A stretch of 64,000 bases of DNA from Liolophura sinensis (lineage: Eukaryota; Mollusca; Polyplacophora; Chitonida; Chitonidae), in NCBI RefSeq assembly GCF_032854445.1, contig NC_088295.1, forward strand, positions 39,295,385-39,359,384, in the 5' to 3' direction. This document shows, in pieces, positions 1-64,000 of the stretch. The notes beneath the pieces were generated by a model. The model was not told where the DNA came from. It did not search any database and saw only the letters and a list, made by a program, of their open reading frames with translations. Position 1 is the first letter of the stretch; every line of letters begins with the position of its first letter. A program made the position numbers and the translations under genes.

Positions 1-3000
1 CCAGTAGTCTCCTTCGGAGCCAGTGTGTGGACTAAAAACTGAGATGACTTCATTTCAAAACAGTAGAGAGAGAGAGAGAGAGCCTAACTGCAAAATTGGA
101 TTGAAGCAAATGACTATTCTGGTCAGTTATTAATTAAAAATTAAATTTATTTGAAGCCAACATCTAATTATTCATCCATCATGATTGACTTATTCATCTT
201 TCATGGTTGATAAAACCAGAAGATTGAAGATAACAAAACAGACCTGCAGCAAGCGTTGAAAGATGTTGACATTCTCTCAGCCAAGAACGAGAGGTCTTGT
301 TTTTTCTCCAGATGAATAATAACTAATGAAAACATTCCTTTCCATACAGCCCTCTTCCTTTTTGTGTCCAGCATTGAGAAATCCAACAGTTCATAAAAGG
401 CACAAAGCTTGTTTACCTGTAACACACACGCACAGCAATTGCAGATAACCAATGCCTGCATGTATCACATCAATACCACAATGACTTCACATCACTACAC
501 TGGAATTCCAGCATTTTATGTCATCACTCAGTATATGTTTTGTCATGTTTTGAGAGCGTAGATCTAACTTTGAAAGCATATGCACAACAGTGCTCACCTA
601 CCTAAAATCCCAGCCATGAAAACTAAGATACTAACTAGAGAGCTACCATTTGAGACAACAATTCAACTTCTTATTTTGACCAAAACACTTCATTCTGATG
701 ACACACACAAACGACAACCAGCTATTCTCTTGCAGTCAAGGCCTAAGCCTTTCTTCATGTCTCTAGTTGACACACCTACATCTGTGCTCTCAGTCTCTAG
801 GTCAGTCTTCACCACCAGTGTGTAAGGGTTAGGTAACTTACCTTTGTGTATAGGTCAGTCTTCACCACCAGTGTGTAAGGGTAAGGTAACTCACCATGGT
901 GTCTAGGTCAGCCTTCACCACCAGTGTGTAAGGGTAAGGTAACTCACCATAGTGTCTAGGTCAGCCTTCACCACAAGTGTATAAGGCTGATGTAACTCAC
1001 CATAGCGTCTAGGCCAGTCTTCACCACCAGGGTGTAAGGGTTAGGTAACTCACCATAGTGTGTGGGCCAGTCTTGAACACTAGTGTGCAAGGGTAAGGTA
1101 ACTCACCATAGAGTCTAGGTCAGCCTTCACCACCAGTGTGTAAGGGTAAGGTAACTCACCATAGTGTCTCGGTCAGTCTTCACCACCAGTGTGTAGGGTA
1201 AGGTAACTCACCATAGTGTCTAGGTCAGCCTTCACCACCAGTGTGTAAGGGTAAGGTAACTCACCATAGTGTCTAGGTCAGCCTTCACCACCAGTGTGTA
1301 AGGGTAAGGTAACTCACCATAGTGTCTCGGTCAGTCTTCACCACCAGTGTATAAGGGTAAGGTAACTCACCATAGTGTGTGGGTCAGTCTTGAACACTAG
1401 TGTGCAAGGGTATGGTAACTCACCATAGTGTCTAGGTCAGCCTTCACCACCAGTGTGTAAGGGTAAGGTAACTCACCATAGTGTCTAGGTCAGCCTTCTC
1501 CACAAGTGTGTAAGGCTGATGTAACTCACCATAGTGTCTAGGCCAGCCTTCACCACCAGTGTGTAAGGGTAAGGTAACTCAAAATAGTGTCTAGGTCAGT
1601 CTTCACCACCAGTGTATAAGGGTAAGGTAACTCACCATAGTGTCTAGGTCAGGCTTCACCACCAGCATCAAGGTGACGAATAGTTTGGTTAGGTTGTTCA
1701 GCCCCGTCTCTCCCAACTCCTGCATACGTCGGGTGTGGAATTTAGAAAATATCCTGTCATAATAAATTTTAAATGGCATCATGTTCTACATCCAAAAGAT
1801 CCAAATCTATTACTCAAAGAAAAACTCAGTGACCACTGATTCGTCTATGGCTAGACAAAGATAACCTTCCTGGTAAAAGGGTAATCTCACTCCAATAATG
1901 CTGGCTGTAGATGCAAAACATACAAATATAAACAGACAAATTGTTTTTTTTTAGATATGATATTCCAGAATAAGTTAACATTACAAAACTACTGTTGGGG
2001 GGCCTCGAGGCTCAGTTGGTTAGCATGCTAGCACAGTGTAATGACCCAGGTGCCTCTCACCAATGCGGTCTCTGTGAGTTCAAGTCCAGCTCATGCTGAC
2101 TTCACCACCGGTCATTCGTGGGAAGGTCTGTCTGCAACCTGCGGATGCTCGTGGGTTTTTCCGGGCTTCTGCCCAGTTTCCTCCCACCATAATGCTGGCT
2201 GCTGTCGTAGAAGTTAAATTTTCTTCAATACAGCGTAAAACATCAATCAAATAAATAAATAAACAAAACTACTGTTTACTAGAAAAGGAAAAATTAAGAA
2301 CTTTCCAGGGCGTACCCCTAAAAAGACCTTTTATCAAGGATCTTCACAGCCTTGAAAACCTTTCAATAAATTTCAAGGTGGGATCCCTGTAGGAGACTTG
2401 TGTTGCATACCTGCCCTTGAGCTGTCTCCACTCCTGTGAGGAGCCACGCTCCAGGAAGCGGTGTAGATGATCAGACAAGATGTGTAGGAACAAACTAAAG
2501 CTGTCCTCTTGCTCAAGACGTCGTAAAACAACATCCCTGAAAATGGTTACAACGTCATTTAGTACCATTCATTCCTGCTGATGAATTGAAGCATTGACAT
2601 GTGTCAAGCATTTGAAAAGTTTGGGACATTTCAAATAACATTTCAAATGCATGGATTTTTCAAAACCAAATAACAGATGTCACAAGTTAATGTGAAATTA
2701 ACTGCAGACCAATTAATAATAATATTCACTTCTATTTTACCTTTGTGTTAGACTTTTGCAATCAGTGAGGAAGGAGACGGCCGTTTTCCTGAAAGTCATA
2801 GAAAGGTTTGTCTCTTATGAATATCACAAATGAGATTCATATTCTCATTATTCTTGAGAATGGCATAAAACACAAATCAAGTAAATAAATAAACCATGTA
2901 TTTTCATTCTAGACAATTTTGACTTACATCAAGTAACCAGCGCATATTATGCACTTTAATAACACCTCAGAAAGTTAAAACTAATGAGAGTAATGCCTAA

Positions 3001-6000
3001 AGATCCCTCAAAATGAAAAAAAAAAATATTATTTTAGCTGGAAAACAATCATCACTCAAACCGTGACCCAATGTACAGACAACACCAACCTTATAGATGC
3101 AAGTCCATGTATCCCCATTGATGCCACTTGGACATACCGTCACCCAATGTGCAGACAACACAAACCTTATAGATGCAAGTCCATGTATCCCCAATGATGC
3201 CACTTGGACATACCGTCACCCAATGTGCAGATAACACAAACCTTATAGATGCAAGTCCATGTATCCCCATTGATGCCACTTGGACATACCGTCACCCAAT
3301 GTGCAGACAACACAAACCTTACAGATGCAAGTCCATGTATCCCCATTGATGCCACTTGGACATACCGTCACCCAATGTGCAGACAACACAAACCTTATAG
3401 ATGCAAGTCCATGTATCCCCATTGATGCCACTTGGACATACCGTCACCCAATGTGCAGACAACACAAACCTTATAGATGCAAGTCCATGTATCCCCATTG
3501 ATGCCACTTGGACATACCATCACCCAATGTGCAGATAACACAAACCTTATAGATGCAAATCCATGTATCCCCATTGATGCCACTTGGAAATATCGTCACC
3601 CAATGTGCAGACAACACAAACCTTACAGATGCAAGTCCATGTATCCCCATTGATGCCACTTGGACATACCGTCACCCAATGTGCAGACAACACAAACCTT
3701 ATAGATGCAAGTCCATGTATCCCCATTGATGCCACTTGGACATACCGTCACCCAATGTGCAGACAACACAAACCTTATAGATGCAAGTCCATGTATCCCC
3801 ATTGATGCCACTTGGACATACCATCACCCAATGTGCAGATAACACAAACCTTATAGATGCAAATCCATGTATCCCCATTGATGCCACTTGGAAATATCGT
3901 CACCCAATGTGCAGATAACACAAACCTTATAGATGCAAGTCCATGTATCCCCATTGATGCCACTTGGACATACCGTCACCCAATGTGCAGACAACACAAA
4001 CCTTACAGATGCAAGTCCATGTATCCCCATTGATGCCACTTGGACATACCGTCACCCAATGTGCAGATAACACAAACCTTATAGATGCAAGTCCATGTAT
4101 ACCCATTGAAGCCACTTGGAAGTTACTGTTCTGTAGAATGAAACCAGACAGGTAAAATTACCAAATGCTATTGTGGGATCTTTGTTGTTTGACTTGAAGC
4201 AGATTCATCATATTTGTTAGAAGACAAACACAAATAATGCATCGTATTTTATCTCAAGTGAAAAGTCAGCTTTATAATTTACAGCTATTGGTTATGAGAG
4301 CATTGTTGACCCAATACAAGTTCAGAGTGTCTAACAATACTTACCAGCTTTCCAGAAAAATAGTCCCACAATGTCATCACCATGGTAACATTGGGTTCCC
4401 ACAAGTGTGACAGTTTGACACAATATCTGAGATAGTGCTGCAGTTGTGACTCATCAACATTAGGCTGAAGAAGAGAGAAAGAAATCAAACAAACTCTAAA
4501 TTTCCCATGAACTGATAACTATATGTTTAACAGACTTCCTGAATTGCTGTTTGAAGCAAATATTGTTTAATCCACTCTGTGAATGCCATGATCTCATGAG
4601 CCCAAACTCATTCACTGCTTTCTTTGTGTTCATATGCAAACTACAGGTCAATGACCCTGGAACCTCTCACAAATGCATTTGCTGCGAGTTCAAGACCAGC
4701 TCATGCTGGCATTCTCTCCGGTCATATGTGGGAAAGGTCTTCCAGGAACCTGTGGATATCGTTGTGTTTTTCCAATGAGCTCTGCTTGGTTTCCTTTCAC
4801 CAGAATGTTAGCCTCCGTCGCATAAATAAAATATTCTTGAGTATGGCATAAAACTCCAATCAAATAAATAAATAAATAAATAAATATTAAAGATCACTAC
4901 ATTCATCCTTTGGGTGATGATCAATGGCAAAAAATAATCCAATGTTCTTGTCGCAGGCTACAAGGAAGTGACCAGTGACATGCATGAGTTCAAACCCAGC
5001 TTTAGATAGATTACACCTCATTATGTCCAGAAGCTTGTCAAGCAACTTCCAGACAGTTTCAGACATTTTCACAATAAAGAAACAGTCTTTAGGATGGTAA
5101 AACAAACCAGTCAAATAATTATATAAACATACATCAAATATTGATGAAATTCTCATTATCAGTGCACACTTCACTTACAGATGTGATGCAGGCCTTGATG
5201 AGAGTCTGTGCTAGCGGGTAATTGCTTTGAACAGCTGACTGAAATCAGAAAACAACCCTGAGCATTTCCTTATCCACAATATTAATACATCTTGGGAGCA
5301 TTATCTGTTCAAAACAGTTCAATAATTCACAATTGTATTTTTTATGAATGGTCAAATTGGTAATATTTATTGCCACATAAAAACAAGATGTGAAGATATA
5401 TTCAAGACAGCAGAAATTTTACACCGTAAATAGAAAATTTAAAATGTGTAAGTGTTTCAGAAAACCTATTGGAATCGAGTAGGTAGCACATACGATCGCA
5501 TTATATTGTCCTCTGTCATCGTAGGCAAAAAGTGGAGCAATCTGAGCCATCAGCCACAGGCAGAGAGGTGCAGGCTTGTCTACGCTGATTTCAGGCGGAT
5601 TGTAAAACACACTGGAATCTTCACAAAGAAATCACAATGCGCTTATGATCACATGAAAGTAATTACTCCCCACTTCCTGGTGGAGGCCCAAATCTCCTTT
5701 TCAAGGAAAATACTTGTTCTGATCCTTTATTCCTCTGAAAAGACTGAAAAATTCTTGGATACCATGTCATAAAACAATCAAGTAAATAAATATATAGTAT
5801 ATACATACATAATTGGTACATGTTTGTCACTTTGTTTGTCAATGTAAACAATTTAACCCTAATATATAGTAAATATCATCAATTTAGATAATTAGACTCA
5901 TTTCCTCATACCAAGATATAAAATAAATGGTAACCATTATGCTGACCTTATCAGAATAAAAAGTCCATATAAGTTGCAATTTACATATCAAATGCATCTC

Positions 6001-9000
6001 ATTTTGCCAAATCTATATTTGTTTAATATTTAAAAGTTTGTCTCTTCATCTTTTATATAGTATATTCATTAGTAGTACCTGTATCCATACTGTCAACTGA
6101 CCCATCATCTCTTGTACAAGTCAGCAAACCTTGAGCAGTACTGTGGAAATCAAACCAGAAATCCTGAAAACACAGGAGGTGAAACCACTTTACATATGGT
6201 CATTAACATCAATGTCAATTACAGCAGAAATTTAGGCTTACAAATTTAAATATATAAAACAGAGAGTGTGAAATTTTGTTGACATAAAGATGAGTTAAAG
6301 TTGGGAATTACTTTTTTTTCCCTGAGTGGACTTGTGAGTGGCACTTACAACATACCTCACGAGGAAAGCTTTCGAATTTCAAATTTGGAGTTTAGTAAAT
6401 GCAAATGAAGCAGATCAGAAACACATTACAGAGATGAGGCTATATCAGTCATATTTGTGAGTGTGACAACCTGTCCATGTCCTGATTTCTGTCTCCATGA
6501 CAACAGGTGAATGAGGATGACCAGAAACTCTCTCACACAGGAACAGGGGAAGGCAGACAGGCGGAGACGGTCACTGGGTGACAGCTGCAGACCAGAACAG
6601 ATTGCAATACAGAATGGAAACATTGACACCAAACTGCACAAGCATTTCCTGTGACATGAACATTTACATCAATTGTAAAGACGATATGGCTCAGTGAAGT
6701 TTTAATACCTGATTTTGTCAACTAAATCTTGACAGAACAAACATTGCCTATGAAATGTTGCCTATGGTATTATTATGGAGAGTTTTGTCTGAATAGAATT
6801 AAATGCATTATTCCTCAAATAATAATGTACCCAAATATGCATAACTCCTCAAATATTAATGTACCCAAATATGCACTGCTCCTCAAATATTAATGTACCC
6901 AAATATGCATTACTCCTCGAATATTAATGTACCCAAATACGCATTACTCCTCAAATATTAATGTACTCCAATATGCATCACACCCCAAATATTAATGTAC
7001 CCAAATATACATTACTCCTCAAACATTAATGTACCTGAATATGTAATAAGAAAATTCTAATGTGGAAAATGATGTTAGCACATAAAACATTGTGAAGTAT
7101 CTTAGAGGTATCTTTTTGAAAATATTCCCTTCTGATATAAATGTTTTTAAAAAATCAATGCTTTCTGTGATGAATTAGTGATTACTAGAAACTAATGTTT
7201 ATTACTAGCCCAGAAATGGAACACTGTAAATGGTTTTTTTTCTTTTCTGTTTCTGTTTGGTTTTAATGAAATCCTTGTTACAGATATACAATGAGTTCTC
7301 ACATCTCACCTTGTTATAGCGGTCAGCACAAATAGTGACCAAGTCCCATAGAATAAGCTGAGTGAGCTGTGAGGTCAAGCTCTCCGTTACACTGCTGTCA
7401 TTCTTGTTACAGCATATTGTTACCTGGGGAGAGTTTCCTACAAGAAAACAGCACAGATGACATCATTAGACTTCTAGATATATTTAATCATGGCATTTGC
7501 TAACATACATCAACATTCTCACTTGCCAAGTTCCTTATACAGAGAGGAGTTACCATGAAAAAGTGTATTATTGGATAATGACAGGCCTTCATGTACAAAC
7601 TATTTACCAATTTTGTGCATTTCTTTCAATGAAGTTATCTCCTGAAATTGAGTCAACATTTAGTGTCACAGAGTGCAGGTCATAAAACTAAGATAACCTG
7701 TCTAAGCTTCCACATTTTCTTAGCCTGTTACATTGGACTTTTTTTGTGAGTCAAAAAGGAAGATTTGACAGGAGCTGATTCAATCAATTATCCCCCAAAA
7801 GAGGCAATTTTTGGTGTGTTCATTCGTCTGTAAGTCCAAACAAACCTGCACAAATCTGATCCAGTTTCATCATGATTTGTAGAACACCCCAGTACATGTC
7901 CATATGCATGTGGAAATGATGAGAGGCCTTTGTCGGATTCTGCGTAACAAAACGAACTCATGACAAAACTTACAAATTTCAGATCTACAAATTGTCTTCA
8001 TAAAAATCTAGTGCCCTGTGAGCAACCCCATACTGGGGTTAAGTCTGGATGGGACCACTGTTATTTGCCACGTATCTGGCAGAAAACTGCAGCTCATCCT
8101 TTCAAACCATTATTCTATGATGCTGAACAAATTATTAGTGTTCTCTACTAAGTAACTGAGCCAGCACAAACTGCTATTATTACAAAACATAGTAAAACAA
8201 ATGTTTTGACTTATACTTTGCTATTGATTTTAGCTGGGTCATGTCATTCAATCAGACAGCAGTCAGTCTGTCTGTTGATTGGTCAAAATTTTTACATCCA
8301 ATTTTTTAAGGACCTGATGGCAAACTTGGAATGGCCTGAATGTGTCAACTACATATATTGTCAAAATGCACTTGTTTCATGTAACAATTAAAACAGTGAG
8401 CAAAAATGTGGGCCAGTGGGCATGAGCACTGACCTTCGACCCTCGTGATACACCTCCGGTAAAGGTTCTATGTTCAGAGAGCCTGCCCAGGTACTGCAGT
8501 AAAGCCTGCAGTTGAACACTGATCTCATGACAAAGGTATGGCTGCTGTTCAGAGCTCATATATCTGTAATAAACAAGACTATATGTAAAGACTGAAAAGT
8601 GTTCAACAGTTGATTACCACATCAAAATCATGATCTATGTCCAGTTTCCCACCCATGAAAACGGCCACTCAGCTTCAGTACAAAGCTTCATGTGGATGAT
8701 ATCAATGGGTAGTATTTTATACAGTGTATTTATCAATTTATTTCAAATATAATGAAATATGATATCTAACCTTCAAAAACATGTACTTTCAAGAATATTA
8801 TAAAAACTCTTATTCCAGGATTTCCCAAAGCTAAAAACCTTTCAACAAAATAGACAAATGGGAATGCTGAATTTGAATTCAAATTCATCAAAAATCAATA
8901 ATCAGAGAAGAATATAAAATGCACTGATGTAGCTGTTCACTCAAAAAATCATAACAGCAAACATACTCACAAAACACCATTTCTTTTTAAGAACTAACTT

Positions 9001-12000
9001 TAACAAAATTTTGTGTTATTATGTCTGCACCGAGATTCCAATAGCTTACTTTGTGATAAATAAGATTACATAATCAAGAAATTCCTTCAGCTCTCTTCTT
9101 GCCGTCAGGAAAACTTCACTCTCATCTGTGAAGTATACATAGTGCTTAGTAAATATATAATCTTAAGCATGGATCAAGTTCAACTAACAAACAATCAGCG
9201 TCAAAAAATAATTAAACATACAAAACATGTGCACATATTAAGCTGTTTTATTTTTCTTAATTTTTTCAAAGAGAACCTGCACACAAAATTTTACCAACAT
9301 TCAAAAAATTTAGGAGGATTTATTGCCTAGAAACCAAAGACAAGCTGACTGATGGACCAATAAATATGACCATTTATATCTCTCGCAAGACTGTAAATTC
9401 CAAAACACAATGTCCTACCCTTTGTCAAGGATGCTCCAGGAAATAGCTCAATCTTGCTGATCCAAAGTCTGCAGGATAAAAAGCCAAGAGAACAGCAAAA
9501 ATCAGTTCTGCCAAACTCGCTATATACAGATATACAAATAACTGATAACAATGCTGACAACATCATCTTGTACAGGATTTTTTTTATAAAGCACTGATCA
9601 GTAACTTACCTCCTGTAAATCTTCTTAACACGGTGAGGTATAATACACAACCTGGAGTGCATGCGCGTACATTAGTGTTAATCATGGAGGACCTAGATTG
9701 CCCATTCAGTGACATTACCCGTCTCTATATGATCACCAGCAACTTTTCAGCCTTCAGATATCAAATCTTAAGGCTGTAAATCACATCCCTTCAAAACTGC
9801 TGGTAGGAAAACTAGGAAATAAGGGACACTTTGGGTGTGACACTTACTTGGCAAACTGGAAAAGACTGTGGAGGTGCTCTGTGAGGGCCGTCTGCGGAGT
9901 GAAATAATTCCCAAACAGTACACAGGTGTTAGAGCCCAGCAGGATACCTGGGGTGGTCAGCTCCTCGTTACTCACCAGGCTGAAATAACCAGGTACACAG
10001 AGCTAAGGGTCTAAATCTGTTCTAAGGGTCTATATCTTAACAAAAGGTTCGTCTTGGTCAGGATTCCAATTGTTGAACAATTCCCTATTGACCTCAAACT
10101 GTATGTTTTCTAGAACATTGTTTGATTCATTTGATTGGAGTTACATACAATAATGAGGTATATACTCTGTCCCTTACAATGTTCTAAATTTGAATGTGGG
10201 GACGTGTGCAGTAACTTTAAACAGATGAATACCACTTCATGGCAATTGTACTTTTTTACTATTTATTTATTCGATTGGTGTTTTACGCCGTACTCAAGAA
10301 TATTTCACTTATATGACGGCGGCCAGCATTATGGTGGGAGGAAATCGAGCAGAGCCTGGCGAAAACCAATGACCATCCGCAGTACTTTTTTACTAAGATG
10401 CCATTATCCACATGAGCACAAGGTATTTTGGTATAGTCAGAGTCTAAGCCAGCCAACATTTCTGATCTGCAGCAAGGGTAAAGCAGAAGACTTTAATGCA
10501 GGTCTTTTTTTTTTTTTTTGGAAGGAAGGGAGGAGGGGGGGGAGGACAATGACCATGTCTAGGCTTTATTAATCTGAGACTCTGTGCTGAGATTCACTTA
10601 GCCCAAGACTGAACTGGCTTTCATTTAGCCCAAGATTGAGCTGGCTTTTACTTAGCCCAAGACTGAACTGGCTTTCATTTAGCCTGAAACTCAGGGCTGA
10701 GATTCACTTAGCCCAAGACTGAACTGGCTTTCATTTAGCCTGAAACTCAGAGCTGAGATTCACTTAGCCCAAGACTGAGCTGTCTTTCATTTACCCTGAG
10801 ACTCAGAGCTGAGATTCACTGAGCCCAAGATTGAACTGGCTTTCATTTAGCCTGAAACTCAGAGCTGAGATTCACTTAGCCCAAGACTGAGCTGTCTTTC
10901 ATTTACCCTGAGACTCAGAGCTGAGATTCACTTAGCCCAAGACTGAACTGGCTTTCATTTACCCTGAAACTCAGAGCTGAGATTCACTTAGCCCAAGACT
11001 GAACTGTCTTTCATTTACCCTGAGACTCAGAGCTGTGATTCACTTAGCCCAAGGCTGAGATGGTTCTCATTTACCCTGAGACTCAGAGCTGAGATTCACT
11101 TAGCCCAAGACTGAGCTGGCTTTCATTTATCCCAAGACTGAGCTGGCTTTTACTTAGCCCAAGACTGAGCTGGCTTTTACTTAGCCCAAGACTGAACTGG
11201 CTTTCATTTACCCTGAGACTCAGAGCTGAGATTCACTTAGCCCAAGACTGAGCTGGCTTTCATTTAGCCTGAGACTCAGAGCAGAGTTTCTCTAAGCCCA
11301 AGACTGAGCTGGCTTTCTCTCAGCCTGAGACTATACACTGGCTTTCTCTTGGCCTGAGATTCTGAGCTGGCTTTCACATAGCCCGAGACCGAGCTGGTTT
11401 TCACTTAACCCATGACTGAGGTGGCTTTCTCTAACCTGAGACTATGAGTTGGTTTCATCTTGGCCTGAGATTCTGGGTTGGCTTTCACATAACCCCAGAC
11501 TCTGAGCTGGCTTTCACTTAGCCTGAGACTGGGCTGGTTTTCACTTAACCCATGACTGAGGTGGTTTTCTCTTAACCTGAGACTATGAGTTGGTTTCCTC
11601 TTGGCCTGAGATTCTGGGTTGGCTTTCACATAACCCCAGACTCTGAGCTGGCTTTCACTTAGCCTGAGACTGGGCTGGTTTTCACTTAACCCATGACTGA
11701 GGTGGATTTCTCTTAACCTGAGACTATGAGTTGGTTTCCTCTTGGCCTGAGATTCTGGGTTGGCTTTCACATAACCCCAGACTCTGAGCTAGCTTTCACT
11801 TAGCCTGAGACTCTGAGCTGGCTATCACTTAACCTGAGACTCTGAGCTGACTTTCACACTGCCTAAGACTCTGAGCTGGCTTTCACTTAGCCAGAGACTT
11901 TGAGCTGGCTTTCTCTTGGCCTGAGACTCTAAGCTCACTTTCAGCCTTCATACCTGTGAATTGATCCCGACGGGAGCTGGCTTTCACTTAGCCAGAGACT

Positions 12001-12961
12001 CTGAGCTGGCTTTCACTAAGCCTAAGACTCTGAGCTGGCTTTCACTAAGCCTGAGACTCTTAGCTGGCTTTCACTAAGCCTGAGACTTTGAACTGGCTTT
12101 CTCTTGGCCTGAGACTATCTCACTTTCAGCCTTCATACCTGTGAATAAATCCAGACGGGAGCTGGCTTTCACTTAGCCAGAGACTCTGAGCTGGCTTTCA
12201 CTAAGCCTGAGACTCTGAGCTGGCTTTCACTTAGCCTGAGACTTTGAACTGGCTTTCTCTTGGACTGAGACTCTCACTTTCAGCCTTCATACCTGTGAAT
12301 TGATCCAGACAGGAGCGGTCCAGCTGGGTGAAAGTTCTCACACATACCAAGTCTGTCTTCTCCATTACACAAAAACACCACTGCACGATCAGAAACGGGA
12401 TCAGGATCTGAAAGTTATGGTTAAACCAACAGCATTTACAACTACAGTATAACCATTTACTTCATTTAAAAATCACATTACACAGAGGAAAAATCTTACC
12501 AAAAATGTTATATCTACAGAGCCATTGATAAAAATTAATCTGCAGAATGGACGAAGAGGCCCTCCAAATGAACACTTCGCTCCCATTTAAGAAATCCTAA
12601 CAGAATATAGGTTGTATTTCTTCAATATTTTTGCATTGGAGATAATTCATTGGGTGAAAAACATATTTGACAATGAGTCAGACTCACACTATAACTGGTA
12701 CAGAATTAGGGTCCAGAGTACCTCCATATTTAGGCTTTAACAACCGTTTCCACCATTATCCTGAAAAGCACTAGCCTTCCCCAGGAGTATTCCTAATGGT
12801 AGGCTTTCCATTATGTTTATTTCTCCAGTACACAGATAAGCACAGTAAATATTACCCTGTGGGTCATGTCCTGGGATAACACCTGGCAGCTCATCCTCCA
12901 CCAGGTTAAATCCCATGGGTGACAAGGGAGGAGTCATGGAACAACTATCTTGGATCTCCAT
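1..12961 (-). CDS. MMS22L: MMS22-like protein, 5' half (20 exons, 3' end beyond window)
   Basis: MMS22L partners TONSL; the complex binds nascent chromatin at stalled forks and promotes RAD51 loading in homologous recombination. Exons on the minus strand, phases consistent throughout: 12961-12856 (ATG), 12407-12293, 9979-9848, 9651-9610, 9468-9419, 9125-9050, 8563-8434, 7939-7846, 7437-7310, 6584-6471, 6163-6079, 5618-5494, 5238-5179, 4464-4345, 4130-4078, 2788-2741, 2536-2411, 1753-1636, 416-244 and 31-1. They give about 642 codons against about 1243 residues in human, so the C-terminal half is off the left edge. Landmarks aligning to remembered human MMS22L are CVREFLVILIHLL, LSHLWEPNVTMVMTLWDY, EWRQLKGRIFSKFHTRRM and RAVWKGMFSLVIIHLEKK, with near-identical spacing. 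It is probably an all-helical repeat protein; no catalytic motif is seen. The short exons 9651-9610 and 9468-9419 and the edge exon 31-1 are the least certain. Several donors are weak (GTCTGT, GTTGTC, GTTTGT). Confidence 0.9.
64..82. repeat. (AG)n microsatellite
   Basis: Short GA/AG dinucleotide run within an MMS22L intron. Confidence 0.9.
244..416 (-). CDS. MMS22L: MMS22L exon with WKG motif
   Basis: 173 bases after a TGTTACAG acceptor, starting VNKLCAFYELLDF and including RAVWKGMFSLVIIHLEKK and LSFLAERMSTSF. These match human MMS22L motifs around ALIWKG and VLAEKLSCAF. It is in phase with the preceding 1753-1636 exon. The donor CTGCAG/GTCTGT is non-consensus after position +2 but gives the right phase for a candidate exon starting at base 31. 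Confidence 0.85.
790..1665. repeat. Minisatellite 1: 53-bp unit, about 16 copies, exon donor included
   Basis: The period of 53 bp is read from successive copies of GTCAGTCTTCACCACCAGTG (801, 854 and so on). On the minus strand each unit reads as the end of an MMS22L exon (CTGGTGGTGAAG ... GACACTATG) followed by GTGAGTTACC, so most copies carry a good 5' splice site. The exon-proximal copy, 1636-1665, is coding. A variant with CTTGAACACTAGTGTGC occurs at 1068 and 1385, giving a higher-order period of 317 bp (six units, one base short). Confidence 0.95.
1636..1753 (-). CDS. MMS22L: MMS22L 118-base exon, ending in minisatellite 1
   Basis: The acceptor is ATGACAG and the donor ATG/GTGAGT. It encodes IFSKFHTRRMQELGETGLNN followed by LTKLFVTLMLVVKPDLDTM and joins the preceding exon through a split Arg codon. 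The final 30 bases, coding LVVKPDLDTM, and the donor form one unit of the 53-bp array that continues to about position 790. Confidence 0.85.
2000..2271 (+). mobile_element. tRNA-headed SINE, near full length
   Basis: The head is GCCTCGAGGCTCAGTTGGTT with an A-box-like segment, followed by a B-box-like GTGAGTTCAAGTCC. The body has GGGAAGGTCTG, AACCTGCGGATG and CACCATAATGCTGGC, and the tail is AAATAAATAAATAAAC. It lies in an MMS22L intron. The same family recurs at least ten times in the window, in both orientations. Confidence 0.9.
2845..2893 (+). mobile_element. SINE 3' tail fragment
   Basis: Only the 3' end of the common SINE remains: TTCTTGAGAATGGCATAAAA followed by an AAATAAATAAA tail. 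Confidence 0.65.
3055..4122. repeat. Minisatellite 2: 76-bp unit, about 14 copies, exon donor included
   Basis: The 76-bp period follows from the repeated CCTTATAGATGCAAGTCCAT. On the minus strand each unit carries GGACTTGCATCTATAAG/GTTTGTG, the end of the MMS22L exon at 4130-4078 with its donor. Variant units with GGAAATATCGTC near 3590 and 3894, and with CAAATCCATG before them, show a 304-bp (four-unit) higher-order duplication. Short open frames in the array come from the repeat and are not genes. Confidence 0.95.
4078..4130 (-). CDS. MMS22L: MMS22L 53-base exon, mostly inside minisatellite 2
   Basis: The acceptor is TTCTACAG and the donor is ATAAG/GTTTGTG. It encodes NSNFQVASMGIHGLASI plus two bases, matching the human segment that begins NSSF and has GLANTM at the same distance. 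About 43 of its 53 bases (4078-4120) belong to the 76-bp repeat, so the exon is a functional edge copy of the array. The next exon (2788-2741) continues RKTAVSFLTDC in phase. Confidence 0.8.
4645..4885 (+). mobile_element. tRNA-headed SINE, 5'-truncated
   Basis: Begins near the B-box region (TGCGAGTTCAAGACCAGCTC) and runs through the body to GAGTATGGCATAAAACTCCA and a (AAAT)n tail. It sits in the MMS22L intron between exons 5238-5179 and 4464-4345. Confidence 0.85.
5735..5795 (+). mobile_element. SINE tail fragment (weak)
   Basis: ATTCTTGGATACCATGTCAT is followed by AAAACAATCAAGTAAATAAA, a decayed copy of the SINE 3' end. Confidence 0.4.
6800..7045. repeat. 34-bp tandem repeat, about 7 copies
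   Basis: ATTAATGTACCCAAATATGC followed by a CTCCTCAAAT-containing remainder repeats every 34 bp with point differences. It is intronic in MMS22L and, unlike the three other arrays, does not reach an exon edge. Confidence 0.85.
10252..10385 (-). mobile_element. SINE, 3' part
   Basis: Reverse-oriented: TATTTATTTATT tail, then GTTTTACGCCGTACTCAAGA and GACGGCGGCCAGCATTATGG. The head is missing. Confidence 0.85.
10565..12314. repeat. Minisatellite 3: about 30-bp units with 56-bp compound forms
   Basis: About 1.75 kb of diverged repeats of the type GAGCTGGCTTTCACTTAGCC plus TGAGACTCT. The left part alternates AGCCCAAGACTGAACTGGC and CTCAGAGCTGAGATTCACTT as a compound unit. At the right edge the array includes the last bases and donor of MMS22L exon 2 (CACAG/GTATGAAGG), with extra copies at 11954 and 12139, 185 and 154 bp apart along the series. 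Confidence 0.9.
12293..12407 (-). CDS. MMS22L: MMS22L exon 2, ending in minisatellite 3
   Basis: 115 bases between a TTTCAG acceptor and a CACAG/GTATGA donor, encoding a segment with VVFLCNGEDRLGMCENF. The last roughly 20 bases and the donor are copied twice inside the adjoining intron array, with equivalent junctions at 11954 and 12139. Confidence 0.75.
12607..12745. repeat. Diverged direct duplication, shorter copy
   Basis: TGTATTTCTTCAATATTTTT, then GGAGATAATTCATTGGGTGA and ACTATAACTGGTACAGAA, matches 13380-13568. About 70 bases present in the other copy are missing here. It lies in MMS22L intron 1. Confidence 0.85.
12856..12961 (-). CDS. MMS22L: MMS22L first coding exon
   Basis: The ATG at 12961 opens 35 codons plus one base, ending CAG-G before a GTAATA donor. 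The next exon (12407-12293) starts AT after a TTTCAG acceptor and restores the codon as GAT, so the phase fits. The N terminus is poorly conserved with vertebrates. The ATG is chosen because it opens the only frame that joins the conserved downstream exons; upstream 5' UTR exons cannot be excluded. Confidence 0.75.
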
Positions 12962-13379
12962 GGTTCATAGAGGGCAGAAAACTACAAAAACAGAGTAATA
13001 CATTAATGTATCTCATGTCTAATGTAGTCTCTACTTCAAACTGACCTAGACAGTTCACCATATTTTGGGGAATTTTTTATTTTTGGATGAATATTATAAA
13101 ATATTTAAAGTTTTACACAACACTTTATTAATTTATATGTTATAACGCTCAAGAATATTTCACTAATATGATGAGTGCAAAGCTAAAATACTACTGTTCA
13201 CTGTACATCCGAAAAGTGTTCACTCTGACAGGCCTATGGCTTCTGTCATATCTAAATACAATTAGAGATGTACTGTGCTTGAGTGAATAAAATAGCTCAT
13301 CTAAGGTTAACAGAAACAGTGCATTATATAAAAGTTGGCAGCTCTTTGACTTTTCACAACAGTACAGAATGGATTACTG

Positions 13380-13568
13380 ATGTATTTCTTCAATATTTTT
13401 GCATTGTATAGCCAATGCATCTTATTATTAACAGATGTCATATCAATGATGATGTCCTCATGGGAGATAATTCACTGGGTGAAAGACAGACTTGACAAAG
13501 TCTCAGATTCACGTTATAACTGGTACAGAACTAGAGTTGAGAGTACCTCCAGATTTAGGCTCTAACAA
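13380..13568. repeat. Diverged direct duplication, longer copy
   Basis: Partner of 12607-12745; it includes an internal segment (about 13407-13470) absent from the other copy. It lies upstream of the MMS22L start codon. No protein is recognised in it. Confidence 0.85.
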
Positions 13569-13569
13569 C

Positions 13570-14880
13570 TCTTACATGCACTAAAGAAGTTGGTAAATAT
13601 ATCTAATGTCTTCACCAGACCATTAACAATTTCAAATATGGCAGCCTCTGACTGATAGCAACAGAAAGCCTGTCACTGTTGGACATTATCAAACTTACTA
13701 CACCTAGATTACAGGAACATATCGTTATTTTTTTTTTCTTTTTCTGTTTTGTGTTGAATACATTGTAAGTGGTATTTTCCTTCATCATCAAGCAAGGCTA
13801 CAATGGTCAAGGAGCATATGGATATAGCCAGCTTCCCAAAACAGAGAACTGGTGCTATTTGGACACCCTGTAGTGCTTTCACAACTTTTAACATGGGAGA
13901 GACAGGGGAAAACGAAATCTGGACACCCTGCTATAACAAAATGGCCTAGGCACCCCCTATAACATTTCTGGCTATCTCCCTGTGGTGTGGAAGCCTTCAC
14001 AGCTATAACAAATCTATTCTAAAGCAGGTAGGGGCATATGGAGCGTGCGGTGGGTGTGGAAACCAGATCTTTAGGTTGGTGTCTTTTCAATTAGTCAGAT
14101 CAATTAGACGAAAGCACTTGGAAGAAATGTCTTGCGCCAAGAAATTTAACAGAAATATTTACCAGAATGTAAGCTACTACTTTCTCACCGAATGATATAT
14201 TGGACGGACAATAATCTCTCTAGCTAATATCTGTCTTTACTAGTAATTCATCCTTTGGCCCACTTCCACTCAGTCCACAGACATCATGATCCTCATCTAA
14301 GAATACATGTTGAACTTCAACTCCATGCACAGTATAATAACTTATTCAAATAAATTCTAGGACCACTGCTGTTATCTTATTGCCAACGCGATCAAAACAC
14401 ATTACGAACGGATCCCTAGGTAGTTAATCTGAGTTGTGTAATTCTGTGCCTCTGTCGTTTCACTTGCTGTCTGAAAATTCCGCCAAAATATTTTTCAGAC
14501 TCCAAACACAGAAAACCTGCATAAGGGGGGTAGCTCTCATCGCATTATTTCCCTCCCTTAATTAGACCCGGCTTACCTCCCCTTCATCATCAAGCAGTTT
14601 GATGATACCGCCGTTTCACGATTTTCAGTACCGGTATAATGGGGGAAACTGCCCTGGAGGCCGTGATTCTATATTTTTCACCTTTTTTAAGACCATGCCA
14701 TAAGATTACTCAATCTCTTAATTTCCAGTTATGAAATCTTACGTTGCTTCGAGAGCTGTTTCAGCTACATCAGTCTTTTCTCTTTGCAGGACGAGGGCCA
14801 TTTGCCCTTGCTTTAAACGTGGTAGTGTCGTTTCACTAAAGTATCATATGCTAGACACCTGTTAAAGGCACACCTACGAC
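13570..14880. other. Upstream region of MMS22L, no gene recognised
   Basis: Apart from a T-rich run near 13728-13746 I see no repeat family or coding segment. A promoter or 5' UTR exon for MMS22L could lie here, with somewhat higher CpG content near 14380-14660, but I cannot place a start site. Confidence 0.4.
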
Positions 14881-14889
14881 ACCCAGGCA

Positions 14890-15060
14890 AGTTACAGAGT
14901 ATTGCCTTGAGCTACCAGGGCATATAAGATGCAGGTTCAAACCCAGCCTTGGATCACTTGTCTTTCACCAGCATGATGTGCATATCTGTAGATAACATGT
15001 GGAATGGTTTGTTGGTGATCGGTGGTTTGCGGTTAACCCCATGCACTTCAACTATAAAAC
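14890..15060 (+). mobile_element. Possible tRNA-like SINE of a second family
   Basis: A B-box-like GCAGGTTCAAACCCAGCC lies 45-65 bases after a possible tRNA head, followed by CACCAGCATGATGTGCATAT. There is no clear tail. Similar phrasing (GTGGGTTCAGTCCTG) occurs near 53190. Confidence 0.35.
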
Positions 15061-15222
15061 TTACAGGTGTTGTATAAGTGAAAAATTCTTCAGCGTAGAT
15101 ACAACAGTTATTTAGTATATTTTCTTGAAAAGAGTTACTTGCAATTTAATCACTGTGAATATCCATACTCTGTTTGGAATAACAGGAACAAACAGGAGTC
15201 TCCCACAATCAGATCTGGATAT

Positions 15223-15228
15223 TTTATT
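15223..15228 (-). terminator. Candidate polyadenylation signal for BLOC1S3
   Basis: AATAAA on the minus strand about 1.05 kb downstream of the BLOC1S3 stop. A T/G-rich downstream element is not obvious. Confidence 0.35.
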
Positions 15229-15382
15229 ACAACTCTTCGCATGCTGTATCCCCACAAAATAATTCTATGCAGCTTCCAGATATACAAACAGGTTTAACAA
15301 ACATGAAAATACATGCATATACAGAACAATACATATGCTGAAATATGTGCAATGTACAAATATGGCAGGTGACTAGAATCAT

Positions 15383-15656
15383 ATTTATTTATTTATATGA
15401 TTGGTATTTTACGCCGTACTCAAGAATATTTCACTTATACGACGGCGGCCATAATTATGGTGGGAGGGAACTCAGCAGAGCCCAGGGGAAACCCACAACT
15501 ATTTGCAGGTTGCTGGCAGACCTTCCCACATATGGCTGCAGTGGAAGTCTGTATGAGCTGGACTTGAACTCACAGCGAATGCATGGGTGAGAGGCTCTCT
15601 GGTTAGTGTGACGCGCTGGCGTGCTAACCACTTCAGCAACAGAGGCCATGACTAGA
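15383..15656 (-). mobile_element. tRNA-headed SINE, near full length
   Basis: Reverse-oriented copy: tail TATTTATTTATAT, then GCCGTACTCAAGAATATTTC, GACGGCGGCCATAATTATGG, the B-box complement GGACTTGAACTCAC, and head complement CAGCAACAGAGGCC at its right end. It probably lies in the BLOC1S3 3' UTR or flank. Confidence 0.9.
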
Positions 15657-16282
15657 ATTAAAGGCTTGAAGAATACAATAAATGAGGTACATGCTTCACT
15701 GAAAATCATCTCTGAGTCAATGACTAATACTAATCACTGTCTCCATTTTGCACACCCTCCATTGTTGTGTTGATTGTGTCATCAACGTCAAAATGAAAAA
15801 AATCAAATGGTTTTTGTAATTATTGTCAAGAACTGACTGTCAGGAACAAGACTACCCTGATTAAAGTTTTAACACATGATGGCCATGTGTACCGTAGGCA
15901 TCAAAGATCGCACAAGTATGTGCGCATATTTTGTTGGCAACATTTCACTGCAAGTAACCATCAAAAGTTTAAAGAAGTTCACAAGCCTTTTAACACAAAT
16001 GTACTTCATAAGGCTAGAGCACCTGCTTCAAACATCTCAAATGTTTATGTACAGGTACAATCTATCTTACTTCAGGATAGTACATAAAAACCATTGAATT
16101 ACGCCCAAAAAAAAAACATCATTAAACATAAAAAAAAGCATTTCCTTGACAACCCAACAAAACAGAAAATCTGTGGTTATCAGTATTCAGTCATCACAAA
16201 TGATTGCAGTCCTTCATCAGACAGCATTCTAAATGCTGGCTGCAAGAGACACGTTTAGTTTGATTTCAAATCGAGTCTTGAT

Positions 16283-19200
16283 TTACATCTGAATGTTGAT
16301 ATCTGGTAGCAGGTTACATGAGGATATAATATCAATTCTATCCTCCAGGTGGAATAAATCATTTGTCAGCAGGCGCATATTGTGGGAAATGTCCTGAAAC
16401 AGTTGTAAATAAAAGCACATTAAAAATTGGAGATTTAAATAGCCAACTGTACTTTGGTTCAATTGACTAAAATACTTCTTCCTTAAAAGTTTTCTTTTCG
16501 CTAGTTCTACCAATCATGTGCCTGTACAAAAGCTAAAACATTCTGAACACAAGAGAGATTCACTTGTTTGACAAACGACGTCTTATTTATTTCATTATTT
16601 ATTTGAGTTTTACGCTGCACTCAAGAATATTTCACTTACATGACTCCAGCCAATATTATGGTGTTTGGAAACTGAGCAGAGCTGAACCTGGGTGAAAACC
16701 ATGACATTCCAAAGGTTGCTGCTAGACCTTATCACGTACCGGCGGATAGGAAGCCAGCATGAGCTGGACTTGAACTCACAGTGAGAGGCTACTGGGTCAC
16801 TGTGCTGTGACATATAAACCACGCTATGTAAGCAAGAGTCATTTTGAGAATTTATATCAGCTCTGTCACTTTATCTTCTGACTACTCATGCCACGATAAG
16901 CACATCAGATGTATCAATATTCCCACCATCCTTCTCAACATCAGGATGGGAATAACGTGAATGCGACACCGTGGGATTTTCTCCATAAACAGCATTGATA
17001 GGGCATAAATACAGTAACAAAGAACGGTGTTACCTGCACAACAAGCTGTGTTTTCATCAACTGTTGTGTTGTATTGTGCAGATCTTTACTGGCAGACAAA
17101 TACATCTGAGCTGAAGATGCTACTAAATGTCGACGAAACATTGCATGACGTTCACCTGTAAAGGCAAAAACATTATTCAAACACTTTATCATTATAATGT
17201 ATGCTCCTAATCATTCCACTAATTCTTATACTTTATGAAACAAAATGATTTCAATTTGATACATTATGCATTCCAGAGAGTTACACCATAATTATGAACT
17301 GTATTTCAGCAAGGGGAATAATACTGATAAGGAGCTTACTCTACTGAAACCATAAAAATTACCAAGAATTTTGCTGTGATATATGATTGATTCTTGCACT
17401 ACTGTTACGCTGAATGTATCAGAAAACAATGGCTTATTGAAGTCAAGTACTTACGGAGCTTTTTATGCAGTAACCTATCGGAAAGAACAGAAAATACAAT
17501 AACTTTAAATTTGACAACTCATTATTTAGATTGAAATACACAAAATTGATCACATACTGTTTAAATAAAGCAAAGTGTTGTATAAGTTATCATCTTCAAC
17601 TGATCTGAATCTATACCCATTTGGATGACCACACCCTTGTAGTACTCATTTAATTGATGCTTAGCACTTTGCTCAAGAATATTTTACTTATATGGTAACT
17701 GTCATCTTTAAGGATAGAGAAAGGTAATTGTTGTATTAAGTGCATGGAACTACAGTGTATATATTTGGGTTTCTCAGCCTGTCAGCTCCATGGACTATGC
17801 TAGTGTATACCCACGTGTTATATTTAGGTTTCTCAGCCTGTCAGCTACATGGATTATGCTGGTGTATACCCACGTGTTATATTTAGGTTTCTCAGCCTGT
17901 CAGCTACATGGAATATGCTGGTGTATACCCACGTGTTGTATTTAGGTTTCTCAGCCTGTCAGCTCCATGGACTATGCTAGTGTATACCCACGTGTTGTAT
18001 TTAGGTTTCTCAGCCTGTCAGCTACATGGACTATGCTGGTGTATACCCACGTGTTATATTTAGGTTTCTCAGCCTGTCAGCTACATGGATTATGCTGGTG
18101 TATACCCACGTGTTATATTTAGGTTTCTCAGCCTGTCAGCTACATGGATTATGCTGGTGTACACCCATGTGTTATATTTAGGTTTCTCGGCTCCATGGAT
18201 TATGCTGGTGTATACCCACGTGTTATATTTAGGTTTCTCAGCCTGTCAGCTACATGGACTATGCTGGTGTATACCCACATGTTATATTTAGGTTTCTCAG
18301 CCTGTCAGCTACTTGGACTATGCTAGTGTATACCCACGTGTTATATTTAGGTTTCTCAGACTGTTAGCTACATGGATTATGCTGGTGTATACCCATATGT
18401 TATATTTAGGTTTCTCAGCCTGTTAGCTACATGGACTATGCTAGTGTATACCCACGTGTTGTATTTAGGTTTCTCAGCCTGTCAGCTACATGGATTATGC
18501 TGGTGTATACCCACGTGTTATATTTAGGTTTCTCAGCCTGTCAGCTACATGGATTATGCTGGTGTATACCCACGTGTTATATTTAGGTTTCTCAGCCTGT
18601 CAGCTACATGGATTATGCTGGTGTATACCCACGTGTTATATTTAGGTTTCTCAGCCTGTCAGCTACATGGATTATGCTGGTGTATACCCACGTGTTATAT
18701 TTAGGTTTCTCAGCCTGTCAGCTACATGGATTATGCTGGTGTATACCCATGTGTTATATTTAGGTTTCTCAGCCTGTTAGCTACATGGACTATGCTAGTG
18801 TATACCCAAGTGTTGTATTTAGGTTTCTCAGCCTGTCAGCTACATGGATTATGCTGGTGTATACCCACGTGTTATATTTAGGTTTCTCAGCCTGTCAGCT
18901 ACATGGATTATGCTGGTGTATACCCACGTGTTATATTTAGATTTCTCAGCCTGTCAGCTCCATGGACTATGCTGGTGTATACCCATGTGTTATATTTAGA
19001 TTTCTCAGCCTGTCAGCTCCATGGACTATGCTGGTGTATATCCATGTGTTATATTTAGGTTTCTCAGCCTGTCAGCTACATGGATTATGCTGGTGTATAC
19101 CCATGTGTTATATTTAGGTTTCTCAGCCTGTCAGCTCCATGGACTATGCTAGTGTATACCCACATGTTGTATTTAGGTTTCTCAGCTCCATGGACTATGC

Positions 19201-22171
19201 TGGTGTATACCCACATGTTATATTTAGGTTTCTCAGCCTGTCAGCTCCATGGACTATGCTAGTGTATACCCACTTGTTGTATTTAGGTTTCTCAGCCTGT
19301 CAGCTACATGGATTATGCTGGTGTACACCCACATGTTATATTTAGGTTTCTCGGCTCCATGGATTATGCTGGTGTATACCCATGTGTTATATTTAGGTTT
19401 CTCAGCCTGTCAGCTCCATGGACTATGCTAGTGTATACCCACGTGTTGTATTTAGGTTTCTCAGCCTGTCAGCTACATGGACTATGCTGGTGTATACCCA
19501 CATGTTATATTTAGGTTTCTCAGCCTGTCAGCTACATGGATTATGCTGGTGTACACCCACATGTTATATTTAGGTTTCTCGGCTCCATGGATTATGCTGG
19601 TGTATACCCATGTGTTATATTTAGGTTTCTCAGCCTGTCAGCTCCATGGACTATGCTAGTGTATACCCACGTGTTGTATTTAGGTTTCTCAGCCTGTCAG
19701 CTACATGGACTATGCTGGTGTATACCCACGTGTTATATTTAGGTTTCTCAGCCTGTTAGCTACATGGATTATGCTGGTGTATACCCATGTGTTATATTTA
19801 GGTTTCTCAGCCTGTTAGCTACATGGACTATGCTAGTGTATACCCACGTGTTGTATTTAGGTTTCTCAGCCTGTCAGCTACATGGATTATGCTGGTGTAT
19901 ACCCACGTGTTATATTTAGGTTTCTCAGCCTGTCAGCTACATGGATTATGCTGGTGTATACCCACGTGTTATATTTAGGTTTCTCAGCCTGTCAGCTACA
20001 TGGATTATGCTGGTGTATACCCATGTGTTATATTTAGGTTTCTCAGCCTGTCAGCTACATGGATTATGCTGGTGTATACCCACGTGTTATATTTAGGTTT
20101 CTCAGCCTGTCAGCTACATGGATTATGCTGGTGTATACCCATGTGTTATATTTAGGTTTCTCAGCCTGTTAGCTACATGGACTATGCTAGTGTATACCCA
20201 AGTGTTGTATTTAGGTTTCTCAGCCTGTCAGCTACATGGATTATGCTGGTGTATACCCACGTGTTATATTTAGATTTCTCAGCCTGTCAGCTACATGGAT
20301 TATGCTGGTGTATACCCACGTGTTATATTTAGATTTCTCAGCCTGTCAGCTACATGGACTATGCTGGTGTATACCCATGTGTTATATTTAGATTTCTCAG
20401 CCTGTCAGCTCCATGAACTATGCTGGTGTATATCCATGTGTTATATTTAGGTTTCTCAGCCTGTCAGCTACATGGATTATGCTGGTGTATACCCATGTGT
20501 TATATTTAGGTTTCTCAGCCTGTCAGCTCCATGGACTATGCTAGTGTATACCCACATGTTGTATTTAGGTTTCTCAGCTCCATGGACTATGCTGGTGTAT
20601 ACCCACATGTTATATTTAGGTTTCTCAGCCTGTCAGCTCCATGGACTATGCTAGTGTATACCCACTTGTTGTATTTAGGTTTCTCAGCCTGTCAGCTACA
20701 TGGATTATGCTGGTGTACACCCACATGTTATATTTAGGTTTCTCGGCTCCATGGATTATGCTGGTGTATACCCATGTGTTATATTTAGGTTTCTCAGCCT
20801 GTCAGCTCCATGGACTATGCTAGTGTATACCCACGTGTTGTATTTAGGTTTCTCAGCCTGTCAGCTACATGGACTATGCTGGTGTATACCCACGTGTTAT
20901 ATTTAGGTTTCTCAGCCTGTCAGCTACATGGATTATGCTGGTGTACACCCACATGTTATATTTAGGTTTCTCGGCTCCATGGATTATGCTGGTGTATACC
21001 CATGTGTTATATTTAGGTTTCTCAGCCTGTCAGCTCCATGGACTATGCTAGTGTATACCCACGTGTTGTATTTAGGTTTCTCAGCCTGTCAGCTACATGG
21101 ACTATGCTGGTGTATACCCACGTGTTATATTTAGGTTTCTCAGCCTGTTAGCTACATGGATTATGCTGGTGTATACCCACGTGTTATATTTAGGTTTCTC
21201 AGCCTGTCAGCTACATGGATTATGCTGGTGTATACCCATGTGTTATATTTAGGTTTCTCAGCCTGTCAGCTCCATGGACTATGCTAGTGTATACCCACGT
21301 GTTATATTTAGATTTCTCAGCCTGTCAGCTCCATGGACTATGCTAGTGTATACCCACGTGTTATATTTAGGTTTCTCAGCCTGTTAGGTACATGGACTAT
21401 GCTGGTGTATACCCACATGTTATATTTAGGTTTCTCAGCCTGTCAGCTCCATGGACTATGCTAGTGTATACCCACATGTTGTATTTAGGTTTCTCAGCCT
21501 GTCAGCTACATGGATCACGCTGGTGTATACCCACGTGTTATATTTAGGTTTCTCAGCCTGTCAGCTACATGGATCATGCTGGTGTATACCCACGTGTTAT
21601 ATTTAGGTTTCTCAGCTTGTCAGCTACATGGACTATGCTAGTGTATACCCACGTGTTATATTTAGGTTTCTCAGCCTGTCAGCTACATGGATTATGCTGG
21701 TGTATACCCACGTGTTATATTTAGGTTTCTCAGCCTGTCAGCTACATGGATTATGCTGGTGTATACCCACGTGTTATATTTAGGTTTCTCAGCCTGTCAG
21801 CTACATGGATTATGCTGGTGTATACCCACATGTTATATTTAGGTTTCTCAGCCTGTCAGCTACATGGATCATGCTGGTGTATACCCACGTGTTATATTTA
21901 GGTTTCTCAGCTTGTCTGTCTAACAGGGGAGAATGTGATTCTTCTCTCAAAAGCACTCTGCTACCGTCACCTTCCCCATCTTTGTTCACTGAAACAATTG
22001 TAAACCAATCTAACTGTAGATATCAATAGATACTGCTATAGAAACCTGAGATTAAAATAGAAACTTAACACTGCTATTATAAAGTTAATAATCTTTTTTT
22101 TTCCCAAAATAATTGTATGCTAATACAACTGATTTTACCAACAGGTATTTACATGCCATGAAATATATAAT

Positions 22172-22216
<45 letters not shown>

Positions 22217-23029
22217 CAACAGAAACAGTCTCTTTATTTATTCATTTTCCATGACATACAAAATAATGGACCAACGCAAACCTAACATGACATCAGGACA
22301 TACACAAGTCACCAGTCAGTACCCTGCTAACTTCTGGAAGTACCCACCACAAAGGACAAAATTAGTCTGAGTACACTGATTGTTTGTTGAGGAATACTTG
22401 GACTTGCCATATTCATCATTGGCCTCCTCAGTGAACTAGTACTAAGACAAAATGAGCGTACCCATTAATGGTGGCACTGTTTCCCTGGTATCTATTTCTT
22501 CTTCTTCTGATTCAGATGCCTCTCCTGCTACAACAAGCCCTGTTCGCACCCGCTGAGGCGTAGAAACCTATAATTGCAGGAATACAGAAACTGGCATATA
22601 ACCCAAATTGTTCCGAATGCAAAAATCAATTGCTATGCATTAATAACAACAGCCTAACAATGAATATATAAATGATGATTTTGATTATAAATAGTAATAA
22701 ACCTAAAATCCCCTTTTCATATCTTAGCTACATGATTCGATATCACATCCGTTACAGTGTATATTTGCCATTCATGCTCTTCACCATAACTGGTCAATTT
22801 CCTATTACTCCAGGGGTATAAGTAAAACGCTCAGAAGTGCCCAGGGTGGATTAAACGACACTGTGTCATTATGCCATATTTAAATAAAGCACCACTAGAA
22901 AAGCTGTCTCTGACGTACCGTGTCGTTCTGCGACTGAGAGTTCTCGGAAATTTGTCGAACCTCTTCATCTTCGTCAGATTCAGGGGCTTCTCCCTCGACC
23001 ACTGTCTGAAATTTGTTCGAGTTCTCCAT
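16283..23029 (-). CDS. BLOC1S3: Biogenesis of lysosome-related organelles complex 1 subunit 3
   Basis: A subunit of BLOC-1, the cytosolic octamer that directs endosomal cargo sorting to lysosome-related organelles. Exons on the minus strand: 23029-22919 (ATG), 22567-22462, 17155-17034 and 16393-16283 (TAA); 450 bases, 149 residues, all phases consistent. An acidic N terminus carries two versions of the family's motif, QTVVEGEAPESDEDEE (about residues 8-23) and RTGLVVAGEASESEEEEID (about 44-62), which match remembered human TVVPGEATETDSE and LRVAGEAAETDSE. The C-terminal helical part ends LEDRIDIISSCNLLPDINIQ, closely matching human LAERLDIVASCRLLPDI. The human protein is a little over 200 residues. 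Intron 2 is 5.3 kb, mostly minisatellite. It is divergent from SNIP1, with 125 bases between start codons. Confidence 0.9.
16585..16828 (-). mobile_element. tRNA-headed SINE
   Basis: Reverse-oriented: ATTTATTTCATTATTTATTT tail, GTTTTACGCTGCACTCAAGA, B-box complement TGGACTTGAACTCACAG and a truncated head. Located in BLOC1S3 intron 3. Confidence 0.85.
17640..17700 (-). mobile_element. SINE fragment (weak)
   Basis: A decayed 3' end with CTTTGCTCAAGAATATTTTA only. Confidence 0.4.
17770..21912. repeat. Minisatellite 4: 59-bp unit, about 70 copies, E-box rich
   Basis: The unit is GTTTCTCAGCCTGTCAGCTA, CATGGATTATGCTGGTGTAT, ACCCACGTGTTATATTTAG (59 bp). Some copies lack 8 bases around CCTGTCAG (51-bp form). 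Higher-order structure: the block at 19080-19514 recurs at 20472-20906 (offset 1392), and a 228-bp (3 x 59 + 51) block is duplicated at 19308 and 19536. Many units contain the palindrome CACGTG. It lies wholly within BLOC1S3 intron 2 and does not reach an exon. Open frames here are repeat artefacts. Confidence 0.97.
22174..22216. repeat. (AT)n microsatellite
   Basis: About 20 TA dinucleotides in BLOC1S3 intron 2. Confidence 0.95.
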
Positions 23030-23154
23030 AATCGAAAATCAGAATTACCTCCCCTTGCGAGAAACTCGTGACAACAGTGGCGCTACACTAATCCATAAGA
23101 CTTCCGCTTTCAAATATTGTGTGTGTTTTGCTCTATCTGTGTATACTAGTAAAT
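23030..23154. promoter_or_regulatory. Bidirectional promoter between BLOC1S3 and SNIP1
   Basis: Only 125 bases separate the two divergent start codons, so both genes must share regulatory DNA and have short 5' UTRs or overlapping start sites. No TATA box is evident. The segment contains GGCGCTACACTAATC and ACTTCCGCTTTC; the latter carries CTTCCG, an ETS-family core, which is a common feature of such promoters. Confidence 0.65.
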
Positions 23155-24627
23155 ATGACAAAGGGACGCCGAAGCCCGGCATCAGAAAGTCCAGTAAGAC
23201 ACAGGTCAAAACACAAGGACAGGTCAAGGTCCAGGAGTCCGAGAGATCGTAAACAGGTAATTACATATTGCAAAAATCACAAATTATGTAAAGCACTCAA
23301 GGACGAACAACAACAACAAACATTTCAGTTTCACTATTTCAATGCTATTTGTTTAAAATGTAACTAAATGTTTTGTCGAAGTCGGTTTCTCCTAGCCCCA
23401 TTATTTTTGTTAGTTTGTACAAAGCGACATTAATAAGAAACTCTACGGTTTCTAAATGTGAAGGCTGTGTCGCTTTAATTTAATACCACAAAAATTCAGA
23501 TTTCTGTTCATGACCCTGTCAGTGTCAGCCAAGTAGTGATGTCCAAGTACTCTAGCTTTTCATATTATACCATGGCAATTGTCTGGGCTGATCAAGAAAT
23601 CAGGATGTATTTAAATGATGTATGTGACACTGAATGTGTAATGTTAACACATGTGAATCGGGCTTTAATCGTAGCAACAGCCTTTCAGGTTTACATTTCT
23701 TTGCCAAGTACATCATATATTTTCATCTTGGTCACTTTTATAGTCTTTTGTGGAATGCTATCATGGCTTTCCATTATCAGTTGTGCCTGATCTTGTGCCT
23801 GTATTTTCCTTTCTTTAAAAAAATAAGTTCATTGTGATTATTGTTTTTCCAGAGTCACCGAAGGGATGGTGGTGATCACAGGGATAGCAGACGAGAACAC
23901 AAACATGACAGAAATCATGAACGCAGGCATAGGAGTAGATTTGAAGCAGAAGGTAATGAGCGTCCCATTAAACAGGAAAGAGATGTAGAGAGGAGTCAAA
24001 GACATGAAAGAGAAAGAAATGATGACAGACGGCGAGAGGCTAGACGAGAAAGAGACAGGAACCCCCCAAATGAGCCTTCAGCAGAAGAAGAGCCTGTGCC
24101 AAAAGAGGGACCCAACTTTGAGGTCTCCGGAAAGTTAACTGAAGAGACCAATACATACAGAGGTGTAGTCATTAAATACAGTGAGCCCACAAGAAGCACG
24201 TAAGCCCAGGAAAAAGTGGCGCTTGTATCCATTCAAAGGGGAAGAAGCCCTGCCTGTCATGCACATTCACCGCCAGAGTGCTTATTTGATCGGGCGAGAC
24301 AGAATTGTTGCTGATATAGCAGTTGATCATCCATCGTGTTCAAAGCAGCATGCAGTGCTGCAGTACCGTCTGGTGAGTTATAAGCGTGAAGATGGCAGTG
24401 TAGGGAGGAGAGTGCGTCCATATGTCATCGATCTCAATTCTGCCAATGGCACATTTGTTAACAATAAGAAAATTGAGCCACAGAGGTATGTTGAACTCCT
24501 GGAGAAAGATGTTGTGAAGTTCGCATTCAGTTCGAGAGAGTATGTGCTTTTACATGACAACTGTCAAACAGATGAACCTCAAGATGATGAGGGAAACTGT
24601 CTCAGATTGACCACCGCATCTGTGTAG
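23155..24627 (+). CDS. SNIP1: Smad nuclear-interacting protein 1 (FHA domain), with one-base frame break
   Basis: SNIP1 is a nuclear FHA protein linked to TGF-beta/NF-kB repression, miRNA processing and the spliceosome. Exons: 23155-23256 (ATG, 34 codons) and 23853-24627, joined in phase at an AAACAG/GTAATT donor and a TTTTCCAG acceptor. An Arg/Ser/Asp-rich N terminus (RSRSRSPRDRKQ; REARRERDRN) is followed by the conserved NTYRGVVIKYSEP and the FHA domain: GRDRIVADI, DHPSCSKQHAVLQYRL, YVIDLNSANGTFVNN, RYVELLEKDVVKFAFSSREY. The phosphothreonine-site residues (GR, S..H, NG) are intact. An extra base within 24186-24190 shifts the frame between KYSEP and QEARKPRKKWRLYPF, so the sequence as written stops at 24203. 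All else is clean, which suggests an assembly error or a very recent lesion. The corrected length is about 291 residues, against nearly 400 in human. Confidence 0.93.
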
Positions 24628-25985
24628 AAGTAGAAATTCTGTGTGAATATTCTAAATAAAAAAATAACAACAATGTAATTTACTTTAATGTTGCAGGTAA
24701 CAGTCTTACCCATCAGTGATTTACAAGATAGGGACTCTACACAGCCAATCCACAACGTACATGTTAGTGTATTAGGATGACGAATATTATTTTTTCTTTG
24801 TGAATTTTTTTTTTTTTCACCTCAGAGATTTTTACCTGTGGATAATTTTTGGACAAGATACCTCGATAAGTGTACAAGGATCATACAGTTCATTTTTACT
24901 GAGGCATATTACTGTTATATTTTACCTCTCACACTGATGACCTACTCTTCCCTCTTCTGGTCACAGCATTTTCACATATGTCTGTTTTCTTTATTTGCAG
25001 GGATTGCGAAATGAAAATTTGATAAATTGTTTAATGTGAAATTTTGAATTGTGATGGCAGAATGCCTGTACCTGTAGGTTGTAACGGTACAGTATTCTGA
25101 TTGTGTTTGTCATTTAATACATATAAATTACTTTGGAAACAACTGCATTTACATGTACTATTTATGCAAACGGCCTTTAGTAAAGTCGAGGACAAATTAT
25201 GGCATACATGTATTGCTATTCTCACAGATGTGAACACATTGGTGGTTTCAGGTGAGTCCATTGACCATTTTAATACTGCATATCGAACAGTTTACGATAC
25301 AATTCCAGCAAAACGCTATAAAACATCGGTCATCTCTAGGTTGTTCATCATTTCATTTGCAGTATGACACAGTAACGATATATGTACTGTCCCAAAGACA
25401 CAGATCTGTATTTTTATATTCATCATATGTGTATCACAGGTCATTGAACTGTTTTTGAGATACTGGTACTTAAATTGTAGTTCTACAATGTAGTGAGCAT
25501 GGTGAGCGCTTTCAGTTTTTTTTAAAAATAAGGTCTGTAATAACACCAAAGTAGTAAAAGTGATCCAAGGCTTTTAGGTAATTTTGATGTGGGTTATACA
25601 TGTAGAATATAGGACATTGCGTTAAATCTTATTAGCTTTATTCCTATCCATGGACCCATGCTGTAACATTTTGTTAGGTACAGGTGGAGTTGTTAAGCCA
25701 GGAATGGATGTCCTGAGGGTACCAGCATATTATTTTGATGTTGTTCACTTACCATTATAGATTCATGGAGATTTCATTCAACATCGCATTTTCAAATTCT
25801 GTATACTTAATTGTTTAATTTTTGTTTCAGTATGGAAAAAGCTGTAAAAATGAGAAAGTTTATTTACTACGCATATGTATTTGACATGACATATGTCTAT
25901 GGTGGGTATTAGACACCACCATTCGTTTGTACTGCATAAGTTGTTATCCACTGTCATTTGTGAATAAAGTCTGAACAGAACTACC
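24628..25985 (+). other. SNIP1 3' flank, probable 3' UTR
   Basis: AT-rich non-coding DNA after the stop. AATAAA-like signals occur at about 24654 (CTAAATAAAAAAATAAC) and about 25963 (GTGAATAAAGTCTG), either of which could end the transcript. No gene is seen. Confidence 0.45.
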
Positions 25986-25999
25986 GCATTGTTGATCTG

Positions 26000-26930
26000 T
26001 GGATCTACTTCCAAAGTTACTGGGTGGGTGGGGGTGTTAAAGTGAACATAAAGTCTGCCACCATATATACATAGAAAAAAATTATATAGGACTCAGTTAT
26101 CGCAGAAAAATATGTAGAAAATTATATTAAGTTTTGAAAGCGAAGAAGTTGAAGTTCAGCACTGTGGATATGGCCACTGATGGACAATTCACTCAGAGTA
26201 GCCCTGTTGGAGAAGGCCTTATGAACTTGACCATTCACTAGCACTGAAAGCGTCAGATGATAATTGGCTGTCACGTCAAAGAAAACTATTAGCTCTCAGT
26301 TGAGATAGCAAGGAAAAAACGCCTCAGGAGAATCATTGCTCTGTTTCCAAAGACAGAATTGATTACAATAATATCTTCCCAAAATCTGAATGAAAGTGTC
26401 TGTTATCAATCAGAAGATCCTGCTGTGTTTGGTAAATTCCCCGAAGTCGTACAGCCAGTTAGGCCAAATGCTTAAGCTGCTAAATGCGACGCTTGTCATT
26501 GTCACATTGTTTAATACTCATGGTACAAGAGAGCTCTAGGTTTTGTGACGTCACTCTGGATAGCTATAACATGGCAAAATGACGTCACCAAATCAGTGGC
26601 TAGGTACTGACGATCGTTTGCTATTCACTTTGTTGATAAGCGATGTCGAATTTTTAAAATATTTTTAGAACATTTCTTGAATACTACTGTATTAATTAAT
26701 TCAGCTTTAGTAGCTGATTTATGTTCATTTTAAGTATCAAATAGAGGAGGGTCTAGAGGCCCACCAAGAAAAATTTCTACTCTCAGTGTTCGTCTGCATC
26801 TGCGTACAATTGCCACTATATGAACGATGAGGCTAAACAAATAACACTTTGTTGATTGTGGTGCTGTACGGTTGACGTGTCAAATGCAGATGTTGTAAAA
26901 CTAGAGTAGGCAATGGCACTTATACAATTG
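26000..26930. other. Intergenic, nothing recognised
   Basis: No coding segment or repeat family recognised. GTGACGTCAC-type palindrome pieces occur near 26545 and 26580 (TGACGTCAC, CRE-like) but with no gene beside them. Confidence 0.4.
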
Positions 26931-26934
26931 ATCT

Positions 26935-27095
26935 GTTTGAGTTCAAGTCCAGCTTATGCTGGCTTCCTTTCTGGTAGTATCTGTCAAGCAGCCAGTGGAT
27001 TGCCATGTTACCCCCCACCCCCCGGGCTATGCCCAGTTTTCTTCCATCCTAATGCTTACTGCTTTTATATAAGTGAAACATTGTTGGTATTAGGC
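26935..27095 (+). mobile_element. Degenerate SINE
   Basis: GAGTTCAAGTCCAGCTTATG, GGCTATGCCCAGTTTTCTTC and ATAAGTGAAACATT follow the SINE body order with indels. A short piece (GTATCTGTCAAGCAGCCAGT) is repeated at 27229. Confidence 0.7.
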
Positions 27096-27371
27096 CATCC
27101 GTATAAATATATTTGCTAGGGGTATTAACCCAACTTACATGCAAAAAAGTGCCCTGTTCTGTTCATTTTTGTATGGCTTTTTATTATATTATATTTCTGT
27201 TTTGCCTTTTGGAGCAATGATTTTTTTAGGTATCTGTCAAGCAGCCAGTGGATTGCCATGTTTACCCCCCTACACTAAGATTCACATGTTGTATCTCAGC
27301 TATTTACTCAGTGTGAACAGTTTTTCATCTGTAGTAACTAATTTGTAGTCGTCAATATTTTACAGCTAAGA

Positions 27372-27990
27372 CTAACATGATTTTGTCATTGTTTGAGCTC
27401 AGGCTAACAGAATGTTGGCATTGATTGAGGTTATGCTAACAGTATGTTGGCATTGGTTGAGATCAGTCTAACATGCTGTTGACACTGGTTGAGGTCAGGC
27501 TAACCTGATTTTGGCATTGGTTGAGGTTATCACATGCTGGGGTCCTCTGAGACCAAGTAGTGAGCACTCTACCCCAGAACAGTGACAATGTGGCGCAATG
27601 ACCCATGAGCCTTTCACCTGCGCTGTGAGTTCAAGCCCACCTCATGCTTGCTTCCTCTCTCGCCGTCATATAAGTGAAACTATTCTTGATTACGGCATAA
27701 AACACCAATCAAATCAATACATATAGCATGCTGTTGGTATTGGTTGAGGTCAGGCACATGTGCTGATGGTATTGGTTGTAACGTACTCTTGGCATCAGTT
27801 GAGGTTATACCATACTGTTGGTTTTGGTTGAGGTTGTAACGTACTCTTGGCATTAGTTGAGGTTATACCATGCTGTTGGTTTTGGTTGAGGTTGTAACGT
27901 ACTCTTGGCATCAGTTGAGGTTATAGCATGTATTGGTTTTGGTTGAGGTTGTAACGTGCTCTTGGCATCAGTTGAAGTTAAAACTCGCAG
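27372..27990. repeat. Diverged minisatellite (about 45 bp) split by a SINE
   Basis: Units of the type GTTGGCATTGGTTGAGGTCA plus GGCTAACATG run from 27372 to 27545. They resume at about 27722 as TACTCTTGGCATCAGTTGAG plus GTTATACCATGCTGTT until about 27990. The intervening bases are a SINE. Confidence 0.8.
27570..27722 (+). mobile_element. SINE inserted in a minisatellite
   Basis: GTGGCGCAATGACCCATGAG, GCTGTGAGTTCAAGCCCACC, ATATAAGTGAAACTATTCTT and CGGCATAAAACACCAATCAA, with an internal deletion of the central body. Both sides are the same GGTTGAGGT-type repeat, so it inserted after the array formed. Confidence 0.85.
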
Positions 27991-29254
27991 GCTCTTACGT
28001 CGATAGTAACTTTTTACTGAAACTGAGACTTATTTAATCTTTGATAATGATTAGTCCCAGGTTTCATTTTGTAACTTTATCTCACTGTTGAATCTATGCG
28101 TCGATAGAAACATTCTTATACCAGGCGTCAACCAATAAGGACTTCCCAGGTCAATAATCGCACGGTTTTTTTGCACACTAGTTTTTGCGGTATTGCGACG
28201 TTGACTGAAATCACAACACGCAGGATCTAACAAATGCTGCAAGGAGAGATATGTACACGAACCTTTCGGTATATTGCTGTCCAAGTGAGGATCATTTACA
28301 GTGCCAAAATTGAAACCATCCTTCTCGTCGTAAAGTCTACAAGAGAGGAAACCGGTTTGGTCTTTTGTACAAATATAGGTGCAGATAAGATGTACAATCT
28401 GGAGAGTCTGTGGTTTCCAGCGAAGGTGGGTAAATACCTTTCACAGCTTCTGCAATATAATTATTGATCAAAGATAGTAGGTCATCAACATGCCGTTTAG
28501 TGAATGAGTAAGATGTGACCTGGTGAGGACTACTCCTCAATAGTTTCTGCATATATAAGCTGTAATCATTTAATGTTTCTTTGGTATGTCATAAATATCG
28601 TATTTAAATTAGGTCGATCACACTTGATTGCTATAGTTTATGGGCTGTGCCCGCATGTATTTTTACCACCATAATAAAACCTTGCATCCTCTTGAAAGAA
28701 TTTGATCACGGAAAATATTAAGCATTCAAGTTTCATTGGCCGTATATGATGCATGATCAGAATTTGAGAAAGTGACGACTTTCTTCTCTTGAATTCTTAA
28801 ATCCCGCAGCTGTGTGTCAGAACATGACTCATCCAAGCCAACAGTTTGTTAGAGCAACAATACGGTTATATGATCTGGATATCGAGCACTAGCTACTTTC
28901 TTCCGTTATGCTGTTGCATGGAAGACAAGACTTCGCAAACGTCCCTTAACACGAGCGCCGTCGGCCGCTTACTGTCACCAAGGCGAACTCAAAAGCCACA
29001 CGACTTGGTATAACAATGTACAGGCAATAGGTGAAAATGTGGTATATCCGACTCGAGATCCATTGGAAAATGAATATATATACACCAAATTTTGGGGACG
29101 AGGGAGTGGGACGTGTTTTGTTTTTCTAACTATCCATGTAGTACCGGGCATGTAGATATCCTTAGCAGCTTCCTTAGATGACAAAGATTTATTTATTTGA
29201 TGAGTGTGTTACGCTGTAGATGATAAAGAAGCAGTATATATATATAAAGAAGCA

Positions 29255-29294
29255 GAAGAACGGGATATATATATATATATATATATATCCCGTC
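29255..29294. repeat. Perfect palindrome around an (AT)n core
   Basis: CGGGATATAT ... ATATATCCCG: an AT run closed by complementary GC-containing ends, preceded by an imperfect ATATATATAAAGAAGCAG duplicate. It could form a cruciform or hairpin. Confidence 0.8.
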
Positions 29295-32221
29295 CAGCGT
29301 TTTTGATGCAAATAATTAAAGACACTATGCGTGCACAGATATGTTTGACCAAAAAGTCCACTTTCGCTGATTAAATTATAACTTTAATTAGAAGGAATAG
29401 CTCAAATTATTGCCTTTCAGTAAATATTAGACCTGAGCTGTACTATTTATGGTGTTGAAATGATTCTGAAGTTCGAGAAAGTTATAATGCGTCCTGCTTT
29501 ATTATAAATTTGAGGAACCTTACTGCTGCTGATATTTTTTGAAATCTAACTTTATTGGACTATTCTAAAATAATACCAGAAATTCACAATAATACAATAA
29601 TAATAAATTTCCGTCCTCTTTGTTTCCCTACCTCCCATACCAAATGCAAAAAAAAAGTTCATTGAATCCAGCGCAAGTCATATCTATGAGCACATCGCAT
29701 TTCTGTGCTGCGGGTGCGACTTTTATCCTGAGGTCGATTTTAAGACCATAGCTCAGAGCTTGCCCATGTGTTAGAACCATGAGCGGCGTGACAGTCGAGA
29801 TTTGGTATTCCAGTGCAGTTCTCTCATTCTTGTAACTAGCCGTCGAAACACACGTTTGTATATATACCAATCGTGAACTAAAATGGACGTCCCCGATGAG
29901 TAAATACAATATACAATTCCAAAACGACGTTCACCGGAAACCATCAATAAACTGTGAAAGTGTATAAAGTAACACATTAAAAACGGATTATTGTAAACCG
30001 AAGCAGTCGAGTTTTAATATGATGCCAGAAGTGCTCTAGAAATGCCCAGGGTATGCTCTAGACACAATTTGTTCAGGATTGTCTACCGTGAGCTTGTCTA
30101 TAAGTTCCACGAAGCAAATATGTATCTCAGTTGCGCTTTGATTGCCATTGTTTCAGATATCCAACACCATGAATTACAAGGGCCCCCAGTCCAAGGGTTA
30201 ATCGGGAATTAGAAACACGAATGAAGCAGAGCGCCTGCACACTCTGATATGAGAACTATATCCTTGTAAAATGAAAGAAATGCAGGGCAAAGGTGTTTGG
30301 TGGAATATCCGTGACACACTAGTTTTTAATTGCAGTAATGCCTTGACGCCATTCGTTGAAATTGTCGAAGAACAAAATGTTACCCGGCGAGATACGTACG
30401 CGCCCGCCATGTCCAAGGCCCTTTGGAAAATCGCTATCCATGCAAGGCTAATTAACCGTGTAGAAATTGAAACGATCTTGTCGTAACGTCAGCATGACAG
30501 GAAACCCAAGTACAAGTCCAAATGAAATGTGCGATCTGGGCGGCCTTTAGTTTCATTAAAACCCAGTGAAGGTGCATGGATATCTTTTTGCTACATACGG
30601 GCTGTTAATAACTAGTCGAAGTGTTTTAAGTACAACCTTAAAATGTCCCTGATGGAATATGATGACGTTACTCTCTGTAAAACACTTGTGTATTTCATAA
30701 TGGCTCTATGCATGTACTTTCTATGTATATCGATCTTTTATGAAATGTAATTAAAAACAAGAAAAAAATGTTAGACTTCAAGGTCAACTCGTGCTACTTT
30801 CAAGGGCTGGATATCTTCATATTTGATTACAATCCCTGCGTATAAGAGAAAACATAATTGCAACTTGAGACATTCTTTTGCAAATGACATGTAACATTCA
30901 GCGTACCTGCGGTTACAACATACCTGCAGACTTCAGAGGCGTGGAACATGGTTTAATATATATGTTCTCAGAGAGCATATTCAACAGTGAATACCGGAGT
31001 TGCTTAAGCTTCGGATCATCGCGGAAGCGATCGACGCACTTTGTGAGCGCCCTGATTCCACAGCTCTTTGTTTTGGCGCAGCTAATGACTCTCTCTTTAA
31101 GTTTTAATTCTTTGAAAGACAGTTCATAAATCCCTACTTTCCAAATTTCTGAATCTTGTAACGGATGTAGCAATCGTTCATAACTTTGCTGTATGGATCG
31201 AGCTTTTGTGTATAATTGCTACAGGTATAACAATTTCGAGATCTATAATAGTTTGGTTTGTCTATTTGCTCAAGACAGAGGTTTTAGCGTAGTTGACTGT
31301 TATTCCTTTCCCAAAAGGAAGTGAAGGTGTCCAATTTAGTACCGCAATTGTTTCAACTATTCCTTGTATTTACAATTTGTGTAAACGTACATGTATAACA
31401 CATGGTCTGCAGTGGGAAAACGTTCTTTGGGCAACCGCGTAGACTTCCCCCTACAGACGGGGTCACGGGTATTGTATGGAAATTAAATTTCATTCCAGGT
31501 TTGTTAAATTCTACAACGAGGGTAGCATTCTTGTTGCCAAAAAGAGCGATTGAGATACCCATATATTTGTTGTCGACCTGGACAGAGGAATGTCATGGCC
31601 ATACAGGATATCGACTGTCTTCTCTGCATTAATGAAAATTGATGACTGCTTCTATCTTGTATTATATGTTACCAGCTTTATTTGCTGTTACCATATACTA
31701 TATAATTATATATTATATTCCTTTAGGAGCTTGTGTTTTGAAAATGTAGCTTGCTGTCATCAACTTCGTGATTGACGAGTTCTTCCAGATCTTCCTGGCA
31801 GGAGAATGGTAGTTGTGAAGTCTAAATTAGCCATGAAAATTGTCCCCAACTGAGAAGTCAAACAGGGCGTCATTAGCCCCTATACGGAGGAGTCGATACC
31901 GCCGAAAAACACTGTTTGATTTTAAAATTAGATGGTTCCGGAACCAGAGCCCAGCAGCCACTGAAGTATTTGAGGACCATGGAAGTGGCAGATAACAAAG
32001 ATACGCCTCTATTGGTATGAATATAATTAAAGACCTTCAGCACAGAGAGTAAAACCAGAGGAGGGAAGACAATGTGCTAGCTGGTAAATGGTCACGCGCA
32101 ACCGGTGAAATACGGCCTTTTGTCAATTTACCTCAGTCAGGGTTTTATTCTAACTGTTCATGTAAATGCATAAATAGTAGCAAATTACACGTCCCCTAGC
32201 ACCATGATTTAAGCAAAATTA

Positions 32222-32251
32222 GGCCACCCCCCCCCCCAAAAAAAAAAAAAC
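32222..32251. repeat. C-run followed by A-run
   Basis: A run of about 11 C followed by a run of about 12 A. Either a simple low-complexity junction or the tail of a degraded retroelement. Confidence 0.8.
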
Positions 32252-32567
32252 ATTCAGTTATGCAGTGATCTTCGCGAAGACACTAATCCCCTTGCATTGT
32301 TTTATTGCATGCTAAATGTGATGACAAAGCAGTATTATTTTGAGTGACTAATCTGCAGTTAACATCATTGCATTTTTCCTTACCGAATTCTGTATGCTTA
32401 AGCAATGGTGGTAGGGGTCGTTTAGTTTGCTAGTGTATAAGCATTTGCATGAACAGTTAAAAATAAATTGATAAGAAGCCGTATTTTAGCGGTTACGTCT
32501 AACCATTTGCCAATTATCATACTGTCGTCGTTGCTCTGATTTTTTGCTCTCTTTGCTTTAGGTCTGA

Positions 32568-32684
32568 GCCCGGTTTCACGAAGAGCTCTTCACATTACGT
32601 TCACTTAACTAACACGGCAACTAGTACTGTAGGCAGTTGCGAACTCATAGTATTAAGAGAGCTTCGTGAAACTGGGCCCTTATT
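32568..32684. mobile_element. Palindromic MITE-like element
   Basis: The left end GAGCCCGGTTTCACGAAGAG and right end CTTCGTGAAACTGGGCCC are inverted copies. The interior (CACTTAACTAACACGGCAAC, CAGTTGCGAACTC) is also partly self-complementary. About 115 bp, no coding capacity. Confidence 0.75.
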
Positions 32685-32930
32685 ATTTATTATACCCCAT
32701 AGGGTAATTCTGGTATGTGTTCTGTTCCAAACTGTATCTCAATAACGGCTTTGCGTATTAACATGAAACATGTTTTGGTAGATTGTCATTCTCGTTTTAT
32801 AAGTTCCATGTAGATGTAATAATGCGTATATTCTTTTTGCGAGGAAACGGGGTATCATGTAAATGTATATAGTGAGCTTTGTTCACTCTTTCGTTTTTTC
32901 TTAATCTGCTCTGGGAAACTATACTGAGGC

Positions 32931-33056
32931 CGGTTTCAAGAAGCGCACTTAGTTAAGTAAGTCCTTAAATACCATGTCAGCGTGTGTTGTAGAGAGATAA
33001 AGTGTACCTAGCTAAGGAATACTTAGCACTAAATACACTTAACGTGCGGCCTCTCG
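32931..33056. mobile_element. Second GGTTTCA-type palindromic element
   Basis: GGCCGGTTTCAAGAAGCGCA and ACTTAGTTAAGT at the left face ACACTTAACGTGCGGCC at the right. Related in design to 32568-32684 but more diverged. Confidence 0.55.
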
Positions 33057-33671
33057 CCCATATCAAAGTAATCACCACCAAAAGTACATGATGTATCTAT
33101 GAAGACCTATATAGTACGCAGGCTTTAGACCTCTCAACAATGTTTTTTTTTTTCGCATGGCCCAGGGCACTGGAGACACTCTACATGCGCGTGGGGCAGC
33201 GCTTCCCGCCCTTCTGTATATACTAACGCTTCAGTGGTCGATTACTCGGTACAAAAATCGGCCGGTTCGATCGTCAGTGCGCTTCGATCCGAAGGGTATT
33301 CCCCTTCGTCTATTTTTGGAATTGCATTGCTGTCACCGCACACATAAGCTGCGGCAAAATACCAGTAAGCATTGGAACAATCTAAATATAGATCGCGAGC
33401 ATCCCAGAAATGAGGAGTATCTACTATATATCGGTGGCCACCAGGTGAAAATGTGTGTCGTTCGTATGACACTCCGATTAAAATGTGTGCGTCATCATGA
33501 ATGTCCTATATGTATATAGGGTGGGCGGTAATGCTAGTGGCAAATGTTGATAAAGTTGTATAAACTGAATACATACATGCACATTCAAATTGTTACACCC
33601 ATATATTTCTTGTGGGATTTGAATATTAAGGTGACTTGTGACCTTGTTTGTTAATGCTCTGATATTTATAT

Positions 33672-33742
33672 CATGTTTATTTATTTATTTGATTGAGTGA
33701 TATAAGGCGGTATACTTCAAAATAGTTCACTTGTGCGGCAAG
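33672..33742 (-). mobile_element. SINE 3' fragment
   Basis: TTTATTTATTTATTTGATTG then a decayed GGCGGTATACTTCAAAATAG and TTCACTTGTGCGGC. Confidence 0.5.
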
Positions 33743-33994
33743 TTTACGTGTGGAAGAAATGATTTTCAGAATAAATTTCCATTTATCATATCCCTTGGTG
33801 TCATTTAGAACAACAAAACACTTTCTAAATGACATGCGCCATTCTGAAATGTTCTGCTGCGGGAATTGTTGTTAAATGTCTGACCATCAGAGAAGTAAGC
33901 ATAGTGCATGGTCGCCGCGAACTTTGCCGGTCCACTATCTATATCGTTTTTCTGTTGAAGGCCTGCTGGTCGAATTGCCTATAGAAAGTACATC

Positions 33995-34150
33995 TTTTTA
34001 TTTATTTACTTGTTTATTTGGTGTTTTATGCCGTTCTCAATAATATTTCACTGATGGTTAGTGTTATGGTGGAAGGAAACCAGGAAGATCTCCGGGGGAA
34101 ACCCACTACCACACGCAGGTTACTAGCTACTGTAGTATTTGTTCGTTTAG
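33995..34150 (-). mobile_element. SINE, 3' part
   Basis: TTTATTTACTTGTTTATTTG, GTGTTTTATGCCGTTCTCAA, TATTTCACTGATGG, then GGGGGAAACCCACTACCA. The head is missing. Confidence 0.75.
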
Positions 34151-34794
34151 GCCTGCTGCCGGCGAGTAGATGCTTGACTCTGAAGTGACTGGTTCATAAC
34201 CCAGTGTAACTAAAGGCAAATTTCAGCCGTAGAATCTGTACTGTACCCGGAAATATTAGACCTAACCCCGAATAACAATAATGCTCGAGCATTCACAGAT
34301 CGCCATGCCGGTCAAGAGATGTAATAACATGCATAAATGTTATGTTCAATGACGTGGAAACCAACTGAGAGTACATCAAAATTTCTGATTACAGTGACTG
34401 GGTTAAGAAAATAAACAAGGAAAATAAATGAATTAATGCCGAAATAAGGGAAAAGGTATGCTTCGTCAGTTGATCTGATAGTGAATTTGAGGTTTCGCGT
34501 CTTTGCAGTTCCAAATACGGTATAAGGTAGTGTAGAGAGTCTGAAGGCATGCGTGCGACCTACATCGTATAAAACAACAGACAAGGGTGTGTGACAACTG
34601 CCAGACCATGCAGTTTTTGTGGGTCACAAGTGTATTGCCTAAATCAGGGAAATCCCCTTGTTTTATATTTAGAAGGACACTGGTTGACCTCAGCGAATGT
34701 AGAGCACCTCGTGGTGTGTGCATTGTGACAAACACATTCATCAGTGTGGCATTATAATTGATCATATACACATTTATATGCATTTTTACATGTA

Positions 34795-35098
34795 TGTATG
34801 TATGCTTGGTGTTTAACGTCGTACTTGGCAATTTTTCAGTCAGATGACGGAGATAGGTCATTTGATGTGTGTACAAATACTGTGTCTTCTTGTGGCATGG
34901 TGAGTCTATGCGGTAAAAGTGCTGCCCCCACTGTAGTATTAGACACCAGACACGACATCCCTCCCAGTCACATTATAATGACACCGGGCCAACCACTTCT
35001 GTTTCCTTACTTTTCCATTTTTAAAGTCTTTGGTATGACCCGATCCCGGGTCTTCCGACTCCGAGGCGAGCGCTCTACACATTAGGCCACCGGAACGG
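34795..35098 (-). mobile_element. Distinct tRNA-headed SINE family
   Basis: On the minus strand the head GGTGGCCTAATGTGTAGAGC, GCTCGCCTCGGAGTCG, then GACCCGGGATCGGGTC, resembles a tRNA with A- and B-box regions. The opposite end has GGTGTTTAACGTCGTACTTG and AATTTTTCAGTCAGATGACG. It differs from the common family in both head and tail. Confidence 0.7.
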
Positions 35099-35426
35099 TT
35101 CATCTCTAAATGTAACCTGAACAATTCCCGTGTGAAATGTTTACATAGATGCCAATCCGAGGACTGTTGATCAGTATACAAAGCCTGCCGCAGATGTGGG
35201 CATGTTGCTTTTAAGGGAACTGGACTTTGGTTTGTCCAGAATATCAGGCGCTCTGCATAACCGTGTTCAGTTCCAATTGTAATTATATACACCCACTTGT
35301 CAAAAACGTAAGTAAATAAACTCGAACGCTAAACAAATTTGGTAAAACCGTGCTAATTACTTCATTTCGCGTAACAATAGCGGTTAGCCGGCTCCGGATG
35401 AATATGGAATACTGAATGGAGCACTT

Positions 35427-36077
35427 TCATTGGTTGACGGAAAACTGGGTCAGGCTCACGTGGCCGAAGCGGTATTTTACAAACAGAAGTGTAAAGAAAA
35501 GGAATGCAGACGTTTCAGTGAAAATTAAAAGTGAATTTATTGAAAACTGCGCCACCGAACAGACTAGTGTAATCTTTATAGGATGAGGACGAAAGAGAAG
35601 TGGAGTTTGCTGACTATCCTCCGGATTCTGTGCGGAAGTTGATGGCATCGGAATCGTGAAAACTTCGTTTGTGCGCACTTGAACTGACCAGCCAAGGAGT
35701 GGAAGCGCGGGAGATGGTTGACTGAAGGCGCGATTGCCCCGAAGTGAACTCGACATTTGCTTCTGCTCTGTGTGGTCTAATTTAGAATCATACTCCTGGA
35801 TGCCAGCAAGGGATTTGTGTCCGGTGACCTGCATAATTTTATGTGGGGCGACGCCAGATTTTACAAGGGTTTGGACGGTTGTTTTTCGGACAGAGTGATT
35901 AGTTTTCCGGCCTTTCAGTCCAGCAACCTCGGCAGCCCTCTTCATTAGCTCTCCCAAACGATGCTCTCCCGTTGGAGTGGAGTAATACCACACAGCTGCA
36001 TCAGGTTTGAGGCGACATTCGGGAATTGGTGTTAGGTAGATGTCCAGCTCTGGGCCATCAAATGGATCAAGTAGCAT
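35427..36077 (-). pseudogene. Crypton-type tyrosine recombinase, C-terminal catalytic fragment
   Basis: A 216-codon open frame whose first half resembles the DUF3504/Crypton tyrosine recombinase domain also found in KIAA1958, QRICH1 and ZMYM proteins. Visible core: LGELMKRAAEVAGLKGRKTN (residues 41-60), NHSVRKT with H61 and R64, TGHKS with H87, and IQEYD with candidate nucleophile Y96. The domain's first catalytic Arg and N-terminal half are absent, and an in-frame TGA lies directly before the ATG. Residues after about 120 look unrelated. It is probably a truncated transposon copy. A spliced gene with further exons upstream is possible, but none was found. Confidence 0.7.
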
Positions 36078-36182
36078 TCAGCGTCGGTGAGATCAAAAGG
36101 GCCAGAGCCTGATTGATCGGCAACCATGCTTGTTGTGTCGTCTGCTTGTTGACAAACAAAAAGTAGTCCGTACGTGTGACGT

Positions 36183-36222
36183 TACAACTGTCCAATATAT
36201 TGAAAAATATTGGACAGTTGTG
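36183..36222. repeat. Short perfect hairpin
   Basis: ACAACTGTCCAATA and TATTGGACAGTTGT flank a loop of about 10 bases. It is just upstream of the recombinase fragment; it could be an element end or a simple palindrome. Confidence 0.75.
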
Positions 36223-36379
36223 TTTACTACATAATATAGTAGGCGATGGACACTTAGGTGTATAATAACTGGGGTTATATATGGCCGGATATGCATCCTG
36301 CTGAACAAAATCGCCACGTGACTGACATACATATTTTTCATGAACGACAGTTTGCATAAATAAAACCATTGTACACGAT

Positions 36380-39300
36380 CTAGATACTAATGAAATTTAC
36401 GCGCCTTGAACATTCTCTGAATCTTTTCGGCGCCATTGCAAACCTGTTAACTGCTTTCATTCACTTGAATTCGTCTAAATTTCTTAATTCCATTGGTTTG
36501 TGTTGAACGTTACTTTGAAAATTGGTCTTGTGATCATTGGTCTAGAAAGCGCCTACAGCTGGTATACGACTATTTGTATACTTAGTCTACATAACATGCA
36601 GTTGCAACTGAAGCGGGCTATATAATATGAAATTTTATATTTGGCTCTCGTTCTTGGGATATCAACAGTTCTTTCTGACATCAATGAAGATTTTTGTGAT
36701 GTCTACCTCTCTCTTCCATGTACAGCAAACCTTTTTTTATGAAATCTTGATTTTCAAGGTCGCGTAGAAAAATGCCTTTGCGGTTATCCACTGGAAAATG
36801 CATGGCTTAATTCTGTTGATTGGTGGTAAATTAAATCTTGCCTTAAACTATATTTAGAATTTTCCTGAACGTCGCCTTGGCATGAAGTCTTTGATTTGTC
36901 TCTTCCGTCATCGAGCGAAAAATTGGTTAATAATGTCCTTAAATTTGATTGAATTTGGTATGAAGACAGGAAGAGACCATGCATAGTAGAGGTCATGACA
37001 TGTAAATCCCATAACGGAACTTCCTCTTTTCATTTTAATGCGGCAACTGCATGTTTCATGTCTTTGCATGTAACTTGCATTGTCATAAGTGGTGGACCTC
37101 TCACGCAAGAGTTTATTCAATTCGTTCCATGCTTTCGTTTCATTTTTCAGTTTCGCTATAAGATAAAAGGGTCCCTATAGAGGTCAAGTTTTCTACTGTT
37201 CCGCCTAATCCACGGCAATATTTATTTATGAAGCTATGATGGATCATGTTCTGTTGCTGACCATAGGTTTCTTTCGCTTCATTGGGTGTTAAAGTTTAAC
37301 TTTCGTCCAATTAAGCTTTGAAGAATTGTGAATCTTTTACCCATGGTCTTGTAAGCTCGATGAGAGTTGGCGAGCGTGTACATGTCTGCGGAGTCGAGTT
37401 TAACTCAATGTGTTATGGTCTCAATCCATTTGACAACCAAGTTATCGCTATTGGTGCATGTGACATTGGATTAGAAGTATAGTATCCGTAAGTGTCCCCA
37501 GTTTAGTGAGGAAAATGTGGCTCATTTTAACCCAGTAAACACCATTTAAGATCCTGTTGCGTGTGTCTGCAGTCCTACAGTTTTCCCACCCACGTGTTGC
37601 TCATGTGAATACCGCAGACCACGGCGCCGCGCGCCAGCAGACAACTAAATGTTCAATGCGTTCAAGGCCGTTTGTGTTTTGACGGCGGATCGAATCGAGG
37701 ACACCAGAAAGCAGCATCCCACTAACAATCTGTTGTCTAGGTCAATAGGATTGGGGGAAGCCGACTGGATCTATAATTAGAACGATCCCGCGATTGGCCT
37801 GTTGACCAACCCGCGATATCCACTGTTTATACCTTCACACACGACAAATTGCCGTCTCGTCAACTAGCACGTACTGGCAGAACACTCATGTGTGCGCCAA
37901 ACCACCTGTAGCTGCAGAATCGGTACGGGACAGCCCTACAAAGCGGCCCTGCAATGCTGTTTAATTGAGTCATTCAGTTGTTTTTAACCCCTCTTGTATT
38001 AAATACCCTCAATTGCTCAAATCCTTGTGGAAAAGTTTACATTAAACAACGACATGCTCAGTCAGGACTCCAGGATTCCAGGACTCCCATTTCTTTTTTT
38101 TTCTTCATGGTTTTACCCACTTTGATACAAAAATTTACGGTGACGAATGGTGCAAAGTGCTTGACAACAAATCAACCATCAGGTCCAAGCCAGGAAAGGA
38201 CATGAAGTTCCCCACTGCACGAATCCTTGATTCAAAAATACCGGATCCTATTACCAAAAATATTGTTCTGACATCATCGATCATATGAATGACTGATAAT
38301 AAACCGTAGGGTATAAATACACCACTCCGGTGACTTTTTTGTTGTCTTTATTTTGTTTGTTTTGTCTTATTCTTGTGTACTCACGAAACACCTTACAAAT
38401 TAACAAAATTGACTTTACGATGTCCATGAAGCAGAAGCCAAGCATATCTTCTTCACTGCACCAATGTTACCATTATTCAGTGTTCTTCGTTAACTGTATA
38501 CAGTAGTGTTCAACGACCTAGTGCAAAGAGACGTACAATAATCATACATGGCTGTAATATGTCCAACATATAACGCACAGTATTTGTTTCTTCTTCAAGT
38601 TAAAGGGAAAGCATGCGTATTCAGATCGAAGCTAGATTGTATGCATGCCTCATAATTTGTGCTTTACTGGAGAAAATTCTGTACATGCGGCAAATGACTT
38701 CAATCTCTTATATATAACAATACGCTTTATATCCGGTGTACATATATGTACACGTGACATGCAGGCGTTATACTGTTAGTACATGTAACTGCACGTATAT
38801 TACATTTAAACTCTTGAAAAGCCGTAACATCCTGTCAAGTTAGACGATGATCGTACATGCATCCTGGTAGCGTATGAGTTCCTGATATCTCTCCTCTTTC
38901 GCAAAGGGTTGTCATAACATGTTATTACAGAATAAAATATTAACTATGTATGTAGTGACTTGAGTTTTTCCCACGCAAACCAGAGACTTCTAGTCGAGGG
39001 AATAGTCAGTTTCCTGGGCCTTTTTGCACCTACAAACGTTGCCCTCTCTTGTTCTGCTGTTTTGCCGCGTAACTCATCTCCAGTAGGAAGAATATATCAA
39101 ACCAATATCTGTTCATGTTCATCAGTGTGTATCATCTTTGTTGACTGCTGTCATTGAACAGGTAGGATAAAATCCTGACTGAGGTTTTCAAGACAGGTGA
39201 AGATTTCGTAATTAAATCGATTTGCAGCCATACTAGATTACAGTAGTTTAGTGACGAAAATCAAGTCCCAAAATCCGCTAACTGACCTGAATCCAGTAAA

Positions 39301-39420
39301 CAAGTATATAAACCTGACTGTTTGAAAACATTTCAAGATATCTGTTTCACGAGGACACGTGTAACAGACGAATGGACGAACGGGCAAACGGAAACACGTA
39401 CAGCATCCACTTGTCTCCAA
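36380..39420. other. Intergenic, no gene recognised
   Basis: No conserved coding segment seen. GC rises near 37600-37700 (CCACGGCGCCGCGCGCCAG) without a gene I can name. Open frames here have no protein-family features. Confidence 0.4.
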
Positions 39421-39432
39421 CTTTTGTTTTTC

Positions 39433-39672
39433 AGTACAAGTACTCTCAAAAAAATAATCTTAACAGAAAGTCTGTTATCTGAGTGATGGCAGAATCTATT
39501 CTGTTATTGCAGCAAAGTATTCTGTTAAATATAACACACATGCTTTATTAACTCACCATAACGATTCTATTAGAGTTACACAATATTGTGTCATAATAAC
39601 AGAATACATCATAGCATCACTCAGACAACAGACTTAATGTTAACATTAACAGATTGATTTTTTGAGTGTTGC
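39433..39672. mobile_element. MITE-like element with long inverted ends
   Basis: The left end ACTCTCAAAAAAATAATCTT with AACAGAAAGTCTGTTATCTG and AGTGATGGCAGAAT mirrors the right end read on the minus strand: ACACTCAAAAAATCAATCTG, TTAATGTTAACATTAAGTCT, GTTGTCTGAGTGATGC, then TTCTGTTATTATGAC. Arms of about 90 bp, 240 bp in total, non-coding. Confidence 0.8.
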
Positions 39673-40901
39673 ATATCCTACATGCAGTTATTAGTGTTAA
39701 GGTTTAAATGACTTCAACCTCTGAACCAAAAATTTTGGATACAAAGTTTCGAAATGAAGACACAGCTATATAGGCTCATACAGATCAGATGCTTGGAATA
39801 AAATTTCCTTGATCCCATTGTTGAGGGTTTTAGTGATTGCAGATATTTCTTCAAAAGACGTTTGTTGTAAAAGAATTAGTCCAAGTTATAACTGACATCA
39901 GCTCTTCCATCTGTAGTTAACATAAAAACCTATAGATTGATTAGAATTAACAGGCTACAAATTAGACACGCTTAACAGGTTGGCCAATTTTGCTTTGAGA
40001 TTTCAGATCGATTCCGTTCATGCTACACAGGCGTATACACAAATACGCCTGTGCATGTATATACACAAATTATATACGCACATATACATTTATATAACAC
40101 TGCGGAGCTGAATAAACGTATACGTAATGCTTTATATTTATAACATTCGTGTATATATATTGAGATGAGGATGGGCACACAGAGCACCTATACACTTTCA
40201 CGCTTAGTGAACACAGGTGTATACACTGACGTCAGCACAGGCTAAGCATTGTTTCGTTATGTTCTGCCCACTTATACTACCGTACAGCAGACCTATGATT
40301 CGGTACAGCATACTACGGGTGTCGGTCAATATGAGGTGAATGCTGTGTGGGGGAAACCCTCTGCTGCTATCTTTAGAACTGTCGCGGTTTTCCAGTTTCC
40401 AACTGACCCACTTATCGATAAACATTGCGTGCGTGTGGTAGAAATAATCGGGCAACGGGATAAGTTGCTCGGTCATATGCATGTATACATGTATGTTTTA
40501 AAACCTCAAAACTCCTGACGTTTTTATAAATGACTGGTTTTACACTCAATTCGCGCAAGGTATTTTAACACTTTATTAGAATTGGTAATTTGCTTATTTA
40601 ATATCTTCCTATCAATCCTGAAAAGTAGTATTTTATCAGCTAGAATGATTTCTCTTCCTGGCTTACTTAATTTAATATAATGCCTTAAATGGGATTAACC
40701 AAAGGTGGCAAATGTACCTAAACAATAAAACGCGTGATTGAAACGTTACCAACACACTAGAATGTGGGTTGGTTTTCTTGTATTAAAAATTACGGCTCAA
40801 AGGAGTTTTGATTTGGCAAAATGTTGGCAATATCGGATTAGGCATATATACAGGATGGCCATCGGGCTTATGTATCCTTGAACAGAATATGCCAGGATGC
40901 A

Positions 40902-40906
<5 letters not shown>

Positions 40907-40960
<54 letters not shown>

Positions 40961-40962
40961 AG
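40907..40962. repeat. (TA)n microsatellite
   Basis: A short A-run followed by about 25 TA repeats and a second A-run. Confidence 0.95.
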
Positions 40963-41559
40963 TAAAAAAAAAGATCGCAGAACTGCATTTCCATTTGATT
41001 TTAACCTAGTACAAAGTTTAACAACCACGCTGTTGTAAACGTTTTTTAAATCGCGTCATTTTAACGTTGCCTGCACGTGATTGACCAAAATTCATAGTAA
41101 ACATATATAACTTAACTAACAGTCCATTGTTATACCTTTCAAAAAGCCGCGACTCTAAGAAAATAATTGCGCTTTTAACTGAGGCTTTTGATCTGTTCAT
41201 ATTTCCTTACCCACACCCTCCCCTTTGTTAAAATGGAAGTTATGGGCCGAGTCAAGGTCATTGTAGGCTAACACCATGTCCGGTTATAGCATCAGAAATG
41301 AGGTTTCTGCAAGTTTAAACAGTATCAAAAATTGTTTCGGGCAGCATCGCCGTTACATTTCGCGCATAAGTATGAAAATATCACGCCTGTGTATCCGGGA
41401 AAAAGGTTGCTGAAAAAGTGCAGTGTGATACATCATCTCTTGATATATGCACAATTCTGTCACGTGACAGCCGTGTGGATTCCCATATGCTGCCAGTAGG
41501 ACAGGCCATAAATGTGTTGTAAGCGGCGTAACTACAGAAAAATCGAGTATTCTATCGGT

Positions 41560-42371
41560 ATTGGAAGCGCGTATCGTTCACGATGGTCCAATACGCCTTA
41601 CGCGTGGCGAACGGCGACACGCCGGCCGTGGAGTGATCGTCAGTCTGCAGTCAAAGCCCACTGCTTAGCTAAGCGATAGACTCAGCGGCCCCAGACCACG
41701 CCAAGGCAAAACGAGGTCACCACACATAATTTGCTGCAAGTCTGTACAAAGACAGTTGACGGTGCTCGCTTTTATTCGACTTTTCGACCAAATAAAGGAA
41801 ACCGTGATGAGATGTGGAGGACAGTCATGTAGTAAGCATGAATTTACGAGGATACGAACAGAGGCACAGCTCCTGAGGCGATATATGTAAAGCCGAGCGA
41901 GCAAGCCACCAGTTCATGGCGTCCGCCATGTTGGATTTTTTGCACGAGGCAATGCTCAATTGCAGGTACCCCTCTAGGAGTCAATGAGATGCAGGCACGT
42001 TCATTATGTTTTTTGTTACAATTTTCACCAATTTTACACGCGTATGGACAAATATGTGATCGAAGATTTGAGAATTCGATTGACTGAGTTACTCGAAACC
42101 ATTATATATGGTTACGGGGACGATAGTAGTCGTCTGATCGAGGTCAGATTTAGTCATTTTCCAGTGGATTTGTACAGCCGTCTCAGCGAGCCACGGTCGC
42201 TCAGGCAAACGAACTCAGCGGAATCCCCAAAATATCGAGGATTTTCCCTGTATCTGAAGACTCCTGAGGGTGATGTGTTTCATCTCGGACATACCGGGCT
42301 AAACCCTGATGCAAGATAGTATTTAGACAGTGGGCTTTTACAAGTAATAACGCCCAGCTATAGCGTTCAAA
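41560..42371 (+). promoter_or_regulatory. ARID2 promoter / 5' UTR region
   Basis: CpG density rises at about 41560-41640 (GCGTATCGTTCACGATGGTC; CGCGTGGCGAACGGCGACAC) compared with the flanks, as expected for a housekeeping promoter. No TATA box is apparent. A 111-codon frame inside this region ends 52 bases before the ARID2 ATG. Confidence 0.5.
41984..42319 (+). other. Upstream open frame before ARID2
   Basis: 111 codons from ATG, with a second Met at 42044 giving MDKYVIEDLRIRLTELLETI as the start of 92 residues and ending in TAG. The composition is protein-like (YRGFSLYLKTPEGDVFHLGH) but no family is recognised. It may be a uORF in the ARID2 leader, a short separate gene, or chance. Confidence 0.35.
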
Positions 42372-42463
42372 ATGGCTCTGGATTTGAACAAAGACCCATA
42401 CACGTACGCTAAGGATTACGAAGGTTTCATTAAGGACTTGAAACAGTTTCATTCAAACCGCGG
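42372..42463 (+). CDS. ARID2: ARID2 exon 1
   Basis: Starts ATGGCTCTGGATTTGAAC and encodes MALDLNKDPYTYAKDYEGFI then KDLKQFHSNR, the first helix of the ARID domain. It ends with a strong GTAAGT donor, phase 2. Residue spacing to FHSNRG matches vertebrate ARID2, which supports this start. Confidence 0.9.
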
Positions 42464-45400
42464 GTAAGTACTGCTGGTATTTCCCATTGTACCATTGTTT
42501 TGTTTACGTTTTGATCGCTCCACGTGTATTTGGTGGACACAACTGAAATCATCTTAGTTTTGTTATTGTCGTGTTGTAGAACACCATTCGTAAAACTGCC
42601 GCAGTTGGGCGGACGGGTGATAGATTTGTACTTGTTGTACCGCCGGGTGATCGCACTGGGAGGGTGGCAAAAGGTATGTGTGCTCTTTTGAATTTACCTC
42701 CTTTCACAGTCTCATTACGTTGACGATATCAATTTGCGCTGTGGCGCTGTTCTTATGTCAGTCGCGGTCGCCAGGTTAGTGCGTACAAGATGCTAACATG
42801 TCGTTTGTAAATGGCGTTTTGAAGCCGGTGTTATTGTGGGCGTGGAATTAAATTTTTGCACCATTTTTGTCTCCATTTCTTGCTGTGAATTAGGCTCTGA
42901 CAATATGGATTTTATAGCCTAAAATAATCCATGAATAATGGCGTTTGACCCTCAGTTTTGTCCAACATTAAGGCTGATGCTTGTGTGTTTAAAACTTGTA
43001 TGTATTTTAATGTAATTTAATACACAGTTGTCCTATTTTCCAAGTAGTGATTTCAGTAGCATTGTGATTCACCTTGCATGTGTTACCATTTTGTTGAATT
43101 CTTACCATGCTAAAAGTTTAGATAGGCCTACATTTTGATAATTTGTTTGTCTGTTTAAAATGTGACACATTGAACAGTTATAAGATCATTGTTTTCCTTT
43201 CACTATATTTATTTGATCTTCATTCTGTGTGCTTTGAGTGTTATCAGTTATCTTTTATAAATTTTTTGTCGTCCAGCTCATGCTGACTTCCTCTAGGGCC
43301 ATATGTGGGAAGGTCTGCCAGCAACCTGCGCATGATTGTGGGTTTCCACCCACCATAATGCTGGCCGCCGGTGCATAAGTAAAATATTCTTGAGTACAGC
43401 GTAAAACACCAATCAAATAAATAAATAAATAAATAAATTTATTGTGTTTCCGAATAATGGCCTAGGATTGGTACAAAACTGACCCAGTACAATTGCAGAT
43501 ATGTAGCACTAGGAAGTGAAAAGCAGTTGAACCATTCAGAGTTACAGGTGAAGGAAATGCATAAAAGTTTAAAACCATGATATAGAGGGTCCTCTCCAGC
43601 CGTACGTAGGAAGGTCTTCCAGCTACCTGCAGATGGTCGTGGGTTTCCACCGAGCTCTGCCTGGTTTCCTCACACCATAATGCTGGTCGCAGTTGTATAA
43701 GTGAAATATTCTTGAGTATGGCGCAAAACATCAATGAAATAAATAAATAAATAATATAGGGGGACAAATCTATGTGTAAAGTAAAAAGCCTATGAAAGTA
43801 TGTCTTGTTAAATATTGCTGATAAACTAAATTAATCAATTTCCTGTCAGTGTCAGAGATAAAGACAACCATATACCTAAACTAATTCGAACCGTTCAAAC
43901 CAGGACTTGCTCATTTAGCCCTTCTAATTGGACTGTTTTAAAATTCTGACATTCATTGTAACACGAAATCCATCCCTGACTCTCAAAAAACATGTGGATT
44001 TTGAACTCTCACCTCCTTGCCAATCAAGGCTGTGGAACTCACCTGATGGCAGTATTTATCTCATTACCTTGAGATCACATTGGAACTGCTGGAACTGAGC
44101 ACCTCGTTATTGACAAATATTTTGAAATGTTACATGATTTGGATGTGGTTTTGAAAATGTAGTTTAGTTTTGCCTTTGAAATCCTCCAGAAAACTGTTAT
44201 TCCATTGCTGTCAGTAGACACATCTTACGTATTCACAATCCATCCCGACAGGTCATAGAAAATATTTTTAGTGCAGGTAAGTTTGGGTGCCACCGGCAAA
44301 GACCTCATTGAAAGCAGTTCAATTGTTGGCTTTCAGAAATATGCAGCTTTTGTTTGGTGAATTTTTTTTGAGAGGCAGGAATGAACACAGTGTTATGATG
44401 AATGTAAGAATCTTAAAATATCTCAATGAGTCCATCATGGACTATTGCTCATTTAGCATGCTAGTCCATGACATTAATTGATTGACCATTCCACAAAATA
44501 CTTTTAGTCATTCTTGTGGAATGGGGAACTCGTAAAACTCCTTCCCCTCTCCATCAAGATGGTCTAAAGCTGTAAACTCATTTGCTCTTTCCTTTATTAC
44601 GTCACAATTTGATCGTGTACGTGTGTGTATAAAACTTATGTGAAATACACTCACCCTGCAACGTCACAGAGGAAAACAACGTGCTCTGTCATTTGGACCT
44701 TCTGAATAGCTTGTCCTTGAGTCTTCCATTGGATTCTGAACTTTGTGCTTGAAGTGACGTGCTGAAACATACAGATTCCTGAAATTTTCATCAGAGTACA
44801 TGTATGTCATAGAGATGGAGTAGTCCAGAGCATAAGTCAAGAGTAACACCATTGGGAGATATGGTGTAAATGTATTGGGTGATTGAAATGTTCTTGTGAG
44901 ACCTTTCTGTAAAGCCACATACACAGTGTGCAGTTGGTCAAGTAGAATTGTCCAATTCAGCAAATCCAATGAAGAGATGACAATTGTTATACCATGCGTC
45001 TTGTAGAATTCTAATAATGGTGATGTGTAAATGTGGTGTATGAAATGCAACTGGTCCTATTTTTATGGGACTTCTCAAATCCTTGAGGTTGATTATAAAA
45101 TTGACTTCTTGTTCAACTTCTTCAAGTTGATTAGATAAATCTCACTGTGTGAATGCAATCTCAAGAGAACTTAACATAAAGAGATTCTTTTTGTAATCAG
45201 CTGTGATTTAGTAGGTTGCGATTTGAAACAAATTTCAGATCATTGTTTGGCCTTCTTATGAACGACAACATAAATTTATTGCTTAAACTATGGAGTAGCA
45301 TGAGGGAATAAGTAGCCCGAACAGCGGTCTATTGATTGCTGTTTGTTCAGTTTATTATATACTCAAGCTTTCTGTTCCCTACTGTTTGACTTATATGCTA

Positions 45401-48400
45401 AATTTCAGTGCTCATCATGTTGATTCCTCCAGTGGACAATCCAGTCAGGCCTATTGCCACTTCTGTTTTGAAGTTAGTGTTTGTTGCACAATACACAGGT
45501 CACTGTTGATATGAAAGTTGATCACACATTAGATGGCTGACAGTGAGTAATGTGTTCCGTCATCATTGTTACTAATACCATGGAAATAATTGCAACAGAA
45601 TTTGTGACCAGTGTCATGCTTTTTCTTGCCAGATGAGAACAGTTTTGGCTAACATAATGAAATTCTCTGCAAGGAGATATTGTTACATATCCTGGTTCAT
45701 TCCACACAACTTTAACAACATTGAATCAGCTTAATATAATATTCTTGAGTGGGAAGTGACAGTAAGTTGTGTCACTCTTTTCTATAGATATGACCCTCTT
45801 TATATTTCACGCTTCAAGTATTTTGCTCCTGTGATGTACATGTTATATACAAATACACATACACACGTCTCATATGACTTCCTTACATTACAAAGTCATT
45901 CAGTTGCTCTCTAAAATGATGGCAAATTTTTCTGTGCATGACATATGCTATATTGTTGGAAGGCAAGTGATGTTCATTGGATTTTGGGTAAGACTACACA
46001 AGATATCACCATCAACTCATTGGCTCCATGGTCCTGAAAACACTGGAAGCAGAGAAAATTTCGTATCAGTGGTATTGAACATGTTGCCTAGATTGCCATT
46101 CCAAGGATACATGTACTTTCAGCGTTGAGTTAGACATCTTTGGTGGGTAATTTGAAATCAGTTGAAAATACATGTACATACAGCATGTTTCAACCATGAA
46201 AGGCGCTGTTGGGATTGATCAGAGGGTCTGTCTTCAGGTCTCATCACATAGGAAATATATACATGGCCAGTGTGATCAGACTGAAGATGTTTCCAGGCGA
46301 TCTTTGTTGAGCATAACCAAACCTTAACAAAATAAAAAATAAAAAAATAGATCAGTAGGGAACACATATTTTTTTTAAATTCTGGCTTGGGAAACAGATA
46401 ACGATCATAGGGAAAATATGAAGTAAACTGTCAATATCCCAATTAATACTTCACAGTAGGACCCTTTTTATGAGGACTAGTTGTATTCTTAGCACACAGA
46501 ATGTGAATTATGAATTTGACAGTTTTGTCTTGAAAGTTTTACGAGTGTATGTTTGTCTAAAGGCTATTCCAGTTTCAAAGCCTTTGCATTTCATAAGATT
46601 GGTAGAACTATATCAAAGGATGAGTGTAATCTGGATTACTAGATCTGAACTTATAACCAATTTGAAAGGTGCCACTCTCCTTTTTACAAGTCTTAATATA
46701 TTGCAAAGAGTAAAAATTCCATGCAGGTTCCACTTTTTGCTGTAAAACCCCATTTGGATATATACCCGATTAAAAAAAAAATGCTCTGTTTCAGACAGTG
46801 CAGACAACATCAGGCAATAAAATCTAAATATTATGCTATTAAGGTCACACTCCAAGTATTTTCAGAAATTCTAGTTCTGAACTTTTATGCTTCCGATAAA
46901 CTGCATGATCTGTAGCAGTTAAAGAGCTATTATCCAGTACAGTTCAGTTAAGTATTTACCCCAAAGCATAGTCTCGGAATGTTTTTTCTTGAGGGCATAA
47001 GCAAAATCTATTGACGCAGAACATAACAGACTGCAATCCCATGTTGTGTTTTAGAAGTACAGACGCAGTTACCTGTACCTTTGCACGTTAAGATTTGCTC
47101 AAAATCTATTAAGTGTGTCTAGCTGTATTGTTGATATCTAGACCATGACCATGTGTTGTACTGTTGTGCCATATCCCTGTCAATCTATAAACTTGATTCA
47201 GGTGTGAGGGTAACGATTAGCAAGCCATTGTAAGTTCTATGGTAAACATTTACACAATAAACCATACATGGGCACATGGGCACTCCATCTTAAAATTTAG
47301 AACTGTTTCCTTGCTCTTTGACACTTGTAAAATAAATACATTGACATGTTAAATAAAATGATAAGTATTTTAATGCAGGGTGCAATTAAGTTATCCATTC
47401 TTTTCTGTCTTTGTGTACTTCAGGCTTGGTGCATGTAGGGCTCTCATGAGTGGGTTAAAGAAATCGACTAGCCTAAAAAGGTGCAAGAAACACACTAAAT
47501 TGCTTGAATTTCAGTACCTTTCAGGGGATTTTATTATCCAGTTAATAGAAATCCTATTGCTGTTTACTGTTTCTTGATGTTGTCTCGCTTCACCTAGCAA
47601 TAAATCTCTTGATGAAATTATGTTACTTGAACTTGTCAGTGATTATGTTTTTGACTGAAACTAGACATTCCCTAGGATAGATTTGCAGCAACAGGAATTT
47701 GCTATTCATATAGTGACTCTCCATTGACAATGATGGCCCACCATTTTCTTAAAATTATGTCATGCTAATTTGTTATTTTTTGTACCAACCTTGTTGAGCT
47801 ATTGCGCCTTGGCCATTTCTGTCATTGAAATGAAATTCATTCACATTTATGTAAATTATGCTGCAAATCTTTAGATGAAATCTGTTGAAACCAAATGTAT
47901 GTTATTGGTAAAATACTGTTATTGCTCTCTCTGACTGCATATTTAAGTTCCACACAGTATGTCCGAGTTTATGCATTTGTTCTTTATCAGTTGCTACTTT
48001 GCACTTTTAATAGTATAGTTCATAAGGTACATGTGACAATTTTATGTGGCAAAAAGGTAAGAAAAAAATGTTCATCAGTAAGATTTAGGAACACGTGATC
48101 AGTTTCATGCCCGTTTATCATTTAAATTAGCTTACCTTAGAGAACTCTTGTGTACATCCAGATGTGTGGCTTTAAATTGCTGTTCTTTGCTCTTATGCTT
48201 TGGCAGTAGTATTTCACACTAGATATGTGTCTCAAATTTTATGGTATGCAAATGGTGTAAATGTGGATGTTAATAATCAATATGAAGAACGTCTTCCTTT
48301 GCTGCCAAGGTGATGTCTTCAGACAAGCTTTAGGTTTTTTCTAGACCAGTCACCGTGAAATTTTCCTGCACATGTTTTATTGTGAATTCGGTTCTTCTGT

Positions 48401-51400
48401 ACATCACACATCTATATAATACATCCAGTAATCGCCCATTATGGATCTGCAACATCATATACTATGTAACTAAAATGTTGCTGTGTAGTGAAATTTATTT
48501 TTTTTCTTGTTTTACAGAAAATGAATAATGGACACACAAATATGAGAATAAACATGTTGTAAACTGTAATAACAGGCGCTTGCATGCTGGGGAAGGTCTG
48601 GCAGCAACCTGCGTATGGCTGTGAGTTTCCCGGCTCTGATCTGGTTTCCTTCCACAGTAATGCTGGCTGCCGTTGTATAAGTGAAATGTTCTTCACATAT
48701 ACATGTACAGGTTAATTGTTAGAAAGATTCGCAAACATGAAAGGTGTGTAATAAATTTAGTGTGCAAAGACTTATGACAATTTCCTTAATCAAAATGAAC
48801 GTAATGCCAAGTATATGCCTGTATGGTCTTTTTGTCAATGACTACTATGTTTCTAGATACGTTCATAAATCAGTACAGTTGTTTGTACAGTCTGTGGATA
48901 AATGGTTTGATTTACTTCATTATGAAGAAAATGTAATTTAGATGAAGCCGTTGTAATATTGGTATTTATAAGGATGTACATTCAGTTTAAACTGCATGAT
49001 ATTACAGCTGATCTCTCATAAGGAAAAGCCACATGCTTTTTTTTTTTTTTTTTTTTTTTTTTTACCAAAAAATCATGCATTTTTTGACATTGAAGGAGAA
49101 TAGTCACCATATCACTATTCTCACCCATATTTTCAACATGTGGATCAAGGACAAGTCACAAGAATGCGAGTTTCATCATTCGTTTTCCATGTCACGTGCG
49201 ATTGTATATTACCAATGTTTTACTAACTCAAGTGTTTTATCTACAGGAGTGAAACTCGTTAGCTACAGTATGTATGTTACATGCACACTGCATGTAGTTT
49301 TCTGGACTTTGTTTTGTGTATAAATGGTCTGTTGTATTCAATTTAAACTTTGCACATGACTTCATAACAAATTACCGATCAAGTTTGAGTTTCAGACCCA
49401 TTCATCCCAGTAGTGGCCATCCTGGACTTAAAACAGTTTGCCTTGAGATAGCTATTTTTCTGATGGTCCCAATTGGTAGGGGACATAATCCTTTCACAGT
49501 GCCTCCAGAATGCTTGTTTAATGTTTTCACTGTCCATCAGAGAATGTGTCAGTGATATGTTTCACGCTGTGAACTTGTTTTCAAATACATAAGATGCTGG
49601 CTTACTCGATGCTTATTGTCATGAATTTTTGTTGGTCGTTCAGTCAGATTTTTGATATCCTGTCTTGGCAAATTCACTTAACTTACGAGGAGCCGAAGTG
49701 CAAGATGATATTGATTTTTCTGCAGGATATCAAACATTTTCAAATTTGTGCTTGTCTTGTGTTTTCTTGTCAAGGACCTGTTAGCTGTCATACAAATGGA
49801 ATACTATTGAATGTGCAACATGAATCACCATTTAAACGAATGAATCTCCCTGTGTTCAGGGCTGTGCATGTAAACTATGAGCCAATGTTGTAGTATGACG
49901 TACCACACATTTGAAATTTTGAGGTAGTAATTACTCTTTTTGTGCGGCATCTTTCATCTGTCACGTTTTTGTCAACACTGTTTTTTCTACACCATTTGTG
50001 GTACTGGAATGAGACTTCATACATATACTCATTAAGGGTATTTAAGAATTGATTACATTTTTGTGGTTGAAACTCACCATTGACCCACTTTTTGAGTTCA
50101 ACTCACTTTCTGGGGTCAAAGCTCACAAATCTTAATGGAGTTATTAGTATTGTATGATTTAAGGGAGTAGGGTTTAAGAAATAAATTTAATGTAAGGAAC
50201 TTTCATATATTCATGTTTTCATGAATTTTCACGGAAGTTTTGTAAAGATCGTTATCTGAGGCCATACTAGTTAATTCACAAAGTCAGTATTTGCTAGTAT
50301 ATGTTGTTTATTCTTGTAGGAAGTTTTAAACTTACGTCTGTCTGTTTCATGGACGAGTGATAGGCATTCCTACATATTGGGGGTTAATTATAAGTATTTT
50401 TCAGCAATGTAGTGATAATAATGTAGAAATTACGAAATTCTATGTCATTGTCTTCGTTGGAAAATATTTACCTTCTATTTTTGTTCTTGTTTCACACAGA
50501 AAATGTGACATTTATTTTCCCAGTCCCAAAATTCTGGGACTCTTCAGTCTCAGGATACCTGAGAATCCAGCTCCAGGAGGAACTTGTCTGAGATATCTAA
50601 AGTGGACCACAGAGACTATAAACCAGAATAAATCACCTGATCTTTGGTACTATCATTTGAGACGAATCTCATGAGACTTTTCCCAATCCCAAAATTCTGG
50701 GACTCTGGGGAAATTGTGAGTCTCACGAAACCTGAGAATCCAGTTCCAGTGTCATGCAAGTAGAAATTATCTGAGATATCAAAAGTGGACCAGAGAAACT
50801 ATATACCAGAATATATCAACTGAACTTTGATACCATAATTTGACACAAGAGTCTCATGAGGCTTTCTGTCCCATATGACACTAAACTGGGACTCTGTCCC
50901 ATATGACACTCAACTCTTTGGTACTTGTGTCAACTGCTGGTTCCTCCCTCATCATAATAAATATTCATCATCTGATTCACTGACAATCTGTTGTTGGAGA
51001 ACTTTCATTTCGTATAAGAGTCTCGAATCCCATGTACAAGTCATACTGGATAACAACCTGAGTTCAGGAAATGTTATGAAATCGGATCCAAATAGTAGCC
51101 GCGTCTGCGAGTTCATGGGAGAGAATCCTGATTGGTTTATTCATTTAACAGGCTTCGCTCGGCACATTAAATACCAAACACGATTAAAGTGATTGAATAG
51201 TGTCGCACTTCATAGGTACATGTATACTTGAGGAGAAGACATCATAAGAAATGAAAGCACATAAGACAAATACAACAATTGAACTGCTACAATATTGTAT
51301 TTTTTTTTTTTTTTTTTTTTGTTCAGTTGTAAAAAATGGGATATACTATGAGTGCCAAGGTAAGGCAAGTGCTGTGGGATGTGGGTTTTTGTCTCTCTAT

Positions 51401-54400
51401 AAATGTGACTTTGGTTGTGAAAGGGAAATATTCAATCTTCATTTGTTCAGATTATGAAGGTGAGCTAAAACCTGGGATATAACTAAGATAGGATTTCTTC
51501 TTTCTGCGCCTTGAATACTTGCAGCTACTATTGCACCTCCATGTGAACGAAATGCATGGTATGTCACTGGTGTAACAAATAGATATGTAAATGTTTATGT
51601 TTTACAATTTCATTTCTTTCTCGTAACACAGGCAATTAATTTCCATATATGAAAGTGATGTCTAATCTTCTTGAGTGTAGTGTGCTGGTGAAGATGTACA
51701 TGCATTAGTAGATGTTCTATTTTTGCTCTCTGTATGTGCAGGTGTTCACAGAAATGTCCTGTCTGCAATAGCGGGCTAGCATGGCTAGAGTACATAGCAA
51801 CTGTATCACAGAGTTTTTTGATGATTAAGTTGGGACCAGGGAGTGTATCTTTTATTATACTAAAACTGACATTTGATACACTTCAGTCCCTTACTAAATA
51901 TGCATATATAAAAATATCCACGCATGTACATATAAGTACAAGGTACAGAGCTAATGTAGGAAGTAAGTTGTCGCCGTGTACCAGAACACAGGGGGTACAG
52001 GTTCAATTCTGGCCTTGGGCAGGGATTTTGTGGATACCCATGTTGTCACTGTTCCTGGGATTTTGGTGATATTAAGCAGTGGAAAACAGGTCAGTGTCTG
52101 TGTGCCTGTTTCCTCAGCCTGACATTCATGGAAGACCATTGAGCACTCTAGTTTTATCCTTATTTATTCTTTTAACCCTAAAACTGACTGCTATCCTATA
52201 AGTGAAATATATATATATATATTTTAAACACTAATGGAATAGATATGACTTTTTTTTCTCTTGAAAAGGCCCACTTTGTTAATTGTTACAGTTAACCTGT
52301 ATTTATTTTTTTTTTTTTTTGTATGTTTCAACTTTTACAGTGTAGTGTGTTTTTCTGTTAGAAATGAGTTCATTAGGAAAGTGACTTGTTTATATCTGTG
52401 ATGAAAGCGATCAGAGTTATCAGAATCATGCCAGCTGGAAGATTTTTTTTGGCCTGTATCCACTTTAGCAAACTGAGTGCGTATTTTGTTAGACATTATA
52501 TTTAACGTCTTGCTTATAACATTGACTGTCAGTTAAAGGGATGAAAAACAAAAATGTTTAAACATGTATGTGACATGGTAACTAAAATTTGCATCTAGGA
52601 GACCATTTGTCAACGATCGTTTGAAATGACCAAAGTTGTTGAAACTTACATTAGCTCTGGTACCTGAAGCAGCAAGTACATGTGAATACTTCTGCATTTT
52701 CATTTCAGTAAGCAGGTTTTTCAGCTATTGCATGCCTTGACAGGTACATGTACAAGATTAAACACAATCCATTTAGGCTATCCATTGAGCCTTGGAGGCC
52801 AACAGTCTTTTTTATCATATTCCTACCAGTCATTTATCTGACAGTAAGTATTTACATTTTTTTGCCATGTGTTGTATGTTTAAGGTAAATGATGAGTTAC
52901 GGTGGGAAGACATACAGGAGGAATTCCGAATACCAAGGGGATGTCCTAATGGTTCGACTGCACTGAAACAGATTTATATTAGGTAAGATGTTTAGCAAAT
53001 GGTTATTGTAATTTACATTGCACTGAAGTAAATGTACAGTGTCAGTTAGAGAAGCCATGATGTGGCTGCAATACTGCGGAAGCCATAAACATTCATTCAT
53101 TCATTCGTTCGTTCATTCAGCTGGAGAAAACAGTGTGTAAGGGAAATGTATGTGACTCAGTATGACTTGAGATTTCAGCCACAAGGTGTGGGTTCAGTCC
53201 TGTCCATGAACAGGGAATTTGTAGATTCCTTAACTTTATGAGGTCTTGATGATTATTAGCAACAGTCGTGGGGTGGTTTTGCAGACTTGCGTTCTTTAAA
53301 GACATATCTTCCAACAGCATTACATGCAAGTCTGTGAGTCATATGTGAAAGTCTTAACTTCCCAGGCAGAAGCCTTCGGTTTTCTCCACCCATAAGAATG
53401 ACCATGACAGGTATTGGTTTGTAATGTCAAGTGAACGTTAGATGGCTTGTATGCAGTTAGTTGTTACATGTTTTGTAGACACATGGAATCCAGACTCAGA
53501 TGTGTTACAACAAAATGTGGTGCACACGTTTTTCCTGAATGTAGTGAAATACATGTAACAGTATGCAGGTGGTTAAAATAGCGCTATCTATATTTCATTG
53601 TTGTCCCCTTGTGTGAATAGAGTTTCAAAAGAAATTTCCTTCAGAAATTTTAGTGTAATTGTAAACTGTAAGATTAAAAGAAAATGAACTAATCATAGGT
53701 AGGAGTTACATTTGTAGCAGAGATATTCTCTTGTCATGTGAATCCACAGTGGTATAAGGATTCAGTAGTCGTAACTACAGACAGCTCTATAACACCAATT
53801 CTTTTGATCGTCCCAAGCGCTCTTAAATTGTTATTTTGCAGGGCATAGACCCGTACATTCATGTTTACCTTCAAAGCTATCTGTTGCCGTATGTTCTACA
53901 AACATCTTATTCTGAGTTGTTTTATTCCGGATTACTAACGTTAAGACTGAATTTTTACGCATAACAGGTATTTAGACTTATATGAAAAGGTCCACTTTCT
54001 GGGAGAGGACCCCAAATATGAGCGGATGGAATATGAAGATGAAACATCAGCCAGAAAGAAATCCTCCAGTTTGATTCATGGAGTACCATTGTATTACAAC
54101 CATCAACAGCACAATGTGTCAAGTAAGCTCTAAGAATTATTGTCAAATTGTAATCCATTTTGCCCCTAGTTTTGATCTTCTCTTCGAGCGTGCCTATACA
54201 TTTCATAAACCACCAGACCTTATGAAATGCATAAAAATTAAATCTAAGAAATTTCATGTAATGCTCTTCCGTTGCACCAAAATGTATGGAGTATTGAATG
54301 GTATGCTATCAAGAGATTCATGGGTAATATAAATATCACATGTAAAGTATTGTGTGACTGTATAACATAGTATTAATCCAACCTATGTCATGTGATATGT

Positions 54401-57400
54401 TTTAACAGGATATATACGACAGAACGCTGGTATGTCATGTAAGTTGTATGAACACAGCGATTACGACAAGCTGGAAAAGGCATTCCTTTGCGGTTTACCC
54501 AATGAGGTAGACTTCTCAATGAATGTGTGCCTGTTGCTGTCTAATGAAGGCAAACATGTGATGAAACTTGGGAAATCAAAGCATCTGCTGGAGCTTATGC
54601 TGGCAAATGTGGGCATCTTTAGTACAGGTATGTGTGTGTTTTCCGTAAGTCAAATCTCAAGTACAGTATGTCACTTAACGTTTGACATGTAAAAATACAC
54701 TTTAAAGAGACATGTTGCCAATGGTGAAAAAATGGTGGTGTTTAATCCGGGGTTTCCCATTGACCATTAACTCACTGAAGTTGCTGTATTTAGAAACATG
54801 GCTAATGACTGACTTACTAACTGGGTTGTCTGCCCTTGTTGTATAGATGAGAGATGTCTCGGTATTGTGTTGAAATTACGTGGCCTACAGATCGTTGGGA
54901 ATAACGAATACTTTATAATACATTATCGATGGAAAGGAAGATAGTATTTGGTTTACTACACTTATAATTCACTTTCAATCTATCAGATTGTTTACATGTC
55001 CGATCCATGGGTGATATTTGTGTTGTGTTAATCTTTGCACTGCCTCATTTGCACATTATCTCGTCGGGCAGACATTTTAGACCAGTGACAGATTTTCCCT
55101 TATAATGGTCTTAATTGACATTTTTCAGAAAATGTTGTCACAGGAGGACTAGTTAAAGAGTCAAATGAAACGCTTTTTTTTTGTAGTTAGCTGAACCAAC
55201 TCAAAAATTCTAAATTTCTTTCAGTTGTGTGTCCCTTTAAGAGGCACATAAAGGCCTTGAAATGATTCATTTGTTCCCAACACTTTCAGTTTTACTGATA
55301 AGAAATTAATAATACCCTAATTCTTTTAAAATTTGTGACAGATATTAGTAGTGTTGAAAATAGAATAATACATTTCTTTACCAGCCTTGTGGAAAAGTAA
55401 AGATATGAGTATGTTGTTCATTAGATGGCCTAACCATGTGAGAGAAAAAAGGAACTCAATTTTCCTGCTAAAATTACGTATATATTGGCTAAAATGAGTA
55501 GACCAGGTGTTCCAAAAATGAAAAGAAATAGGGTTCTTCCCAAAAACAACAATAAGTAGATGGACGAATCAGTCATAATCAAGAAGAATGTGTACATTGA
55601 AAAATGCTAAATTTTAGGTGAAATGCAGTGTTTAAAACTAGAAGGCATGTTCAAGGACTCAATCCTCCAACATAGTTAAATGTACAAAGTTTCCTTTTAC
55701 AAACAATATTCTGCATTTCTGTCTTATCTGTTGATGGTGAAGAATTGTTCCACCACAAAAATTACCTACATTGTACATTACATGTATTGTTGAATTTAGT
55801 GCTACAACTGACATCCCATTCAAAGCCATATTGTGCTTCATTATATGCATTCGGGTTACAGGGATGAGCTCTCTACAAGAACTTTCTGAAGACGGCTGGT
55901 CAGTTTTTACAGGAAGAGATTATGTCACGGTAAGTATGTGCAGTACATGCATGGAGTTTTGGCGGGACTTAGGTTGTATTTTCAGTCACAGGCATATTTC
56001 ATGGAATTTTTGAGAACTCTGACATACCATACATCTCCTTTTGATCTAAAGCACTGGTCATTCAGGTAGTATTCAGGTATGACAGTTATGTGTCTCAAAT
56101 TTGATTGATGTTCAAGAAATAAAATTGTATTGCCAGAATTATGCTTATAGTACATATGTTAATCTTTGCTTTGCTATCCTCTTTCAGTTTTGGTATGATA
56201 CAGTTGAAGATGAAGACATCAGAGCTCTAATATTACCCCTAGAACCTTTGCCTTCACCAAGTAAGTGCATTTTAAAATGCTCTTGCTATGTTTTTTTTTT
56301 CTCGGTTAACAAATATTTTGTTGTGTTAATGAACTCCCATGAATGCAATGGGAATGGATTAACAGTATATGAATGCTTGTTGGCAAATCAGTCAACTAGT
56401 ATTTCTGTGATGTAACCTTCTGTAGTTATAAAGGTGATAATACATCAAGTAATAAATTTAATAACAGTAACGAGTAATCCTTACCAGGGTTATATGACCA
56501 GGGTTCTGCCTGGTTTCCTTTCACGATATTTCTGGCTTCTGTTGCATGAGTGAAATATTTTGAAGTACAGGTTATAACACCAATGAAATAAACAAATAAA
56601 TCAAACTGCAGATTTCCTTGCTTTTGCAAGAATGAATGTACTTTAGGCTTAATTTGTGTTTACATGCACAGCTTTGTTGGTCTGTAGAAAGATATACTTG
56701 GGAGATACAGTTAAACAAGCAGGCAGTGAATTTTGGCTGAACTTCAAAATTTTCCTCATTCTTCTTTCTTTTACTTACAAAATAAACTTTCATTATTTTA
56801 ATATGACTTAACAATGCATTTTGACCTGATGTTTGCAGAGGAATTAACTGGAGAAGATGTGTTGAACCTGAAACGTAAAATAGGAATAAATGATGCTGAG
56901 GGACAACGAATTCTACAGGCAAGTTTCAGATCTGTGTGATACAACATGTTAACTGGAGATGACTAATGAATAGATTACCAATATGCTACAGAAGGGCAAA
57001 ACTGTGCATTAGAAGCACATTGTACTTATTGCAAGATGTGGTGCCCTAAAGGCTTTGGTTTGTCATAAATATCTCATGAATAACAGATGAGGGTATGTTT
57101 GATACCTGTCGCTCCATCATTATTGGCCATGACAGTTGTCCTCCGACGATCAGTCCATTTTCTTGTTAACATAATATCTCCGGAACAGTTCACTGAACTT
57201 AAACCACATTTACATTTTGTCATAAGGAAAAACCGTATTGATTTTCAGCTTACTTGACTTATTTATGCTTTGTCATTGGGGTCATCGAAGTATATTTCAG
57301 GTTCACCAATCTTGCTGTAAACTTACACTTTGCCATGAGTAAGAATCAGTATAGTCATTTCCTAGGACCACCATTGTATAATTGAAATATTCTTGATTAT

Positions 57401-60400
57401 GGCGCAAAACACCAATCAAATAAATAAACAAATAAATAAATACATGAAGAAACCTGTTGAATTTCAGTAACCTTGTCCTATTTTTTCCTATCCATCCCTC
57501 CATTTCCTTGTAAAAAATTTGACTTAAGGCCAAAGGTGCATTGACTGTATTTTTTTTGGGTGTTTTGCAGATGGCTGTGATCTTAAGAAATCTTTCCTTT
57601 GAATCAGAGAACTGTAATATAATGGCTTCTGACCCCTTGGTGTTCCGGTAAGTTTTTGATGGAGTGGGTTGATAGTGTTTTAGTTTTTCTCTCATTTCTC
57701 TTTGTACTGTACATATTCTGAACATCTCATTAATGTTGCTAAGTTAATGTGTATATTATTGCAGTATTAACAATCTAAAACAGGAACCCATTACTGGACA
57801 GACATTCATGTATTTTTTTTTTCCATTTTAGTTTCTTGATACTGTGTTCCCATAATAAATATGGCTGCTTGAAGCAGATTGGTTTGGACACACTTGGCAA
57901 CATTGCCAGTAAGGTAAGTGCCTTTGGTGGAATTTACAGATGGGATGTAATAAGGTATGCCTCCAGCGAAATTCATGTATGTTCACAAACATGCTCAGAT
58001 AGTTTGTCATTAGCCGGACAGCTGTCTTTAAAAAGGTAAATATATGAGCACCAAACATTGTCAAGTAAAATTGTATAACGTAAGACGAGAAGAAATTCAC
58101 GTCCCTTGCCCATTGTTGACATTAAATGCAGTCAAATATCACAAGCACTGTATTTCCAAATTAGACGTCGCATATTGCTCAGGGCTTGAAAATAAGACCT
58201 GCCCGCCGGCTAAAGACAGGCACAGTTAGCTGGGGACAGGCTGCAGTAATGGCAGTCCTAGGACAGGTGTGTTTGTAAAGTTCCGTTTACATTTCTAACA
58301 CTTGGGCACAGATTGTGCTCTGCGGAGGAGTTACAGGGAATAGGTGTCAGATATAGGACATCCGGCAGGAAAATTTAGTTTCAAGCCTTGTTGCTAATGT
58401 TGGAAACTGCTGTTTGCTTTTCCACTATCAATATCCAGCCTAACTAAATGCTAACTTTACCCCTTGTTCTCCCACCAATCTCAGAACATTGATGTTAACA
58501 GTTATAAAATATGATGCAGCCCTTAGTGGAAATGATCTCACTGGATTTTTCTCTGTTGCAGTTTGTCCTTAGTGCTGTTGGCTGTGATATGACAGATATT
58601 ATGCTGAATACTGTCAGGAAATGTTTGGTGTCTGCTGACAAATTTGAGGTGGTCAGAGGTGAGTTGTAGAAATGGAATAAATTTTTCTGAAGTTTATAGT
58701 TCGTTTTAGTATACAATTATTATATTTATAGAAAGGATGATATTTTTGAAGTGTTTACTTTGTCAGTGTTAAGACTTGTCTTGTGAACTACCTTAAAGAA
58801 CAATTGTGTGTTATGTTTTTGGTGTAGGTTTAGAAATCCTGAGTAAGTTGTGTCGAGTGGAGAAGAATGAGGATGTGATGGCAGATAAGTTAGGGGAGAA
58901 GAGCTACCAGGACATTGTACAACTTCTCACCATCCATGACATCCAGTTGATTGTCTACACACTGGAGGCCTTGTACCAGCTCTCAGAGCTAGGAGAATCC
59001 ACTACAACCAAAATTGCCAGCGTCCGGCACGCTGTCGGTACGAGGAATTATTCTGTTGACTTTGTAGTCTGGTGATAAGATGGTTACATGCTCAGAATAA
59101 GAGTTAATGAGTGATGAATTGATGTCTTTGGTTTCAAGATAACATCTTGGCTCTTTTATTGAAGGTTTAAAGAAGGAAACTTGCATTATTAGCGTACGTG
59201 AATTAAGAAAAAAGGTAATGCTAAATCTGTTGTAGAAATTAAGAAAGTTAAGGTAAAAATAGGGGTTGGGGGTGGCTTTCCGTTGCCTGGTATTGTAACC
59301 ATGTTTAGCGAAAAATGCATAGGGTGCTTCACACTTTACAGCTAAGCACCAGATGAGGTAATTAATTGTGTTGATAATTTAAAGTGAATCAGTTTGAATA
59401 ATCTGTTTTGATATTGGTAATAGATGTGTTGGTTAGCCTGACGACGATAGAGGCTCAGTCATATGGCCCGAACTCCCTGATGGGTATCAAAGTTGTGGAG
59501 TATGTGCCGCCCCCTCAAGCCCCAGAAGCTTTACCTGGCTCCAGTGGACCCCCGCCCAGCACTCAAGCCCCACAGCCAGCAGTCACGCACACTCCACATG
59601 TAGCTCGTGAGTATATCTGCCTTTTCAGTACTTTTGTGTTAGTTAAAATTTCAACTCAGCAATCAAGTTTTAAGACAAAGAGTCTTGTATTTCACAGTAG
59701 GTTAAAATTATGGTGTTCTAGTTTTTTCACCTGTTTTCATGATTATTTAACCGTTTTTCTAGAATATTTTTCAGTCTGAACTGTCATAAAGTTGTACTGG
59801 AAATGAAGGTGCACCAGATTGATTGAAAACACTAAAAGGCTTTTGTGTTTTCTGATTTGATTTTGTACAGGTCAAGGTGTTCATCACACACCTTCTCGAC
59901 AAACAGTTCTGACATCAACTCAGCATGTAGCAGCTGATAGTGAATCATTTGCTTGTAACTGGTAAGTTTAAATACAGACTTTTGAGATATGTTGTGTAAA
60001 CCGATCATGTTTTGCTCTGTTTAGTGTTTGTATACTCAACGGTCCTTGTTATGAAGTAAAAGGTTCTGTGATAGGCCAGGATGTTGCTCTTGTGTGGCAT
60101 TGACTTGATGTTTTACTTTGACATCACTGTCAAGTAGTTCAGCATTGGGTCTGGCATCAACAGGGCTGTGATGTAATTGACTCAGAATTAATGTCTCTCT
60201 GCTTGTATTATCTGGAGCTGAAATGTCGGGATGCTGTAATGCGCAGAAGTCAAGTTTTATCTTCTTGCTGTCCCTGCATTTGTATTCAACAGCTACTATA
60301 TTTCAGAGACTGTGTGGTTACTTCATTAAATCTTTATAAGTCAATAAACAGTTGTGAGACAGTTTTTGTTCTTATTGCAGGCTGTAGTAAATAATTTGAA

Positions 60401-63400
60401 AAATGATGTTGTGGTTCTCTTCTGTGTTCAACAGGCTTAAAGCCAATTACGAGTACAAGGAGGGTAATGTTTCACAAATGAGTATTTATTCTGATTACTT
60501 GGCATTTTGTGGCCGAATACCAATCAAGGATGTCGTCACATCTGCAGTTTTCATCGATTGCATAAGGTTTGTGATATCACATTGTTTTTCTTGAATCAAT
60601 GTTTTTGAACAGATGTTGGCAACAAGTGAATTCCTTATTATCATTGCTATAGAATCTACACTACAGTCAAAGCTCAGAGTTGGAAATGTTGTACAATCCA
60701 TTGCAGATATATGTAGATCATGGTTGGCTTTGTAATTAAAACCTATCTTTTTATTCTGCATATGTTTGTTGCAGGAGAAACAGGAAGTAAATAGTAAGTT
60801 TGTTTTCCTGTCAAATATGTAACTAATATTTTATGTTTATAGGACGGTATTTCCCCAAGCTGAGAAATCCACTGTGGAGAAAAGTGGCAATGTTGAAGTG
60901 ACCGTGAAAGGGCTGGTAAAACGAGCATTACCATTGCCTGTGGCCATTCCTCCTCAAGGTATGTGAGATTTTGCATTGGGTCATTGGGAGAACTAGAATC
61001 GAAATCACACCCTTGCTTTATTCACTTGAAGTAATTGAAACATTGTCACCAAGCTAAATAATTTTCAGAGGAAATGTGTGTTTTAGTATTGTTATTCCTA
61101 TTTTACTAAAACTTTGGAAAAACGTCTTTTTGAAATGAGATGTGGGTAACCAAAACTGTTGTCAAAATATTAATGCCTTATGATGTATTATCTATGAACA
61201 TTGCCAAAAGGTTGAAATGCTAACAGTCACACAAAGCTGCCATGATATTCAGCAAGTTTTCTTTTCTACATAGTGGAAAGTCAGTGGCAGTTTTCTCTGT
61301 AAATTGCCCAACAACTTCAGTGATATCCGCAATCTCATTGTTATTGGCAGTGGAAATAGTTGCATACAGTTTTGTGCAGATAATTTTAAGTACCTTGATT
61401 CACGAAAATTTTTACCATGAAAGGTTATAGTAAAATTGTTATTACCAGGAAGAAAAAAAGTTTTTGAAAACATGCTTTACAATTTCCCCCAAGCTCATCT
61501 GTGGCGTAGATATGAATTGAATGGTTATTATTACAGGATTTTGTTGTGCATGTCACATTATCTAACATATTGTTTTGCAATGGTATAAAAAGCTCTTGAA
61601 TTTGCTAACTTATGCTGTAGTTTATGTGTACGTGGTTTGTTTATGATGTATATAGCATGTTGTACAGTCATGCTTTTATGTGTTAAAAGTTGGCTGGTTG
61701 GCGCAGTTAGGCTGATCACCTAATTATTCCTTAGATGTAAATCTTCTGGGATCTGGTTGGTTTCAGCTCAGCATGTAAAAATTTTAGTAGCAAAAGCATT
61801 GTCAAAATTTTTCTTACTTATCTGCTACATGTTTTTTTACTTTAATATTAAATAAAAGCCTTTTGCATTTCCTGCTCTGAATTGGAAACACATAACATTG
61901 TCTTCAACGAAGTGCAAGCTGAGTCGTTTGCTCCTGCTATGTAGGGAAAAGTTGAATGAAGTTGAAAACATAAATGAATGTACTGGTTTAGTTGTCCAGG
62001 TGAGATTAGCAAAGTTGTGAAACTCTCATTAAATATACAGGCAGGTGTGAATACATTGTCATTTACTGTTTTTATGTGCATGAGGGTAAATGTTGTGTAA
62101 TTACCTTTAAGTTTGAACAAAATTGTATTTTGCATCCCTGACTTGTTTTGCAATGTTTAGTGTTGAAGTGTCTAATAATAATGGTTTGTGTTGTTCATTC
62201 GGATGTATTTATACCCCTGTATTAGGTGTTTACTTAGAAAGAAACATGACAGGGTTATTATTCTAGGTACAAGAAGTCTGCTTGTCAAAAGTAGTTTTGG
62301 GTGTTTCATACATTTTTTGTAAAAGTTAATCTTTTGATAAAAGATAAAGAAATGCTGGAATCAGTAATAAAAATAGAACACTTCTTCCGGAGATGAGGCT
62401 TTCTTAGGAATTGCCCTGTCACACCAGCCCTGTCATGCAACACCTTGCTTGTTGAAATGTTGTGATATATGTCCAACTGTAGAGTATTTAATCCTATTTA
62501 ATTTGTCACTGTTGTTAAACTGTAGACCATTCACATTGTTAAATTGTCAGTAATGTTTCCATTAAAATTATCTATCGACATACACTATTCGGTTTAACAC
62601 TTCATTGAAAGTGATGGCAAATTTTGGATTTTAAATCCAACACAAGTACATTTACATATTTCAAAATATTATATTGAAATTCAGAGAATGTTCTTAATGT
62701 TTTCCCAGAGTTGTATCTTGATAATAGCATCTTTGTTGCCATGAAACCCCTCAGTTGATTCATAGTAGATTAACACATGACCATGCCAGCATGTGCAGTC
62801 AGTTCCTTTACTAATTCCATTATTACTTACACAAAAGTGTAAAAATCTTAGTTTGGTGACATCCACTTGTTCTTGAAAAAAAAAACAGCAAGAAATAATT
62901 TTAAAAAAAGGTAATTCTGGCTAGCTTTAAATACTCTACAGTTTTTTGTGGTGAAGATACATTTTTATTGTGGTTTTTGTATCTATCTTTTCTTTCTATT
63001 TTTTGTTTTATTTGGTTGTTGTTTGCAGTTGTGGTTATGTTGTTGCTTTCAGTTGTTGCAAGCTCTAGTCAGAACTCACCTCGTCGCTCCCAGAAAGCAC
63101 AAGTTAACAATCCTAGAGTACTAACCACAAATTCCACTCTACGCCAGAGGTTGTCCGAGCCCCCCAAGCTTCAGCTCCACCATGGTTCTACCCACATTTT
63201 CTATCCAGGTATTGGACAGTATCAGCCTGCCCAGGGAGCACCACACAGCACAACAACAGCATCTCAGGGATTTGCCCAGCCTCCTCCCAGTCCAAGCTCA
63301 TCCTATTCTGTTGCTCAAGGAAGCCCACAGGTCTCACCCAGCGGCACTCCTTATGTAACACCTCAGCCAAGTCCAAATCGTCCAATGACCATCCTCCAAA

Positions 63401-64000
63401 AACAACTTCAATCTCCTCCTCAGAATTCACCAGCCTACAAGAAAGGAAAGAAACAGTCAAAGGCAAAATTCCCAAGCATAAATAAAGCACTTCAAGGAGA
63501 AGCGGACAGTGGCTCTCCCCAAAAGCATAATGGTTCTCCCAACAAATACACTGAGCTGGAAGGTGGTTCTGGCTCAACTCCAAAGAAGTCTGCAGATTCT
63601 AACCTGATTAAGACATTGCTGGCTAAAAAGCTGAACGAGAATATGATTCGACAGAATGCTGCTGCTGCCCTGCAAGCCAGCGAGAGGTCCTCATCACCCA
63701 TGCCCTCCACACAGCATCATCAGCAGCAGCAGCAGCAGGGATGGTCAAAACACCACAGTCAGCAGCAGGGTGGACCCACCCCTCATCCCTACGTCAACCA
63801 GCAAGCCCGACTGGGGACAGAGCATTCAGCTCATGGTGCTACAGTCCACAGAGAATCTCATCCTCCTCCTCCACCCTACTATTCTCATCAGACCACTCAA
63901 CAATCAGACTCTAGTCAGTGGCACAGGTCCACACCACATGTAGACGTCACACAGACGCAACAACAACAACCCCCATTATATCATCCAGCTCACCCAAATC
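42372..64000 (+). CDS. ARID2: AT-rich interactive domain protein 2, PBAF subunit (17 exons, 3' end beyond window)
   Basis: ARID2 (BAF200) is a DNA-binding subunit of the PBAF SWI/SNF remodeller. Exons: 42372-42463, 42580-42673, 52885-52982, 53968-54122, 54409-54627, 55862-55929, 56188-56260, 56839-56918, 57571-57647, 57832-57913, 58562-58658, 58828-59037, 59424-59606, 59871-59961, 60435-60566, 60843-60958 and 63029 to the edge; every phase fits, about 946 codons. ARID domain at residues about 13-115 (LKQFHSNRGTPFVKLPQLGG, GGWQKVNDELRWEDIQEEF, GSTALKQIYIRYLDLYEKVH). Helical-repeat region about 160-500 (GLPNEVDFSMNVCLLLSNEG, VILRNLSFESEN, QIGLDTLGNIA, LEALYQLSELGE). RFX-like winged helix about 535-600 (FACNWLKANYEYKEGNVSQM ... 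CIRTVFPQ). Then a Q/P/S-rich region with SNLIKTLLAKKL. Intron 2 is 10.2 kb. The exon ending at 56918 has a GC donor. Vertebrate ARID2 is about 1835 residues, with C-terminal zinc fingers off the window. Confidence 0.95.
43273..43439 (+). mobile_element. SINE, 5'-truncated
   Basis: CCAGCTCATGCTGACTTCCT, GGGAAGGTCTGCCAGCAACC, CACCATAATGCTGGCCGCCG, CAGCGTAAAACACCAATCAA and an (ATAA)n tail. In ARID2 intron 2. Confidence 0.88.
43590..43756 (+). mobile_element. SINE, 5'-truncated
   Basis: GTACGTAGGAAGGTCTTCCA, CACACCATAATGCTGGTCGC, GAGTATGGCGCAAAACATCA and an (AAAT)n tail, 150 bp after a sister copy in the same orientation. Confidence 0.85.
43760..48580. other. ARID2 intron 2, unannotated part
   Basis: AT-rich intron with no recognised exon or repeat family by eye. 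A 128-codon minus-strand frame at 45050-44664 is the longest, with no family features. Confidence 0.5.
48585..48700 (+). mobile_element. SINE, 5'-truncated and tail-less
   Basis: GGGAAGGTCTGGCAGCAACC, GCGTATGGCTGTGAGTTTCC, CCACAGTAATGCTGGCTGCC, GTATAAGTGAAATGTTCTT. Confidence 0.8.
49037..49063. repeat. Poly-T tract
   Basis: About 27 consecutive T in ARID2 intron 2. Confidence 0.95.
50518..50868. repeat. Tandem dimer of about 170 bp
   Basis: TCCCAAAATTCTGGGACTCT begins two adjacent copies (about 50523 and 50685). Both contain CCTGAGAATCCAG, AAAGTGGACCA, GACTATA/AACTATA and TCTCATGAG in the same order. CCCAAAATTCTGGG is itself a near-palindrome. ARID2 intron 2. Confidence 0.85.
51300..51320. 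repeat. Poly-T tract
   Basis: About 21 T in ARID2 intron 2. Confidence 0.95.
51960..52220 (+). mobile_element. Possible tRNA-like SINE
   Basis: A B-box-like GTACAGGTTCAATTCTGGCC, then GATATTAAGCAGTGGAAAAC and CCTGTTTCCTCAGCCTGACA, ending CTATCCTATAAGTGAAATAT and a (TA)n run. The last part recalls the common SINE tail region, so it may be a related family. Confidence 0.45.
52885..54122 (+). CDS. ARID2: ARID2 exons 3 and 4, C-terminal half of ARID domain
   Basis: Exon 3 (52885-52982) and exon 4 (53968-54122) encode VNDELRWEDIQEEFRIPRGC through YLDLYEKVHFLGEDPKYERM and GVPLYYNHQQHNVS. The join is a split Arg codon. The conserved YYNHQQHNVS corresponds to human YNYQQHSVSDY. Confidence 0.9.
53155..53405 (+). 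mobile_element. Possible tRNA-like repeat
   Basis: CACAAGGTGTGGGTTCAGTC is B-box-like, followed by CCATGAACAGGGAATTTGTA and GGCAGAAGCCTTCGGTTTTC, TCCACCCATAAGAATGACC. Family unknown. Confidence 0.35.
56495..56605 (+). mobile_element. SINE 3' fragment
   Basis: GTTCTGCCTGGTTTCCTTTC, GTTGCATGAGTGAAATATTT, TATAACACCAATGAAATAAA plus an AAATAAAT tail, in ARID2 intron 7. Confidence 0.8.
57370..57446 (+). mobile_element. SINE 3' fragment
   Basis: GTATAATTGAAATATTCTTG, ATTATGGCGCAAAACACCAA and a (AAAT)n tail, in ARID2 intron 8, the GC-AG intron. Confidence 0.85.
60435..60958 (+). CDS. ARID2: ARID2 exons 15 and 16, RFX-like winged helix
   Basis: Exon 15 (60435-60566) and exon 16 (60843-60958) encode WLKANYEYKEGNVSQMSIYS, DYLAFCGRIPIKDVVTSAVF, IDCIRTVFPQ and VKRALPLPVAIPPQ. 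They match the human RFX-type segment and its VKRRAIPLPIQ end. Confidence 0.88.
60959..63028. other. ARID2 intron 16
   Basis: 2.07 kb AT-rich intron. No further exon recognised, though a short phase-1 exon cannot be excluded by eye. Confidence 0.6.
63029..64000 (+). CDS. ARID2: ARID2 large low-complexity exon, start
   Basis: Open through 972 bases to the window edge, rich in Gln, Pro, Ser and His, with a short CAG run at about 63719-63739. The acceptor TTTGCAG gives a start at 63029. A second acceptor TTTCAG 24 bases downstream (start 63053) keeps the frame and drops eight residues (VVVMLLLS). The SNLIKTLLAKKL motif matches human SSLIKQLLLPK. Confidence 0.85.

Follow-up and report, generated by a model that had tools for sequence, protein, structure and literature searches.

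Minisatellite arrays spanning splice junctions in MMS22L and other genes of the chiton Liolophura sinensis

Minisatellite-like tandem duplications that include an exon/intron boundary are known from amphioxus, where they were named "mirages" and affect both 5′ and 3′ splice sites in several genes (PMC3087553). The genes given in the two reports concerned are Adh3, the globins BflGb6 and BflGb9, TnC and PGBD5 (PMC3087553, PMC3902484), with lancelet PGBD5 and troponin C presented as further cases (PMC3902484). In the description of the class, units measure 10 to 160 bp, RT-PCR suggests regular splicing, and the arrays are unstable in length (PMC3087553). A minisatellite in human IFI6 (6-16) has downstream units that serve as donors, yielding several mRNAs (PMC4526556). 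Under the Rogers model, and for human internal tandem repeats at exon/intron boundaries, duplication of a proto-splice site makes a new intron out of coding sequence (PMC2812944, PMC3087553).

Among molluscs, an abalone TSSK1-like gene carries a long and length-polymorphic intronic minisatellite with a 27-bp unit; like the arrays described below it lies in a mollusc intron, and the account of it does not state whether an exon end is included (PMC6905558). The literature consulted, mostly titles and abstracts with few subscription papers, yielded no mollusc case of an array across an exon/intron boundary, which is weak evidence of absence. The genome paper, as far as its main text goes, makes no mention of minisatellites or tandem repeats (PMC11068029).

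The locus examined here is a window of 64,000 nucleotides, the whole stretch of Liolophura sinensis DNA that was analysed; negative coordinates denote positions to its left. It contains the 5′ part of the chiton MMS22L, a DNA repair gene on the minus strand that extends from 12961 to about -19714. A spliced aligner was run on the window and the adjoining 20 kb on its left, with human MMS22L and splice-site profiles derived from the Liolophura genome as guides. The resulting whole-gene model has 35 exons, 34 introns and 1207 amino acids, and its protein matches the Pfam families MMS22L_N (352.5 bits) and MMS22L_C (247.6 bits), which bears out the gene name given in the original prediction. A PDB search with one MMS22L exon as query returned no MMS22L relative.

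That prediction also held that the exons ending at 1636, 4078 and 12293 each finish inside a tandem array that copies their donor. The spliced model places the exon ends at the same three positions, with donors ATG/GTGAGT, AAG/GTTTGT and CAG/GTATGA, respectively (a slash marks the junction). The four array-bearing donors of the gene (exons 2, 14, 17 and 25) are firm, and some small exons and the end of the first exon are uncertain. The array-bearing acceptor of exon 33 is less firm than the donors, as it lies at -18018 in the model and at -18057 in an earlier run; the exonic overlap of its array is 45 nt in the first case and a few bases in the second. The features of the gene are as follows.

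1..12961, minus strand: portion of MMS22L within the window, with the ATG at 12961 and the model end at about -19714, near C1:39275670 (spliced model and Pfam).
792..1665, minus strand: 53-bp minisatellite, 16.5 copies, 89%, over the exon 17 donor, with 14 GT decoys (TRF; exonic overlap 30 nt).
1636..1753, minus strand: MMS22L exon 17, ending ...CTATG/GTGAGTTACC within the array (spliced model; PF14910 match 1627-1782).
3060..4120, minus strand: 76-bp minisatellite, 14.0 copies, 96%, over the exon 14 donor, with 13 GT decoys (TRF; exonic overlap 43 nt).
4078..4130, minus strand: MMS22L exon 14 (53 nt), ending ...ATAAG/GTTTGTGT within the array (spliced model).
6803..7043, no strand: 34-bp array entirely within intron 8, away from junctions, for comparison (TRF).
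10574..12316, minus strand: 29-bp minisatellite and longer units that copy the exon 2 donor twice (TRF and donor copies).
12293..12408, minus strand: MMS22L exon 2, donor CACAG/GTATGAAG; exon end 12293 firm, acceptor at 12380 (model) or 12408 (reading of the sequence).
-3892, minus strand, left of the window: fourth donor array, 118-bp units, exon 25.
-18018, minus strand, left of the window: acceptor array, 87-bp units, exon 33.

Arrays span five of the 68 splice junctions of MMS22L, namely four of the 34 donors (exon 2 at 12293, exon 14 at 4078, exon 17 at 1636 and exon 25 at -3892) and one acceptor (exon 33 at -18018). After merging, the gene has nine arrays, which cover 34% of its intron bases and reach up to 2.4 kb, and five of the nine span a junction. 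TRF rows alone account for three of the donors and the acceptor. We also used a self-similarity scan (24-base windows with at most 5 mismatches), whose edges may overrun by a few bases and by which the downstream junction copy begins inside the exon by 36 nt at 1636, 49-50 nt at 4078 and 28 nt at 12293. The arrays and exon ends of the three exons in the window lie where the prediction placed them; the arrays are locally derived and copy approximately the last 30-50 coding bases together with the GT donor. The arrays at the exon 25 donor and the exon 33 acceptor lie outside the window and thereby test the pattern in a way that had not been planned.

At exon 2 the donor had been assigned to a unit of about 30 bp, and this part needs revision. 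The donor is indeed copied, 154 and 339 nt downstream, in a longer unit that gives two decoys, but the plain 29-bp unit is without the donor and the merged TRF array starts 18 nt past it. Longer TRF rows of 56, 58, 141, 156 and 185 bp are present in this array, in which the longer units follow one another at distances of 154 and 185 nt.

All MMS22L arrays that span a junction have one terminal copy in the exon and their remaining copies in the intron. In a comparison directed at escape of boundary copies from homogenization, a trait of mirages, the terminal exon copy differs from the consensus at three positions in exon 14 (internal mean 1.3), two in exon 17 (3.4), four in exon 25 (4.8) and one in exon 33 (4.2). 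As predicted, the arrays are unrelated in sequence: none of the ten pairs among the five units outscores the best of 60 shuffles, with exon 2 versus exon 17 tying the best shuffle. Genome searches with probes from the 53-bp and 76-bp arrays gave no match elsewhere, very common words being skipped, so that uniqueness is unproven; a dispersed repeat or transposon was rejected as the source of the units on the ground that these two probes match this locus alone. The spanning events exceed chance: five cross-locus control runs of 212 donors and 213 acceptors, with the threshold unchanged, each produced no false spanning event, and looser thresholds produced 0 or 1 per run.

Wrong exon ends or an assembly error within the repeats could in principle create such a picture, as the exon ends come from a gene model and HiFi coverage is 14x (PMC11068029). 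We regard an artefact of this kind as barely credible. Both Pfam domains exceed 240 bits in a protein built from exactly these exons, the arrays, at most 2.4 kb long, fit within a HiFi read of mean length (8.3 kb; PMC11068029), and the same pattern recurs in unrelated genes.

In their main traits the MMS22L arrays resemble the mirages as described in amphioxus. Their units include the exon/intron boundary (four donors and one acceptor), and their copies carry splice signals: GT is present in 48 of 49 donor copies, and at the exon 33 acceptor 20 of 21 copies have AG. In the chiton genome boundaries of either type are affected, and in several genes (see below). The connection with splice-site tandem duplication that had been proposed for this locus is supported, for a class already described and named in amphioxus (PMC3087553). 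Unlike the amphioxus examples described, the chiton arrays occur in a mollusc, reach about 20 copies and 2.4 kb, and number five in one gene; also, amphioxus has RT-PCR and length-instability data, whereas the chiton arrays are known here from the sequence of one assembly. New relative to amphioxus are the mollusc host, the five arrays in one gene and the sampled rate.

We consider it likely that the MMS22L arrays are mirage minisatellites produced by random tandem duplication and repeat turnover. Short tandem duplications would originate throughout the introns of this chiton, and some would by chance straddle an exon end and then expand into long arrays through repeat turnover. The exon-side copy would retain the coding exon in full along with an intact splice site, and splicing there would give a normal mRNA, while use of a decoy would lead to a premature stop or a frame shift and be selected against or degraded. 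Growth of an array would presumably be tolerated because the exon-side copy preserves the full exon and its splice site. The process is like intron gain by tandem duplication, as modelled in the accounts cited above, in that extra splice sites have been created; unlike in intron gain, the MMS22L copies sit within introns, and we claim no new intron.

One alternative is that MMS22L is specially tolerant of arrays, for example through low expression or weak constraint. A comparison set was assembled from the DNA around exon matches of kinesin, myosin and FANCD2, families fixed before arrays were inspected, and SNF2-family loci (best matches) were added later. The 195 exon matches used comprise 90 of 132 for kinesin and 62 of 81 for myosin (no internal stop), 17 of 17 for FANCD2 and 26 of 58 for SNF2. 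The SNF2 matches are 20 of the 24 with locus sequence (four with several stops were dropped) and six others in those loci; at least one further SNF2 match, at locus L143, and the FAT family (2 matches) were left out. Removal of duplicates and of junctions with a splice score below 3 bits left 178 donors and 179 acceptors.

Under a uniform self-similarity rule, arrays span seven of the 178 donors (∼4%) and four of the 179 acceptors (∼2%) in this sample. The seven donors include one borderline locus (L039); two others (L034 and L125) appear real by eye and stayed uncounted under the uniform threshold, which misses diverged intronic arrays alike. TRF applied to the first set (kinesin, myosin and FANCD2) found five of 155 donors and two of 154 acceptors spanned, on a list that was altered after the sequences had been read. 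Array sequences were also checked by eye for kinesin, myosin and FANCD2 slices and for one SNF2-family locus (L149). Arrays make up 9-15% of sample intron bases at 200-500 nt from exons, compared with 4.5% at the donor junction itself and 1.9% at the acceptor junction, all by TRF before correction of three junctions.

A myosin locus (L065, 648-850) has a two-copy, 104-bp duplication of an exon end and its donor, which perhaps represents an early stage or first step of such an array. At the SNF2-family locus L149, an 88-bp unit in 2.6 copies copies the acceptor and the first coding bases of the exon.

The tolerance peculiar to MMS22L that had been offered as one explanation is rejected by the spanned donors and acceptors in these kinesin, myosin, FANCD2 and SNF2-family genes. 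The gene does stand at the high end, though not alone: an array share of 34% of intron bases compares with 18.6% in the FANCD2 stretch (exons included), and a one-sided binomial test for at least four spanned donors among 34 at the sample rate gives P=0.04. However, its rates are not significantly different from those of the other genes, either for donors (4/34 versus 7/178, Fisher P=0.08) or for all junctions (5/68 versus 11/357, Fisher P=0.15), and special tolerance is in our view very unlikely. Since a few percent of the sampled exon ends of other genes carry junction arrays, which are also known from lancelets, the MMS22L arrays are striking and not peculiar to this gene.

A second alternative is that duplications start more often at donors, owing to a feature at the 5′ end of introns such as bound U1 snRNP, R-loops or replication pausing. 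We compared the counts with a null in which duplications start anywhere and the chance that a unit of length p covers a junction scales with p minus 16, which allows for 8 nt per side; intronic arrays within 280 nt served as the reference. In MMS22L, four donors were observed against 1.33 expected (P=0.024, ranging from 0.024 to 0.084 over thresholds), in a gene chosen post hoc for its donors, and one acceptor against 1.36. Pooling the sample with MMS22L, and thus including a gene picked for the feature, gives 11 donors against 5.75 expected (P=0.019) and five acceptors against 5.73.

The unselected sample, by contrast, has seven spanned donors against 4.42 expected under uniform seeding (P=0.14, or 0.07 to 0.16 over the thresholds tried) and four spanned acceptors against 4.37 (P=0.66), with similar results at 4 to 7 mismatches. 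Donors and acceptors in the pool do not differ significantly from one another (11/212 versus 5/213, P=0.14). When whole arrays are placed freely in MMS22L, about 10 donors and about 10 acceptors are hit, far above the observed numbers; when whole arrays may swallow no exon, the mean is 0.89 donors and P(4 or more) is 0.008, three having been observed by TRF and four with exon 2. We give these whole-array nulls less weight because arrays do not arise whole.

Counted across the genome, the exact motif CAGGTAAGT forms 249 tandem triples with spacings from 12 to 42, and the reversed motif forms 161. There are 9807 and 4854 single sites, respectively, so that triples per site amount to 2.5% and 3.3%, and the perfect donor motif shows no per-site excess in tandem triples genome-wide. 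Among the matches listed, a small number of long arrays predominates.

The suggestion of a mechanism seeding repeats at exon/donor junctions thus finds no confirmation in the independent sample or in motif counts per site, and the acceptors spanned in MMS22L and in the sample show that the phenomenon is not restricted to donors. In our reading no donor seeding mechanism is needed, and a mild donor bias is possible; seeding at donors as the explanation of the arrays is unlikely, if worth weighing. We are slightly more doubtful still of the boldest extension of that idea, in which tandem duplications in chiton introns would start preferentially from 5′ splice sites throughout the genome, thousands of introns would begin with arrays of strong decoy donors among which the spliceosome must choose the first of tens of equal donors, and new exons and introns would keep arising from the arrays.

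Also, in C1:8145-3806145, 58 of the 100 CAGGTAAGT sites that fall among the matches listed (9807 in total) lie in five tandem clusters, so in this interval over half of the perfect donor motifs listed are in arrays.

Tens of decoy donors had been expected in the introns, and the count agrees. The four donor arrays contain 49 junction copies at a limit of 7 mismatches in 24, and the 48 with GT are distributed as two at exon 2, 13 at exon 14, 14 at exon 17 and 19 at exon 25; 29 of them are inside the window. Judged from reading frames, use of a decoy is predicted to introduce a stop codon in the extension in 46 of 48 cases and a frame shift in the other two, and in no case to leave an extension that is in-frame and open. 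The exon-side copy is therefore predicted to be required for the normal protein. The MMS22L minisatellites are like that of IFI6, as reported, in repeating a donor at an exon end; unlike in IFI6, where several donors are used, the frames in MMS22L speak against multiple donor use.

Decoys might instead be retained for a function, for example to hold U1 on long introns or to feed a regulated unproductive splice form. Such a role would fit the strength of the copies, 47 of 48 GT decoys equalling or exceeding the authentic donor in score, although similarity-based copy detection favors intact ones. It would also fit the donor 9-mers, which are relatively well conserved within the unit in the three MMS22L donor arrays tested (conservation ranks of 0.33, 0.11 and 0.15). 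Over eight donor arrays, however, the mean rank is 0.36 (P=0.09), which is not significant and led us to reject selection on decoy donors, and over five acceptor arrays it is 0.48 (P=0.44). Moreover, homogenization of repeats yields the same picture. Decoy splice sites are neither purged nor clearly retained by selection, and a retained function is quite unlikely. Against random duplication with tolerance stand the donor excess in MMS22L and in the pool and, for a pure form, the fact that the decoy donors, by the same eight-array rank, have not decayed, which pure tolerance does not require.

In the literature found, mirages are described gene by gene in lancelets, and here they affect a few percent of sampled exon ends in a mollusc. 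The chiton genome thereby offers a natural experiment both in how the spliceosome chooses among many equal-strength donors in cis and in junction arrays as a possible route to new introns. The arrays are of interest because they are dense enough in the genome for existing data to allow tests of donor choice and intron gain.

Other features were observed in the window. The longest array is a 59-bp minisatellite at 17755-21916, with 71.5 copies over 4.2 kb (TRF). Two MMS22L introns contain, at about 1996-2265 and 4640-4880, diverged copies of what we take to be a mollusc tRNA-derived SINE. On the plus strand, an open frame at 24169-24627 encodes an FHA domain (Pfam, 65.1 bits) and is preceded by an arginine-rich frame at 23838-24203; together they look to us like SNIP1. 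A 216-amino-acid open frame on the minus strand at 35427-36077 has a weak match to phage integrase (tyrosine recombinase) at 27.8 bits, against a cut-off of 27.1, and perhaps derives from a Crypton- or DIRS-like element.
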